Of a DNA stretch of 53,409 nt, positions 1 through 53,409 are shown piece by piece; the stretch's first letter is position 1; each line of letters opens with the position of its first letter. The position numbers and the translations under genes are program-made. Location: assembly GCA_017467845.1 (NCBI GenBank), contig JAFUKH010000019.1, positions 1 through 53,409 on the forward strand. The letters are read 5' to 3'. The DNA is from Lachnospiraceae bacterium (GTDB taxonomy: Bacteria > Bacillota > Clostridia > Lachnospirales > Lachnospiraceae). The notes below the pieces were generated by a model, which did not search any database, had not been told where the DNA came from, and saw only the letters and a program-made list of their open reading frames with translations.

Positions 1-270
1 CCGCTAATTGAGTAGTGGCAATTAGTAATATATAAATCCAATCTTTCAAACACATCTGTTGAAAGGTTTATTAAGGTTACCCTTTTTTAGGAAGCATCTT
101 TTTTAGTAAAATCCCTTGACTTTTAATAGCTAGTCACCTCCTACCTATACAGACGCAAACGAACAATTTATATTTCACTTTATTTAAAATTTTTACAAAA
201 TATTGCATCTCATATTTAAATATGATACGATTATCTCGTAATTAAATTTGAGACGCTGCTATAGTGAGGA
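1..270. other. left-edge intergenic region with two small inverted repeats
   Basis: No credible gene is visible. There are two short inverted repeats: CTAATTG at 4-10 with CAATTAG at 19-25, and CTTTCAA at 43-49 with TTGAAAG at 59-65. A near-perfect Shine-Dalgarno sequence (AGGAGGTGA read on the minus strand, about 134-142) is not followed by any open frame. The region may be the leader or tail of something outside the window. No terminator-like T-run follows either hairpin. Confidence 0.35.
192..247 (+). promoter_or_regulatory. putative promoter and repeated operator-like sites upstream of the regulator
   Basis: A weak -35/-10 pair, TTTACA (192-197) and TTTAAA (215-220), is spaced 17 bp. It overlaps the perfect 14-bp palindrome CATATTTAAATATG (211-224). 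A related direct copy follows: ATCTCATATTTAAAT at 207-221 and ATCTCGTAATTAAAT at 233-247, 26 bp apart. Because the downstream gene encodes a DNA-binding protein, I infer possible autoregulation. The promoter itself is only a weak match. Confidence 0.35.
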
Positions 271-276
271 ATGTCT

Positions 277-678
277 ATGTTTATATATGATAACGAATTT
301 GAAAAGAAAGAATTATTGCTTGGCCTGGGAACGACTTCTCCGGAAGATAAGGTGGAGGATAGTCTGACCGAGATTAATCAGATGATAGACTCTCTTGGAA
401 TCCGCTTTATCCATGACACCACCGCAGGTGGCGAATCCATTCTAAAGATTCAATTTGATACCAAGAAAATTGAAAAAAATAAAAAACGCGGTGCCGGACG
501 TCCCCGGAACTACCGCACTTCTACTTTTTCTTATGGTGATATCTACAAATGGCGCAGCGAAGGTAAAACAACCAAAGAAATCATTGAAACTCTGCACTGC
601 AGCCGTGCAACCTACTACCGCAGACTAAAAGAGGCCAAGGACTGGAACACTTCTGAAGATACCAGATGGCTTGGATAA
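277..678 (+). CDS. small helix-turn-helix DNA-binding protein
   Basis: A 133-aa soluble protein that I do not recognise as a named family. The N-terminal half is acidic and featureless. The middle has a basic AT-hook-like patch (GAGRPR, around residue 75). The C-terminal 45 residues look like a resolvase or Hin-type helix-turn-helix (YKWRSEGKTTKEIIE followed by CSRATYYRRLKEA), so DNA binding is likely. The start is chosen at the second ATG, because the ribosome binding site GTGAGGA directly abuts the ATG at 271 but sits 6 nt from the ATG at 277. It is one of the few plus-strand genes here, stands alone, and is followed by a very long palindrome. No catalytic domain is present. Confidence 0.7.
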   Translation: MFIYDNEFEKKELLLGLGTTSPEDKVEDSLTEINQMIDSLGIRFIHDTTAGGESILKIQFDTKKIEKNKKRGAGRPRNYRTSTFSYGDIYKWRSEGKTTKEIIETLHCSRATYYRRLKEAKDWNTSEDTRWLG

Positions 679-682
679 AATT

Positions 683-901
683 AAGGCTCCTCGTTTGAGT
701 CAATGTCATTTAGTTTTGAAAACGCTCTGTTCCCAAACGATATGTCTTATTCAGACACGTTCTCACTCCGTGAAAAACGTAGCAGTACTAAGCTCGAAAA
801 TACCTCGCTAAGTGCTGACGTTTTTCAAGGGTCTTCATAAGACATATCATTTGCTCACAAAGCAATTCAAAACTAAATGGCATTATCAAACGAGGAGCCT
901 T
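683..901. repeat. 219-bp imperfect palindrome between convergent genes
   Basis: The whole spacer between the regulator and trpB folds back on itself. The tips are a perfect 16-bp inverted pair, AAGGCTCCTCGTTTGA at 683-698 and its complement ending at 901. Further matched blocks are CATTTAGTTTTGAA (left, about 707-720), ATATGTCTTAT (740-750 against 839-849) and GAAAAACGT (772-780 against about 819-827). The centre lies near 797-803. Mismatches favour neither strand. Short T-runs follow in both directions, so it can terminate both flanking genes, but it is far longer than a normal terminator. No target-site duplication is clear. Confidence 0.85.
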
Positions 902-917
902 TTATAATGCAAATATA

Positions 918-2135
918 CTAACGGATTCCGTACTTTTCAATTACATAGTCCATATCCTTATCACCTCTACCAGAAAGGTTAATAAGAATAGAGCCTCTTC
1001 CCATCTCCTTAGCAAGCTTAATACCATAAGCTACAGCATGGGAGCTCTCGATAGCAGGAATAATTCCCTCTAATCTGGAAAGGGTGAAGAATGCATCAAT
1101 TGCTTCTTCGTCGTCGGCAACGCCGTATTTCACTCTTCCAAGGTCATGTAAGAAGGCATGCTCCGGACCGGAAGAAGGATAGTCAAGACCACTTGCTACA
1201 GAATAAACCGGAGCAGGTTCACCATTCTCATCTTTCAGCATGATACTGTTAAAGCCGTGCATAATGCCTTCTGTACCATACATTAAGCTTGCTGCATGGT
1301 CGCCAAGCTTAGGACCTTTACCTAAAGGCTCAACACCATAAATATCAACAGGATCATTTAAGAAGCCTGAGAAGAAACCTGCTGCATTAGAACCGCCGCC
1401 TACACATGCTACGATAGCATCCGGAAGTTCACCGGTCATCTGGGTAAACTGTTCTCTTGCTTCGATACCTACAACGCTCTGGAAGTCACGCACCATCATA
1501 GGGAATGGATGAGGGCCAAGTACGGAACCGATACAATAGATACAATCCTTATATTCCTGGCTGTACGCTTTAAATGCCGCATCTACAGCTTCCTTTAAGG
1601 TTGCAAGACCTTCAGTAACTTCTACTACATTAGCGCCTAAAATCTTCATTCTGGCTACATTGGGAGCCTGCTTCTTAATATCAACAGAACCCATATAAAT
1701 ATCACACTCTAAACCGAAATATGCAGCAGCTGTTGCAAGTGCTACACCATGCTGACCTGCACCGGTTTCAGCGATAATCTTCTTCTTGCCCATGTACTTA
1801 GCAAGAAGAGCTTCACCCATACAGTGATTTAATTTATGTGCACCGGTATGATTTAAATCCTCACGCTTTACATAGAGCTGAACATTACCAAGCTTGTTGG
1901 AAAGTCTCTCTAAATGAGAAATTGGGGTAGGTCTTCCCTGAAAATCTCTACGGATACGACGAAGCTCATTGATAAACTTCGCAGACTTACAGATAGTAAA
2001 ATATGCCTCAGTAATCTCTTCCATCGCATTTTTTAATTCCGGCTCGATATAGCAGCCGCCGTATTTTCCGAAGTAACCATTCGCATCCGGGTAGTTCTTA
2101 AAATATGTGTCAAAATCCACACCATTGTATAACAT
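918..2135 (-). CDS. trpB: tryptophan synthase beta chain
   Basis: A 405-aa PLP enzyme of usual TrpB length. TrpB joins indole to serine to make tryptophan, normally in an alpha2beta2 complex with TrpA. Visible motifs are the Schiff-base lysine in HTGAHKLN (around residue 100), the catalytic glutamate in AETGAGQHG, the phosphate-binding GGGSNA, and the C-terminal SGRGDKD. The start has a strong AGGAGGA site. There is no trpA or other trp gene in the window. Instead it is the last gene of a run downstream of D-lactate dehydrogenase and a 79-aa unknown. It therefore either pairs with a distant TrpA or acts as an indole-salvage enzyme; the sequence cannot separate these. Confidence 0.93.
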
Positions 2136-2147
2136 TATGTATTCCTC

Positions 2148-2387
2148 CTACGCATTTTGTGACATTTCTTTTATCTTCTGAAGTAAGTCCAAATCATCCT
2201 GGGTAATCTTAATATTTGCCTGCATTTCTCTGCCCTCGGGAGTAAGTACCTTACATTCTAAGATAGTTCCCTCATGGATGCCTGCCTGAGCCAGAGCAGT
2301 AACAAACTGTATGAATTTCGGATGGTTGTTCTTAAACTTATCAAAATCATTCTTTAATCCGATTAATTGCATTGGATTTAGTGCCAT
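2148..2387 (-). CDS. conserved small protein of unknown function
   Basis: A 79-aa soluble protein that I do not recognise. It is predicted to be mixed alpha/beta, with an amphipathic N-terminal helix (LIGLKNDFDKFKNNHP) and a C-terminal strand-helix (ANIKITQDDLDLLQKIKEM). There are no Cys pairs, signal peptide or membrane segment. It lies 12 bp upstream of trpB and 20 bp downstream of the dehydrogenase gene, so it is very probably translated from the same mRNA. Position alone does not assign a role. Confidence 0.7.
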   Translation of the reverse strand: MALNPMQLIGLKNDFDKFKNNHPKFIQFVTALAQAGIHEGTILECKVLTPEGREMQANIKITQDDLDLLQKIKEMSQNA

Positions 2388-2407
2388 TATATTGTCTCCG
2401 TCCTAAC

Positions 2408-3397
2408 TTAATTTTGTACGAGAATCAGAGGATTCTCTCTCTTGTTCATCATATCATCCACACCCTTAAAGGTCTTGTAAGCCATATTTCTGACCACCTT
2501 TTCACTGTAGAATGCAGTATGTGGTGTAAGAAGTACATTGGGGAAAGAGCGTAAAATCGCCATCTGTCTGTTAGCAATGGCATCTCCCACACGATTAATA
2601 TAATATAAACCGTCCTCTTTCTCAAGTACATCTAAGGCAACATGCCCTATTTTACCAGATTCAATAGCGTCAATCAAAGCATCCGTATCAATCAGGGTTC
2701 CTCTTGCAGTATTAATTAAAATCACACCATCCTTCATCTTAGAAAGGGATTCTTTATTAATCATATGATAATTGTCCGCTGTTGCAGGCGTATGCAGTGT
2801 GATAACATCTGACTGGGCATATAACTCTTCTAAAGATACATACGTAGCATATTTTGCCACTTCCTCATTAGGATAGATATCATAGGCAAGCATCTTACAC
2901 CCAAAGCCGCTTAAGTGCTTAATAACAGTCTTCCCAATCTGACCGGTACCGATAATACCTACGGTACAGTCGCATAAGTCCTTACCGATTTTACCCTTTA
3001 AGGTATAATCCTGTACCTTGGAACGCTCCAAAATATGGCAGATATTACGAAGGCACATCAGAATCATCATGATGGCGTAGTCGGCTACTGTTTCCGGGTC
3101 ATAGCTTACATGGCATACACCTATGCCTATTTCTTTGGCATGCTGTAAATCAATATGATCAAAGCCGATACTACGGGTAGCCACATAGCGCACACCTTGC
3201 TCGTAGAATAAATCCAGCATTTCTTTTCCCATATTGGTAGGTGTCATACTGACAGCATCATAGCCGGCTGCCAGATGGACATTTTCCGGACTGGGATATT
3301 CCGTTGTATAACCGTACTCCGCATGAAACTCTTCGCACAGAGCTTCAAACATTGCCTTTTCATCAAACTCACGCAGACAGTATGCAAAAATCTTCAT
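2408..3397 (-). CDS. ldhA: D-lactate dehydrogenase (D-2-hydroxyacid dehydrogenase family)
   Basis: A 329-aa NAD-dependent cytosolic enzyme that interconverts pyruvate and D-lactate. The N-terminus MKIFAYCLRE is typical of bacterial D-LDH. The Rossmann fingerprint is GIIGTGQIG (around residue 148). Catalytic residues are visible: Arg in NTARG, Glu in the LDVLEKE segment, and His in LTPHTAF. Length is normal for the family. The start has a GGGAGG site. It lies 23 bp downstream of the RNase G/E gene with no terminator, so it is probably in the same transcript. A vancomycin-type VanH role is unlikely, since there is no vanA or vanX neighbour. Confidence 0.88.
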   Translation of the reverse strand: MKIFAYCLREFDEKAMFEALCEEFHAEYGYTTEYPSPENVHLAAGYDAVSMTPTNMGKEMLDLFYEQGVRYVATRSIGFDHIDLQHAKEIGIGVCHVSYDPETVADYAIMMILMCLRNICHILERSKVQDYTLKGKIGKDLCDCTVGIIGTGQIGKTVIKHLSGFGCKMLAYDIYPNEEVAKYATYVSLEELYAQSDVITLHTPATADNYHMINKESLSKMKDGVILINTARGTLIDTDALIDAIESGKIGHVALDVLEKEDGLYYINRVGDAIANRQMAILRSFPNVLLTPHTAFYSEKVVRNMAYKTFKGVDDMMNKRENPLILVQN

Positions 3398-3420
3398 ACT
3401 ATTTTCCTCCCAACGATATA

Positions 3421-4629
3421 TTAATTATTCCATTGTTCCTTAATGGATTTATATCCTTTTTGTCTGGCAATTTCTACAAGTCCCAGAGGAGTCATATCAA
3501 TTACCTGTGTATAGACATGGTCATCTGACACGAAACGTCTCAAATCCTGCAAAATACGTTCATTATCCTCTTTTGATTTCATATTAATAAAATCGATAAT
3601 AATAATCCCGGTCAGATTACGAAGACGAATCTGCAGGGCGATCTCTTTCGCTGCTTCTTTGTTAATACGGTAAATGGAATCCGAGGACGCAGTCTTTTTA
3701 TCAAATTTACCGCTGTTAACATCAATCACATTCATGCTTTCCGTCTGTTCAATCACAATGCTGGCACCGCTTGGAAGCCACACATTGCTGGAAAGAGCCT
3801 CTTTTACCTTGGTTTCCAGACTATAGAGCTTAGGTAATGGCAGCATTTCATCTTCATAAAACCGAACTGTAGTCTCTGTCTTCAGCTCTTTCAATGCCTC
3901 TGTGTCATCCGTAACGATCTCATCATAGGCTGTGGTTCCGAAATATGCCAAGGCCTTAGAATATACCGATGGTGGAGACTGCAAACAGCTAAAGCAGGTC
4001 TGATATTTTGCTCGAATGACCAAGTCAATAAACTTACGGTGGGTTTCCTGAAGCAGCTTAATATACTCCTCAGGCCCTATTTCTTCCAGCATTGCCAGTG
4101 AAGCGGTGCGTAGCACCAGTCCATAGGCGGGCATATCCGAATTTTGTATCAAAATATCCTCGGAATCAATAATCCCATGTTCTCTCAGAAGTCTCTTCAG
4201 CCCTTCCCTGCACTCCTTGGAAAGCTTAGAAGAAATCCCAAGCTTAGGACTACCCAAGGAAAAAGCAAAATAGTCTGTAGATAAATTGATTTTCGTGGTT
4301 AGGCCTGCCTGTTTGGTTTTGATCGCATCCCTTTGCACCTGCACCAAAAGCTCATCCTCCTGCAAAATGCGACCATCACCGGGGCGATTTAACAGATAGG
4401 CATTCTCTGCTTCTTTTAAGGATAGGAAGCAAAGTTCACCACCTTCAATTTCAACAAAGCATGCTCCGATATTCTTTACGACATTTTTAACTTTTCCGAT
4501 GTAAACGGCTCCTACCTTACTTAAGCCTTTTTGCTCAAGGACATATAATCCGGTAAGACGATTATCATCTATGAGAGCAGCTATTTTTTTATCAAAGCAG
4601 TTAGTAAATAATAATTTTTTCTGGCTCAT
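3421..4629 (-). CDS. ribonuclease G/E family endoribonuclease, short form
   Basis: A 402-aa cytosolic endoribonuclease for RNA processing and decay. An N-terminal S1-type segment (VGAVYIGKVKNVVKNIGA) precedes the DNase I-like catalytic domain. Its two metal-binding aspartates are in NVIDVNSGKFD and IIIIDFINMK. The protein stops shortly after GLVEIARQKG, so it lacks the CPxCxG zinc-link and small domain of E. coli RNase E and G. The start is ambiguous: an ATG at 4659 lies inside the upstream gene, while the ATG at 4629 is 4 nt past the upstream stop and gives a family-like N-terminus. I prefer 4629, with translational coupling. It follows the TIGR03960 and TIGR03936 genes, a standard clostridial arrangement. 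Confidence 0.85.
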   Translation of the reverse strand: MSQKKLLFTNCFDKKIAALIDDNRLTGLYVLEQKGLSKVGAVYIGKVKNVVKNIGACFVEIEGGELCFLSLKEAENAYLLNRPGDGRILQEDELLVQVQRDAIKTKQAGLTTKINLSTDYFAFSLGSPKLGISSKLSKECREGLKRLLREHGIIDSEDILIQNSDMPAYGLVLRTASLAMLEEIGPEEYIKLLQETHRKFIDLVIRAKYQTCFSCLQSPPSVYSKALAYFGTTAYDEIVTDDTEALKELKTETTVRFYEDEMLPLPKLYSLETKVKEALSSNVWLPSGASIVIEQTESMNVIDVNSGKFDKKTASSDSIYRINKEAAKEIALQIRLRNLTGIIIIDFINMKSKEDNERILQDLRRFVSDDHVYTQVIDMTPLGLVEIARQKGYKSIKEQWNN

Positions 4630-4633
4630 TTGT

Positions 4634-5344
4634 TTATTCAATGTCTGTACCAATAGCATCTAAGGGTACAAGACGTCTTCTCTTATTTTTCTTGGCCACA
4701 TTGGTGTAGGTATCATTACGGTGAATCAGCAGTGCATTTTCCTGTAGAGTTTCACCATGGCCGGCAAGAAATGCCTCAATCACCTGTACGGGCTTGATAT
4801 TGCCCGCAGAAGAGGCGTCAACCAGCATATAGATACTTTTATCCTCAAAGGCCTTACATTCGTAAATCCCGGGTTTTAAATCGATTTCCAGGGTACTCTT
4901 CTTGGTTTCCTTGGTAATCATAATGCTTTCCTGTGCCATAAAGGCAGGAAGTTCACGGATGTAATCAAATCCAGGCTCTCTTCCCTCACGGAAACGTACG
5001 GTATAGCTGGCGGCAGCAACAGAAGCCATAGCATTGCCGGCTCCATCCGGAAGCTCCTTCACTGATACTACTTCAATACCATATACAGATGCGTCATTTA
5101 ATCGCTTCATCATGTCCTGACTGGTGGTTACGCTGTGACATTCAATATCCATATATTCACCGTCACTAGTAAGTCCTACCCCAAGAGGTGCCGCAAAGGA
5201 CATAATCTGGTGAGGACTAAAGCCCTGGGAATATGCAATATCTATTTCCGCACGGCGGATACATTTCTGGAAAAAGCGCATTACATCCAAATGTCCGATA
5301 AATCTGACAGGACCATATTTTTTGAACTTAATTCTTACCTTCAA
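4634..5344 (-). CDS. TIGR03936-family radical-SAM-linked protein (DUF2344)
   Basis: A 236-aa soluble protein of the family always found beside, or fused to, the TIGR03960 radical SAM enzyme. Its function is not established; the genomic link suggests RNA or ribosome modification. Family signatures are the N-terminal VRFIGHLDVMRFFQK and the following SQGFSPHQ motif. The start is a TTG at 5344, preceded by the strong site GGAGGAGG inside the last codons of the upstream gene (17-bp overlap). A longer GTG start at 5374 would overlap the partner by 47 bp and place that site inside the gene. The C-terminus is basic. Confidence 0.85.
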   Translation of the reverse strand: MKVRIKFKKYGPVRFIGHLDVMRFFQKCIRRAEIDIAYSQGFSPHQIMSFAAPLGVGLTSDGEYMDIECHSVTTSQDMMKRLNDASVYGIEVVSVKELPDGAGNAMASVAAASYTVRFREGREPGFDYIRELPAFMAQESIMITKETKKSTLEIDLKPGIYECKAFEDKSIYMLVDASSAGNIKPVQVIEAFLAGHGETLQENALLIHRNDTYTNVAKKNKRRRLVPLDAIGTDIE

Positions 5345-7202
5345 AACAAATACCTCCTCCAAATCTTGCTGCACCGCAGCCCTGACATTTTAATTTGCAG
5401 TTTTCGGAAACGATACCTTCCTGTGCTTTTGCCCATTCACGCTTTAAGAACTCCTTGGTTACACCTGCATCAATGAAATCCCATGGAAGAATCTCTTCTG
5501 TATTACGCTCACGGCTTGCATAGAAGGCAATCTCTAAGCCACATTCCTCCATAGCTTCCAGCCATACGTCATTCTTAAAAAACTCACTCCAGGCATCGTA
5601 AAAGCATCCCTTCTCATAAACCTTCTGAATCACAGCAGCCAGTCTTCTGTCACCACGAGCAAGAACGCCTTCTAACACGCTGGCATCCGCTTCATGGTAA
5701 TTATACTTAATATGCTTCTGATTCAGCTGGGAAGCAATGGCACGCTTTGTCTTATATGCTTTATCAAGAAACTCTTCCTTAGTGCACTGGGGTGCCCACT
5801 GGAAGGGGGTAAATGGCTTAGGAACAAAGAAAGAGGTACTGGTAACAATCTGTACCTTGCCGTTCTTACGTTCTTCCTTAGGAACTACCTCAAAGAAGGT
5901 AGCTGCAATGGCATTGGAAAGCTGCGCAATACCCTCGATATCCTCATCGGTCTCCGTAGGATGTCCCAGCATAAAGTAAAGCTTTACTCTGGTCCAGCCG
6001 CCCTTAAATGCCATGGCAGAACCACTTAGAATCTGCTCCTCGGTAAGTCCCTTATTAATAACATCACGGAGTCTCTGGGTACCGGCCTCAGGCGCAAAAG
6101 TAAGGCTGGATTTGCGAACATCCTGTACCTTGCTCATAACATCCAAAGAAAAAGCATCAATACGAAGAGAAGGCAGGGAAATGTTAATCTTTTTGTTATT
6201 ACATTCCTCAATCAGGAAATCAATAAGTTCCGGAAGCTTTGAATAGTCACTGGAGCTTAAGGAGCTTAAGGAAATCTCCTCATGACCGGTGTTCTTCAGC
6301 ATCTCCACTGCATATTTTTTAAGTACTTCTACATCACGCTCACGAACCGGACGATAAAGCTGACCGGCCTGACAGAAACGACAGCCTCGAATGCAACCTC
6401 TCTGAATCTCAAGGACAACTCTGTCCTGGGTACACTTAATATAAGGCACTACCGGCTTCATTGGATAATAGGTGTCTGAAACATTCATCTCCACTTCTTT
6501 AAGAACAGTGGCAGGAACGCCCTCTCTATTGGGTGCAAAGGAAGAAATTGTCCCATCTTCATTATATGTTACATCATAAAATCTCGGTACATACATACCC
6601 GGAATTTGGGATGCTCTGTATAAGAATTCTTCTCTGGAGAGTCCTTCACTTTTACACTCCTTATAAGTATCTAAAAGTGTTTTATACTGGGTCTCACCCT
6701 CGCCGATGTAGAAAATATCAAAAAAGTCCGCAATCGGTTCCGGATTATAGGTACAAGGACCACCACCGATGACGATTGGATAGCTTTCATCACGATCCTT
6801 TGCAAGAAGGGGAATCTGTGCCAGATCCAGAACCTGCAAAATATTGGTATAACACATCTCATATTGAATGGTGATACCAAGGAAATCAAAATCCTTAATA
6901 GGCTCCTGAGACTCTAACCCAAACAGAGGAATGTTCTCCTCCCTCATAATCTTGTCCAAATCTACCCATGGAGAATATACACGTTCACACCATACGTCCT
7001 CCATTTCATTAAACATGCCGTAGAGAATCTGAATTCCTAAATGGGACATTCCAATCTCATATACATCAGGGAAGCACATCGCAAAGCGGACATTTACCTT
7101 GTCCTTATCTTTTACTACGGCATTCACTTCATTACCGATATACCTGGCAGGCTTTTCAATTTTCATCAAAATATCATCTGATAAAGCAAGCTTTGTATTC
7201 AT
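5328..7202 (-). CDS. TIGR03960-family B12-binding radical SAM protein
   Basis: A 624-aa cytosolic iron-sulfur enzyme. The N-terminal part has a cobalamin-binding-like fold (IGMSHLGIQILYGMFN, then the IGGGPCTYNPEP segment). The radical SAM core has its [4Fe-4S] cysteines in CIRGCRFCQAG (CxxxCxxC, around residue 280). A Cys-rich C-terminus (CKLKCQGCGA) may bind another metal or cluster. The substrate is unknown. The chosen ATG at 7202 has GGAAGG 8 nt upstream; a longer start at 7235 has no site. It is first of the group TIGR03960, TIGR03936, RNase G/E, which points to RNA maturation. Confidence 0.9.
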   Translation of the reverse strand: MNTKLALSDDILMKIEKPARYIGNEVNAVVKDKDKVNVRFAMCFPDVYEIGMSHLGIQILYGMFNEMEDVWCERVYSPWVDLDKIMREENIPLFGLESQEPIKDFDFLGITIQYEMCYTNILQVLDLAQIPLLAKDRDESYPIVIGGGPCTYNPEPIADFFDIFYIGEGETQYKTLLDTYKECKSEGLSREEFLYRASQIPGMYVPRFYDVTYNEDGTISSFAPNREGVPATVLKEVEMNVSDTYYPMKPVVPYIKCTQDRVVLEIQRGCIRGCRFCQAGQLYRPVRERDVEVLKKYAVEMLKNTGHEEISLSSLSSSDYSKLPELIDFLIEECNNKKINISLPSLRIDAFSLDVMSKVQDVRKSSLTFAPEAGTQRLRDVINKGLTEEQILSGSAMAFKGGWTRVKLYFMLGHPTETDEDIEGIAQLSNAIAATFFEVVPKEERKNGKVQIVTSTSFFVPKPFTPFQWAPQCTKEEFLDKAYKTKRAIASQLNQKHIKYNYHEADASVLEGVLARGDRRLAAVIQKVYEKGCFYDAWSEFFKNDVWLEAMEECGLEIAFYASRERNTEEILPWDFIDAGVTKEFLKREWAKAQEGIVSENCKLKCQGCGAARFGGGICFEGKN

Positions 7203-7279
7203 GAAAACATCCTTCCAAAATACGAAGCTAATCATAATAATTCGCCCTTATTTGAATTATTATGCTCAGCTTCTTTAAT

Positions 7280-7316
7280 GCAAAAGAGTCGCATGTGAGT
7301 AACACAAACGACTCTC
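7280..7316 (-). terminator. rho-independent terminator of the his operon
   Basis: The stem AGAGTCG / CGACTCT (7285-7291 and 7309-7315) has an inner TGTG/CACA extension. On the minus strand it is followed by TTTTG. It lies 25 bp downstream of the hisIE stop. Confidence 0.8.
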
Positions 7317-7340
7317 ATAAAGATTATTGTAAAATAAATT

Positions 7341-8624
7341 TTAGCGATTTGCAAGCTCTGTAGTAATCTCTTCCCAGGTAACGTTCTTTTCCGCCATTAA
7401 AACCATCATATGATACAAGAAATCACTGATTTCGTATTTGATTTCGTTTGGATTTGGATTCTTGGCTGCGATAACAATCTCGGTAGCCTCCTCACCTAGC
7501 TTCTTTAAAATCTTATCGATACCCTTGTCAAAGAGATAATTGGTATAAGATCCTTCCTTAGGATGAATCTTTCTGTCCTTGATAACATCAAATACAGATT
7601 CAAATACCTTTAAAGGATTCTCAGCTTCTTCATAATCCTTCTTCACAATTTCGTTAAAGAAACAGCTATAAGCCCCTGTATGACAAGCAGCACCAACCTG
7701 AGAAACCTTAGCTAAAATGGTGTCCTTATCACAATCACAGGTAAGCGACTTCACATACTGAAAATGTCCGCTGGTCTCACCCTTTAACCACTGCTCATTG
7801 CGGCTTCTGCTATAATAATTCATCTTACCGGTCTTTAAGGTATCAAGATATGCTCTCTCATTCATATAAGCCATCTGGAGAACTTCTCCGGTCTTATAAT
7901 CCTGTACAATAACAGGTACCATACCATCAGAGTTCTTCTTAAAGTCCTCCCACTTGTAAGCAGCCTTTAAGGAATTCACTTCCATTCCATTCTGCTCGCA
8001 AAGGTCCTTTAATGCACTGATTTCCTTGGCATTGTCGTTCATTGCATTGCCGGTGATGCCACATACATTCTCATAAGAGAGTACTTCCAACAGCTTGTTT
8101 AAAGCAATCTGCTGTACACAGACGATAGTCGGCAAATCAGATGGTGCTTCTGCCTTCAAAAGGTGAGGATTCAAAAGAACAAGTCCGCTTGCATAATTTT
8201 CGATGCGATCTTTATACTTCTTCATTACCTCATCATCATTGTAGGATACCCAGATTTTCTCTTTACCGAATTTTAAAGATACTTCCTCGGTAATCTCAAT
8301 ATTAGAAAGCTTGCTGTAGTCCAGAACCGCCTTCTTACAACCGGTATAGAGAATCTTCTTTACATCCTCCATACGCTTGATATTACCTGTTCCCATGACA
8401 TCCAGCTCACAGGTCGCACAAATCTCCTTCATAATATCCAGAGACTGGTCGTGTTCGCTGTCAGTTTCTGACATATCGAAAATCAAAAGTTCATCCGCGT
8501 TGTTGTCGCTGTAAAACTTTGCAAGTGCTACAGGATTCTCATTTACAACAGTAGTATCCAGCTGTGATTTCACAGCATTTCCGCGATATAAATAAATACA
8601 GGGAATAAATTTCTTCATATACAT
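7341..8624 (-). CDS. hisIE: HisIE bifunctional enzyme with N-terminal inactive-looking HisA/HisF-like barrel
   Basis: A 427-aa protein in three parts. Residues 1 to about 210 resemble a HisA/HisF (beta-alpha)8 barrel (KKFIPCIYLYRGNAVK). Next is HisI, phosphoribosyl-AMP cyclohydrolase, with metal-binding Cys and His in LTCDCDKDT and AACHTG. Last is HisE, phosphoribosyl-ATP pyrophosphatase (LGEEATEIVIAAKN). HisE and HisI catalyse steps 2 and 3 of histidine synthesis. In the barrel, the Asp of the usual IPCLDV motif is Tyr, and the second catalytic Asp region reads IWVSYNDDE, so it looks catalytically dead. The ATG at 8624 is chosen because AGAGG lies about 10 nt upstream; an in-frame TTG at 8633 is too close to it. 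Last gene of the his operon. Confidence 0.9.
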   Translation of the reverse strand: MYMKKFIPCIYLYRGNAVKSQLDTTVVNENPVALAKFYSDNNADELLIFDMSETDSEHDQSLDIMKEICATCELDVMGTGNIKRMEDVKKILYTGCKKAVLDYSKLSNIEITEEVSLKFGKEKIWVSYNDDEVMKKYKDRIENYASGLVLLNPHLLKAEAPSDLPTIVCVQQIALNKLLEVLSYENVCGITGNAMNDNAKEISALKDLCEQNGMEVNSLKAAYKWEDFKKNSDGMVPVIVQDYKTGEVLQMAYMNERAYLDTLKTGKMNYYSRSRNEQWLKGETSGHFQYVKSLTCDCDKDTILAKVSQVGAACHTGAYSCFFNEIVKKDYEEAENPLKVFESVFDVIKDRKIHPKEGSYTNYLFDKGIDKILKKLGEEATEIVIAAKNPNPNEIKYEISDFLYHMMVLMAEKNVTWEEITTELANR

Positions 8625-8659
8625 TTGTAACAAACCTCTTAAGTAAATTATTGCAGATT

Positions 8660-9247
8660 CTATAAGCTTCCCTTTGTGCTCAGCACATCGGTAATACGCT
8701 CATCCATACCGGTAGCCACATCCAAAGCTTTTGCAAAGGCCTTAAACATAGCCTCACTCATGTGATGATTATTGCCCGGGGTAAGCATCTTAATGTGGAG
8801 ATTCATTCCTGCACTATAAGATACTGCATAGAAGAATTCACGAATCAGCTCCGTATCGAGGTCTCCGATACGCTCTGTAGTAAATTCACAGTCAAACTGC
8901 AGATATGGCCTTCCACATAAATCTACGGCGCAAAGTGCAAGGCACTCATCCATAGGGAGTATAAAGTACCCATATCTGCGGATTCCCTTTTTATCTCCCA
9001 CCGCCTCTTTAATTGCCTGACCAAGCACAATCCCCGCATCTTCCACGGTATGATGTCCGTCAACCTTTAAATCTCCGGTAATCTTACATTTCAGATCAAA
9101 AAAACCATGCTTCGCAAAGCCCTCTAACATATGGTCAAAGAAGCCGATACCGGTATCAATTTCGGATTTGCCGGTGCCGTCAATATTTAAGATAATCTGA
9201 ATGTCAGTCTCTTTCGTTTTACGATTTACCGTTGTACTACGTGCCAT
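8660..9247 (-). CDS. hisB: imidazoleglycerol-phosphate dehydratase
   Basis: A 195-aa monofunctional HisB of normal length that removes water from imidazole glycerol phosphate (step 6 of histidine synthesis). Both metal-binding repeats are visible: FFDHMLEGFAKHG with DGHHTVEDAG, and later PGNNHHMSEAMFKA. There is no fused phosphatase domain, so histidinol phosphatase must be elsewhere. It lies 17 bp after hisD and 35 bp before hisIE in one operon. Confidence 0.96.
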   Translation of the reverse strand: MARSTTVNRKTKETDIQIILNIDGTGKSEIDTGIGFFDHMLEGFAKHGFFDLKCKITGDLKVDGHHTVEDAGIVLGQAIKEAVGDKKGIRRYGYFILPMDECLALCAVDLCGRPYLQFDCEFTTERIGDLDTELIREFFYAVSYSAGMNLHIKMLTPGNNHHMSEAMFKAFAKALDVATGMDERITDVLSTKGSL

Positions 9248-9264
9248 AAATTTACCTCATTTCC

Positions 9265-10554
9265 TTATTCAAAACGAACTGCGATACTGTTAGCGTGAGC
9301 GGTTAAGCCTTCACTCTTGGCAAAGGTCTCAATATCTACGTGTACCTTCTCAAGGGCTTCTCTGGAGTAGGAAATAATACTGGTCTTTTTAATAAAGTCA
9401 TCCACATTTACCGGTGAGAAGAACTTTGCGGTTCCGTTGGTAGGTAAGATGTGGTTTGGTCCTGCAAAATAGTCACCGAGAGGCTCGGAAGAATACTCAC
9501 CAAGGAAAATTGCGCCGGCATTCTTAATCTTGGTCATGGTATCAAAAGGATTCTTAGTCAGAATCTCTAAGTGCTCAGAAGCGATTTCGTTAGCTGTTTC
9601 AATGGCCTGTTCCATGGAATCTGCCACCAAAATATATCCGTAATTCTCTAAAGACTTTTCGATAATCGGCTTTCGGGAAAGCTCTGCAGTAAACTTATCT
9701 ACCTCCTCAGATACTTTCTTAGCAACCTCCATAGAGGTGGTAATCAAGATTGCACTGGCAAGCTCATCATGCTCCGCCTGAGAAAGTAAATCAGCAGCAA
9801 TGTATCTTGGATTCGCAGACTCATCTGCAAGAACCAGGATTTCACTGGGACCTGCAATAGAATCAATACTAACATACCCATAAACTGCTTTTTTAGCCAA
9901 TGCCACGAAAATATTACCCGGTCCGGTGATTTTATCCACCTTAGGAATGGACTCTGTTCCGTAAGCAAGGGCTGCTATCGCCTGCGCTCCGCCAACTTTA
10001 TAAATGGTATCTACACCTGCGATATCTGCAGCAACTAAGGTTCCCGGATTCACCTTACCGTCAGCTCCCGGTGGAGTGGTCATAACGATTTCCGGAACTC
10101 CTGCAACCTTTGCAGGAATCACATTCATCAGTACGCTGGATGGGTAAGCAGCCTTACCGCCCGGTACATATACTCCTGCTCTCTGAATAGGAGTAACCTT
10201 CATTCCAAGGATAGTGCCGTCTTCCTTTGCATCAAACCAACTGTTACGAACCTGCTTTGCATGGAAGGCGCGGATATTCTCCGCAGCTCTTTTCATCACT
10301 TCTACAAGCTCTGCATCCATCTGGGCATAAGCCTCTGCGATTTCTTCCTTTGTAACCACAATATTCTCGGGAGTAAGAGCAAAACGGTCGAACTTTAAGG
10401 TATAGTCAAACACTGCCTTATCCTTATTTACTTTTACATTTTCAATAATATCATTTACTACGGATTCATATTCTGTATAGTTATTGGGACTTCTCTTTAA
10501 AAGATCGTCCATAATACTCTCTGTTGTCTCTTTTGTTAATGTTACAATTCTCAT
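9265..10554 (-). CDS. hisD: histidinol dehydrogenase
   Basis: A 429-aa zinc, NAD-dependent enzyme that oxidises histidinol to histidine (last step). Family motifs are visible: PGGKAAYPSSVLM, the VGGAQAIAALAYGT segment, the QAEHDE zinc and catalytic region, and LEILTKNP. The start is the ATG at 10554, one base after the hisG stop, with AGAAGG 8 nt upstream inside hisG. A GTG three codons earlier would overlap hisG and crowd the ribosome binding site. Coupled translation with hisG is likely. Confidence 0.96.
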   Translation of the reverse strand: MRIVTLTKETTESIMDDLLKRSPNNYTEYESVVNDIIENVKVNKDKAVFDYTLKFDRFALTPENIVVTKEEIAEAYAQMDAELVEVMKRAAENIRAFHAKQVRNSWFDAKEDGTILGMKVTPIQRAGVYVPGGKAAYPSSVLMNVIPAKVAGVPEIVMTTPPGADGKVNPGTLVAADIAGVDTIYKVGGAQAIAALAYGTESIPKVDKITGPGNIFVALAKKAVYGYVSIDSIAGPSEILVLADESANPRYIAADLLSQAEHDELASAILITTSMEVAKKVSEEVDKFTAELSRKPIIEKSLENYGYILVADSMEQAIETANEIASEHLEILTKNPFDTMTKIKNAGAIFLGEYSSEPLGDYFAGPNHILPTNGTAKFFSPVNVDDFIKKTSIISYSREALEKVHVDIETFAKSEGLTAHANSIAVRFE

Positions 10555-10555
10555 C

Positions 10556-11212
10556 TTAAACACCTTCTTTTAATTTTGCTTTCAGCTTGCTGAGCAAATC
10601 CTTGATTCTCTCAGACTGCATCTGCATACTTACCGGATTTACAATCATTCTGGCAGATAAAGGACAAATCTCCTCTAGTACTTCCAGACCATTCTCCTTT
10701 AATGTGGAACCGGTCTCTACAATATCTACGATAACATCGGACAGCTCTACAATCGGTCCCAGTTCAACAGAACCATTTAATTTGATAATATCCACTGTCT
10801 GAAACTTCTGGTTATAAAAATAATCCTTTGCAATCTTAGGATACTTACTTGCTACACGGATTCTCTCGTGATGCTGTAACAAATCTTTAGCAGAAGCAGG
10901 ACCACACACACACATGCGACATTTGCCGAAGCCCAGATCCAATACTTCATATACATTACGATTTTCTTCTAAAATGGTATCTTCGCCTACCACACCAATA
11001 TCCGCCGCGCCGTATTCCACATAGGTAGGAACATCAGGCCCTTTCGATAAGAAGAAACGAAGCTTTAATTCCTCATTTACAAAGATTAATTTTCTGGAAT
11101 CCTTGTCCTTCATCTCCTCGCAGGTAATCCCGATTTCCTCTAAAAGTTCTAAGGTTCTCTTAGCTAATCTTCCCTTGCCCAGGGCAAAGGTTAAATATCT
11201 ATCTTCACTCAT
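10556..11212 (-). CDS. hisG: ATP phosphoribosyltransferase catalytic subunit, short form
   Basis: A 218-aa HisG(S) enzyme of the first histidine step, joining ATP and PRPP. The short form lacks the C-terminal regulatory domain and needs HisZ, encoded immediately upstream. Motifs are the N-terminal ALGKGRLAKRTLELL, the DIGVVGEDT segment, and the PRPP-binding DVIVDIVETGSTLKENGL. The strong site GGAGGAG precedes the ATG. It lies 19 bp after hisZ. Confidence 0.96.
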   Translation of the reverse strand: MSEDRYLTFALGKGRLAKRTLELLEEIGITCEEMKDKDSRKLIFVNEELKLRFFLSKGPDVPTYVEYGAADIGVVGEDTILEENRNVYEVLDLGFGKCRMCVCGPASAKDLLQHHERIRVASKYPKIAKDYFYNQKFQTVDIIKLNGSVELGPIVELSDVIVDIVETGSTLKENGLEVLEEICPLSARMIVNPVSMQMQSERIKDLLSKLKAKLKEGV

Positions 11213-11231
11213 TTATTACTCCTCCGATGGT

Positions 11232-12350
11232 CTAACCATTCACTTCCGGTGAAAGGCAGACTGCGCTTCCCTTTGAACGCTTTTCGATTGCTTCCGAAAG
11301 CTTCTCAGCATAATTATCTTTATTATAATAGATAGTTTCTACCTTGGTTTGACATTCAAAACACACCTTCTGGCGGTCCAGTGCCTCCATTAATTCATCA
11401 ATGACAACACAGAAACCGATTGCATCAGCATCTTTTCCGAACTTCTGTAAAAGGTTGTTGTAGCGTCCACCCTTTACAATGGCATCTCCAAGACCATAGG
11501 TATATGCTTTAAAAATCAGACCGGTATAATAATGATACTTGCTAAGCATACCAAGATCAAAGCATACATAGGATTCACAGCCATAAAGCTTTAATACCTC
11601 ATAGATAGCTTCTAAACGATTGATAGCGTTTAACGCTCTTTCATTGGTAATACTTTTCTTTACTTCACTGATGGTCTCTAAATTACCATAGAGGTCAGCT
11701 ACCTGTAATAGGGCATTCTTGTGCTGCTCAGACACATTATTACGGTCTAAAAGTTCCTCTGCCCCGAAGTAATTTCTTCCGGAAATATAATCACGCAGTG
11801 CCTTCTCTGTCTCCGCATCAAGCTCCGCTTCCTCACACAAGCCCCTGAAAAAGTCTTCATTGCCTACAGTAAGCTGAAAGCATTTTAAACCGGAATTCTT
11901 AAGAAGAGTAATCACCATGGAAAGCATCTCTGCGTCCGCTTCTACACTGCCGTCATTAATTAATTCCGCGCCCATCTGGGTCACTTCCTTTAGCTTACCC
12001 TGCAGATTGGACACATTAGTAAAGGTGTTGCCAATATAGCAGAAGCGTACCGGAAACTCATCGTCCATATGATACTTGGCAGCACATCTGGCAATGGAAG
12101 GGGTAAAGTCAGGCCGAAGAACTAAGGTATTGCCCTCTTTATCAAAAAACTGATACATTTCCTTAGAAGGGGTTGTACCAATTTCCTTGGAAAATACATC
12201 CTTAAATTCAAAGGTTGGCGTCTGGATATCCTGATAACCATATAAAAAGAAGGTATGGTGAATCTGCTCCTCCAGATGGATTTTTCTATGAATCTCTTTG
12301 CCGTAAATATCACGAACACCTTCGGGAGTATGAATTAATTTCTTGCTCAT
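11232..12350 (-). CDS. hisZ: ATP phosphoribosyltransferase regulatory subunit
   Basis: A 372-aa class II histidyl-tRNA synthetase paralogue that forms the hetero-octameric ATP phosphoribosyltransferase with HisG(S) and carries histidine feedback control. Synthetase-like motifs remain: TPEGVRDIYG, the RPDFTPSIAR motif 2, and LRNxL-like KGGRYNNLLQKFG near the C-terminus. It has no anticodon-binding domain, as expected for HisZ. First gene of the operon hisZ-hisG-hisD-hisB-hisIE; hisC, hisH, hisA and hisF are not in the window. Confidence 0.94.
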   Translation of the reverse strand: MSKKLIHTPEGVRDIYGKEIHRKIHLEEQIHHTFFLYGYQDIQTPTFEFKDVFSKEIGTTPSKEMYQFFDKEGNTLVLRPDFTPSIARCAAKYHMDDEFPVRFCYIGNTFTNVSNLQGKLKEVTQMGAELINDGSVEADAEMLSMVITLLKNSGLKCFQLTVGNEDFFRGLCEEAELDAETEKALRDYISGRNYFGAEELLDRNNVSEQHKNALLQVADLYGNLETISEVKKSITNERALNAINRLEAIYEVLKLYGCESYVCFDLGMLSKYHYYTGLIFKAYTYGLGDAIVKGGRYNNLLQKFGKDADAIGFCVVIDELMEALDRQKVCFECQTKVETIYYNKDNYAEKLSEAIEKRSKGSAVCLSPEVNG

Positions 12351-12370
12351 CTAAATACCTCATTTCAAAT

Positions 12371-12404
12371 ACTTTACTACTGTAAAGTGCTAACTGAGTA
12401 GCAC
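12371..12404 (-). promoter_or_regulatory. two abutting inverted repeats in the hisZ leader
   Basis: Between the promoter and hisZ there are two perfect inverted repeats: ACTTTAC/GTAAAGT (12371-12377 and 12382-12388) and GTGCTA/TAGCAC (12387-12392 and 12399-12404). They share two bases (12387-12388), so as RNA hairpins they compete at the junction; as DNA they could be operator sites. The leader is about 70 nt, too short for a T-box. Confidence 0.55.
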
Positions 12405-12425
12405 AATAAAGAAAACATTTCTTGT

Positions 12426-12454
12426 AGTATACTCGTTTGTATTCTACTTGTCAA
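12426..12454 (-). promoter_or_regulatory. consensus sigma-A promoter of the his operon
   Basis: A perfect -35 TTGACA (12449-12454) and -10 TATACT (12426-12431) are separated by exactly 17 bp on the minus strand. Located between the recU stop and hisZ, so his transcription can start independently of the upstream genes. Confidence 0.88.
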
Positions 12455-12458
12455 GTAT

Positions 12459-13001
12459 TTAACACTCTTCTTCTCTTGTTTCTAAATCAAGCCTCATGGC
12501 ATCAAGGTAAGGAACTAAGACACCGTGTTTTTTGGGTAGAATAAAGGCCGGATCCAATTCATCAAAACGAAAACTTTTTCTGCCGCCGTCCTGAGCTCTT
12601 TTCCAGAAAAAAAATAATTTGTCAAAGGTCAGATAATATAATAAATCTTTATGAGAATAATAAATAAGTACAAAGGAGACACCGCCCTGCTTTTCGTAGT
12701 TCTCCATAAAGCTCACCTGATGAGGATGAATATTTTGTAGGGAAAAGGTATCCACTGCACATTCCTTGGCATCAAAGCATACCGGAATGCCCTGTACGGC
12801 ACCGATATAATCCACCGTACTTTTCTGCTCAAAATAAGCCAGCGTAATCTGATGATTTTCTTTATCAATCTTCATGGGAGTAATGGGGGTAGGAACCTTC
12901 TGAATAATCGCCAGACCACTTTCCGCGTATTTCTCATTGGTTCGGTTAATCATATCCTCCAGTGTAGAACCACGAAGTCCTCTGGAATTCCATGTAGCCA
13001 T
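12459..13001 (-). CDS. recU: Holliday junction resolvase RecU
   Basis: A 180-aa nuclease of the Firmicute RecU family, which cleaves four-way junctions made by recombination and works with RuvAB (also in this window). Catalytic acidic residues are visible in KSTVDYIGA and PVCFDAKEC, followed by the HQVSFMENYEKQGG helix. The start overlaps the stop of the upstream pseudouridine synthase in a TAATG arrangement, so translation is coupled. Length is typical. The B. subtilis gene sits with the PBP1 gene; here it is with RNA-modification genes. Confidence 0.92.
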   Translation of the reverse strand: MATWNSRGLRGSTLEDMINRTNEKYAESGLAIIQKVPTPITPMKIDKENHQITLAYFEQKSTVDYIGAVQGIPVCFDAKECAVDTFSLQNIHPHQVSFMENYEKQGGVSFVLIYYSHKDLLYYLTFDKLFFFWKRAQDGGRKSFRFDELDPAFILPKKHGVLVPYLDAMRLDLETREEEC

Positions 13002-14011
13002 TATGTAAGCTCCTTTAATATTGATGAAAACTTCTCCGGCAGAGGTGCATCAAAGCATCTTTCACTTAAATCAGAAAGCGCACCCTCCAAAGCGGGAAAT
13101 TCCACCCGGTAAGCATGCAAAAGTTGATTCTTTAACTGAAAACGCTTCTGCATCAGAGTATTTTCTTTTGCAATACCATATTTTACATCACCAATCAGGG
13201 CATGTCCCACTGATGCAAGATGTGCTCTGATCTGATGTGTCTTACCGGTAATCAAATCCACCTCTAAATAGGTATATCTTCCACCGGAAAGACTTTGAAT
13301 GGGTTCGTAAGCGGTCTGAATCTGGCTTCCCTCTACAGAAACCGTTACGATATTCTTTTGATGATCCTTTTTCAGGGAACCGGTAATGGTAGCACCACTG
13401 TCAATTTGTCCAATACAAATGGTTCTGTAGTATTTGTTCATTGCTCTGTCGTGGATAAGTTTGGAAAGCCCCTGACTTCCAGCCAAAGATTTTCCACATA
13501 ACACAAGTCCACTGGTATTACGGTCCAAACGATTACATACAGAGGGCTTAAATAGGGAAAGCTCCTGGGAAGTTATCTTCTGATGATGAAGCAGATAGCC
13601 GATTAACCATTCATTCAGACTGATATCTGTGGGCGTAGCCTTCTGTGTAAGGACACCTACCGGCTTATTTACAAACAGCACATTTTCATCCTCATAGATG
13701 ACCTCAATTCCCTTTAAGACTTCATAGGCTTTCTTATATTCTCCTACATTTACTTCCTTTACAGAAGTCTTTGTATCACTGTCTGCTTTTCGCCCGGTGA
13801 ATTTTTCAAAGGTCTCATCCGCAAAAAAGAAGTTAACCTCATCCCCAGGATTTAATATCTCCTTCCCTTCGGCCTTCTTGCCATTTAGGGTAATATTCTT
13901 TTTTCGAAGCATTTTGTATAAAAAACCACTTCCGGCCTCCGGCATAAACTTCTGCAGGAACTTGTCAAAACGTTGTCCGGCCTGGTTCTTCCCAATAATA
14001 AATTTCTGCAT
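13001..14011 (-). CDS. RluA-family pseudouridine synthase with S4 domain
   Basis: A 336-aa enzyme that isomerises uridine to pseudouridine in RNA, probably 23S rRNA. An N-terminal S4 RNA-binding domain (residues about 13-75) precedes the catalytic domain, whose nucleophilic Asp is in CNRLDRNTSG. The final motif region reads LITGKTHQIRAHLASVGH. It is closest to RluC/RluD in layout, but I cannot assign the target site. The ATG follows AAGGAG. It is coupled to recU by overlapping stop and start. Confidence 0.9.
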   Translation of the reverse strand: MQKFIIGKNQAGQRFDKFLQKFMPEAGSGFLYKMLRKKNITLNGKKAEGKEILNPGDEVNFFFADETFEKFTGRKADSDTKTSVKEVNVGEYKKAYEVLKGIEVIYEDENVLFVNKPVGVLTQKATPTDISLNEWLIGYLLHHQKITSQELSLFKPSVCNRLDRNTSGLVLCGKSLAGSQGLSKLIHDRAMNKYYRTICIGQIDSGATITGSLKKDHQKNIVTVSVEGSQIQTAYEPIQSLSGGRYTYLEVDLITGKTHQIRAHLASVGHALIGDVKYGIAKENTLMQKRFQLKNQLLHAYRVEFPALEGALSDLSERCFDAPLPEKFSSILKELT

Positions 14012-14019
14012 ACTGCTCC

Positions 14020-14616
14020 TTATAAGGATACGGATAAAAGGGTACTGATAATGGATAAAGTCAGCTTCTCATCGGCCTCTAAGGTCTGCAACTGCCCTAA
14101 ACGCTCCACATATTTATTTTCATCCGTAAAAACCTTAATTGTAACGTTCTTAATATTATCTGCCTTTAAGATTTTATCCAAGTGAGTCTGGAATTCTTTT
14201 TCTTTAAAGGCTTTATCTGTGGTAATTCCGCAGATGGTGTTCCCACATACCACCAAGTGATCCACCATAAAATTGTCCTGATATGCGGTAAAAGCACAAT
14301 CGTAAAGATTCGCCAACTCACCTTTTGCCGCTTCTATTTTCTCTGCAACATCCGGAGGACAGCTTTTAAATCTAAGAAACATAATGGTTTGTACCAGACT
14401 CCTGCAAGCAGGTAGAAAACCTACCACAGCCACAATGGTCAGGTAATTCGCATTAGAGCCTGTGGTCACATATCCTGTGATGTAAAGAGCTAAAGGCAGT
14501 GCAAATAAAATTGCTGTTTTTAATATTTCATATTTCTTTTGTGTATTCAGATAATTTCTTTGTCCCTTTGCAGCAGAAGAAGAAATCATCCTTTTAAAAC
14601 TAAATTTTTCGTTCAT
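14020..14616 (-). CDS. two-TM membrane protein of unknown function
   Basis: A 198-aa protein that I do not recognise. After a basic 30-residue N-terminus there are two membrane segments, about residues 32-50 (TAILFALPLALYITGYV) and 56-78 (NYLTIVAVVGFLPACRSL). A roughly 110-residue soluble tail follows, containing VDHLVVCGNTICGITTD and a mixed alpha/beta pattern. By the positive-inside rule the tail is probably cytosolic. It sits 8 bp upstream of the pseudouridine synthase and 11 bp downstream of the SDR gene in one operon. Confidence 0.7.
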   Translation of the reverse strand: MNEKFSFKRMISSSAAKGQRNYLNTQKKYEILKTAILFALPLALYITGYVTTGSNANYLTIVAVVGFLPACRSLVQTIMFLRFKSCPPDVAEKIEAAKGELANLYDCAFTAYQDNFMVDHLVVCGNTICGITTDKAFKEKEFQTHLDKILKADNIKNVTIKVFTDENKYVERLGQLQTLEADEKLTLSIISTLLSVSL

Positions 14617-14627
14617 TGGTACTCCTG

Positions 14628-15401
14628 TTATTTCTTAAATCCTCTGATAATAGGCAGCAAGATTCCGTGGGGAACTGCCTTACATAATACTTGGAAGCTA
14701 ATCATAGGTATGGAATATACGGACTGTGCTTTCTTATTACAAGAATCACGAAGTGCTTTCTTTACCACACTGAAAGCGTCTGCCATTACATATTTTTTGA
14801 TAGCGAGTACCCCATGTCCGCCTCCTTCTGCGATTTCAAAAAACTCGGTGTCTACAGGCCCCGGACAAACACTAGTTACATAGATTCCTTTATCTTTTAG
14901 CTCCTGTCCTAAAGCCAGGGAGAAACTGTTTACATAAGACTTAGTAGCAGCATATACTGCAAAGCCGGGCTGTGGAATAAAGGATGCACTGGAAGCCAAA
15001 TTGATAATACGGGAATTCTTTCTCATAAAAGGAATACAGGTATGTGTAATATGGGTCAGTGCCTCGCAATTGGTACGAACCATGCCTGTCTGTTCTTCTA
15101 CTGTCAGATTGGCAAAATCGCCCAAAATACCATAGCCTGCGCAATTTATCAGCATTTTTATCACACATTCATGGTCTGAAAGCATATCAGTCAAACGCTC
15201 CATCTGGGACTCTTTGGTAATATCCATGGAGATGATGCGTACATTATTACGCATTTTGGCTGCCACTTCCTTTAAACGTTCTTTTCTTCTGGCAATAAGC
15301 CAGATTTCATCTGTTTTTCGTAAATGTGCATCCAACTGCATGGCAAATTCACGTCCCATTCCGGAAGATGCACCAGTTATAATTACAATACTTTTTGCCA
15401 T
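14628..15401 (-). CDS. short-chain dehydrogenase/reductase
   Basis: A 257-aa classical SDR oxidoreductase. The NAD(P) fingerprint is TGASSGMG near the N-terminus, followed by INCAGYG, the catalytic Ser in the ASSASFI segment, and the YAATK catalytic Tyr-Lys pair. The substrate cannot be read from sequence; family neighbours include ketoacyl-type and sterol-type reductases. A ribosome binding site GAGGTAG precedes the ATG. It is 6 bp after the YgiQ gene. Confidence 0.88.
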   Translation of the reverse strand: MAKSIVIITGASSGMGREFAMQLDAHLRKTDEIWLIARRKERLKEVAAKMRNNVRIISMDITKESQMERLTDMLSDHECVIKMLINCAGYGILGDFANLTVEEQTGMVRTNCEALTHITHTCIPFMRKNSRIINLASSASFIPQPGFAVYAATKSYVNSFSLALGQELKDKGIYVTSVCPGPVDTEFFEIAEGGGHGVLAIKKYVMADAFSVVKKALRDSCNKKAQSVYSIPMISFQVLCKAVPHGILLPIIRGFKK

Positions 15402-15407
15402 AAGAAG

Positions 15408-17348
15408 CTACCTCTTTCCTTTCGAATCTGTTTTCTTTTTATGAACATTTCGGATGGTCTTCTTTTTTACCGGTTTCTTCTCAACCTTCTTTTCAGGCTT
15501 TTTGTATTTATTGTATCCGTTTTCTGCCTGGGTATTCCCGGTATTTCCCATTTTACGTGGGCGAATAAGACATTTCTTATCAAAGCCGATTAAATCTTCC
15601 CGTCCTGCCTTAACAAGTGCCTCATAAACCAAATCATAATTCTTGGGATTACGATACTGAATAAGGGCTCTCTGCATTGCCTTTTCATGAGGGTTACGGC
15701 ATACATATACCGGCTTCATATCTCTTGGATCTAAGCCTGTGTAGTACATTACCGTAGAGATGGTGGACGGTGTGGGATAGAAATCCTGCACCTGCTCCGG
15801 CATATATCCAAGGTCTCTTAAATACTCAGCCAACTCAATAGCCTCCTTCAAGGTGGAGCCGGGATGAGAACTCATAAGATATGGAACAAGGAACTGATTC
15901 TTGCCAAGCTGCTTGTTAATCTTTTTATATTTCTCCACAAATCGCTCATACACAGCATTTTTCGGTTTTCCAAGTCTTGCCAGTACCACATCGGAAATAT
16001 GCTCTGGTGCTACCTTTAACTGTCCGCTGATATGATGCTCTACAAGTTCTCTAAAGAAAGTATCATCCTTATCTGCCATCAGATAATCAAAGCGGATTCC
16101 GGAACGTACGAATACTTTTTTAACACCGGGAAGCTCACGCAATTTACGAAGAAGGAACAAATAATCGCTGTGATCCACCTTCATGTTCTTACATGGTTCT
16201 GGGAAAAGACATTGTCTGTGTTTACAAACACCGCAGGTAAGCTGCTTTTCACAGGATGGATGACGGAAGTTGGCTGTGGGACCTCCCACGTCATGGATAT
16301 ATCCCTTGAAATCAGGATCCTTAATCAAAAGCTTTGCTTCTTCCATAATGGATTCATGACTTCGAACCTGTATAGTTCGTCCCTGATGAAAGGTAAGAGC
16401 ACAGAAACTACAACCGCCAAAGCATCCACGATTGCTAATCAGAGAGAACTTAATCTCACGAATGGCAGGAACACCACCGGCTTCCTCATAAGAGGGATGA
16501 TAGGTTCTCATGTAGGGAAGAGCATATACATCATCCATCTCCTGCATAGAAAGTGGATATGCAGGTGGATTCTGTACCACATACATACCGTTTGGATACT
16601 CTTCCACTAAAGTTTTGCTGCTGAAAGCATCGGTATGCTGGCTCTGGATGCCAAAACTCTTCGCATAGTTCACAGGATCCAGCTTCATCTCTTCATAAGT
16701 TGGAAGCATAATATGGTCATACAGACCGGAGATATCTTTGGTCTTATACACCGTTCCTTTTACAAAGGTAATATCCTTCGCTGCGATACCTGCATTTAAT
16801 GCATCCGCAATCTCTACGATGGACTTTTCGCCCATACCATAGGAGATAATATCTGCCTGACTATCCAGCAAAATGGAACGTTTAAAGGAATCTGTCCAAT
16901 AATCATAATGAGCCATTCTGCGAAGACTGGCTTCGATACCACCAATGATAATAGGAACATCCTTATAGGTTCTGCGAATCAGATTACCATACACGCTGGT
17001 GGCATGGTCCGGTCGCTTGCCCATCTCTCCACCCGGTGTATAGGCATCCGTAGCTCTTCTCTTCTTAGATACGGAATAGTGGTTCACACAGGAGTCCATA
17101 TTTCCGGCAGAGATTAGGAAGCCTAAACGAGGCTTTCCTAAAATAGTAACGCTTTCCTCATCCTTCCAGTCCGGCTGGGCGATGATACCTACGGTGTATC
17201 CGTGAGACTCCAGCACTCGGCTGATAATGGCATGCCCAAAGGAAGGATGGTCCACATAAGCATCCCCCGTGATATATACAAAATCAAGCTGCTCTATTCC
17301 TCTGTCAATCATATCCTGACGACAGATTGGTAAAAATCCATTTGTCAC
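15408..17348 (-). CDS. YgiQ-family radical SAM protein
   Basis: A 646-aa iron-sulfur protein with the YgiQ layout: N-terminal cobalamin-binding-like domain ([14 protein letters not shown]), radical SAM core with cluster cysteines in [11 protein letters not shown], a conserved Cys-rich stretch (CGVCKHRQC), and a lysine-rich C-terminal tail. The reaction is unknown for the family. The start is the GTG at 17348, with AGAGAGG 8 nt upstream and beyond the stop of the HAD gene. A longer ATG at 17396 would run 35 bp into the HAD gene. Third in an operon with RsuA-type and HAD genes. Confidence 0.88.
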
Positions 17349-17361
17349 TGAAAAAACCTCT

Positions 17362-18009
17362 CTATAATAATTCCTGATAGCTGCAAATGTAGCCATCTGC
17401 CATTTCTCTCTTCTTCTTTTCCTGATGAGCAGAGTATAAATCGTCCACTGCGTAAACTGTCATCCCTGCACTCTTTCCGGCCATAATCCCCGCCACAATA
17501 TCCTCAAAAACAAGGCAATCCTTAGGCTCTACCTGAAGCCTGTCCGCTACCTCCAGATAAATATCCGGCGCAGGCTTTCCCCGCTTTGCTTCAGAGCCTG
17601 TCATAATACAGGTAAAAAGCTCTCTGATATGCAGTGCACCAAGTACATTCTCCACTAATTCTCTGGAATTACTGCTGGCAATCCCAAGGAGAATCCCACA
17701 TCTCTTACATTCCTGCAAAAAATCAAAAGCTCCGTCCTTTAAGGGTACCTCATGCATATATTTATCCCATGCCATCTTATTCCAATCATCCATCATCTCC
17801 TCGATGGAATCATCAATTTGAAAGCGTTCCTTGATGTAGATAGCGGTTTCCCGAAAGCTCATTCCCTCAATCTCAGACTGAAGAGTTTCGGGAAGTTCAT
17901 ATCCAAAACGACCAAGATAGTCAATGTCAACCTGTTTCCAAATCCACATAGAATCTACAAGAGAACCATCCAAATCAAATATTACCGCCTTCTTATTATC
18001 TAAAACCAT
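17362..18009 (-). CDS. HAD-superfamily phosphatase (beta-phosphoglucomutase-like)
   Basis: A 215-aa haloacid dehalogenase-like hydrolase of subfamily IA. Motif I is [11 protein letters not shown] (nucleophile and general acid/base Asp), motif II is ASSNS, the motif III lysine is in RGKPAPD, and motif IV is VFEDIVAG. A small helical cap lies between motifs I and II. Probably a sugar-phosphate or nucleotide phosphatase; the substrate is not readable. It overlaps the upstream pseudouridine synthase gene by 14 bp. Confidence 0.88.
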
Positions 18010-18715
18010 TATTTTTCCTCATTTTTAATTCTTTTATCTCCTGCTCTCTAAGAGCTCTGAACTCTCCGGGAGCAAGATTTTCGTCCAGTGTAAGACTTCC
18101 AAAGGACATGCGTTTTAAATATAATACTTCATTATTCACTGCCAATAACATCCTTTTCACCTGGTGAAACTTTCCTTCGTGGATGGTAAGCAGAAACTCC
18201 TTTTCCCCTAAAAGGGTAACCTTAGCCGGTAATGTCAGGGTATCCTCCCCTATATCCACACCGTTTTCTAAAGCATTGATATCCTCCGGGTTAAGTGTTT
18301 CTCTTGCCTTTATATAATAGGTTTTATCCACATGCTTTTTGGGTGACAACAGATTATGGATAAGCTCCCCATCATTGGTAAGCAGAAGAAGCCCCTCAGT
18401 ATCCTTATCCAGTCTTCCTGCCGGGGATAAATCCTTAGTATTCACACCTACCAATAAATCCAGCACCGTCTTATCATGATGATCCTTTGTGGCAGTTACA
18501 ACTCCCGCCGGCTTATGAAGCATATAATATCTGTATTTTTCATAGGAAAGAACCTTTCCCTTAAAAGTGATTTCATCCTTATCTTCATCTATTTTAGTAT
18601 CTGATTGTTTACAGACAGCTCCGTTTACAGTGATAAGCCCTTTCTTGCAAAAGTCCTTTATCTCACTTCTGGAGCCAACCTGCATAGATACCAGATATTT
18701 ATCCAAACGCATCAT
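17996..18715 (-). CDS. RsuA/RluB-family 16S rRNA pseudouridine synthase
   Basis: A 239-aa enzyme with an N-terminal S4 domain (RLDKYLVSMQVGSRSEIKDF) and the RsuA-type catalytic core. The nucleophilic Asp is in AGRLDKDTEGLLL, and the C-terminal EGKFHQVKRML motif is present. By homology it makes pseudouridine in the small subunit rRNA (516 in E. coli numbering). First of a seven-gene minus-strand run ending with recU. It diverges from the YlbJ-like gene across a 67-bp spacer. Confidence 0.9.
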   Translation of the reverse strand: MMRLDKYLVSMQVGSRSEIKDFCKKGLITVNGAVCKQSDTKIDEDKDEITFKGKVLSYEKYRYYMLHKPAGVVTATKDHHDKTVLDLLVGVNTKDLSPAGRLDKDTEGLLLLTNDGELIHNLLSPKKHVDKTYYIKARETLNPEDINALENGVDIGEDTLTLPAKVTLLGEKEFLLTIHEGKFHQVKRMLLAVNNEVLYLKRMSFGSLTLDENLAPGEFRALREQEIKELKMRKNNGFR

Positions 18716-18782
18716 TTGGAGAACCTGCCTTCTATTTTTTAGTTGTTATGCATATGCTACAAAAAAAGACCGAAAGAAAAAT

Positions 18783-19676
18783 ATGATTGCTCTTTTTTTC
18801 TTAATCCTTATTCTTTTTATTTTAACACAATCTGATATAAGTCTCTACTATGCTTTTCACGGTTTGACCCTTTGGTACGGAAAAATGGTTCCCTCTCTAC
18901 TCCCCTTTATGATTGTAATGGGAGTCTGCGTACGCCAGAATATCACCGGAAAAATGGTCAGCATTTTTAAACCTATACTATATCCTCTCTTCAGATGTCG
19001 CAGCGAGGTATTATATTGCATCATCGTAGGCTTTCTGTGCGGCTTTCCCATGGGTGCAAAGGTAACCAGTCAGATGTATCAGATCCGCCAATTAAGTAAA
19101 ACCGAATCCGAATATCTGCTGTCCTTCTGCAACAATATCGGTCCGGTTTACTGTTTATCCTTTGTAGTACCCTTACTGGGTATTCAAAATATCCCACTAT
19201 TTCTGGGTATCATGTATGGTATTCCTCTCATGTATGGTCTGACGCTCAGATATACTTTTTTCCGCAAGGATATGAATACGGAGCTTAAATCTGCCCAGAA
19301 TCACTCTACCGAGAGAGAATCTATTCTTTACTCTCTGGATCAATCCATTCAGCAATCCATTCAAAGCATTACTATGCTCTGCGGCTATATGATTTTCTTT
19401 AATCTGCTGAATTTGCTGCCACACATGCTCTGCCCGAAGCTTTTAACCTATCTTGCCCCTATTTTAGAGATTACCGGCGGACTAGGAATGCTTAAGGATG
19501 ATAATGTTATGCTTTCGCTCATTGCACTAAGCTTTGGCGGACTTTCCTGTCTGGCACAAACCTACAGTACTATCCGTGGAAGCGATCTGAGTATCGGTAA
19601 CTACATTTTACATAAACTCATCATTACCATACTTTCCATACCATGCTATTTCTTCCTTCTGCGTTTTCTCTTATGA
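18783..19676 (+). CDS. YlbJ-like / nucleoside-recognition domain membrane protein
   Basis: A 297-aa polytopic membrane protein with about eight hydrophobic segments and the 'Gate' signature GFLCGFPMGAKVTSQM. It resembles the sporulation protein YlbJ but is shorter than the B. subtilis protein (about 400 aa). The start at 18783 is chosen because the upstream in-frame extension is antisense to the rsuA-type gene and has no hydrophobic or family character. The ribosome binding site is weak (GAAAG). It converges with the amidase gene and overlaps its 3' end by 31 bp. Confidence 0.75.
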   Translation: MIALFFLILILFILTQSDISLYYAFHGLTLWYGKMVPSLLPFMIVMGVCVRQNITGKMVSIFKPILYPLFRCRSEVLYCIIVGFLCGFPMGAKVTSQMYQIRQLSKTESEYLLSFCNNIGPVYCLSFVVPLLGIQNIPLFLGIMYGIPLMYGLTLRYTFFRKDMNTELKSAQNHSTERESILYSLDQSIQQSIQSITMLCGYMIFFNLLNLLPHMLCPKLLTYLAPILEITGGLGMLKDDNVMLSLIALSFGGLSCLAQTYSTIRGSDLSIGNYILHKLIITILSIPCYFFLLRFLL

Positions 19677-20869
19677 CGTCTTTCCAAAAGCATCATAAGT
19701 ATAGATGCAAAGAATATAAAAAGAACTACAAACAGGCTGAGAAGCACGAAAACTTCCGCCTTGGTAAATTCCTGTTTCTGCTCTTCCTTTACCAAAGAAA
19801 CGGTTTCATAGCTCTCTAAAGGCGATTCTTCCTCAGAGCCTACTTCCTCACTATCTTCCACCTGTTGTTCCTTTAAAAGCTCTACCGGATCCAGGAAAAC
19901 ACCATCAAAATCGCTGATAGTATTACTTTCCGAGGTTAAATCAAAACCATTGTAGGCTCTGACGCTGACCTTGGGTATGGTACGATGCTCTACGGCAATG
20001 GTCAGCTTAAAGGAATCTGCATAGCTTCCCGTAAGTGCATTACTTTCCGGCCAAGCCATAATGGCACTATAGGTCTCTCCTCCATCTAAGCTGTAATCAT
20101 AATATAAAAGAGTGGATTCACTATCCACAGCAGTTACCTGAAGAGATAATAATCCATTATCATAATCCGCATCCATCACTTCTATTTCGCAGTACTCCGG
20201 TGGGGTATTATCCTTTAAGGTACTTGGAACAACCTGATCTATAGGATAGGTATAACTCTCATATTCCTTACTATGAGGCTCTAGCCCTACAAACTCTAAA
20301 ATTGCCTGAGCATCTGCCTTGCCAAAGGCGATGATGCTCTCCTCACCTTCTACATAACTGATATCATCGGGTGCGTCTACATAACAGTGCTCTAAAATAA
20401 CTGCAGGAATTCCTCTTTCATGGGACTCTCTAATGATACCGTAATAATTATTCCCCGGTGTCTCTTCACTCTCTCTTGTTTTAATTCCGCGGAGATGAAG
20501 TCCCATATCCTGCATTTTACTTAAGAAAATCTCACCAAACCGATATCCGGTGGCATTGCCGGGTGCATCAAGTGGCACCCAGATTTCAGAACCGAACATC
20601 AGATGACTTTCCGAAGCGTTATAATGAATACTAAAAACCATATCCGCATCCACTTCCTCTGCAAAAGCAGCACGCTCCTTTAATGACAAATCTACATCCT
20701 CTGTACGGGTCATATATATTTCCAGCTCATCGTACTTTGACAATTCATCATATATTGTTTGGGCTGTCAAAAAGGTAATATCCTTCTCAACAAAATTCTC
20801 ATTGGATATTGTTCCAAGATTTTCTCCGCCATGTCCCGGATCAATTACAATCCTGCGTATTTCCTTCAT
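19646..20869 (-). CDS. N-acetylmuramoyl-L-alanine amidase (Amidase_3) with C-terminal membrane anchor
   Basis: A 407-aa zinc amidase that cleaves the lactyl-peptide bond of peptidoglycan. The Amidase_3 domain starts at the N-terminus: zinc ligands are His in DPGHGG, Glu in ENFVEKD and His in FSIHYNAS, and the catalytic Glu is in VILEHCYVD. A central beta-rich region, possibly Ig-like (about residues 240-330), leads to a Glu-rich linker. A single membrane segment (about 375-395) and a very basic tail (RRHKRKRRRKK) follow. No N-terminal signal peptide is present. The start at 20869 has GGAGAG upstream; an earlier ATG at 20923 lies inside a terminator. Confidence 0.85.
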   Translation of the reverse strand: MKEIRRIVIDPGHGGENLGTISNENFVEKDITFLTAQTIYDELSKYDELEIYMTRTEDVDLSLKERAAFAEEVDADMVFSIHYNASESHLMFGSEIWVPLDAPGNATGYRFGEIFLSKMQDMGLHLRGIKTRESEETPGNNYYGIIRESHERGIPAVILEHCYVDAPDDISYVEGEESIIAFGKADAQAILEFVGLEPHSKEYESYTYPIDQVVPSTLKDNTPPEYCEIEVMDADYDNGLLSLQVTAVDSESTLLYYDYSLDGGETYSAIMAWPESNALTGSYADSFKLTIAVEHRTIPKVSVRAYNGFDLTSESNTISDFDGVFLDPVELLKEQQVEDSEEVGSEEESPLESYETVSLVKEEQKQEFTKAEVFVLLSLFVVLFIFFASILMMLLERRHKRKRRRKK

Positions 20870-20890
20870 AAACTCTCCGTTTCTAACAGA

Positions 20891-20921
20891 ATAAAAAGAC
20901 CGGCTCCTTTCGAAACCGGTC
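20891..20921 (-). terminator. rho-independent terminator after the topoisomerase operon
   Basis: The stem GACCGG/CCGGTC (20898-20903 and 20916-20921) is followed on the minus strand by TTTTTAT. It lies 13 bp after the stop of the coiled-coil gene and ahead of the amidase start. Confidence 0.88.
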
Positions 20922-20934
20922 ATATTTACACTAC

Positions 20935-21528
20935 TTAAGCATCCTCTTCACTGTAGGAACCCTCTTCTACATATTCCTCTACAAGCTCTTCCACCGGATG
21001 TAATTCATTTCTGTTGGACTGGATAATATCTTTATAGTGATTCATATTGCTTACTAAATTCTCATAATTGTTAATTGCGGAATTGGTTGAAGAAACGATA
21101 ATATTCTCCAAATGAGCAAGCATATCATCCATATATTGCATAGCAGCGGTACGTACATTGTTCGCCTCGATAGTAGCTGTATCCAAAATCTCCTGCGCCT
21201 GACGGGTAGCTAATGTTACTACCTCATTGGCCTGAGCATAGGCCTGCTGCATAATCTCATGCTCATTAATCAGCTGATTGGTATGAACGGTAGCTTCGTT
21301 AATCAACGCCTCAGCCTTATTCTTCGCATCCTCTAAGATAGCTTCCTTATTACTGATAATCTTCTGATAACGCTTAATCTCCTCAGGCGTTCTCATGCGA
21401 AGTTCTCTAAGAAGCTCGTCTATTTCCTCTTTATTCACAATAATCTTTGTACTTGATAACGGCTGAAACTTACAGCTGTCAATAAATTCTTCAATCTCAT
21501 CGATTAACTGTTCAATCTTACTACTCAT
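20935..21528 (-). CDS. coiled-coil protein, DivIVA/ATPase-subunit-like, unknown function
   Basis: A 197-aa soluble, strongly helical protein. Residues about 45-170 form a long coiled coil of the type annotated as DivIVA-like or V-ATPase subunit H-like (EAILEDAKNKAEALINEA, then TRQAQEILDTATIEANNVRT). The C-terminus is acidic. No catalytic motif is visible. It follows coaD and closes the operon, a placement common in Clostridia. A scaffolding or cell-envelope role is a guess from the fold only. Confidence 0.75.
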   Translation of the reverse strand: MSSKIEQLIDEIEEFIDSCKFQPLSSTKIIVNKEEIDELLRELRMRTPEEIKRYQKIISNKEAILEDAKNKAEALINEATVHTNQLINEHEIMQQAYAQANEVVTLATRQAQEILDTATIEANNVRTAAMQYMDDMLAHLENIIVSSTNSAINNYENLVSNMNHYKDIIQSNRNELHPVEELVEEYVEEGSYSEEDA

Positions 21529-21555
21529 AGTGCCTCCCCGCGAACGTGTAAGTAC

Positions 21556-22044
21556 TTATTTTTTATCATTAATCTTCTCTTCTACCAGTTTTGCTACGAA
21601 TTCCGGTACATATGGAGTTAAATCTCCGCCAAACATGGCAACCTCACGCACTCCTGAGGAGCTGATAAAGGAATATTCCGGACGGGTAAAAAAACTCACA
21701 GTCTCAAGCTTATCCCCGGACAACAAACGGTTATATTGAGCTTGTACCAGCTCAGCGTCTAAATCTATGCCGTTTCTAATGCCTCTTACGGACACCGTAA
21801 TCCCATTTTCCTTCGCATAATCTGCCATTAAACCACTAAAGGAAACCACCGTAATATTAGGGATATCCTTAGTTGCTTCTTTAAGTATCTTAACACGTTC
21901 TTCTACAGAAAACAACGGTGACTTTTGCTTATTGTTCAGCACACCCACAACTAATTCGTCAAAGGTTTTGGCTGCCCTTTTTATAATATCCAGATGTCCG
22001 ATAGTCACAGGATCAAAGCTTCCCGGGTACATTGCTTTACTCAT
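21556..22044 (-). CDS. coaD: pantetheine-phosphate adenylyltransferase
   Basis: A 162-aa cytosolic enzyme that makes dephospho-CoA from phosphopantetheine and ATP, the fourth step of CoA synthesis. The nucleotidyltransferase motif GSFDPVTIGHLDII and the C-terminal SFISSSGVRE are intact, as is RGIRNGIDLDAE. The length is normal. It follows rsmD by 18 bp, the usual rsmD-coaD pairing. AGGAGG precedes the ATG. Confidence 0.97.
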   Translation of the reverse strand: MSKAMYPGSFDPVTIGHLDIIKRAAKTFDELVVGVLNNKQKSPLFSVEERVKILKEATKDIPNITVVSFSGLMADYAKENGITVSVRGIRNGIDLDAELVQAQYNRLLSGDKLETVSFFTRPEYSFISSSGVREVAMFGGDLTPYVPEFVAKLVEEKINDKK

Positions 22045-22062
22045 GCAGATAGCCTCCTAAAG

Positions 22063-22611
22063 TTATTTCCTTCGTAAAAAAATATGCTTGTTGGTCTTAT
22101 ATTTCTTTTCCTTATATACTTCAAAACCATAGTCTGCAGCATAGTCCATATCCGTCTGCAAAGAGACCTCCACAATAATCATGGTGTCCTCTGTCACATA
22201 CTTCATTCCTGATAATACAGAAAGAACTCTTTCTTCATGACCCTGATTATATGGCGGGTCCATAAAGATAATATCCACTTCCTTTTCGTAGATACCGGAC
22301 AGGCCGGCTACTGCATCCTGCTTTAAAACAATGGCACTATCTGCAAACTTGGTAAACTGCAGATTATCATTAATGCAGGCAAGTGCTTTTGGGGCATTTT
22401 CAATAAAATATGCCTTCTTGGCACCGCGGCTTAAGGCTTCGATACCGATTCCGCCACTCCCTGCAAATAAATCTACAAATACGCAGCCCGGTACATCCAC
22501 CTGAAGCATATTAAATAGTGTTTCTTTAATACGATCCTGGGTAGGTCTGGTATCCACACCTTCCGGAGTTCTAAGTGGCAAGCTTCTTGCCGTACCAGCG
22601 ATTACTCTCAT
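22063..22611 (-). CDS. rsmD: 16S rRNA (guanine-N2)-methyltransferase RsmD
   Basis: A 182-aa SAM-dependent methyltransferase that methylates G966 (E. coli numbering) of 16S rRNA. Visible are the N-terminal MRVIAGTARSLPL, the PTQDRIKETLFN segment, the SAM-binding DLFAGSGGIGIEALSRGA, and the catalytic DPPYN. Normal length. It lies between the topoisomerase A subunit and coaD. Confidence 0.95.
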   Translation of the reverse strand: MRVIAGTARSLPLRTPEGVDTRPTQDRIKETLFNMLQVDVPGCVFVDLFAGSGGIGIEALSRGAKKAYFIENAPKALACINDNLQFTKFADSAIVLKQDAVAGLSGIYEKEVDIIFMDPPYNQGHEERVLSVLSGMKYVTEDTMIIVEVSLQTDMDYAADYGFEVYKEKKYKTNKHIFLRRK

Positions 22612-22634
22612 AAAAATAAATCTCCAATCTTAAA

Positions 22635-24875
22635 TTAACCACGCACCTTGGTGCCTTTTCCGTCACGCTTCGCAAGCTTTAAGTTATTCAGTACAAGGTT
22701 CTTACTCTTATACGGGATAGAAACCTCTACAGCATTCTGCGTATAGTATACCGCCTCAATGATATCCTTCGCATCCAGCTTCATACCTCGAACCCCCACA
22801 GCTGCTTTCTTCTTCTCCGGAATCTCTTCCACAGAGAATCTTAAGAAATATCCGGCCTTGGACTGAAGTACAATATTCTTTTGCTCCTGATAAGATACCA
22901 CACTGATGAGTTTATCGCCCTCCTGAAGCTTCGTTGCTGCAACGGTACGCTTGTTTACATCAAATTCTCCTCCATCTACAATCTTCATCATGGACATCTC
23001 CGTAACGAAAATTAAGCGATGCAGATTAATATCTGTCTGTGAGGTCATAAATACTATATCCTCATTGGCGGAAGAATAATTGCTGATGTTGTCGATAGGG
23101 ACTCCTTTATCACGGAATTTTCCACCGGGCAAATCCATCACCTTAACGGTATGCATCTGTCCCTTATCAGTAAAAATGCAGATTTTACCGGTATTTTTAC
23201 ACTTAAATACATATTTAAACTCTGCATCCGCAGCTTCCTTATTACGCTCATAAGTAGCCATGTCCACGGTCTTGGCATATCCAAAGCGATCCATTAAGAA
23301 CATGACATCGGTTACTTCAATCTCTTTTTCTTTTACCACAGCTTCCGCCACATTATCAATAACCGTACGACGAGGTCTGGAAAATTCTTTCTTAAAACCA
23401 TCCAGCTCATTCATAATCACCTGCGCCATGGAATCACGACGCTCTAAGATATCCTCATAGCGGAAAATATTGGCCATGGTATCTTCATGGTCCTTAATCA
23501 AAGCTTCAATTTCCAGACCGATTAATTTGTAAAGACGCATCTCTAAGATCGCATTGGCCTGCTTCTCGGAAAACTGAAGCTGCGTAGCCATAATCTTGGA
23601 TTCTTTGGACTTAAACTTGATACCGTCCACCTTACCTTCCACCAGGCAGGCTTTAGCCATATTGCGGTCCTTAGAACCACGAAGAATCTCGATGATTAAA
23701 TCAATAACATTACATGCCTTAATAAGACCTTCCTGAATCTCCTTCTTCTCCATTTCCTTGGCAAGAAGATTCGTATACTTTCTGGTAGCAACTTCGAATT
23801 GGAAGTCCACGTTCGCCTTAATCGCTTTCTTAAGTCCCAAAACTTCCGGTCTGCCTTCATAAATTGCCAGCATATTTACGCCGAAGGTATCCTCTAAACG
23901 AGTCTTCTTGTACAAGAGATTTACAAAATTCTCTACATCTGCATCCTTACGAAGCTCGATAACGATACGGATTCCTTCCTTGGAAGACTGATTGGAAATA
24001 TCCACGATATCCATGGTCTTCTTGGTCTCGGAAAGTGCTGCCACATCCTGTAAAAACTTGGCAATATTAGCACCAATCATAGGATAAGGAATCTCTGTGA
24101 TTACCACATTGGTCTTACCGCCCTTGACCTTTTCGAACTCTACTTTACCGCGAACCTTAATCTTACCCACTCCGGTCTCATAAATATCCAAAAGATCATC
24201 CTTGTTGGTAACAATACCACCGGTAGGAAAATCAGGTCCTTTAATATATCTCATCAGTTCTCTGGTGGAAATATTTTCATCCAGCATATATGCTTTCGTA
24301 GCATCAATAACCTCTCCAAGATTGTGAGGCGGAATATTGGTTGCCATACCTACCGCAATACCTTCGGAGCCGTTTATTAACAGATTGGGAATTTTTACAG
24401 GAAGTACGGATGGCTCCTTTTCTGTTTCATCAAAGTTTGGAACAAAATCCACAACATCCTTATCTAAATCTGCAAGAAAAGCTTCCTGTGTTACCTTCTG
24501 CAGTCTTGCTTCCGTATAACGCATTGCCGCTGCGCCGTCACCCTCGATATTACCGAAGTTTCCATGACCGTCTACAAGAGGCATCCCCTTCTTGAAATCC
24601 TGGGCCATTACTACAAGCGCATCATAGATAGAACTGTCACCATGAGGGTGATATTTACCCATGGTATCACCGACGATACGGGCACTCTTACGGAATGGCT
24701 TATCATAACGGATTCCCAGCTCATGCATATCATAAAGAGTACGACGCTGTACCGGCTTAAGTCCGTCCCTGGCATCCGGAAGCGCTCTGGCGATAATAAC
24801 ACTCATAGCGTAATCAATGAAGGATTTTTGCATGACCTCCGAATATTCAGTTCTTATAATTCTATCATCATTCAT
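22635..24875 (-). CDS. type IIA DNA topoisomerase A subunit (ParC/GyrA-like)
   Basis: A 746-aa DNA-cleaving subunit. The catalytic Tyr120 is in AAAMRYTEA. The quinolone-resistance region HPHGDSSIYD keeps the sensitive-type Ser81 and Asp85. A long coiled-coil arm follows, then a beta-pinwheel domain from about residue 500. I find no GyrA box (QRRGGKG) at the start of the pinwheel, which argues against a true supercoiling gyrase and for a topoisomerase IV-type A subunit. A late VGVRGMKL blade motif is present. It lies 20 bp after its B subunit and is not next to dnaA, as expected for a second topoisomerase pair. Confidence 0.88.
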   Translation of the reverse strand: MNDDRIIRTEYSEVMQKSFIDYAMSVIIARALPDARDGLKPVQRRTLYDMHELGIRYDKPFRKSARIVGDTMGKYHPHGDSSIYDALVVMAQDFKKGMPLVDGHGNFGNIEGDGAAAMRYTEARLQKVTQEAFLADLDKDVVDFVPNFDETEKEPSVLPVKIPNLLINGSEGIAVGMATNIPPHNLGEVIDATKAYMLDENISTRELMRYIKGPDFPTGGIVTNKDDLLDIYETGVGKIKVRGKVEFEKVKGGKTNVVITEIPYPMIGANIAKFLQDVAALSETKKTMDIVDISNQSSKEGIRIVIELRKDADVENFVNLLYKKTRLEDTFGVNMLAIYEGRPEVLGLKKAIKANVDFQFEVATRKYTNLLAKEMEKKEIQEGLIKACNVIDLIIEILRGSKDRNMAKACLVEGKVDGIKFKSKESKIMATQLQFSEKQANAILEMRLYKLIGLEIEALIKDHEDTMANIFRYEDILERRDSMAQVIMNELDGFKKEFSRPRRTVIDNVAEAVVKEKEIEVTDVMFLMDRFGYAKTVDMATYERNKEAADAEFKYVFKCKNTGKICIFTDKGQMHTVKVMDLPGGKFRDKGVPIDNISNYSSANEDIVFMTSQTDINLHRLIFVTEMSMMKIVDGGEFDVNKRTVAATKLQEGDKLISVVSYQEQKNIVLQSKAGYFLRFSVEEIPEKKKAAVGVRGMKLDAKDIIEAVYYTQNAVEVSIPYKSKNLVLNNLKLAKRDGKGTKVRG

Positions 24876-24895
24876 TTTCGTATCCTTCTCCTACT

Positions 24896-26815
24896 TTATA
24901 CATCCAGCTCCGCATCCGTAGCATGCTCATAGATAAATGCCTTACGAGGCGGTACATCCGTACCCATCAACATCTCTGTAATCTCAGAAGCCATACGGGC
25001 ATCTTCAATCTCTACACGTTTCAGGAGTCTCTGCTCAGGGTCAAGGGTTGTCTCCCACAGCTGCTCTGCATCCATTTCACCAAGACCCTTGTATCTCTGT
25101 AAAGTAAATGGGCCTTTGTGAGTTTTACGATATTTTTCAAGAGCCTTATCATCATACAAGTACTCTTCCTCTCCTTTAGAAGGCATAGCTTTATAAAGAG
25201 GCGGCATAGCAATATACACATGTCCCTCGAAAATCAGCTCCGGCATAAAACGATAGAATAAGGTCAGAAGCAGATTAGAGATATGGGCACCATCCACGTC
25301 CGCATCGGCCATAATAATAATCTTGTCATAACGAAGCTTGGTAATATCAAAATCATTGCCGTAGCCTTCTGAGAAGCCACAGCCGAATGCATTAATCATG
25401 GTCTTAATTTCTGCATTGGCAAGAACCTTATCAATACTTGCCTTTTCTACGTTCAGAATCTTACCACGGATAGGTAAGATCGCCTGATACATACGATTAC
25501 GCGCCATCTTGGCACTACCGCCCGCAGAATCACCCTCTACGATGAAGATTTCGCATTTAGAGGCATCCTTGGATTCGCAGTTTGCTAATTTACCGTTGGA
25601 ATCAAAGGAAAACTTCTGCTTGGTCAGCATGTTGGTTTTGGCCTTTTCCTCGGTCTTACGAATCTTGGCCGCCTTTTCTGCACAGCTGATAACTCCTTTT
25701 AAGGTCTCTAAATTACGGTCAAAGAAACGAACTACTTCTTCACCTGCAACCTTAGCTACCACCTTTGCCGCATCCTGATTATCCAGCTTTGTCTTGGTCT
25801 GTCCCTCAAATCTTGGGTCCGGATGCTTGATAGAAACCACCGCAGTCATACCGTTACGTACATCGGCGCCGGTAAAGTTCATATCCTTCTCTTTTAAGAT
25901 TCCCAGTTCCCTTGCATATGTATTAATTACATTGGTAAATATGGTCTTAAATCCGGTTAAGTGAGTACCACCCTCAGAGTTATAGATATTGTTACAGAAG
26001 CCCAAAATGTTCTCATGGAACTCATTCACATACTGGAATGCTACTTCCACAAGAATATTCTCCGCCTCTCCTTTAAAGTACACCGGCTCATGTACCGGCT
26101 CACTGCCCTTATTAATATCTTTGATAAAACCAATAATGCCCTCCGGCTCATGGAACTCTACATGCTCTATTTCATCCTTACGCTTGTCCTCAAAGATAAT
26201 GGTCAGCTCCGGGTTAAGATACGCTGTCTCATGTAAACGGCTCTTTAAATAATCCTCTTTAAAACGGGTCTTATCAAAAATGGTATCATCCGGTAAAAAA
26301 TTTATAGTTGTTCCGGTTTCTCTGGTCTTTCCGATGACCGGAAGTAGTCCGTCCACTAAATCTATGGTGGGAATACCACGCTCATACTTATCCTGTACAA
26401 TAACACCATCTCTTTTGACCGTTACAGTCAAACGGGTAGAAAGTGCATTAACTACAGAAGAACCTACACCATGAAGACCACCGCTGGTCTTATAGGCATT
26501 ATTATCAAACTTACCACCGGCATGAAGCGTGGTAAATACAAGACGCTCTGCACTGATTCCCTTTTCATGCATACCAACCGGGATACCTCGGCCATTATCG
26601 GAAATGGTTGCCGAGCCATCCTTCTCTAACGTAACATTAATCACAGAGCAATATCCGGCCAAATGCTCGTCCACGGAATTGTCTACAATCTCATATATCA
26701 AATGATTCAAGCCCTTGGTGGACACACTACCGATATACATACCGGGACGCATACGAACTGCTTCCAGGCCCTCCAAGACTGTAATACTACTAGCATCATA
26801 ACTATTTTTTGCCAT
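24896..26815 (-). CDS. type IIA DNA topoisomerase B subunit (GyrB/ParE)
   Basis: A 639-aa ATPase subunit. The GHKL ATPase has EIVDNSVDEHLAG, NGRGIPVG and GGLHGVGSSVVNALS. The TOPRIM metal site shows EGDSAGGSA and DADVDGAHI, and the C-terminus has QRYKGLGEMDA. The segment PIRGKILNVEKA is the gyrase-type wording rather than the ParE-type, while its partner lacks a GyrA box, so the pair is mixed in character. First gene of an operon with the A subunit, rsmD, coaD and a coiled-coil protein, behind its own promoter. Confidence 0.9.
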   Translation of the reverse strand: MAKNSYDASSITVLEGLEAVRMRPGMYIGSVSTKGLNHLIYEIVDNSVDEHLAGYCSVINVTLEKDGSATISDNGRGIPVGMHEKGISAERLVFTTLHAGGKFDNNAYKTSGGLHGVGSSVVNALSTRLTVTVKRDGVIVQDKYERGIPTIDLVDGLLPVIGKTRETGTTINFLPDDTIFDKTRFKEDYLKSRLHETAYLNPELTIIFEDKRKDEIEHVEFHEPEGIIGFIKDINKGSEPVHEPVYFKGEAENILVEVAFQYVNEFHENILGFCNNIYNSEGGTHLTGFKTIFTNVINTYARELGILKEKDMNFTGADVRNGMTAVVSIKHPDPRFEGQTKTKLDNQDAAKVVAKVAGEEVVRFFDRNLETLKGVISCAEKAAKIRKTEEKAKTNMLTKQKFSFDSNGKLANCESKDASKCEIFIVEGDSAGGSAKMARNRMYQAILPIRGKILNVEKASIDKVLANAEIKTMINAFGCGFSEGYGNDFDITKLRYDKIIIMADADVDGAHISNLLLTLFYRFMPELIFEGHVYIAMPPLYKAMPSKGEEEYLYDDKALEKYRKTHKGPFTLQRYKGLGEMDAEQLWETTLDPEQRLLKRVEIEDARMASEITEMLMGTDVPPRKAFIYEHATDAELDV

Positions 26816-26873
26816 GAATCTGACTCCTATTTCCTCAATTTGTCACTTGGGCATATTTATACCAATATTACCA

Positions 26874-26902
26874 ATTATACACCATATCTTGTGGTGGTGC
26901 AA
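26874..26902 (-). promoter_or_regulatory. promoter of the topoisomerase operon
   Basis: On the minus strand, -35 TTGCAC (26897-26902) and -10 TATAAT (26874-26879) are spaced 17 bp. The predicted leader is about 50 nt. The -35 abuts the terminator of the upstream recG-degV unit. Confidence 0.8.
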
Positions 26903-26903
26903 C

Positions 26904-26930
26904 GAAAATAAGAGCCTAATAAGGCTCTTA
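26904..26930 (-). terminator. terminator after degV
   Basis: The stem AAGAGCC/GGCTCTT (26910-26916 and 26923-26929), extended by AT pairs, is followed by TTTTCG on the minus strand. It starts 7 bp after the degV stop. Confidence 0.88.
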
Positions 26931-26936
26931 TCCATT

Positions 26937-27809
26937 CTACATCTCATCATAATTCATTTTCTTACATACCGCAATTGCCAATGCTCCCGGTCCGATATGA
27001 CATGATACACTTAAGGACAATGGATTGATGACAATCTCACTTCCCGGATAGAGCTCTAACAATTCAGCCTTTAACTGCTCTGCCGCCTCTTCGTTCTCCG
27101 TATGGGCAATCTGCAAGTGCATTCCGGTATAGTCAGTCTTAAAACGATTCTCCATATCATTCTTGATGGCATCCATCATAATGGCTTTACCCTGCTTGGT
27201 GGTACGTGCCTTTGCAAAGGTATCCAGCTTCTCGCCCTGAATCTGAAGTACCGGCTTTAATCTGAGAAGTGTACCGATTGCCGCTACTGCCGGAGTAAGG
27301 CGACCGCCCTTCTTTAAATAGTATAAGGTGTCAAGGGTAATATAGATACTACTGTTAAACTTGTCCTCAATTAAAATCTTCTCAATTTCAGCTGCAGTTT
27401 TTCCTCGTTTGGAAAGCTCTAAAGCATCCAGAACGGACTGTCTCTGGGTCACAGAAATACGCTGATTATTTACAACATATACCTTGTCCTCATAATCCTG
27501 AGCAAGCATCATAGCTGTCTGGCAGGAGCCGGATAAGCCGCTACTCATAGGAATGTGCACGATTTCATCGTATTCCTTTAAAATCTCATCCCACAGCTTC
27601 ATAACTGCATCCGGGGAGGGTTGGCTTGTAAAGATATCTGCATCCCCTTTTAATTTTTCATAAAACTCTTTCTGGGTTAAATTTACATCTTCTAAATAGG
27701 TTTCGTTATCAACAGTAAAAGGCATTGGAAGTACATACACACCAAGTGCTTTCGCTTCCTTCTGTGTGATTCCACTGTTACTGTCTGTTACAATTGCAAC
27801 TTTCGCCAT
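26937..27809 (-). CDS. DegV-family fatty-acid-binding protein (FakB-like)
   Basis: A 290-aa cytosolic lipid-binding protein. DegV/FakB proteins hold a fatty acid while the FakA kinase phosphorylates it for phospholipid synthesis. Visible are the N-terminal IVTDSNSGI, the TSQPSP loop, the MSSGLSGSCQTA helix start, and GGRLTPAVAAIG. The ligand cannot be read out. The probable kinase partner (fakA) is two genes upstream in the same run, separated by recG, which supports a FakA-FakB pairing. Confidence 0.88.
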   Translation of the reverse strand: MAKVAIVTDSNSGITQKEAKALGVYVLPMPFTVDNETYLEDVNLTQKEFYEKLKGDADIFTSQPSPDAVMKLWDEILKEYDEIVHIPMSSGLSGSCQTAMMLAQDYEDKVYVVNNQRISVTQRQSVLDALELSKRGKTAAEIEKILIEDKFNSSIYITLDTLYYLKKGGRLTPAVAAIGTLLRLKPVLQIQGEKLDTFAKARTTKQGKAIMMDAIKNDMENRFKTDYTGMHLQIAHTENEEAAEQLKAELLELYPGSEIVINPLSLSVSCHIGPGALAIAVCKKMNYDEM

Positions 27810-27864
27810 ACATAAATCCTCTCACAAAATAGTTATCAGTTTACAACACTGCTATATTCTAACC

Positions 27865-29916
27865 TTAGATGGAACGAAAGTCAACCTTGTACACATTACT
27901 ACATGTCATGGCTTTAATAAGCGTTTCTTCTTCTGTGGATGTATAGTAGCCAGTATATAGTCTGCCTACTGCTTCTGACACCTCTTTCAGGATGTCTGCA
28001 TCATTATAAATATCCCCAATTCTGAAGGCAAAATCACCGCTTTGACGGATTCCAAACAGGTCTCCCGGACCTCTAAGCTTCATGTCCTCAGAAGCAATAA
28101 AAAATCCATCATTTGATTTATTAAGGATGTCCAAACGCTTCATAGTATCCGGATTGTCCTGAGTATTTATAAAAATACAATAGCTCTGATGCTCTCCTCG
28201 CCCTACACGGCCACGAAGCTGATGAAGCTGGGCAAGACCGAACCGTTCTGCATTTTCCACCATCATTACGGTAGCATTGGGAACGTTGATACCAACCTCA
28301 ATAACTGTGGTAGACACCAGCACATCAATGTTTTTCTTAGAAAATTCATCCATGATTCGATTCTTCTCTGCAGGCTTCATTTTCCCGTGAAGATAAGCTA
28401 CCTGTATATTGGGTGGCAGATTATTTCGAAGTTTCTCCGTATATTCTACAACGTTTTCCAGCTCCTCCATTTCTCCCTCTTCTACCATGGGACAGATAAC
28501 ATATGCCTGTCTACCCTTTTCCACTTCCTTGGCAATAAAATCATAAGCCTTTGGGCGGAAGGAAGTATTTACCACACAGTTCTTAATAGGTAATCGATTG
28601 GCAGGAAGTTCATCAATAATGGATATTTGTAAATCTCCATACATAATAATTGCCAAGGTCCTGGGAATGGGTGTTGCACTCATTACAAGAACATGAGGAT
28701 TGTGGCCTTTCTCCGCTAGTGTCTCTCTCTGGCGTACACCAAATCGGTGCTGCTCATCCGTAACAACAAGCGCAAGATTCTTAAAAATAACCTTTTCCTG
28801 AATCACCGCATGGGTTCCGATAACTAAATTGGCTTCCCCGGAAGCAATCTTCTCATAGGCTGCTTTCTTCTGGGTGGCAGTCATACTTCCCACCAAAAGC
28901 ACCGGTTTTAGGGCAATGTGATACTTATCTATGTATTCCATAACCCCTTCATAATGCTGTGTTGCCAATACTTCCGTAGGTGCCATCAGTGCACCCTGAA
29001 AGCCGTTGGCAGCACACATCAAAAGGGCAAGTACCGCAATAATCGTCTTACCGCTTCCCACATCACCCTGTACAAGGCGGTTCATGGAATAGGGTGAATT
29101 TAAATCATTCTGAATCTCCACCCATACCTTCTTCTGGGCTTTGGTCAATTCATAAGGAAGCTGCTCTAAAAAGCGTCTGGTATCCGCAGTCTCTATCATG
29201 GGATACTCATTGGGTAACTGCTCTACCTGCTCCTTATTCTCTCGAAGATAAAATAAGAAAGAGAAAAACTCATCAAATACAAACCGTCGCCTTGCTTTCA
29301 CCAATTCCTCAAAACTGATTGGAAAATGCATCTGGTGCATGGCCTCTTTATAGGATATCAGCTGATGCTCTTTACAAAACCGTTCCGGATATACCTCCTT
29401 TTCAAAGGGGAAATAGGTAAGTGCCTGCTTCATCGCTTTGGAAATGGTGTTATTATTCAGCCCCTTAGTCAGTGGATATCTGGGCTGAATAAACTTCAAA
29501 AGTCCGTTATAATCCTCAACAGAGTAATACTTGGGTTGCTCCATTACCTTTACCGCACCTTTTCCCTGTACCATTCCACGGAACACATAGGTAGCACCAC
29601 TTTTCAGCACATTTTTTAGATAGGGCTGATTAAAGAAGGTTAAGGTCATGGCACCGGAGGCATCTTTGATTATCACATTCACAATGGTTAGATTTCGTAC
29701 CTTCTTGATACTGACGGTGCCGGATATCTTAGCACAGACACTGTGCATCTGTCCCACGTAAGCTTCTGCAATGGATACCGGTCTCTTAAAAGTCTCATAA
29801 TCCCTGGGAAAATGATGTAGGAGCTGCTCCACAGTTTCAATATGAAGTTTCTGAAATAACTTTGCGGTTTTATCTCCCACGCCCTTTAGCTGGGTAATCG
29901 GTGATGCATCAACCAT
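27865..29916 (-). CDS. recG: ATP-dependent DNA helicase RecG
   Basis: A 683-aa branch-migrating helicase that rescues stalled forks and processes Holliday junctions. The N-terminal wedge/OB domain begins ITQLKGVGDKTAKLF. Helicase motifs are Walker A GDVGSGKT, motif II DEQHRFG, motif III MSATPIPRT and motif VI QLRGRVGRG. Length is standard. AAGGAGGG precedes the ATG. It lies 60 bp after fakA across a weak terminator, the typical fakA-recG neighbourhood. Confidence 0.96.
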   Translation of the reverse strand: MVDASPITQLKGVGDKTAKLFQKLHIETVEQLLHHFPRDYETFKRPVSIAEAYVGQMHSVCAKISGTVSIKKVRNLTIVNVIIKDASGAMTLTFFNQPYLKNVLKSGATYVFRGMVQGKGAVKVMEQPKYYSVEDYNGLLKFIQPRYPLTKGLNNNTISKAMKQALTYFPFEKEVYPERFCKEHQLISYKEAMHQMHFPISFEELVKARRRFVFDEFFSFLFYLRENKEQVEQLPNEYPMIETADTRRFLEQLPYELTKAQKKVWVEIQNDLNSPYSMNRLVQGDVGSGKTIIAVLALLMCAANGFQGALMAPTEVLATQHYEGVMEYIDKYHIALKPVLLVGSMTATQKKAAYEKIASGEANLVIGTHAVIQEKVIFKNLALVVTDEQHRFGVRQRETLAEKGHNPHVLVMSATPIPRTLAIIMYGDLQISIIDELPANRLPIKNCVVNTSFRPKAYDFIAKEVEKGRQAYVICPMVEEGEMEELENVVEYTEKLRNNLPPNIQVAYLHGKMKPAEKNRIMDEFSKKNIDVLVSTTVIEVGINVPNATVMMVENAERFGLAQLHQLRGRVGRGEHQSYCIFINTQDNPDTMKRLDILNKSNDGFFIASEDMKLRGPGDLFGIRQSGDFAFRIGDIYNDADILKEVSEAVGRLYTGYYTSTEEETLIKAMTCSNVYKVDFRSI

Positions 29917-29935
29917 AATGCGCCCTCCTTAATTC

Positions 29936-29968
29936 ATAAAAAGCCCAGCCCTATAAGGACTGAGCTTT
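29936..29968 (-). terminator. terminator-like hairpin between fakA and recG
   Basis: The stem 29942-29951 / 29957-29966 pairs with two G-U wobbles on the minus strand and is followed by TTTTTATG. Readthrough into recG is possible, as recG has no clear promoter of its own here. Confidence 0.65.
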
Positions 29969-29976
29969 AATAATTA

Positions 29977-31668
29977 TTATTCCACTGAAACTACATAGTA
30001 ATAAATCGGTTGACCGCCATACTGAAGCTCTACATCACAATTCGGATGTGCTGCTTCCACCTTCTCACGAAGAGCTTCTGCATCATCTTCCTCTACGTCA
30101 CAACCATAGTAAATACTAATCAGCTCGCTGTCTTCATCACACATAGCGTCTACCATGCCAAGTGTAATAGCTTCCATATCCTTACCAACGGTTAAAATAC
30201 CTGCATCGCCGATACCCATGTAGTCACCCATCTTGATCTCTTTATCATCAATCATGGTATCTCTTACTGCATAAGTTACCTGACCGGTCTTAACATTACC
30301 AATCTCTGCAATCATTGCCTCTTCGTTCTCGTCTACAGATAAGTCCGGAACATAGTTAATTACAGCGGTGATTCCCTGAGGAATGGTCTTGGTAGGAATC
30401 ACAAGCAAATTCTTATCCGTCATCAGCTCAGCTGCTTGATTTGCAGCTAAAATAATGTTCTTATTATTGGGAAGAATGAAGATGGTCTCTGCATTTACCT
30501 TATCAACTGCATCTAAAATATCTGCAGTACTTGGATTCATGGTCTGACCGCCTTCGATAATATAATCCACGCCTAAGCTTTTGAAAATTTCATTGACACC
30601 TTCGCCTACGGAAACAGCAAGAAACCCTACTTCCTTTGCAGGCTCATCCTGCACAGGAGCTGATGAAGCCTCCACCTGTGCTGTTTCCTTCTCAGCCATC
30701 TTAAAAAGCTTCTCTTCATGCTCAAGTCGCATGTTATCAATCTTCATATTAGAAAGACCACCATAGGTAAGTGCTCTCTGAATTGCCAGTCCCGGATCAT
30801 TGGTATGAACATGTACCTTAACTACATCTTCATCTGCAACACATACGATGGAATCACCGATGGACTCAAGGAACGCTTTAAAGTCCTTCTCCATCTTTGC
30901 AGTAAAGGTCTTATTTAACATAATAATAAACTCGGTACAATAGCCGAACTTAATATCCATCTCTGCCTGCACGCCATAGCTGGAAGACATCTGGCCTGCT
31001 CCTGCCTGGGTGTTCTTAACTTCGGAAATTGTATAATCAATCTCCTTACCCATTAAAGCATCATATGCACCGTTTAATACTTCTACAAGCCCCTGACCGC
31101 CGGAGTCAACAACACCTGCTTGCTTTAATACAGGAAGCATTTCCGGAGTCAAACTAAGAACATACTTAGCGTGCTCAATTACCTGACCAACAAAGCTTTC
31201 TAATTCCATATTTTCATCTGCTGCAAGCTCTTTTGCCTTTTCAGCAGCTCCCTTTGCAACAGTTAAGATCGTACCTTCCTTTGGCTTCATAACTGCTTTA
31301 TATGCAGTCTCTACTGCTCTTTCACAAGCCTCCGCAAGGATCACCACGGTAATGGTATCTTCCTCTGCAATACGCTTGGTAAAGCCACGGAACAACTGTG
31401 ATAAGATTACACCGGAGTTACCTCGCGCTCCTCGCAGGGAACCACCGGAAATAGCTTTACAAATCTCCTTCATGGAACCATTCTCCATTGCAGCGGCAAC
31501 TTCCTTAGCAGCGGACATAATCGTCATGGTCATATTGGTACCGGTGTCACCATCAGGAACAGGGAATACGTTTAACTCGTTAATCCACTCTTTTTTACTT
31601 TCCAGGTTTTTCGCACCCGCTAAGAACATTTTTGCCAAAAGCTTAGCGTCTATTGAATTTATAGCCAC
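29977..31668 (-). CDS. fakA: fatty acid kinase catalytic subunit FakA (YloV, DAK2 domain)
   Basis: A 563-aa cytosolic kinase. The N-terminal DhaL/DAK2 domain binds ATP and magnesium through VPDGDTGTN (residues about 37-45) and SGGSLRGARGNSGVI. A middle domain and a C-terminal DegV-related domain complete the standard FakA layout. It phosphorylates fatty acids held by FakB proteins. The start is a GTG at 31668 behind AGGAGG. It follows asp23 by 11 bp, the conserved yloU-yloV pair. Confidence 0.92.
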   Translation of the reverse strand: MAINSIDAKLLAKMFLAGAKNLESKKEWINELNVFPVPDGDTGTNMTMTIMSAAKEVAAAMENGSMKEICKAISGGSLRGARGNSGVILSQLFRGFTKRIAEEDTITVVILAEACERAVETAYKAVMKPKEGTILTVAKGAAEKAKELAADENMELESFVGQVIEHAKYVLSLTPEMLPVLKQAGVVDSGGQGLVEVLNGAYDALMGKEIDYTISEVKNTQAGAGQMSSSYGVQAEMDIKFGYCTEFIIMLNKTFTAKMEKDFKAFLESIGDSIVCVADEDVVKVHVHTNDPGLAIQRALTYGGLSNMKIDNMRLEHEEKLFKMAEKETAQVEASSAPVQDEPAKEVGFLAVSVGEGVNEIFKSLGVDYIIEGGQTMNPSTADILDAVDKVNAETIFILPNNKNIILAANQAAELMTDKNLLVIPTKTIPQGITAVINYVPDLSVDENEEAMIAEIGNVKTGQVTYAVRDTMIDDKEIKMGDYMGIGDAGILTVGKDMEAITLGMVDAMCDEDSELISIYYGCDVEEDDAEALREKVEAAHPNCDVELQYGGQPIYYYVVSVE

Positions 31669-31679
31669 GATATATCCTC

Positions 31680-32039
31680 CTAATCAATCACTCTAACACC
31701 TTCAACGAAGATGTTGATTTTCTCAACCTTAACTCCCATGAACTCTTCTACTTTGTACTTCACATTGCTGGTCAAATTCTCTGCAACAGCATTGATGCTG
31801 ACACCATATGCAACAATTACATGGAAATCCAAAACTAACTTGTTATTCTCTACAGAAACATTAATTCCACGAGTAATATTGTCCTTCTTCAGTAGACGCA
31901 CCAAGCCGTCTTTTACACTGACACCGGCCATACCAACAATACCAAAGCACTCCACGGCTACGGTTCCGGCATACTGTGCAATTACTTCGTTATTAATAGT
32001 GATACTTCCAAGGTGGGTATTTAATGAAGAACCTTTCAT
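31680..32039 (-). CDS. Asp23/Gls24-family envelope stress protein (YloU)
   Basis: A 119-aa protein of the Asp23 family, which lies under the membrane and responds to envelope stress in Firmicutes. The family pattern is clear: LGSITINNEVIAQYAG, then GIVGMAG, and the C-terminal VKVEKINIFVEGVRV. No membrane segment. First gene of asp23-fakA-recG-degV with its own promoter. AGGAGG precedes the ATG. Confidence 0.92.
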   Translation of the reverse strand: MKGSSLNTHLGSITINNEVIAQYAGTVAVECFGIVGMAGVSVKDGLVRLLKKDNITRGINVSVENNKLVLDFHVIVAYGVSINAVAENLTSNVKYKVEEFMGVKVEKINIFVEGVRVID

Positions 32040-32086
32040 ACGAAACCTCCTAAAAATGCTCGCAATTCACAAGCGTACTATATGTG

Positions 32087-32115
32087 ATTATAACCTTTAT
32101 TCTTTACCGTTTCAA
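32087..32115 (-). promoter_or_regulatory. promoter of asp23-fakA
   Basis: On the minus strand, -35 TTGAAA (32110-32115) and -10 TATAAT (32087-32092) are spaced 17 bp. It lies just past the terminator of the upstream dlt-like operon. Confidence 0.8.
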
Positions 32116-32125
32116 GTCTAATTAT

Positions 32126-32174
32126 TAAAAATAAGGGCCCCACAATACATTTTTCAGTATTGTAGAACCCTTAT
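32126..32174 (-). terminator. long terminator after the dlt-like operon
   Basis: An 18-bp stem (arms about 32131-32148 and 32157-32174) has only G-U wobbles in its middle on the minus strand. It is followed by a T-rich run (TTTTTAAT). It lies 13 bp after the lipoprotein stop. Confidence 0.85.
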
Positions 32175-32186
32175 ATATTAACTGAA

Positions 32187-32759
32187 TTAATCCATTTTTG
32201 CAGCGTAGGTTATATTTGTTACACAGTCATCCTCAAAAAAGAAGGTTAACTGGCACTCCCCCTTATCATAAACCAATGCTACATCTGTCTCTGATGTGGC
32301 TGCACCATAGGTAGCAACAACATCCTCCTTAGAAGAACCAATATAGATTCCTTCTGCGGTAGTAATTGTATCATCCTTCAACTCAATGGTCAACACATAA
32401 TCTTTATCATTTTCCGGATATGTATTGATTACAACACTTCCATAAGTGTACACCTTATCCATTCCCTGAAAAGCACAGGATTCGGACTCGAAATACTTAT
32501 CAGGCTCGCCCCATGCTTCCACGATAGGTGCCATTTCGCCGTTTACTGCCACGTCTACTCCTCCCTGAGAATACACATAGCCCGGTTCTGCGACCTGCTC
32601 TTCTACTGACTGCTGAGAGCTTTCCTGAGCAGAAGCTTCTTCTGATACTGCCGGAGCAGTTTCACTGTTTGCTGCAGGAGCTTCCGATGAACCACAGCCT
32701 GTAAAAAGGCTTACTACAAGCATACTACTTACTAAAATACTGACGAATCTTTTTTTCAT
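32187..32759 (-). CDS. lipoprotein of unknown function in the dlt-like operon
   Basis: A 190-aa secreted lipoprotein. The signal peptide ends in the lipobox LFTGC, with Cys22 as the lipidation site. A Ser/Ala/Glu-rich linker (about 25-60) leads to a C-terminal domain of about 120 residues with alternating strands (VNGEMAPIVEAWGEP, then EGIYIGSSKEDVVATYG). These repeats resemble small BamE/PepSY-like folds, but I cannot assign a family. As the last gene of the operon it may act outside the membrane with the SGNH protein. Confidence 0.8.
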   Translation of the reverse strand: MKKRFVSILVSSMLVVSLFTGCGSSEAPAANSETAPAVSEEASAQESSQQSVEEQVAEPGYVYSQGGVDVAVNGEMAPIVEAWGEPDKYFESESCAFQGMDKVYTYGSVVINTYPENDKDYVLTIELKDDTITTAEGIYIGSSKEDVVATYGAATSETDVALVYDKGECQLTFFFEDDCVTNITYAAKMD

Positions 32760-32782
32760 AACTTACTCCTTTTTGTGAAGCA

Positions 32783-33859
32783 TTAATTCCGGATGGCATT
32801 GGCTCCAAAACTTACCAGCTCACCATACTGCTCCAGCTCACTATATTGCTGCTCTTTCATGGCATTGTAGAAATCTACCTTTTCCTGCCAGATTGTAGCA
32901 TACTCCTCGTTTTCACGATAATCGATCAAATCATAATTCTCCTTCAGATATGCACCGAAATAATCCGCCATCTTCTCCGCACCGGAGGTGTTCAGATGAA
33001 GACCTGCATCATAGGTATCCACGGACATATCCAAACCGATTTCTTCCTGAAGAGGAATATAGTTAATATACTCCACATCATTATTTTTTGCAAATTCAAC
33101 TACCTGGGCATCCCACTCATCATACCAGTGAGGGTATTCCGTTGGAGCCTTTATCAAAATAAGCTCTATTCCCTTTTCTTTACATAAATCCACCATTTTC
33201 TGCATATACCCCATAGCATTCTCGCCTAAGGTATAATCTGCTAATGGTCTTGGGTCCGGGAACTCACTTTGGGGTTTAGAATCCACACGCATATAATAAC
33301 CATTGTGGGTCACAAGATCCTTACTGAAAAAATGCTCAAAATCATCACTTGTCAGCTCAGACCAGCGGGAATGATAACGAAGAAGCGGGAATACATAATC
33401 AATAAAATTCTCCTCCTCAGTCATGGATGCCTTAATATTATTTATCTTAGACACAGACCAATTCATTCCGTCAATGGACATACGGTTATATGCCTCATTC
33501 TGAGGCGTATTGTACTTGAGGGCAAGTACGTTAAATACCACTACTTTGGGTGTTTCGTACTTCAGGGCATCCTCCAAAAGATAATAGGATTGCCAGGTCA
33601 GCTGCTGAGCACTACCACGGATAAAGCTGGTAATACCATACTTTTCCCAAAGTGTTATGGTTGAAAAATTCTCATAAACTTCACAGTCTCCAATGAAAAG
33701 CACTTCGTGAGCGGACTTGTCTTTATAATACTCCTCCACCATAGAACCTTCCACAATACCGGTCTGGTATTTCGGAACAAGAAGTCTTTGTAATAAATAC
33801 AGACTACCCAGAGTTAAAATAATCACCAGGAAGGCTGCTACGAATCTTTTACTCTTCAT
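32783..33859 (-). CDS. SGNH-like extracytoplasmic protein in the DltD position, Cys at the nucleophile site
   Basis: A 358-aa protein with an N-terminal membrane anchor (about residues 6-24) and an outside SGNH/GDSL-type domain. Block I reads VLFIGDCEVYENF, aligning with the GSSE motif of DltD-like proteins but with Cys59 where the nucleophilic Ser is expected. A candidate acid/base pair is Asp284 and His288 in YDAGLHLN. DltD-type proteins help transfer acyl groups to cell-surface polymers with an MBOAT partner, encoded 11 bp upstream. The Cys could form a thioester intermediate or mark loss of activity. Strong AGGAGG site. Confidence 0.75.
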   Translation of the reverse strand: MKSKRFVAAFLVIILTLGSLYLLQRLLVPKYQTGIVEGSMVEEYYKDKSAHEVLFIGDCEVYENFSTITLWEKYGITSFIRGSAQQLTWQSYYLLEDALKYETPKVVVFNVLALKYNTPQNEAYNRMSIDGMNWSVSKINNIKASMTEEENFIDYVFPLLRYHSRWSELTSDDFEHFFSKDLVTHNGYYMRVDSKPQSEFPDPRPLADYTLGENAMGYMQKMVDLCKEKGIELILIKAPTEYPHWYDEWDAQVVEFAKNNDVEYINYIPLQEEIGLDMSVDTYDAGLHLNTSGAEKMADYFGAYLKENYDLIDYRENEEYATIWQEKVDFYNAMKEQQYSELEQYGELVSFGANAIRN

Positions 33860-33870
33860 ATATCATCCTC

Positions 33871-35457
33871 CTAGAACTGATTATAAATAAACTGTGATGA
33901 ATCATACCCTACACCATAAGCGCCAAATACGATGGTTACAAGGAACATCAAAGCCATCACAGTATAAAATACAAATGCCGGCTTTGCATATAATACTTCA
34001 CGGACACTGTAGGCCTTCACCTTCATAATACTTACGGAAAGTACAATGATAAGACCGATAGCCAGCACCATATAGTCCGCTCCTGTAAGTCCAATCTGCA
34101 TCAGAGAACCGTCTGTAAAGATTCCCGGATTACACTTTGTAAACATGGAACCCACCATCTTAAAGGTAAGGGGCACATCCCGGTAGCAGTCAAACATTCT
34201 GATGGCACTCATAAGCAAAATGGTACGAATAATTTGGAAGCCTTCATAAAGAGGCTTTCCCTTTACCTTAAAGCGATTATGGAACTTAGCATATAAGGGC
34301 TCTAATTCCTGGGAAATCATAATTACCACAAAGTTCATAAGTCCCCAGACAATGAAATTCCAAGCCGCACCATGCCAGATACCGGTAGTCAGCCATACTA
34401 CAAAGCTGGATAAATACACAGGTACTCTCTTACCAATCACTTCTCCCAGATGATTTCTTGACCACTTGGAAATCTTAAGCATAGGACCGCATACGGAAAT
34501 GGGATAGAAAATATAGTCCGTAAACCAGGTACCCATTGTGATGTGCCAGCGATTCCAATATTCCTTAATATTCTTAGAAAAATAGGGAAGATGGAAGTTC
34601 TCTGCCAACCTAATTCCCATCATTTCTGCAATACCGATGGTGATATCAATACCTCCGGTAAAGTCACAATAAAGCTCAAATGCATAGAAAAGCATTGCTA
34701 CAAATACATAAGTTCCCGTATAAGTATCTGTCTGCTGCACCAGAGTGGTTACTGCCGTAAGCATACGGTCAGCAATAACAACCTTCTTAAAGTATCCCCA
34801 AAGAACTCTGTAAAGTCCAAAGGAAACCGTCTTTTCATCAAATTTATGCTCTGCAAAAAGTGTGGGTGCCAAATCACCATATCTACTGATAGGCCCCTGC
34901 ACCAGCTGTGGGAAAAAGGAAACAAAAAGAGCCAGCTTAAAGGGATTTCGTTGTGCCTCCTGCTTTCCACGATACACATCAATAATATACCCCATAGTCT
35001 GGAAGGTATAGAATGAAATTCCCATTGGGACAATCATATCCACCAGCTGTAGCTTAGAGGTATCATTCAGAAAATTGTTGATATTATTAATTACAAAGTT
35101 GGTATACTTTGTTACAGATAAAATACCGATATTCAGAAAAAGACATACTAAAAGCCACTTCCATTTCTTCGCCTTCACCTGCGCCTTGTACGCCTTCTTC
35201 TCTTCCTTGGACATCTGCGCTTTATGTGCGGTCATATATTCCTTGGAAGCATTATTAATATTTTCCATTACAATGCTGATTCCATAGGTAGACAGTGTTG
35301 TCACCAATATAAATAAAAGATATCTGGGGTCAGCAATAAAATAGAAAATATAGCTAAAAATCAGTAACAGTGGCCACTGCATCTTCTTGGGAATAAGATA
35401 ATAGGACACCACTACCAGGATTAAAAATCCAATAAATTCAATTGATGTAAATAACAT
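33871..35457 (-). CDS. MBOAT-family O-acyltransferase (DltB-like)
   Basis: A 528-aa polytopic membrane protein, with about 11 or 12 hydrophobic segments, of the membrane-bound O-acyltransferase family. It would move an acyl or aminoacyl group from a carrier on the inside to an acceptor outside. The family's catalytic His is His362 in GIWHGAAWNF; the preceding WNRWHITMG motif (His305) is also conserved. A basic cytoplasmic loop lies at about 75-100. It sits between the carrier protein and the SGNH protein, mirroring dltC-dltB-dltD. The alginate-type (AlgI) family has the same fold, so the substrate must come from the neighbours. Confidence 0.9.
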   Translation of the reverse strand: MLFTSIEFIGFLILVVVSYYLIPKKMQWPLLLIFSYIFYFIADPRYLLFILVTTLSTYGISIVMENINNASKEYMTAHKAQMSKEEKKAYKAQVKAKKWKWLLVCLFLNIGILSVTKYTNFVINNINNFLNDTSKLQLVDMIVPMGISFYTFQTMGYIIDVYRGKQEAQRNPFKLALFVSFFPQLVQGPISRYGDLAPTLFAEHKFDEKTVSFGLYRVLWGYFKKVVIADRMLTAVTTLVQQTDTYTGTYVFVAMLFYAFELYCDFTGGIDITIGIAEMMGIRLAENFHLPYFSKNIKEYWNRWHITMGTWFTDYIFYPISVCGPMLKISKWSRNHLGEVIGKRVPVYLSSFVVWLTTGIWHGAAWNFIVWGLMNFVVIMISQELEPLYAKFHNRFKVKGKPLYEGFQIIRTILLMSAIRMFDCYRDVPLTFKMVGSMFTKCNPGIFTDGSLMQIGLTGADYMVLAIGLIIVLSVSIMKVKAYSVREVLYAKPAFVFYTVMALMFLVTIVFGAYGVGYDSSQFIYNQF

Positions 35458-35465
35458 ACTTTTTT

Positions 35466-35693
35466 CTACTCATCCCCTAAACGTTCAATTAACTCATATA
35501 AAGCCTGTGCAGAATTGAAGTTCTCAGGTACGATTTCCTCTGCTGGGATTACCACATCAAAATTCTCACTGATTTCAGAGATAATGGTAACAATATCAAA
35601 AGAATCTAAAATCTTGTCATCAATTAAAGTATCACAAGTTTCGTAATCCACCTCCGGGTGTAAGTCCTGTAAAATTTCTAATAATTCATCCAT
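35466..35693 (-). CDS. acyl/aminoacyl carrier protein (DltC-like)
   Basis: A 75-aa four-helix carrier protein. The phosphopantetheine attachment site is Ser31 in ILDSFDIV, the DltC-like wording rather than the DSL of fatty-acid ACPs. It is acidic, as expected. It lies 3 bp after the adenylation gene and 8 bp before the MBOAT gene, so it is the obvious acceptor of the amino acid activated by the adenylating enzyme. Confidence 0.88.
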   Translation of the reverse strand: MDELLEILQDLHPEVDYETCDTLIDDKILDSFDIVTIISEISENFDVVIPAEEIVPENFNSAQALYELIERLGDE

Positions 35694-35696
35694 GAT

Positions 35697-37229
35697 TTAA
35701 TTCTCCTTTGTTTTCTCTTCATAGTATTTCTTTAAATATACTCTGTCCAGCTTACCATTGGCGGTAAGAGGCATCTTTTCAAGCTTTTCTACTTTATTAG
35801 GAATCATGTATCTGGGAAGCTTGCCCTTAAGTACAACTACAAGATCCTTTACTTCCATCTCACCTACATAGAAAAGAATGATTTTCTCTTTTTCTTTATC
35901 ATAAATACAGCAGGATGTTGATACATCATCCAGCATATTTACATTCACTTCAATTTCACCCAGCTCAATCCGGTGACCCATATGCTTAATCTGATAATCC
36001 TTACGGGACACAAATACAAGTTCTCCCCGCTCATTTCGCTTTCCAAGGTCGCCTGTACGATAAATCAGCTCAGGATATCTGTCATTTAATGGATTTTGTA
36101 CAAATACCTCATTGGTCTTTTCAAAAGCATGATAATACCCAAGGGTCAGTGAAGTTCCTCGTACACAGATTTCCCCTACTTCACCATCCTTTGCCAACTG
36201 ATTTTGATCATTTAAAAGTAGAATCTCGGTGTTGTGAAAAGGTCTGCCGATAGGCATCACTTCATCTAATTCAAAATCTCTGTCTACCTTATAATAACAG
36301 CACATTCCGGTGGTCTCGGTAGGTCCGTAAAGATTGGTAAACTTTGCGTTTGGAAGTGCTTTTTTCCAGAGATGGAACTGCTTAATGGGGAATACTTCAC
36401 TACCAAACGCTACAGTATGTAAATACTCCGGAATCATCTTATCAAATACCTTAAAGGATGAAATCATAGTAAGGGCGGATACTACCCAGCATACCGTATT
36501 AATCCTGTGCTCGTTTAAAAATTCCACCAGCTTCATAGGGAACATAAACAAGCTTTTGGGTACGATATAAGTGGTTGCACCAAATTTCAAGGTAGGATAA
36601 AGCTCCTTTAAGCAGGCATCAAAATAAAGTGGTGCCTGATTAGCAAATCTGGTTTCCTCATTAAAACCCAAGACATCGGACAAATTCTCAATATAATCAA
36701 TAACAGAACGGTGACAGGCAACTACACCTTTCGGGATACCTGTAGAGCCTGAAGTAAATACAATATATATCGGGTCGGTATCCAGCTGCTTATCACGAAT
36801 ATTAGCAATAACAGCCTCATCAATCTCCGTCTTCGTAATATCATCATAAAGAACAATCTTAACATTACCCTTTGCGGCAAATTCCTTGGCAAGCTCTGCG
36901 GTGGAATCATCGCAAATCATTACTTTGGGCTGGAGATTGTCAAAAATCAGTTCAATACGGAACTTCGGCATCTCTTCATCAATGGGCACATAGTAATCAC
37001 CGCCATAGACACAGCCAAAGAATGTTGCAATAGCCTTCGGGTGTTTCTTCATAAATACTACAACCGGCTCATGATAGTAACCATTCTTATAAAGATAGGT
37101 GCCGATAGCTCTACTATCATGAAAAACTTCTCCAAAAGTAAGTCCTTCTGATTCATTGGCAAAAGCTATCTTATCCGGAAGACGTACCACTGTTTTCTCA
37201 AGGTATTCTAACACATTTGTCTGTTGCAT
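35697..37229 (-). CDS. DltA-like amino-acid adenylating enzyme with altered substrate pocket
   Basis: A 510-aa ANL-superfamily ligase that activates an amino acid with ATP and loads the downstream carrier. Motifs are the P-loop VFTSGSTGIPKG, YGPTETT, RTGDLG, and the C-terminal catalytic Lys493 in LTANGKLDR. Aligned by eye with DltA and NRPS A-domains, the pocket residues are Asp204 (amino group), Ala205, Lys208, Trp248, Ala274, Gly276, Leu300, Gly308 and Met309. DltA has Cys where Gly276 lies (FCGEV against FGSEV) and Met where Lys208 lies. The first three match the Asp-Ala-Lys start of a known glutamate code. I infer a substrate other than D-Ala, perhaps acidic. Confidence 0.85.
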   Translation of the reverse strand: MQQTNVLEYLEKTVVRLPDKIAFANESEGLTFGEVFHDSRAIGTYLYKNGYYHEPVVVFMKKHPKAIATFFGCVYGGDYYVPIDEEMPKFRIELIFDNLQPKVMICDDSTAELAKEFAAKGNVKIVLYDDITKTEIDEAVIANIRDKQLDTDPIYIVFTSGSTGIPKGVVACHRSVIDYIENLSDVLGFNEETRFANQAPLYFDACLKELYPTLKFGATTYIVPKSLFMFPMKLVEFLNEHRINTVCWVVSALTMISSFKVFDKMIPEYLHTVAFGSEVFPIKQFHLWKKALPNAKFTNLYGPTETTGMCCYYKVDRDFELDEVMPIGRPFHNTEILLLNDQNQLAKDGEVGEICVRGTSLTLGYYHAFEKTNEVFVQNPLNDRYPELIYRTGDLGKRNERGELVFVSRKDYQIKHMGHRIELGEIEVNVNMLDDVSTSCCIYDKEKEKIILFYVGEMEVKDLVVVLKGKLPRYMIPNKVEKLEKMPLTANGKLDRVYLKKYYEEKTKEN

Positions 37230-37250
37230 ATATCAATTCTCCTCGCTAAT

Positions 37251-37982
37251 TTATTGCCCCTTTAAAGGAACAAATAACTCCCGGTATTTCGGATGAACCT
37301 CTTTTCCGCACAGGGAAATTGCCCTTTTTACCAGCACTTCCATGGCATCACAGATTCCATCCCCCAGTTCGTAATCTCTTTTAATTACAGAAAGCTCCGT
37401 ACATCCAAGTACGATAGCCTGAGCTCCCTCTTCCTTTATTAAATAATCCTTTATCTCAAAAAAACTATTCATATCCGGTTCCTTCCCCTTCTTTACATCA
37501 TCGTAAATCAGGCTCATAACCTTCTGTTGCATATCTTCCTTAGGAACAATGGCTTCCAGACCAAGCATTTCCAGTTCATTTTGGAAAATACGACTCTGAA
37601 TGGTTCCGTCTGTGGCCATAATTCCCACTCTCTGAACATTTTTTTCTTTTAATAAAAGTGCAGTCTCACGAATACCATGTATCACGGGAAGCCCGGTTGC
37701 TTCTTCAATCTCCTGATGGAAATAGTGGGCTGTAATACAGGGAATCGCAATGCAGGATACTTCCTGCTCCTTCAATCTCTTTCCCAGCTCAATAATTTTC
37801 GGCAGGGGACTATCTTGACTTAGCCCCAATATGTATGCGGTACGATCCGGAATGGTGGGACAATTATAAATAATCATCTCCAAATGCTCCTGATCCGTCT
37901 CTGCCTTTGTCATATTGATTACAAGCTGCATGAAATAGGCTGTGGCCATTGGTCCCAGTCCACCTATTACACCTAAACTCAT
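37251..37982 (-). CDS. aspartate/glutamate-racemase-family amino acid racemase
   Basis: A 243-aa PLP-independent racemase (PF01177 type). The two-cysteine mechanism is supported by Cys82 in IPCITAHYF and Cys194 in LGCTELS. The N-terminal GVIGGLGPMATAYF and the IPDRT motif match the YgeA-like branch, whose members act on Asp, Glu or other amino acids. The usual PCNTAH reads PCITAH here. It is 16 bp after the transglutaminase-like gene and 21 bp before the adenylating enzyme, so it probably supplies the D-amino acid that is activated. A canonical D-Ala pathway would use an alanine racemase instead. Confidence 0.85.
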   Translation of the reverse strand: MSLGVIGGLGPMATAYFMQLVINMTKAETDQEHLEMIIYNCPTIPDRTAYILGLSQDSPLPKIIELGKRLKEQEVSCIAIPCITAHYFHQEIEEATGLPVIHGIRETALLLKEKNVQRVGIMATDGTIQSRIFQNELEMLGLEAIVPKEDMQQKVMSLIYDDVKKGKEPDMNSFFEIKDYLIKEEGAQAIVLGCTELSVIKRDYELGDGICDAMEVLVKRAISLCGKEVHPKYRELFVPLKGQ

Positions 37983-37998
37983 CCTAAGTACTCACTTT

Positions 37999-39525
37999 CT
38001 ACTGATTTAAAGTACCATTACTATAATTCACCATATGCTGCACGGACTCCGTAGCACGCTCCGGATAAAGACTGCCGTCAAAAATATGGGAATTACGATG
38101 CAGGGAAGAATATGCCTCCAGCTCTGCATCCGTCACCATAAAGAAATTATCGCCGCTTCCCGACCTTGGTGTACAATCCACATGATACCAGCCATCACCA
38201 AGATTGATGAGACTCCAATAATGTGAAGAACGTGAGGTATCACTCTTTACAATATCCACATTCTCAATTCCGGCTACATTATAAAGTGCTTTCGCCGCAG
38301 CAAAATAGGTATAGCAGTCACCGGAACGGTTCTTAAATGCCTGATAAGCACCCTTAATCCAATCACTCTTATCCGAGCTTCCGGTATAACCGATGCTTGT
38401 AAGCGTCCATCGGTAAATGGCAAAGGCCTTCTCCATATCAGTCATACTCTCGTCCGTAATACGGGCAAGAATATCGGCTGCCTTTTCATAGACCTCCTGC
38501 TCCATAGCAAGAGTCTCCAAGGACTTCACCGTTACCTGAATGGTTGCGGTAGAAGCATTTCCTTTTCGATCCGTAGCAGTATAAATCACCTCATAAATGC
38601 CGGGGGTTTCTAAATCTACCTGACTGTTATCAATAGTCAGGGTAGGATTTTCATCCTTATCATCCGTTACCGTTACACCCTTACGATAGCTGATGCTTCC
38701 ACCAACTTCTACTGTAATATCCTGGGTACCCTCGATTACAGGTGCAAGCACATCCGGTATCACGATAACCTTTATGGGTTGCTTTGCAATATTACCGGCC
38801 TTATCTGTTGCGATATAAACTGCTTCATACTCGCCGCCTTGATTCAAATCAACCTGACTGTCATCAACAATAAGAGAAGGATTCTCATCCTTATTATCCG
38901 TTACCGCGATTCCCTCCAGGTATTCCAGAGTCATTCCTTCATCAATACTTAAATCTACAGCCCCTTCAATCACCGGAGCCTCTGTATCTGCAAGAACGAT
39001 AATGGTTACCGGGATTTCCGTCACATTGCCGCCTTTATCTTGTAGAAGGATCACTGTATCTACATTTCCGGCCTTATTAACATCCGGAACTTCCTTATAT
39101 GATACAGTAACCTCTGTGGCATCTTCAATATTAACTACGCAGTCCTCCGGCAAAGGTAAAATCTCCTCCAATGTCTCCGGTGACAATGCACTTCCGCTTG
39201 GTGGCAGCGTATCCACGATTGTCATAATACAAGAATAAACCTTATCCTTTACTTGTATCTGAATTGTATACTCTCCCAAATCAGAAATACCGATTTCTTC
39301 TATATTAGTAACAAACTCTCCCTGAATCCGTTCATTGATAAGGAATTCTTCTATATTAATAAAGGTCCCTGCTTCATGAGTAACAGACTCAACCACCGGT
39401 CTACGAAATAGAGCATAAAAAATTAATCCGATAAGAACTAGTACTGATGTCGCCAAAACAATCCAAAGAGCTTTCTTTCTTTTTTTTGACGTTTTATGTA
39501 TATGATTACTTACATTCTCAGACAT
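37999..39525 (-). CDS. membrane-anchored transglutaminase-like protein with Ig-type repeats
   Basis: A 508-aa protein with a short basic cytoplasmic N-terminus and one membrane segment (about 20-40). A beta-rich region follows, then two clear Ig/DUF5011-type repeats, about residues 183-257 and 261-333, each with VTDxKDENP and SQVDL wording. A transglutaminase-like domain (about 340-470) follows, with catalytic triad candidates Cys404 in SGDCYTYF, His435 in SSHYWSL and Asp450 in YHVDCTP. It faces outward. It may be a cysteine protease, an amidase or an acyl transferase acting on the wall. First gene of the seven-gene operon with a good promoter and AGGAGG site. Confidence 0.85.
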   Translation of the reverse strand: MSENVSNHIHKTSKKRKKALWIVLATSVLVLIGLIFYALFRRPVVESVTHEAGTFINIEEFLINERIQGEFVTNIEEIGISDLGEYTIQIQVKDKVYSCIMTIVDTLPPSGSALSPETLEEILPLPEDCVVNIEDATEVTVSYKEVPDVNKAGNVDTVILLQDKGGNVTEIPVTIIVLADTEAPVIEGAVDLSIDEGMTLEYLEGIAVTDNKDENPSLIVDDSQVDLNQGGEYEAVYIATDKAGNIAKQPIKVIVIPDVLAPVIEGTQDITVEVGGSISYRKGVTVTDDKDENPTLTIDNSQVDLETPGIYEVIYTATDRKGNASTATIQVTVKSLETLAMEQEVYEKAADILARITDESMTDMEKAFAIYRWTLTSIGYTGSSDKSDWIKGAYQAFKNRSGDCYTYFAAAKALYNVAGIENVDIVKSDTSRSSHYWSLINLGDGWYHVDCTPRSGSGDNFFMVTDAELEAYSSLHRNSHIFDGSLYPERATESVQHMVNYSNGTLNQ

Positions 39526-39572
39526 AATGTCCTCCTAAACATATAATTGTACGCAAAAGCTCCATTCTCACT

Positions 39573-39601
39573 ATTATAGTATAAGGTGAAATGAAGCGCA
39601 A
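39573..39601 (-). promoter_or_regulatory. promoter of the seven-gene dlt-like operon
   Basis: On the minus strand, -35 TTGCGC (39596-39601) and -10 TATAAT (39573-39578) are spaced 17 bp. The predicted leader is about 40 nt before the ATG at 39525. No other operator-like repeat is visible. Confidence 0.75.
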
Positions 39602-39646
39602 GGTTTTGTATGCAAGAAAAATATTTAGATTTTTGTCTATTTCTAC

Positions 39647-39675
39647 TTGCTTTATTTCCCTCTTTCTGTTAATAT
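39647..39675 (+). promoter_or_regulatory. rpmB: putative rpmB promoter
   Basis: -35 TTGCTT (39647-39652) and -10 TAATAT (39670-39675) are 17 bp apart on the plus strand, with an overlapping TATACT at 39673. It is divergent from the dlt-like operon promoter. Confidence 0.55.
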
Positions 39676-39719
39676 ACTACTGTTGTGTTAATATAAACTC
39701 AGTTTGAGGAGGTGTAAAA

Positions 39720-39905
39720 ATGGCTAAATGTGATGTTTGTTCAAAAGGCGTTCATTTTGGTAATAACGTGAGCCATTCTCATAGAAGAAGTAACGCTATC
39801 TGGAATCCAAACGTTAAGTCTGTAAAATGCAAAGTTAATGGTGTTACTAAGAGAATGCACGTTTGTACCAGCTGCTTAAAATCCGGCTTAGTAGAAAGAG
39901 CATAA
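39720..39905 (+). CDS. rpmB: 50S ribosomal protein L28
   Basis: A 61-aa large-subunit ribosomal protein of standard length. It begins MAKCDVC and contains SHSHRRSNAIWNPN. Four cysteines (Cys4, Cys7, Cys49, Cys52) form the zinc-ribbon (C+) version. The site GAGGAGG lies 9 nt before the ATG. It is monocistronic, with its own promoter and a strong terminator. In many Firmicutes rpmB lies next to asp23-fakA; here the dlt-like operon separates them. Confidence 0.97.
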   Translation: MAKCDVCSKGVHFGNNVSHSHRRSNAIWNPNVKSVKCKVNGVTKRMHVCTSCLKSGLVERA

Positions 39906-39950
39906 TTGAAACATTCTTTTATATTTTTTATTTAAAATCGATTTTAAGTA

Positions 39951-39978
39951 AAAAACCTGTTCGCGTGAACAGGTTTTT
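39951..39978. terminator. bidirectional terminator between rpmB and the J-domain gene
   Basis: A 12-bp perfect stem (39951-39962 and 39967-39978) with loop GCGT and T-runs on both strands serves rpmB and the convergent J-domain gene. The palindrome TTAAAATCGATTTTAA (39932-39947) lies just before it. Confidence 0.93.
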
Positions 39979-39995
39979 TTATTACTTCCATATAT

Positions 39996-40529
39996 CTACA
40001 TCTCGTCTTTTCTACGCTTAAACTCTTTATTAATCAGCTGAATCAACTGCTCATCTCCGCAGAAATTATCCGGATGGTATATCTTTACCAAATCACGATA
40101 TCTCTTCTGCAGGGTAAGAGGGTTATTAATATTACGAAAAAGAAGAGCCACAAAGTCTTCCGCATCCTGAATACGTACGGTACCGCCACTATTATAGTTT
40201 TGGTCAGCCTGGGCATACTTCAGTTGCTTCCGCTCCTGTTCCAGCCGCCTTCGGTCTTCTTCCAGCTCCTTAAAGCCCTGTTGAAGAATAGCAAGCTTTT
40301 TGTCAAAAAACATATGCTCTTCCCGTAGCCGCTTTTGTTCCATAACCATTCGATGATTCAACGCATTCATCTCCTGTGTGTAGGTCGCTCTTTCTTTATT
40401 AAACTTATCCTTCATCTGCGCCAGCTCTGAGGCCTCTGACGAAATCCGCACATACTCGCTAAAAAGCCACTGCTTCGCTGCACGAATCTGTTCCTCATCA
40501 CTTATTGCTTTAATCTTCTCTAAATCCAT
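39996..40529 (-). CDS. coiled-coil protein with C-terminal J domain
   Basis: A 177-aa protein. Residues about 30-105 form a charged coiled coil (EELEEDRRRLEQERKQLK segment). The last 50 residues are a J domain with the HPD motif in KIYHPDNF, so it should stimulate an Hsp70 (DnaK). Classical DnaJ proteins have the J domain first; here it is at the end with no zinc finger. It is last in a run with gerW and a DUF2953 gene. The client is unknown. Confidence 0.82.
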   Translation of the reverse strand: MDLEKIKAISDEEQIRAAKQWLFSEYVRISSEASELAQMKDKFNKERATYTQEMNALNHRMVMEQKRLREEHMFFDKKLAILQQGFKELEEDRRRLEQERKQLKYAQADQNYNSGGTVRIQDAEDFVALLFRNINNPLTLQKRYRDLVKIYHPDNFCGDEQLIQLINKEFKRRKDEM

Positions 40530-40550
40530 AAGCTCCTCAAAGATGCAGCA

Positions 40551-40967
40551 TTATTCTTCGTAGTAATTCTCATCCGGAAATGCAATATCAACTGCTTCCT
40601 TATCACTGATTTCATCTTCCTTTTTGTTACCAATTTTATCAATAATATCCGGAACCATATCCAGAATCTTGGTCATCACATCCTGATTCTTTACATTAAC
40701 CAGCTTTGTAGTACCATTCTTGTTCACAATCAGTACCGCACTGGGACTCATCTTACCTCCCAGACCGCCTCCACCGGAATTGGAATTCTTTGTACCGTTT
40801 ACGCCTGCTCCTGCGCCCATACCAAAGGACACATCTACCAGAGGAATGATGGTCATATCACCAACCTGGGTAGGCTCTCCAACAACGGTCTTTGCACTAA
40901 GTACACTATCCATTCCCTTCAGCAAGGAATCTACAACACTTTTAATCTGATTTTCTCTCTCTGCCAT
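40551..40967 (-). CDS. GerW-family sporulation protein (YtfJ)
   Basis: A 138-aa soluble protein of the GerW/YtfJ family, needed for germination in B. subtilis. The pattern is typical: N-terminal helix with VGEPTQVGDMTIIPLVDVSFG, a glycine-rich middle (GAGAGVNG and SGGGGLGGK), then VLIVNKNGTTKLV. Its presence suggests the host forms spores. It is 2 bp after the DUF2953 gene, its common partner. Confidence 0.9.
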   Translation of the reverse strand: MAERENQIKSVVDSLLKGMDSVLSAKTVVGEPTQVGDMTIIPLVDVSFGMGAGAGVNGTKNSNSGGGGLGGKMSPSAVLIVNKNGTTKLVNVKNQDVMTKILDMVPDIIDKIGNKKEDEISDKEAVDIAFPDENYYEE

Positions 40968-40969
40968 TT

Positions 40970-41806
40970 CTATCGGCCTCCCTTTTTAAGTTTCCTAATT
41001 AATCTCATTAAACGTTTATCCAAATAAACCCGAAGTGCGTTCCATCCAAGAACAAACACCGTAATATGCCCTTTCAGACTTCCTGTCACATCGATAATCT
41101 CATTTTCAAAATCCGGGGTTAAAATAACATTTTTCCCAAGGTATGAGGATACCATACAATAGCCGCCGAACAAATATCCGGTTGTGTCCGGCGACGCAAA
41201 CCCCACAGTTCCGCAACAGCGAAGTTTCCTTGGCCTGATGCTCTTTAAAATCTTTAGAATTCTCATTTTACAATGAGCAATTAGGTCCTTTGTTTCCTGC
41301 TCATTAATAATACCTATATAATACTGAATTTTTTCCTTTATGCCAATCCATTTATCCCAAATCGGCTCTTTTGGTTTTTTTGAGGAGGAAGCTGTATCTT
41401 CTACGGATTCCAAAAGCTCGTCCTGCTTCTTTTCAGACCTTTCCGCTTTGACCGTCTGTTCCACCTTCTTTTCTTCCGGTGCAGGCGTACTCTCTTTTGT
41501 TAGAGGTTCCGATTTTTCCTCTTGCAAAGCTTCTTGGGTCTCTTGTTTTTCCTGCTTTGGTTTTATAATCTCAATCCATAGTATTTTCACAGAAAAATAA
41601 GGTTTCCGGGGAAAGGTTGCCCTAACTCTCACCAGCCCCCAGAACCATCTGGCCTTAAACAGTGCATATTGCTGTTCCCTATTATATGTACCTTCACCAT
41701 AGTATTTTATCGGCAAAAACAATACCAGAAGAAGTACACATAACAGTATGAGAAGCAGAACAAGCAGTATAATCCCTATCCACTTCAAAATATCCAATAT
41801 AATCAT
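40970..41806 (-). CDS. DUF2953-domain membrane protein
   Basis: A 278-aa protein with one N-terminal membrane segment (about 9-33), a Lys/Glu-rich low-complexity stretch (about 85-150), and a conserved C-terminal domain containing CGTVGFASPDTTGYLFG, typical of DUF2953. This domain regularly precedes gerW in Clostridia and Bacilli, which links it to sporulation or germination. No enzymatic motif is visible. Confidence 0.82.
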   Translation of the reverse strand: MIILDILKWIGIILLVLLLILLCVLLLVLFLPIKYYGEGTYNREQQYALFKARWFWGLVRVRATFPRKPYFSVKILWIEIIKPKQEKQETQEALQEEKSEPLTKESTPAPEEKKVEQTVKAERSEKKQDELLESVEDTASSSKKPKEPIWDKWIGIKEKIQYYIGIINEQETKDLIAHCKMRILKILKSIRPRKLRCCGTVGFASPDTTGYLFGGYCMVSSYLGKNVILTPDFENEIIDVTGSLKGHITVFVLGWNALRVYLDKRLMRLIRKLKKGGR

Positions 41807-41807
41807 A

Positions 41808-42131
41808 CTACTTCTCCATTATAAATTCTCTTATTTTCAAATCGCCACGGGCTGCAAGACAATCCTTAACAATCTGCTCCACAAGAGTAACTGCATCATC
41901 ATGATTATCTGCAATACCGCACACATAAGGGATATGACTCTCATAATATTTTTGTCCCAGATATCTGGAACTGTATATATCCAATAAATCTCTTTCGTTA
42001 CCGGCAAGAGCAATCAGATAGTAATCCGTCATCAGGGGCTTTTTTTCAATCTTCCTTTTTATCTTATCCAGTTTTTCGGGTGTAATACCACTTCCTAAGT
42101 AAAAATTTAAGCTATAATCAATTTTCCCCAT
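41808..42131 (-). CDS. conserved hypothetical protein
   Basis: A 107-aa soluble protein that I do not recognise. It is alpha/beta, with an N-terminal LYFLGSG-like strand-turn (FYLGSGITPEKL), two Lys-rich helices, and a C-terminal segment with HDDAVTLVEQIVKDCL. No Cys pairs or membrane segment. First of the run leading to DUF2953, gerW and the J-domain gene; a TATACT -10 element lies at 42158-42163. Confidence 0.65.
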   Translation of the reverse strand: MGKIDYSLNFYLGSGITPEKLDKIKRKIEKKPLMTDYYLIALAGNERDLLDIYSSRYLGQKYYESHIPYVCGIADNHDDAVTLVEQIVKDCLAARGDLKIREFIMEK

Positions 42132-42198
42132 AACACTGTCCTTCCAAAATTACTCTTAGTATAGCATATTTATAATAAAAATAAAACGGATTTATCCA

Positions 42199-42227
42199 TT
42201 GACTAAAAATACTCTATTTTTTATACT
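42199..42227 (+). promoter_or_regulatory. promoter of the HD-GYP-like gene
   Basis: -35 TTGACT (42199-42204) and -10 TATACT (42222-42227) are spaced 17 bp on the plus strand. The leader is about 25 nt, with CGGAGGA before the ATG. Confidence 0.82.
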
Positions 42228-42256
42228 ATTGTTATAAACACCTTACGGAGGACAAG

Positions 42257-43312
42257 ATGAAAACAATTGCCTGCTTAGCACTACGAAATGATATGATTAT
42301 CGGTGAAGATGTATACGATCATAACCATCGTTTATTATTTGAGGCCGGTACAAAGGTTGACGAAGCTGTTATCCAAAAATTAAAGCTTTTTTCCATTGTT
42401 TGTGTTTCTATTATGGAAGACATTGATTTTGCTACGACCCATTATGAGAAGATTCATTGTGATGAAAAGTTTAAAGCATTTGAGATTCTTTATGCTGAGA
42501 GTATTCGCAGATACAAAGCGCTTGTAACATCTCTCATTGATAGTAAAGCTCCTATCGATAACAATAAGTTAATGGCAATCTATAATAACATTCGTTCTGC
42601 GATACCTTCTAATACTGCCCTGTTTGATTTCTTGTATAACATGGTTCCCAGTGAAGAAGTCATGACCTATTGCCATTGCCTTAACTCTGCTTTAATTGCA
42701 GGTGTATTCTCAGAATGGCTGGGCTTATCAGAAAGTTTCAAAAATACATTAGTTCTTGCAGGTTTCTATTATGATATCGGTAAACTGCTCCTTCCCCAGG
42801 ATTTACTGTGGAAATCCGGACGCCTCACCGATGTAGAATATTTGAAATTGCAATCTCACACCGCCAAGGGCTTTGATCTTGTAAAGGATCTTGATATTGA
42901 CGAATCCATTAAAAAAGCTGTTTTGCAGCATCATGAACGTATGGATGGTAGTGGTTATCCTTCAAAGCTTACCCGTAATCAGATTGACACTGTTGCAAAG
43001 TACTGTGCACTGATTGATTCCTACGAAGCTATGGCTTCTCCACGAGTATGGCGCGCTTCTATCCCGCCCCTTCGTATTATTGAGAATCTGGAGAATGACA
43101 AAACCAAATTTGACCCGGAGATTTTAGTTCCACTTATGAAGCGTATTGCCGATGCACAGATTGGTACCACCGTCCGTCTGTCAGATGACTCAGAATGGGA
43201 AGTGTTTATTATCAATCCAAGCAAGCTTTCCCGCCCTATGCTTCGTAATGATAAGAATGAAATATTAGATTTAAATACCAGAAATGATTTGATGATCGAA
43301 AAGCTCATTTAG
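42257..43312 (+). CDS. HD-GYP-like protein with altered HD motif
   Basis: A 351-aa cytosolic protein in the layout of cyclic-di-GMP phosphodiesterases. An N-terminal region (about 1-130) is followed by an HD-GYP domain. The HHExxDGxGYP signature is intact (His225, His226, to Pro235), and His140 and His201 are present. The central HD motif, usually HDIGK, reads YYDIGK (Tyr172-Asp173), so one metal-binding His is missing. The later DAMTSxRxY region is SYEAMASPRVW. It may have lost phosphodiesterase activity and act as a c-di-GMP or partner sensor, or bind metal differently. Stands alone with its own promoter and terminator. Confidence 0.85.
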   Translation: MKTIACLALRNDMIIGEDVYDHNHRLLFEAGTKVDEAVIQKLKLFSIVCVSIMEDIDFATTHYEKIHCDEKFKAFEILYAESIRRYKALVTSLIDSKAPIDNNKLMAIYNNIRSAIPSNTALFDFLYNMVPSEEVMTYCHCLNSALIAGVFSEWLGLSESFKNTLVLAGFYYDIGKLLLPQDLLWKSGRLTDVEYLKLQSHTAKGFDLVKDLDIDESIKKAVLQHHERMDGSGYPSKLTRNQIDTVAKYCALIDSYEAMASPRVWRASIPPLRIIENLENDKTKFDPEILVPLMKRIADAQIGTTVRLSDDSEWEVFIINPSKLSRPMLRNDKNEILDLNTRNDLMIEKLI

Positions 43313-43324
43313 AATCAATCATAC

Positions 43325-43356
43325 AAAAATTCCAAGCCTCTCGGCTTGGAATTTTT
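43325..43356. terminator. bidirectional terminator
   Basis: A 14-bp stem (43325-43338 and 43343-43356) with loop TCTC and flanking A- and T-runs serves the HD-GYP-like gene and the convergent NUDIX gene. Confidence 0.93.
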
Positions 43357-43359
43357 CTT

Positions 43360-43812
43360 TTAGTAATACCTCTTTGCGCCCCACTGATTATTTTTCTTTA
43401 ACTCCAAATACTCATTGTAGGCTTTTTCCAAAATCTGCTTCTCATTTGAAAACTTTAACAAATGATATGCTTCATGGTACTTGTAGAATCCGGAATCTAC
43501 AAAGTACTCTTCTCTTTGTGGTTTACTGTAATAACTATCTGCCATCATCAAATACCAATGAACATCCTTCTCAACAGTATCTTCCGGTACATTAAAAGTA
43601 TATTCACTCTTTCCGATATATTTGATAATTGACGCTTTCGCGCTGGTCTCTTCTAAAACTTCCCTTAATGCAGTTTCCTGATATTCTTCACCAGGCTCTA
43701 CGGTTCCTTTCGGAAGAACCCAACCCTCATACTTGTTCTTATAATTCTTGTACAAGAGTAATATCTTTCCACGAAAAATTACCACACCACCACAGCTGGT
43801 CGCTTCAATCAT
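43360..43812 (-). CDS. NUDIX hydrolase
   Basis: A 150-aa hydrolase for nucleoside diphosphate-linked compounds. The NUDIX box is intact: GTVEPGEEYQETALREVLEETS, read as GX5EX7REXXEE (about residues 40-62). Substrate unknown; the family includes Ap4A and ADP-ribose hydrolases. The start at 43812 is chosen because AGGAGG sits 6 nt upstream, inside the codons after an earlier ATG at 43827. It has its own promoter. Confidence 0.88.
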   Translation of the reverse strand: MIEATSCGGVVIFRGKILLLYKNYKNKYEGWVLPKGTVEPGEEYQETALREVLEETSAKASIIKYIGKSEYTFNVPEDTVEKDVHWYLMMADSYYSKPQREEYFVDSGFYKYHEAYHLLKFSNEKQILEKAYNEYLELKKNNQWGAKRYY

Positions 43813-43853
43813 TGCATGCCTCCTCATATGGTGTGTCCCTCGACTATGAAAAT

Positions 43854-43882
43854 AGTATATTACAGATTAAAACATTAGGCAA
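43854..43882 (-). promoter_or_regulatory. promoter of the NUDIX gene
   Basis: On the minus strand, -35 TTGCCT (43877-43882) and -10 TATACT (43854-43859) are spaced 17 bp. It sits just after the PBP stop. Confidence 0.78.
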
Positions 43883-43888
43883 GCAATT

Positions 43889-45403
43889 TTAATTTACACT
43901 TTCAAAGTATGCATCAAAAACTCTTCGCGCCATAGGTACGGCATAGTCACCACCACTACCTGCGCATTCCAAAATAACGGTAACTGCAACCTGCGGGTTC
44001 TCTACGGGAGCAAAACCGGTAAACCACGCATGGGAATCGGAATTGCTGTTATATTCCGCAGAACCGGTCTTGCCCGCTGCGGTGTATCCGTAACCCTGCA
44101 ACTTACTTGCTGTACCGGACTCTACCACTGCAGTCATTAATTCCTGTAAAATCCGTGCTTCCTCTTCCGTCATAACCTGACCATTTGACTTAGGCTTATA
44201 AGTCTTAATCACTCTGCCGTCTACAGATTCCACACGGTCTACCATATAAGGGGTCATCATCTCCCCGTTATTGGCAATTGCCGCGGTAATCATGTTTAAA
44301 TGAAGAGGTGTCATTAAGGTCTTACCCTGCCCAATAGAGGTCTGCATAATATCGTCGGTGGTCATTTCCTCCGACACATTAACACTACTCTTAGAATAAA
44401 GGGTTGCATTATAAGGAAGTTCCTGATTAAACAGCAAATCCTCCAAAGTATCTGCAAAGGAGTTCATATCAAGGCCTGTACCAATATTGGCAAAGGATGA
44501 ATTACAGGATTTTGCAAAGGATTTGGTAAAGGATACCTTTCCATGAGTCATCCCGTGATAACACTGAATCCTACAATCATCCTTCTTAAATATACCATTA
44601 CAATTATAGCTGTAATCCGAATAGGAATCCGGATTTTGCCTAATATATTCCAATGCAGTTACAATCTTAAAGGTTGATCCGGGAGGATAAAGTCCCTGAG
44701 TTGCTCTGTTTAAAAGCACGGAACTCTCCGTATCCTCTACCAAATCACTCCATAATGTCACGATTTGGTTCGGATCAAAATTGGGCTTTGAAACCATGGC
44801 AAGTATCTTACCGGTCTTTACATCCGTCATGATGATGGCACCATTATATATACCAAGAGCCTTGTCAGCCGCCTCCTGAATGGATACGTCAAAGGTGGTA
44901 TACACGCTGTCTCCCGGATTCTTTAATCCAAGAGTGGAGTTAGATACCTTCTCTGTCAGATTCAGATTAGAATTAATCAAATAATAGTTACAGAAAGCCT
45001 CTACACCCATTCGACCGTTAGTGGAGTAACCGATGGAGTGAGAAAACAAATTACTGTATGGATACACTCGTGTCTCATTACCGGCACTATCAAGCTCTGT
45101 CTCAGCCAGAACCTCACCACTTGCAGCATATATAGTGCCACGGTAATTCTTGGAAAGCAAAATTTCCGAACGGGAATTATAGCTGTTATTAATCATTTCC
45201 TGCTCATTGTGGTATACAAAGTTGCACATATACACCATCATACAAACAAATAATGCTGAGAAAAAAACAGAAATTGCCTTAATGGAATTACGATTGTCCA
45301 ACTTTTTCTCCGTTTTTTTCTCCAGAGTCTTCTTCTCCGGAACTATTTTCTCCAAGCTCGACTTCGATAATCTCTTTGGAGACCTTTCTCTTTCTTCTGA
45401 CAC
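43889..45403 (-). CDS. penicillin-binding protein 2-type transpeptidase
   Basis: A 504-aa class B-like PBP. A charged cytoplasmic tail (1-40) is followed by one membrane segment (about 43-61) and an outer transpeptidase domain with SxxK at Ser243-Lys246 (PGSTFK), SxN at Ser299-Cys300-Asn301, and KTG in AAGKTGSAE. It crosslinks peptidoglycan with the SEDS partner encoded upstream. The start is uncertain: a GTG at 45403 has a strong AAGGAGG site but overlaps the SEDS gene by 116 bp; a TTG at 45301 with GGAG would overlap by only 14 bp and drop the charged tail. PbpA/FtsI-like; which one cannot be decided. Confidence 0.88.
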   Translation of the reverse strand: MSEERERSPKRLSKSSLEKIVPEKKTLEKKTEKKLDNRNSIKAISVFFSALFVCMMVYMCNFVYHNEQEMINNSYNSRSEILLSKNYRGTIYAASGEVLAETELDSAGNETRVYPYSNLFSHSIGYSTNGRMGVEAFCNYYLINSNLNLTEKVSNSTLGLKNPGDSVYTTFDVSIQEAADKALGIYNGAIIMTDVKTGKILAMVSKPNFDPNQIVTLWSDLVEDTESSVLLNRATQGLYPPGSTFKIVTALEYIRQNPDSYSDYSYNCNGIFKKDDCRIQCYHGMTHGKVSFTKSFAKSCNSSFANIGTGLDMNSFADTLEDLLFNQELPYNATLYSKSSVNVSEEMTTDDIMQTSIGQGKTLMTPLHLNMITAAIANNGEMMTPYMVDRVESVDGRVIKTYKPKSNGQVMTEEEARILQELMTAVVESGTASKLQGYGYTAAGKTGSAEYNSNSDSHAWFTGFAPVENPQVAVTVILECAGSGGDYAVPMARRVFDAYFESVN

Positions 45404-46715
45404 GTCTCTTACCTCCTTCCTTCATGTTAATAATGGAAATTCCCTGCAAAATGAAAAACATTAACATGGTTGATAAAATGGAACTTCCACCGTAACTGAT
45501 AAAAGGCAATGTTACACCGGTGAGCGGAATAAATTTAATTCCGCCTCCCACGGTAAGAAAAATCTGGAAAATGTAAACTACACCGATTCCCAGAGAAACC
45601 AAGCGATAAAAATTATTGTGCTGACGGATTGCAATTTCCATCATCATTAAGAAGCAGGTGACAATCATCAAAATAAAACATACTGCAAAGATTACACCAT
45701 ATTCCTCACAGATGGAGGAGAAAATAAAATCCGCCTCTACCAGAGGGATATCATCCGGATTACCACTGTAAAGTCCCATTCCAAACCAGCTGCCACTACC
45801 TATGGCAAACAACGACTGGGTAATCTGATAGCCTTTTCCGTCAATATAGCTCCAAGGATCCTGCCATGCCAGAACACGTACCTTTATATGGCTGAAAAGA
45901 TGATATGCTACCACCGCTGCACCACTCCCCGCAAGTGCCCCAGCAAGGAGATAAAGCACATTATTGGTTGCCACAAAAAGCATTGCCAAATATGCTACAA
46001 AAAAGATTAATGCACCGCCAAGGTCCGTGGAAAGAACAAGTACCAGCACATGAAGTGCTGCTATCACTGTAGTTATGCATACTCTCTTAAAGCTATGGTC
46101 TTCCCATAACGCACCTGCTACAAAGAAAATGAAAAGAATCTTCACAAATTCTGAAGGCTGGAAGGTTAATCCGCTGATGGTGTATGTAATCTTCGCACCT
46201 AAGGTAGATTCCGACAACAAAAGTACCACACTGAGAAGTAATAGTCCCACTGTGGCATAAATCCATGTTAGCTTGTGCAGAATCTTTACCTTTTCAACAA
46301 TCAGTGGCACAAACATGGAAATAATCAAAGAAACTACCATGATAATAAACTGCCTCTGGGCTTTTTCAATAGACAATCTGCACAGCATAACAAGGCCAAT
46401 ACCCATCAGCATAGCCATGTTATTTAATAAAAACCGATTAATCTTTCTATAAACCAAAACAGGAATCAACACAATGGTAAGTAAAAGCAACTGTACCAAC
46501 ACATACATATATATATATTGTTTATCTCTGCTCACCAAAGCAAGATTTACGAACGAAATAAACTGAATCGCAAACATCCAGAAATTCTGTCGCAAATATA
46601 AAAAACCTCTGTCTGATTCTTTTTTGTTAAATAGTATCGAAAAACACTCAAATGCATAAAACCCCATACAAAGAGGTAGCAAGTATTTTGATACCGTTGT
46701 GATATATTCCTGCAT
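45288..46715 (-). CDS. FtsW/RodA/SpoVE-family SEDS glycosyltransferase
   Basis: A 475-aa polytopic membrane protein with about 10-12 segments that polymerises lipid II. SEDS signatures are visible: LTFQPSEFVKI, STDLGGALIFF, DPWSYIDGKGYQITQSL and PLTGVTLPFISYGGSS. The C-terminal tail (about 430-475) is very charged and is encoded by the region overlapping the PBP gene. Pairing with a class B PBP gives a complete wall-synthesis module for elongation, division or sporulation. It follows the U32 gene by 23 bp. Confidence 0.9.
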   Translation of the reverse strand: MQEYITTVSKYLLPLCMGFYAFECFSILFNKKESDRGFLYLRQNFWMFAIQFISFVNLALVSRDKQYIYMYVLVQLLLLTIVLIPVLVYRKINRFLLNNMAMLMGIGLVMLCRLSIEKAQRQFIIMVVSLIISMFVPLIVEKVKILHKLTWIYATVGLLLLSVVLLLSESTLGAKITYTISGLTFQPSEFVKILFIFFVAGALWEDHSFKRVCITTVIAALHVLVLVLSTDLGGALIFFVAYLAMLFVATNNVLYLLAGALAGSGAAVVAYHLFSHIKVRVLAWQDPWSYIDGKGYQITQSLFAIGSGSWFGMGLYSGNPDDIPLVEADFIFSSICEEYGVIFAVCFILMIVTCFLMMMEIAIRQHNNFYRLVSLGIGVVYIFQIFLTVGGGIKFIPLTGVTLPFISYGGSSILSTMLMFFILQGISIINMKEGGKRRVRRKRKVSKEIIEVELGENSSGEEDSGEKNGEKVGQS

Positions 46716-46738
46716 ACTTTAAGGAACCTTCTTTCGAT

Positions 46739-48898
46739 TTATTCCACGCCACGTTTCTCATGCCCCGTCGTATATTCTTCATAAGGCATGGTACTCATGT
46801 TTCCCATCTCTAATGCTTCCCAAAAAGCAAGGATTTTACTACACTGCTGACCACTCTCCATGGTAAAGGTAATTCTTTTGCAGACATCCGTTAATCTGCC
46901 ATGAACATCCTTATGAAGAGAATGGGGAACACTGTTGTAGATAACATTGTAACAATAGCTACACCTACTGCTTACCGGAAACACCTTTTTGTACCTGTCA
47001 CTGAGCATAAGGTCGTGAACCTGACCATCATGGTAACATTTTCCACCGGTCTTAGACACACAATTAGCAGTAATCATCATCGGAATATAACCATAAACCT
47101 GCTTCTCAACAGACTGATTACCAAATACCGACTTCCACTCTTTACTGTTTAATTCCAGAGGACAGGTAACATCCACTTCTCTTTCCTTCCAGAAAGAAAA
47201 CGTCTCCTTGTTCCATACGTATATACCCGCATCGGCTATTATTTTACCACCATAACCATTCAGGCGCAAATAATTATACGTTTCAATGTTACGAATTAAG
47301 AAACCCTTAATATTTTTATTCTCCGCTCTTTCCCATAACACTTTAAGCTTCTCTTCGTCCTTTTTGCGCACAACACAAGGAAGAGCAATATATATGGATA
47401 CATCCATATCTTCCACATGTAAATCGTCCATAAGCAGCTCACTTTCCAGAAAAACATGTCGAATAATTAAGGAGGTATCCTTTACAAAACGTTTTACTTC
47501 TTTAAGCTGTTCTGCTGTAGATACTAAAATACTGTATCCTCCTTCCCCTTGCGTTTCCGGAGAATATACAGGTTCTTCCACATTCTCGGGACAAATCCTT
47601 CCAAAGGACAAACCATAACTTTCTATAATGGCATCTTGAAGTGCACAAACACCTTCTCTGCGAAGCTCATTCAAAGCCTTTATACTATAAAAAGACTGCC
47701 CATCCGTCATAACCTCTATGGAATCCGCTTCCAGATAAGTACCACCAAGTTTTTTCAGCTGCTTAACAAAGGCCTCCTCCATCATCGGATTCTTCTGTGC
47801 CTTCTCTACTACGGCACCGGATACCGTCACTGATATCTCTCCACAACTTAGGCTCAAGGTCGCCTCACAGCCCTCAAAGAAAGAGGCAAACATGGTAATC
47901 TTGTGTACAAAATCTTTACCAAGATACTTTTCACGAATCCATGCAAGAAGCTCTTCATCACTACCGCTGTATGCCGGGCTATCCAGCGTAATCATATCCT
48001 TACCATTCTGCTTATAGTAATAACCATCCTGTCTTTCACTTCGAATATACAGCTTTGCCAACTGCTCCAAATCCTTTTTGTCAAAGTGTAAGACTTTCTC
48101 CGGGTGCTTTTCCTTTAAATCAATATATTTGCGGTATATTGCTGTAACGCCGGCGGCATACTCTGCCTTTTTCATACGCCCCTCAATCTTAAAGGAATCA
48201 ATTCCTGCATCCATCAATTCCCCTATATGTTCAATGGTACACATATCCTTCAAACTTAATGGATAACATTCTTTACCATTTTTCTGCATTACATAAGGAA
48301 GTCTACAGGGCTGGGCACATCTTCCACGATTACCGCTTCTACCGCCTAAAATACTACTAAAAAGACACTGTCCGGAATAGCAATAACACATAGCCCCATG
48401 GATAAAACATTCCATCTCCAGACCTGTCTCTTCCTTCATGTGCTTCACTTCTTCCAAAGACATCTCTCTGGCCGGGACAACTCTGGTAGCGCCCATCTCT
48501 TTCAAAAGGGCAGTTCCATTTGCTCCTGTAATGGCCATCTGCGTACTTGCATGAAGCTCCATCTCCGGGAAATGACGCTTCATCACCTGAAACGCACCAA
48601 AATCCTGTACGATTACGGCATCAAGACCTGCCTCATATAAAGGCTTAATATATTCATAGAGCTCCTTAAGCTCCTCTTCTTTCATCAGGGTATTAACGGT
48701 CAGGTAAACCTTTTTCCCAAATAAATGTGCATAACGAATACAATTTACCAGCTCTTGCGTATCAAAATTCTCCGCATATGCTCTGGCACCGAATTTGTCA
48801 CCACCTAAATATACCGCATCCGCGCCGGCATAGATTGCCCCTTTAAAGGCCTCCATATTCCCTGCCGGAGCCAATAATTCCACCTGATAATTCTTCAT
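46739..48898 (-). CDS. peptidase U32-family protein (RlhA/TrhP-like RNA hydroxylation factor)
   Basis: A 719-aa cytosolic protein. The U32 domain begins ELLAPAGNMEAFKGAIYAGAD. The signature is FIHGAMCYCYSGQC, then SGNRGRCAQPCR, with cysteines that likely hold an iron-sulfur cluster. The extra C-terminal region after about residue 400 resembles DUF3656, found in RlhA, which hydroxylates a cytidine in 23S rRNA. Shorter U32 relatives (TrhP) modify tRNA. The name peptidase is historical and probably wrong. The start at 48898 has AGAGGG upstream; an upstream ATG at 48949 lies in a terminator. Confidence 0.82.
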   Translation of the reverse strand: MKNYQVELLAPAGNMEAFKGAIYAGADAVYLGGDKFGARAYAENFDTQELVNCIRYAHLFGKKVYLTVNTLMKEEELKELYEYIKPLYEAGLDAVIVQDFGAFQVMKRHFPEMELHASTQMAITGANGTALLKEMGATRVVPAREMSLEEVKHMKEETGLEMECFIHGAMCYCYSGQCLFSSILGGRSGNRGRCAQPCRLPYVMQKNGKECYPLSLKDMCTIEHIGELMDAGIDSFKIEGRMKKAEYAAGVTAIYRKYIDLKEKHPEKVLHFDKKDLEQLAKLYIRSERQDGYYYKQNGKDMITLDSPAYSGSDEELLAWIREKYLGKDFVHKITMFASFFEGCEATLSLSCGEISVTVSGAVVEKAQKNPMMEEAFVKQLKKLGGTYLEADSIEVMTDGQSFYSIKALNELRREGVCALQDAIIESYGLSFGRICPENVEEPVYSPETQGEGGYSILVSTAEQLKEVKRFVKDTSLIIRHVFLESELLMDDLHVEDMDVSIYIALPCVVRKKDEEKLKVLWERAENKNIKGFLIRNIETYNYLRLNGYGGKIIADAGIYVWNKETFSFWKEREVDVTCPLELNSKEWKSVFGNQSVEKQVYGYIPMMITANCVSKTGGKCYHDGQVHDLMLSDRYKKVFPVSSRCSYCYNVIYNSVPHSLHKDVHGRLTDVCKRITFTMESGQQCSKILAFWEALEMGNMSTMPYEEYTTGHEKRGVE

Positions 48899-48920
48899 TT
48901 TAGCCCTCTTAATATTGCAC

Positions 48921-48945
48921 AAAAGAAGCTGCCAAAAGGCAGCTC
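48921..48945 (-). terminator. terminator between zapA and the U32 gene
   Basis: The stem AGCTGCC/GGCAGCT (48927-48933 and 48938-48944) with loop of four is followed by TCTTTT on the minus strand. It lies just after the zapA stop. Confidence 0.82.
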
Positions 48946-48948
48946 CCA

Positions 48949-49308
48949 TTATTTTTCCTTTAATTTCGTCTGTAACTCTGCATTGGACTTGGATAATGCT
49001 TCCATCTTAATCTGGGAAGAAATCAAATCATGCTTTAAATCGTAAAGCTCTTTCTCCTTACGCTTCAGTTCCTCTTCTAAAATGTCAATCTGTTTCTTTG
49101 CCTTAAAATAATCATCTGCAATGTTCAGCTGCAAAAGAACACTCTGAGTATCGGCAGACTGTCTGCGAAAAGCTTCTACCTTACCATACTCATTCATTTT
49201 ACCATTAATATAAGAGGCAACCTTCTGAAGATAATCTTCACTCTCATAGCCACTTAAGGTAAACACTTTACCACCGATGATTACTTCTGTATCTGTTTTA
49301 GAAGACAT
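48949..49308 (-). CDS. zapA: cell division protein ZapA
   Basis: A 119-aa FtsZ-ring-associated protein. The N-terminal ZapA head (TEVIIGGKVFTLSGYESEDYLQKVASYIN) precedes a long C-terminal coiled coil (about 65-119) for dimer and tetramer formation. It crosslinks FtsZ filaments. Its promoter overlaps the end of ruvB. GGGGTGGG precedes the ATG. Confidence 0.9.
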   Translation of the reverse strand: MSSKTDTEVIIGGKVFTLSGYESEDYLQKVASYINGKMNEYGKVEAFRRQSADTQSVLLQLNIADDYFKAKKQIDILEEELKRKEKELYDLKHDLISSQIKMEALSKSNAELQTKLKEK

Positions 49309-49344
49309 AATCCCACCCCTTATAATTAATATCTATACGGGTTA

Positions 49345-49373
49345 ATTATACTTGATTTACAGAAAAGCTTCAA
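49345..49373 (-). promoter_or_regulatory. zapA: zapA promoter overlapping the 3' end of ruvB
   Basis: On the minus strand, -35 TTGAAG (49368-49373) and -10 TATAAT (49345-49350) are spaced 17 bp. The -35 lies within the last codons of ruvB. Confidence 0.75.
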
Positions 49374-50355
49374 GTCCTAAATGCTTATAAGCAAGCTCTG
49401 TAACCACTCTTCCGCGAGGTGTTCGATTTATCAATCCGTTTTTAATCAAATATGGTTCATAAACATCTTCAATCGTTCCGGCATCCTCACCTATTGCAGC
49501 TGCAAGAGTATCCAGTCCCACAGGACCACCCTTAAACTTTTCAATCATGGTAAGAAGCATATGACGGTCTATGTGGTCTAGGCCCAATTTATCCACATCC
49601 ATCAAATCAAGTGCAACCTTGGCAACATCCTCCGTAATCACACCATCGTATTTTACCTGGGCAAAGTCACGTACGCGCTTTAAAATTCGATTGGCAAGTC
49701 TTGGTGTACCACGACTTCTTCTGGCAAGCTCAACAGCTCCCTTCTCCTCAATCTCCACATCGAGTACTCTGGCAGAATGAATGATAATCTGCTTTAGTTC
49801 CTCAATCGAATAAAACTCCAGATGATGAATCATACCAAAACGGTCTCTAAGAGGAGCTGTAAGAAGTCCCGCCCTGGTGGTAGCGCCAACCAGTGTAAAC
49901 TTGGGTAAATCCAAACGGACCGACTTTGCAGAAGGTCCTTTCCCAATCATTACATCAATACAATAGTCCTCCATCGCCGGATAAAGTACCTCTTCTACCT
50001 GCCTGTTCAAACGATGAATCTCATCCACGAACAGTAAATCACCCTCATCCAGACTATTTAAAATTGCCGCCATCTCTCCCGGCTTTTCAATAGCAGGACC
50101 ACTGGTCACCTTTAGGTTCACCTTCATCTCATTGGCAATAATCCCTGCCAAAGTGGTCTTACCAAGTCCGGGTGGACCGTAAAAAAGCACATGATCCAGC
50201 GCATCTCCACGATTCCTCGCAGCTTGTATATATATCTTTAGATTCTCTTTTACCTTTGATTGACCAATATAGTCATCCAGAGTCTGGGGACGCAAAGAAC
50301 CTTCAATCTTCACATCCTCCGGGGTAATATTGGTCTCTATCATTCTACGCGCCAT
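49357..50355 (-). CDS. ruvB: Holliday junction branch migration ATPase RuvB
   Basis: A 332-aa AAA+ motor that drives branch migration with RuvA. Walker A is [12 protein letters not shown], Walker B is [10 protein letters not shown], sensor 1 lies in [12 protein letters not shown], and the C-terminal winged helix ends in [19 protein letters not shown]. Normal length. It follows ruvA by 13 bp; both are controlled by the LexA-box promoter upstream. ruvC is absent, as in other Firmicutes, where RecU (also in this window) resolves junctions. Confidence 0.98.
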
Positions 50356-50368
50356 TTAATATAATCCT

Positions 50369-50980
50369 TTAAAACAATTTCTTAAGTGCTGCCTTAAGTA
50401 AAGCACCACTTTCCATGGTATCAGCACCTTCCACTCTGCTGACTGCCTTGCTGGCCTCTGACTGTCCGTAGCCCAGCGCCACAAGGGCTTCCACAGCCTC
50501 TTTGATCTGAGGATTCTCAAGATTCTTTGCAGATACACCGGTGCAACCATCCATTTCCCGCTGAATCATACCGGCATCAATCTCCAGCTTATCCTTAAGG
50601 TCTAAAATCACACGTTCTGCGGTCTTCTTTCCGATTCCGGGAGCAGAGCTGATGGCTTTCACATCCTGGGAAATAATTGCAAAGCGAAGATCATCTGCAT
50701 CCATCACCGACAAAAGTGCCAAACCACCTTTGGGACCAATACCATTTACCGTAATCAGCTTCTTAAACATCTCTAAATCGTTTCTCGACAGGAAGCCGAA
50801 CAGCTGCATGGCATCTTCTCTCACAGAAGTATAGGTATAAAGCTTGACCCGCTCACCAATTCCCGGAAGCTTTGTGAAAGTCGAACCGGAAATCTTCACA
50901 TTATATCCAATGTCATTTACATCAATTACGCAGCCGTCTTCCCACACATCAGCTACGATTCCATTCAAATATGCGTACAT
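50369..50980 (-). CDS. ruvA: Holliday junction branch migration protein RuvA
   Basis: A 203-aa junction-binding protein of normal length. An N-terminal OB-fold (MYAYLNGIVADVWEDGCVIDVNDIGY is its edge) is followed by two helix-hairpin-helix motifs (ITVNGIGPKGGLALLS and SSAPGIGKKTAERVIL) and the C-terminal domain III that contacts RuvB (ALVALGYGQSEASKAV). GGGAGG lies just before the ATG and 6 nt from a long leader hairpin. Promoter and LexA box are upstream. Confidence 0.97.
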   Translation of the reverse strand: MYAYLNGIVADVWEDGCVIDVNDIGYNVKISGSTFTKLPGIGERVKLYTYTSVREDAMQLFGFLSRNDLEMFKKLITVNGIGPKGGLALLSVMDADDLRFAIISQDVKAISSAPGIGKKTAERVILDLKDKLEIDAGMIQREMDGCTGVSAKNLENPQIKEAVEALVALGYGQSEASKAVSRVEGADTMESGALLKAALKKLF

Positions 50981-50995
50981 ATTGCCTCCCTTTTC

Positions 50996-51088
50996 GTCCC
51001 ACTGCGACCAAGGATTAACACCACAAAAAGGTTCCGATGCAGTGGCAAGTCACCTTTTTATGGTATTAATCCTTAGCCACAGCGAGAC
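50996..51088 (-). ncRNA. 37-bp leader hairpin upstream of ruvA
   Basis: On the minus strand, 51088-51052 pairs with 51032-50996 around a 19-nt loop (51033-51051). All 37 positions pair: 30 Watson-Crick and 7 G-U. On the plus strand the same seven would be A-C mismatches, so the structure is specific to the minus-strand RNA. It lies downstream of the ruvA promoter and ends 15 nt before the ATG. No T-run follows, so it is not a simple terminator. It may control or process the ruvAB mRNA, for example as a double-stranded RNase target. Confidence 0.75.
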
Positions 51089-51121
51089 TTACTCTATGGC
51101 ATATTACTATAAAGTGATTAG

Positions 51122-51150
51122 ATTATACCATATTCGAACATATGTTTCAA
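51122..51150 (-). promoter_or_regulatory. ruvA: ruvAB promoter
   Basis: On the minus strand, -35 TTGAAA (51145-51150) and -10 TATAAT (51122-51127) are spaced 17 bp. Transcription would start near 51115 and give a leader of about 135 nt containing the long hairpin. Confidence 0.82.
51135..51148. promoter_or_regulatory. LexA (DinR) SOS box over the ruvAB promoter
   Basis: CGAACATATGTTTC agrees with the Firmicute LexA consensus CGAACRNRYGTTYC at every position. It covers the -35 and spacer of the ruvAB promoter, so LexA would block transcription until DNA damage. This matches the known SOS control of ruvAB in B. subtilis. Confidence 0.85.
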
Positions 51151-51157
51151 CCACTAT

Positions 51158-52528
51158 TTACTCATCCCGTCCCATCATGGTCTTATGGTAAACGTAGATA
51201 AAACAACCAGTGTGAACAAGGATGGTCACTGCCCAGCTGATAGGATATGATATGTAGAGAACTTCCAAGCTACGATATTCTGCAAAAACCGTAAAAATCC
51301 AAACCACTCGGAATACGCATACACCTGTTAAGGTTACCAGCATAGGCATTACCGAACGGCCGATTCCACGCAACGCACCAACCATTACATCCATCATTCC
51401 ACAGAGGCAGTAGGTGGTACAGATAATACTCATACGAAGCATACCGTACCTTATTACCTCCGGGTCTACTGAATACAGCTGTAAAAAGATTTCTCCGAAA
51501 ATGTATACCAAATTGCCCATAACAAGACCAATGATGAGAACACAGAGTTCACAGATAAGTACCACTTTCGCAATTCTCTTATACTTCTTTGCCCCAAAAT
51601 TCTGTCCAGAAAAGCTGATGGCGGTCTGATGCAGGGCATTCATTGCCGTATAAACAAAGCCCTCAATATTACCTGCGGCAGTATTTCCGGCCATTACCGT
51701 ACTTCCGAAAGAATTTACCGATGACTGAATCAGCATATTGGAAATGGAAAAAAACGCCCCCTGCACACCGGCTGGCAAACCGATTCGAACCATTTTCAAA
51801 AACTTATCCGGTACAATACGAAGCTTTCTAAGGTTAAGCTTGAGCTCACCATCATACTGAATCAGACATCTAAGTACAAGAAGTGCAGAAACTACTTGGG
51901 AAATCACCGTTGCCCATGCAACACCTGCCACGCCCATGTGAAAGTAAATCACAAAAATCAAGTTCAATACCACATTTATCACGCCTGCAAGGAGCAGATA
52001 ATAAAGTGGTCTCTTGGTATCCCCTACTGCACGCAAAATGGCACTACCAAAATTGTAGAGCATCATTACAGGCATGCCAACGAAATAAATTCTCATATAA
52101 AACACAGAATGTTCAATAACATCCTCCGGAGTAGCCATCAGAGTAAGCGCCGGTCTTGCTACAATAATTCCCAAGAAAATAAGGATTACACCACTGACAA
52201 GGGCGGTTGCAATAGCAGTATGTATCATTTCCTCCAGCTCTTTCTTCTGTCCGGCTCCGTAGAAACGCGCCACCATTACATTGGCACCTACGGACAAACC
52301 GATAAACACATTTACAATTAAATTAATTAAAGAACCGCAGGAACCAACCGCAGCAAGTTCTTCATTTCCCGCAAATCTTCCCACTACGACGATATCCGCT
52401 GCATTGAATAAAAGCTGCAATATGCCGGATAACATCAGAGGTAACGTAAAGAGCACAATCTTTGGCAAAAGTGCCCCGCTACACATATCTATTTCGTATT
52501 TATTTTTCTTCAATACTTTCTCTTCCAT
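51158..52528 (-). CDS. MATE-family efflux transporter
   Basis: A 456-aa membrane protein with the 12-segment MATE fold: two halves, each starting with a PxxxxxLxxxLxxxxD-type helix (VLFTLPLMLSGILQLLFNAAD) and the VGRFAGNEELAAVGS loop. It probably exports drugs or metabolites with sodium or proton influx; the substrate is not readable. It stands alone, diverges from the 147-aa gene, and has an inverted repeat over its promoter that may be an operator. Confidence 0.9.
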   Translation of the reverse strand: MEEKVLKKNKYEIDMCSGALLPKIVLFTLPLMLSGILQLLFNAADIVVVGRFAGNEELAAVGSCGSLINLIVNVFIGLSVGANVMVARFYGAGQKKELEEMIHTAIATALVSGVILIFLGIIVARPALTLMATPEDVIEHSVFYMRIYFVGMPVMMLYNFGSAILRAVGDTKRPLYYLLLAGVINVVLNLIFVIYFHMGVAGVAWATVISQVVSALLVLRCLIQYDGELKLNLRKLRIVPDKFLKMVRIGLPAGVQGAFFSISNMLIQSSVNSFGSTVMAGNTAAGNIEGFVYTAMNALHQTAISFSGQNFGAKKYKRIAKVVLICELCVLIIGLVMGNLVYIFGEIFLQLYSVDPEVIRYGMLRMSIICTTYCLCGMMDVMVGALRGIGRSVMPMLVTLTGVCVFRVVWIFTVFAEYRSLEVLYISYPISWAVTILVHTGCFIYVYHKTMMGRDE

Positions 52529-52560
52529 TGTTTCTACCTCACGAAAAATTCCTATATTAA

Positions 52561-52599
52561 AGTATACTACTTCTTTTCAAAAATACAATATTTTTGAAA
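52561..52599 (-). promoter_or_regulatory. MATE gene promoter with perfect 11-bp inverted repeat
   Basis: On the minus strand a -10 TATACT lies at 52561-52566 with a possible -35 TTGTAT at 52583-52588 (16-bp spacing). It is covered by the inverted repeat TTTCAAAAATA / TATTTTTGAAA (52575-52585 and 52589-52599, 3-nt gap). This is a good candidate operator for a dimeric repressor. Confidence 0.6.
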
Positions 52600-52610
52600 T
52601 CTACTATTTT

Positions 52611-52639
52611 TTAGCCATTTCTTTGCCGAAATATATAAT
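52611..52639 (+). promoter_or_regulatory. weak promoter of the 147-aa gene
   Basis: -10 TATAAT (52634-52639) with a poor -35 TTAGCC (52611-52616), spaced 17 bp. It lies 12 bp from the inverted repeat in front of the MATE gene. Confidence 0.45.
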
Positions 52640-52678
52640 AAGAAAAGTATTACCGAAAGCAGAAGGGAGGCCGGATAT

Positions 52679-53122
52679 ATGGGAAAAGATCCTCGTTTAC
52701 TTAATATTTATTTAAAGATTCACAACAAACGTTCTTTAACAATGGATGATTTACAGTATCTGGCGATATACTCTCCGGAATGCTTTGAAAAGACCTGCAA
52801 AAATGTAGTATACAATTTCCCAAACGCTAAACCCATTATGGAACCGGCTCCCGAGACTGCTCCGGAGCCTGCAAATGTACAGCCAAATGAACCTATCAAT
52901 GTGCAGGATTATGTTATGACCGAGCAGCAAAAAATCGATCAGGTTCTGGAGAATTTAAAACGTTTAGAGCACAATGACATGCCACAGACAAATGTTAATG
53001 CCCGGGAAGTAAAGGATTTGCTGGGTAACCTATTTATGGAACTTCTATTTCCCCACAATGACCAGCTCGGTACATTAAACATGCCGGATGAGGAAACCTC
53101 TTCATTTGATTTTAAAGTATAA
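52679..53122 (+). CDS. hypothetical protein
   Basis: A 147-aa soluble protein that I do not recognise. An N-terminal helical part (PRLLNIYLKIHNKRSL, then TMDDLQYLAIYSPECFEKT) is followed by a Pro/Glu-rich linker (about 50-75) and a C-terminal helical part with QQKIDQVLENLKRL. It looks like two short helical modules joined by a flexible linker, perhaps an adaptor. GGGAGG precedes the ATG. It is divergent from the MATE gene and ends at a terminator. Confidence 0.65.
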   Translation: MGKDPRLLNIYLKIHNKRSLTMDDLQYLAIYSPECFEKTCKNVVYNFPNAKPIMEPAPETAPEPANVQPNEPINVQDYVMTEQQKIDQVLENLKRLEHNDMPQTNVNAREVKDLLGNLFMELLFPHNDQLGTLNMPDEETSSFDFKV

Positions 53123-53133
53123 ATTTGAAATGT

Positions 53134-53178
53134 AAAAAGGAGAAACGTATGAATGTACTCTACGTTTCTCCTCTTTTT
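53134..53178. terminator. bidirectional terminator
   Basis: An 11-bp stem (53139-53149 and 53161-53171) has T-runs on both sides and serves the convergent 147-aa gene and the DUF3307-like gene. Confidence 0.9.
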
Positions 53179-53409
53179 ATGCTCCAAATAATAACACCGC
53201 ACAAGCAATCACAATTCCAAGACTTATCAATGTTCCCAAAAGATAATACTCAGCAAAATCTTTCTCATTAGCAATCTTATTGTATCTGGCAATGGATTTG
53301 GCAGTTAATACCAAACCAGTGGCAGAGTATTGATTCATGTAAATTAATATAAACATGATGACTCTCTCCACAGTGCCGATTACTCGACCAACATTGTTAT
53401 CGAACTTAA
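53177..53409 (-). CDS. C-terminal part of a DUF3307-like membrane protein, cut by the window edge
   Basis: The frame stays open through the right edge, so only the last 76 residues are seen. They start KFDNNVGRVIGTVER, then a membrane segment, LTAKSIARYNKI, EKDFAEYYLLGTL and a final membrane segment. This layout matches the C-terminus of DUF3307 proteins (GRxIGxLER, AKSIARF and FAEYxLIGT motifs, from memory). A shorter reading starting at an internal GTG (53371) is unlikely. Function unknown. Confidence 0.7.
   Translation of the reverse strand, partial: KFDNNVGRVIGTVERVIMFILIYMNQYSATGLVLTAKSIARYNKIANEKDFAEYYLLGTLISLGIVIACAVLLFGA

Follow-up and report, generated by a model that had tools for sequence, protein, structure and literature searches.

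Gene content and signals of the operon

The window, by which is meant the whole stretch of 53,409 nucleotides analysed here, carries an operon of seven minus-strand genes (Table 1). A previous sequence-only reading had described this as a single unit with a promoter and a terminator, and all seven reading frames are present at the coordinates that it gave, separated by gaps of 16, 21, 3, 8, 11 and 23 bp (range 3-23 bp). A promoter-like site and a strong terminator-like hairpin were also found. The -10 element of the former is perfect, but the site is absent from the list generated by the signal scan because its -35 element matches at just three of six positions; the hairpin has an 18-pair stem with G-T pairs counted. 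The scan found about as many sites as it did in shuffled sequence (6 versus 5.7 terminator-like and 30 versus 25.5 promoter-like sites). Profile searches assigned the genes to a transglutaminase core with Ig-like domains, an Asp/Glu racemase, an AMP-binding ligase, an MBOAT protein and, below cut-off, a phosphopantetheine carrier. This is no chance assembly, because the same set recurs in many genomes; the small lipoprotein also recurs in relatives.

Table 1. Features of the operon, in order of position on the window.
Feature	Coordinates	Strand	Basis
Intrinsic-terminator-like hairpin, T-rich tail	32131-32174	minus	terminator scan
Small lipoprotein, lipobox LFTGC	32187-32759	minus	lipobox read; sub-cut-off Pfam DUF3558 match
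SGNH-like membrane protein, Cys for catalytic Ser	32783-33859	minus	alignments, weak family matches
SGNH-like protein His288	32996-32998	minus	
SGNH-like protein Cys59	33683-33685	minus	
MBOAT acyltransferase, DltB-type WHG histidine, fused C-terminal acyl-shuttle motif	33871-35457	minus	Pfam MBOAT above cut-off
Acyl-shuttle motif FIYNQF (FxYxxF)	33874-33891	minus	alignment
Tyr525 of the motif	33883-33885	minus	alignment
Carrier protein	35466-35693	minus	Pfam PP-binding_2 E 3.4e-4, below cut-off
Carrier phosphopantetheine Ser31	35601-35603	minus	LDSFD motif aligned across relatives
DltA-like amino acid ligase, pocket code DAKWAGLGMK	35697-37229	minus	family profiles and pocket alignment
Codon of pocket Gly276 (DltA: Cys)	36402-36404	minus	alignment to L126, L073
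Codon of pocket Lys208 (DltA: Leu/Met)	36606-36608	minus	alignment to L126, L073
Asp/Glu-type (RacD-like) amino acid racemase	37251-37982	minus	TIGR00035; structure match 1jfl
Racemase catalytic Cys194	37401-37403	minus	
Racemase catalytic Cys82	37737-37739	minus	
Transglutaminase-like protein: N-terminal hydrophobic helix, Ig-like domains, C-terminal transglutaminase-like domain	37999-39525	minus	Pfam Transglut_core, Bact_surface_Ig-like
Promoter-like site TTGCGC-17-TATAAT	39573-39601	minus	read by eye

The operon shares with Dlt D-alanylation an adenylating ligase, a stand-alone carrier, a DltB-like MBOAT, a putative SGNH-type partner and a tyrosine shuttle motif, but adds a racemase, a transglutaminase-like protein and a lipoprotein, and its proteins fall under the cut-offs of the Dlt equivalogs: the ligase scores 264.1 bits against 559.85 for DltA (TIGR01734), the MBOAT 146.6 against 375 for DltB and the carrier 18.0 against 52.35 and 28.7 against 68 for DltC. 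The ligase also falls just short of the AA-adenyl-dom cut-off (316.3 versus 317.4 bits). The MBOAT matches the DltB structures 6bug and 8jem at an E value of about 1e-22, with its WHG aligned to DltB, and at its C-terminus lies the FIYNQF motif, which the sequence-only reading had overlooked and whose FxYxxF pattern occurs in 62 of the 65 clade loci that have an MBOAT. The available part of PMC12148441 describes this acyl-shuttle motif and its role, and places it in dlt systems on a separate peptide, DltX, whereas in the window it is fused to the MBOAT. The same part of that source describes PatA/PatB and other MBOAT-SGNH pairs in which the MBOAT, as here, has its own C-terminal FxYxxF and works with an SGNH partner, for which the window has an SGNH-like candidate, but the PatA group donor given there is acetyl-CoA and such pathways are described as having no carrier protein, whereas the group handled by the window operon would come from a ligase and carrier, and the SGNH nucleophile is a cysteine.

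That replacement of the catalytic serine, also overlooked earlier, is the most unusual feature of the operon. The nucleophile is Cys in 61 of 61 readable members of the window's ligase clade, whereas 50 of the 52 read in other loci have Ser, a change that requires one switch on the tree; the Cys is kept at L054 though the neighbouring ligase has another code. The protein gives an AlphaFold2 model with a mean pLDDT of 87.5. Its family matches are weak, with six of the ten members of alignment A2 matching GDSL_2 and four DUF1574 at E values up to 0.1, the window protein itself at 0.019 and 0.06 and its relatives better, and a search of solved structures by sequence gave no clear match. It is not recognisable as a DltD: that family was absent from its Pfam/NCBIfam-type matches and comparison with one DltD-like protein (hhalign) gave a probability of 4.5% and an E value of 0.009 over 78 columns. 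At L097 no SGNH protein was found nearby. The transglutaminase-like protein is probably membrane-anchored and extracellular, and its domain lies beside 64 of the 73 clade ligases, with Cys, His and Asp present in all 26 aligned sequences, the window's among them.

The ligase pocket and the racemase

Alignment of the ligase with L126 and L073, taken here as canonical DltA, agrees with the earlier placing of Lys208 and Gly276 in the pocket, the former where DltA has Leu or Met, the latter in place of the DltA Cys that lies near the alanyl side chain. The accessible part of PMC9338922 has this Cys participating in the choice between D-Ala and L-Ala; a numbering for it was not found in PMC4176424. 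The window ligase belongs to a well-supported clade of 73 loci, through which its code, or one close to it, is almost invariant. We take the Glu(2) code of peptide synthetases to start with Asp-Ala-Lys and to have Gly at the position of Gly276, but we know of no acidic code that matches Trp248 and Gly308 of the window pocket; a literature search found nothing on the Glu code or on Lys239 in adenylation domains. The idea that Lys208 is special to the racemase system is not supported, for the residue is shared by racemase-less sister clades with the codes DSKW and DVKW, which have a LysA/TIGR03099-like decarboxylase, scoring below the TIGR03099 cut-off, next to the ligase and carrier. In kind these decarboxylases resemble BtrK and the exosortase-associated TIGR03099 enzymes, and where they stand the window has its racemase. 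Different pocket codes in the sister clades go with different tailoring enzymes.

The racemase passes TIGR00035 (218 bits, cut-off 93.1), and its best solved-structure match is the aspartate racemase 1jfl. Arg47, Cys82, Lys164 and Cys194 are kept in 55 of 55 racemases, and the Arg/Lys pair presumably binds the acidic side chain, although a literature search returned nothing for Arg48/Lys164 of aspartate racemase. At 197.1 the protein also exceeds the cut-off of 190 set by the NCBIfam model of cysteate racemase, and the residue after the first catalytic Cys, Asn in the aligned solved aspartate racemases, is Ile83 in the window and Ile, Val or Met in 53 of the 55, so that the substrate could differ from Asp. 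Cysteate was nevertheless set aside, as the CuyB cut-off is also passed by two unlinked racemases, L251 (beside an asparagine synthase) and L257, and therefore has no separating power. The neighbours of these two, of 408 and 403 residues, were considered as D-Asp ligases and rejected, Pfam giving nothing at 1e-5 for either and NCBIfam a weak carbamoyl-phosphate-synthase-like match, and nothing more, for that of L257. Independent recruitment of the racemase would account for the two changes needed on a tree of 22 linked and 12 of 18 unlinked racemases, yet a single clade was not rejected (p-AU 0.25) and the proposal was dropped.

Co-occurrence across ligase loci

The survey tabulated 144 ligase loci, 73 in the window clade and 71 others, with partners sought within 8 kb; a length filter retained 139 of the ligases. 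The matches taken were for the most part stand-alone ligases, the many peptide-synthetase matches being left aside, together with 69 of the 80 loci of one search (L151-L219, at most 33% identity). Outside the counts are L076 (a peptide synthetase), L106, L107, L126 and L132-L134 (short or reference loci), L109/L110 (superseded by L258/L259) and L250-L257 (the neighbourhoods of racemases not linked to a ligase). On the tree L281 is scored as positive for the racemase, L054 and L285 are scored as negative for the transglutaminase-like gene, and L054 has no Cys/Ser label because its Cys protein sits in an opposite-strand operon.

A racemase was found within 8 kb at 54 of the 73 clade loci and at none of the 71 others, and L281, where it lies just beyond that distance, brings the clade to 55 of 73. 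Sporadic carriage, which the sequence-only reading had named as evidence against itself, is thus not what the survey found. The notion of the racemase as an obligatory supplier of the ligase is not supported, because seven otherwise complete operons (L052, L088, L093, L142, L143, L144 and L287, of which L088 and L144 are near contig ends) lack it and keep the transglutaminase-like gene, ligase, carrier, MBOAT and Cys-type SGNH protein, racemase-less operons retaining an identical or nearly identical pocket code. In total the racemase is missing from the 8 kb around 19 of the 73 ligases, some of these loci being cut by contig ends; the clade ligases L290 and L294 have no partner gene at all within that distance, and in L285 and L292 a decarboxylase-transglutaminase fusion takes the place of the racemase. 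When six racemase-less genomes were searched at 1e-6, four had no related racemase and two had an unlinked one. In L255 a family model identifies a gene near the unlinked racemase as a D-cysteate sulfo-lyase, and in L256 the same neighbour was judged by eye. A D-amino acid aminotransferase was rejected as an alternative source of D-Asp, since none scored over cut-off in 18 genomes, the six among them. Asparagine synthase occurs in six of the 73 clade operons, every one also with the racemase (family models were run on three, L258, L080 and L269).

A proposed surface aminoacylation and its possible substrates

Pocket and racemase linkage support the earlier view that the operon exports an aminoacyl group in the manner of dlt, the group being probably acidic and probably not D-Ala. 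The reading preferred here, to which we give about an even chance, is that the operon carries out a dlt-like surface aminoacylation in which the residue added is acidic, most likely aspartate, and in the D form where the racemase is present. The RacD-like racemase would make D-Asp in the cytoplasm, and the ligase would adenylate it, with Lys208 facing the side-chain carboxylate, and load the small carrier. The MBOAT would then move the acyl group from the carrier to Tyr525 of its own FIYNQF, standing in for DltX. Its next stop would be a thioester on Cys59 of the SGNH-like protein, in contrast to the oxyester on Ser expected in relatives. A final transfer would deliver the acyl group to an acceptor outside the membrane, perhaps lipoteichoic acid or some other polymer or protein of the envelope. 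The transglutaminase-like protein would either be a partner in this transfer or act later on the added groups, using or removing them. An LtaS-like protein encoded in the window's genome is in keeping with this reading. The gene content, pocket residues, shuttle motif, Cys replacement and co-inheritance are observed, and the substrate, stereochemistry, direction of transfer and acceptor are inferred from them. AlmEFG glycine transfer in Vibrio is presumably a parallel in that a DltA-like ligase and carrier are re-tooled for another amino acid, but with another type of transferase and no racemase. The part of PMC4155827 available assigns racD, aslA and asnH to the D-Asp/D-Asn pathway of lactococci, and in lactic acid bacteria has an ATP-grasp ligase attaching D-Asp intracellularly to the precursor of peptidoglycan; operons of the window type share an aspartate-type racemase and, in some members, the asparagine synthase, but use a DltA-like ligase and a membrane acyltransferase.

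Glutamate, whose peptide-synthetase code the sequence-only reading had cited, was put second to aspartate because the six operons with asparagine synthase and the RacD-type racemase point to Asp. That the same machinery handles L-Asp or Glu, the latter either as MurI-derived D-Glu or as L-Glu, with the racemase in an accessory role, enriching one enantiomer or recycling its counterpart, is rather unlikely: racemase-less operons hold the same or nearly the same code, MurI-type D-Glu is available in any peptidoglycan maker, and the decarboxylases of the sister clades would suit conversion of Glu to GABA as, we assume, in BtrK/TIGR03099-like enzymes, but the racemase found beside the ligase belongs to the Asp/cysteate type and not to MurI. 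A diverged D-alanylation, or use of another small neutral D-amino acid with the racemase serving a separate purpose, is very unlikely. The general likeness to the DltA, DltB and DltC profiles speaks for it, as does the window genome, which encodes an LtaS-like protein and in which no canonical DltA over cut-off was found, and the DltA cut-off is strict enough that L126 itself falls short (544.7 bits). The window ligase, though, scores far under L126, D-Ala was rejected as substrate with the cut-offs for all three Dlt proteins missed, the pocket has exchanged Cys for Gly and a hydrophobic residue for Lys, and D-Ala would need an alanine racemase.

Another proposal, compatible with the preferred reading, concerns the purpose of the transfer: the transglutaminase-like and Cys-type SGNH proteins would form an acyl relay ending in an amide on an amine acceptor, amide formation and not charge tuning being the point, and the added group would therefore be no alkali-labile ester. 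A thioester is well suited to aminolysis, the single Ser-to-Cys switch falls in the clade with the transglutaminase-like gene at most loci (and at L285 as a fusion), and in L089, L090 and L092, whose Asp in the SGNH catalytic His column tells against the preferred reading, the transglutaminase keeps its Cys, His and Asp. Such folds may also be hydrolases, though, and L054 retains its Cys beside a ligase of another code, and we consider the relay unlikely.

D-alanylation is the textbook way for Gram-positive bacteria to tune surface charge. A bolder extension of the preferred reading, offered tentatively and as improbable in its entirety, would be a new surface acylation in which D-Asp (D-Asn in some species) crosses the membrane as a tyrosine ester, passes as a cysteine thioester over a former SGNH serine enzyme and ends as an amide, made by the transglutaminase-like enzyme, on an amine carried by a polymer or protein of the envelope. 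The family at large would then consist of interchangeable modules, pocket and tailoring enzyme (racemase, racemase with asparagine synthase, decarboxylase or N-acetyltransferase) changing together, by which gut Bacillota would decorate their surfaces with several non-alanine amino acids. The conserved Cys in place of the catalytic Ser poses a clean mechanistic question, that of thioester versus ester intermediate and amide versus ester product, and each branch has a substrate that can be tested directly, given its pocket code and the tailoring enzyme linked to it. If gut bacteria do run sister systems with other amino acids, this would mean new rules for surface charge, for the response to antimicrobial peptides and for recognition by host and phage.

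Genomic setting and survey of the operon

The operon is real. Its seven minus-strand genes, separated by intergenic gaps of 3 to 23 bp, form the single unit proposed in the sequence-only reading, and the promoter and terminator predicted there were recovered: the promoter-like site has a perfect -10 box, and the terminator-like hairpin is strong. The genes belong to the families of transglutaminase-like proteins with Ig domains, Asp/Glu racemases, AMP-binding ligases, small carriers, MBOAT proteins, SGNH-like proteins and lipoproteins. On its upstream side the operon is flanked by a divergent gene resembling that of ribosomal protein L28, and on its downstream side by asp23-, dihydroxyacetone-kinase-like and recG-like frames, all named by eye; these genes are neighbours of one another in many Bacillota, and the operon seems to have been inserted between them. 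Its distribution in the genus is patchy: it is present in the window's own genome (G000) and in genomes G298 and G306, and six other listed same-genus genomes gave no ligase match at 1e-30. The window's genome also has a peptide-synthetase gene (2454-residue frame; G000:C72, L076).

A first search covered 295 genomes of the order, of which 108 had a ligase match at 1e-30, and 75 stretches, mainly stand-alone ligase matches, were fetched wide; a second covered 397 genomes of the family, of which 60 had a match at 1e-150, with 56 further stretches fetched. Addition of the window, 11 of 80 named loci and two same-genus loci, and removal of one peptide synthetase, gave a total of 144 tabulated ligase loci. 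In a tree of 91 ligases the window fell within a group of 31 (SH-aLRT 99), and a quicker tree of 139 ligases gave a group of 69 (support 100).

Loci and features with their coordinates
Sequence	Position	Feature
Window	32187-39525	Seven-gene operon, minus strand
Window	27865-39995	Operon with the flanking genes named by eye
L054	3396-9523	Cys-type operon without its own ligase
L285	9913-13257	Transglutaminase-like domain and PLP decarboxylase in one polypeptide
L292	5442-8261	Transglutaminase-like domain and PLP decarboxylase in one polypeptide
L250	1615-8822	1500-residue frame containing a ligase (peptide-synthetase-like), then a carrier, then an unlinked racemase of this kind with Ile behind its first Cys
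L255	3321-6045	Membrane protein between CuyA-like D-cysteate sulfo-lyase gene and racemase of this family
L256	7144-9984	Arrangement like that of L255 by eye
L031-L040, L096, L098, L100-L103, L105		Loci with code DSKW..IVDK

Ligase pocket and partner genes

Dlt and amino-acid adenylation models outscore acyl-CoA ligase models for the ligase, which falls far short of the DltA cut-off (264.1 against 559.85 bits). That cut-off is strict, the best DltA-like protein found (L126) reaching 544.7 bits, and it was passed in none of 21 relatives' genomes (the window's own, 85.8% complete, among them) and in none of 119 genomes of the phylum. At the ten specificity positions of the pocket, read by alignment, the ligase has D A K W A G L G M K, and the two sequences taken as canonical DltA have DLLSLCLVAK (L126) and DLMSLCTVAK (L073); alignment with these bears out the earlier placing of Lys208 and Gly276. 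The Cys of DltA takes part in choosing between D-Ala and L-Ala (PMC9338922, in excerpt). Lys208 also occurs outside the racemase system, in the DSKW.. and DVKW.. sister clades.

Partner genes were counted within 8 kb of the ligase, and the loci represent related genomes rather than independent events. A transglutaminase-like gene was found in 64 of the 73 loci of the window's clade (pocket code DAKWAGLGMK or near) versus 1 of the 71 others, a racemase in 54 versus none (that of clade locus L281 lies just beyond 8 kb) and, at a strict threshold, an asparagine synthase in six versus none; a loose threshold picked up weaker asparagine-synthase-like genes in six loci of the N-acetyltransferase clade and in L261. 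Conversely, a decarboxylase accompanied 2/73 clade ligases versus 20/71 others and an N-acetyltransferase 0/73 versus 18/71. When the count was restricted to the 63 clade loci flanked on each side by 2.5 kb or more, the racemase was present in 49, the transglutaminase-like gene in 56 and a readable SGNH protein, always with Cys, in 57; in the other six no SGNH protein was found nearby. Two ligases (L290 and L294) had none of the partner genes nearby.

The sister clades carry modules of their own, identified by running one representative N-acetyltransferase and one decarboxylase against family libraries. All 17 DSKW..IVDK loci have a GNAT N-acetyltransferase between ligase and carrier, and a LysA/TIGR03099-like decarboxylase is often present with DVKW.. 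and IARW.. codes. Where the leading Asp is missing from the code, as in SMTW and IARW, the substrate may lack the usual alpha-amino group.

Cys, His and Asp of the transglutaminase-like protein are kept in 26/26 aligned sequences. The decarboxylase fusions of L285 and L292, the latter with a hydrophobic segment (537-556) between its two domains, would give the outside domain a physical link with the amino acid chemistry inside.

Cysteine in the SGNH-like protein and the acyl shuttle

Where its relatives read GDS, GSS, GNS, GTS or GAS, the SGNH-like protein of the window reads GDCE. The protein was seen in 61 clade loci, with Cys as nucleophile in every one, versus 52 of the other 71, with Ser in 50, a gap in one (L099) and Cys in one (L054), and on the tree, with 60 Cys and 49 Ser rows, one change accounts for the switch. 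Library support for SGNH membership is weak; in an AlphaFold2 model (mean pLDDT 87.5) Cys59 is predicted to sit at the beginning of a helix, directly behind a core strand, where the SGNH Ser is expected. Three proteins (L089, L090 and L092) have Asp in the catalytic His column, where the window's protein has His288, and keep the Cys. At L054 the adjoining ligase, on the opposite strand, has another code (SMLWLALDIK), and the Cys is therefore tied to the lineage of the transferase, not strictly to the ligase. The excerpted text of an SGNH review (PMC9487903) does not mention a nucleophilic Cys.

The MBOAT resembles DltB structures and ends in FIYNQF. According to excerpts of PMC12148441, FxYxxF is the acyl-shuttle motif, carried by DltX in the Dlt pathway and, in systems without DltX, by the C-terminus of the MBOAT itself. 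The window therefore joins a ligase and carrier of Dlt type with a fused shuttle of PatA type, whereas in Dlt the motif is on DltX. Of the loci with an MBOAT, 62 of 65 in the clade and 40 of 57 elsewhere carry the motif.

Racemase and the case for aspartate

The racemase is well over the TIGR00035 cut-off, and among solved structures an aspartate racemase matches it best. Arg47, Cys82, Lys164 and Cys194 are kept in all 55 copies from the tabulated loci, the Arg and Lys being the pair that would bind the acidic side chain, and the residue after Cys82 is Ile, Val or Met in 53/55 and Asn in aligned solved Asp racemases. Its presence requires nine changes on the tree (125 rows with enough flank), and among the 295 genomes 36 have such a racemase at 1e-20, 18 of them as part of this operon. 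The operon also occurs without it. Six genomes whose locus lacks the racemase were checked for a relative at 1e-6: G114 and G019 each have an unlinked one, the other four have none, and in a seventh (G133), where a contig end cuts the locus, there was no match either. In G114 a gene close to the unlinked racemase is assigned by family model to the D-cysteate sulfo-lyases of CuyA type, and in G019 a similar gene was recognised by eye near the unlinked copy.

The six clade operons with an asparagine synthase (L080, L258, L269, L281, L284 and L288) all have the racemase. Family models were run on three: the L258 protein scores above the equivalog cut-off for glutamine-hydrolysing asparagine synthase, and L080 and L269 have both synthase and glutamine amidotransferase domains; the remaining three were recognised by scores of 942-1027 bits with a profile made from the L258 protein. 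In Lactococcus lactis, according to excerpts of PMC4155827, racD (Asp racemase) and aslA (D-Asp ligase) share an operon and the added D-Asp is amidated by the asparagine synthase AsnH. A D-Asp/D-Asn system would call for a racemase and an asparagine synthase together in one operon, an analogy and not proof.

Searches of open-licence papers brought up no account of a system like that of the window. An LtaS-like protein of 687 residues is encoded in the window's genome, and lipoteichoic acid is therefore a possible acceptor. The preferred reading of the operon is a dlt-like system that handles an acidic amino acid, probably D-Asp, and includes an unusual step on Cys.
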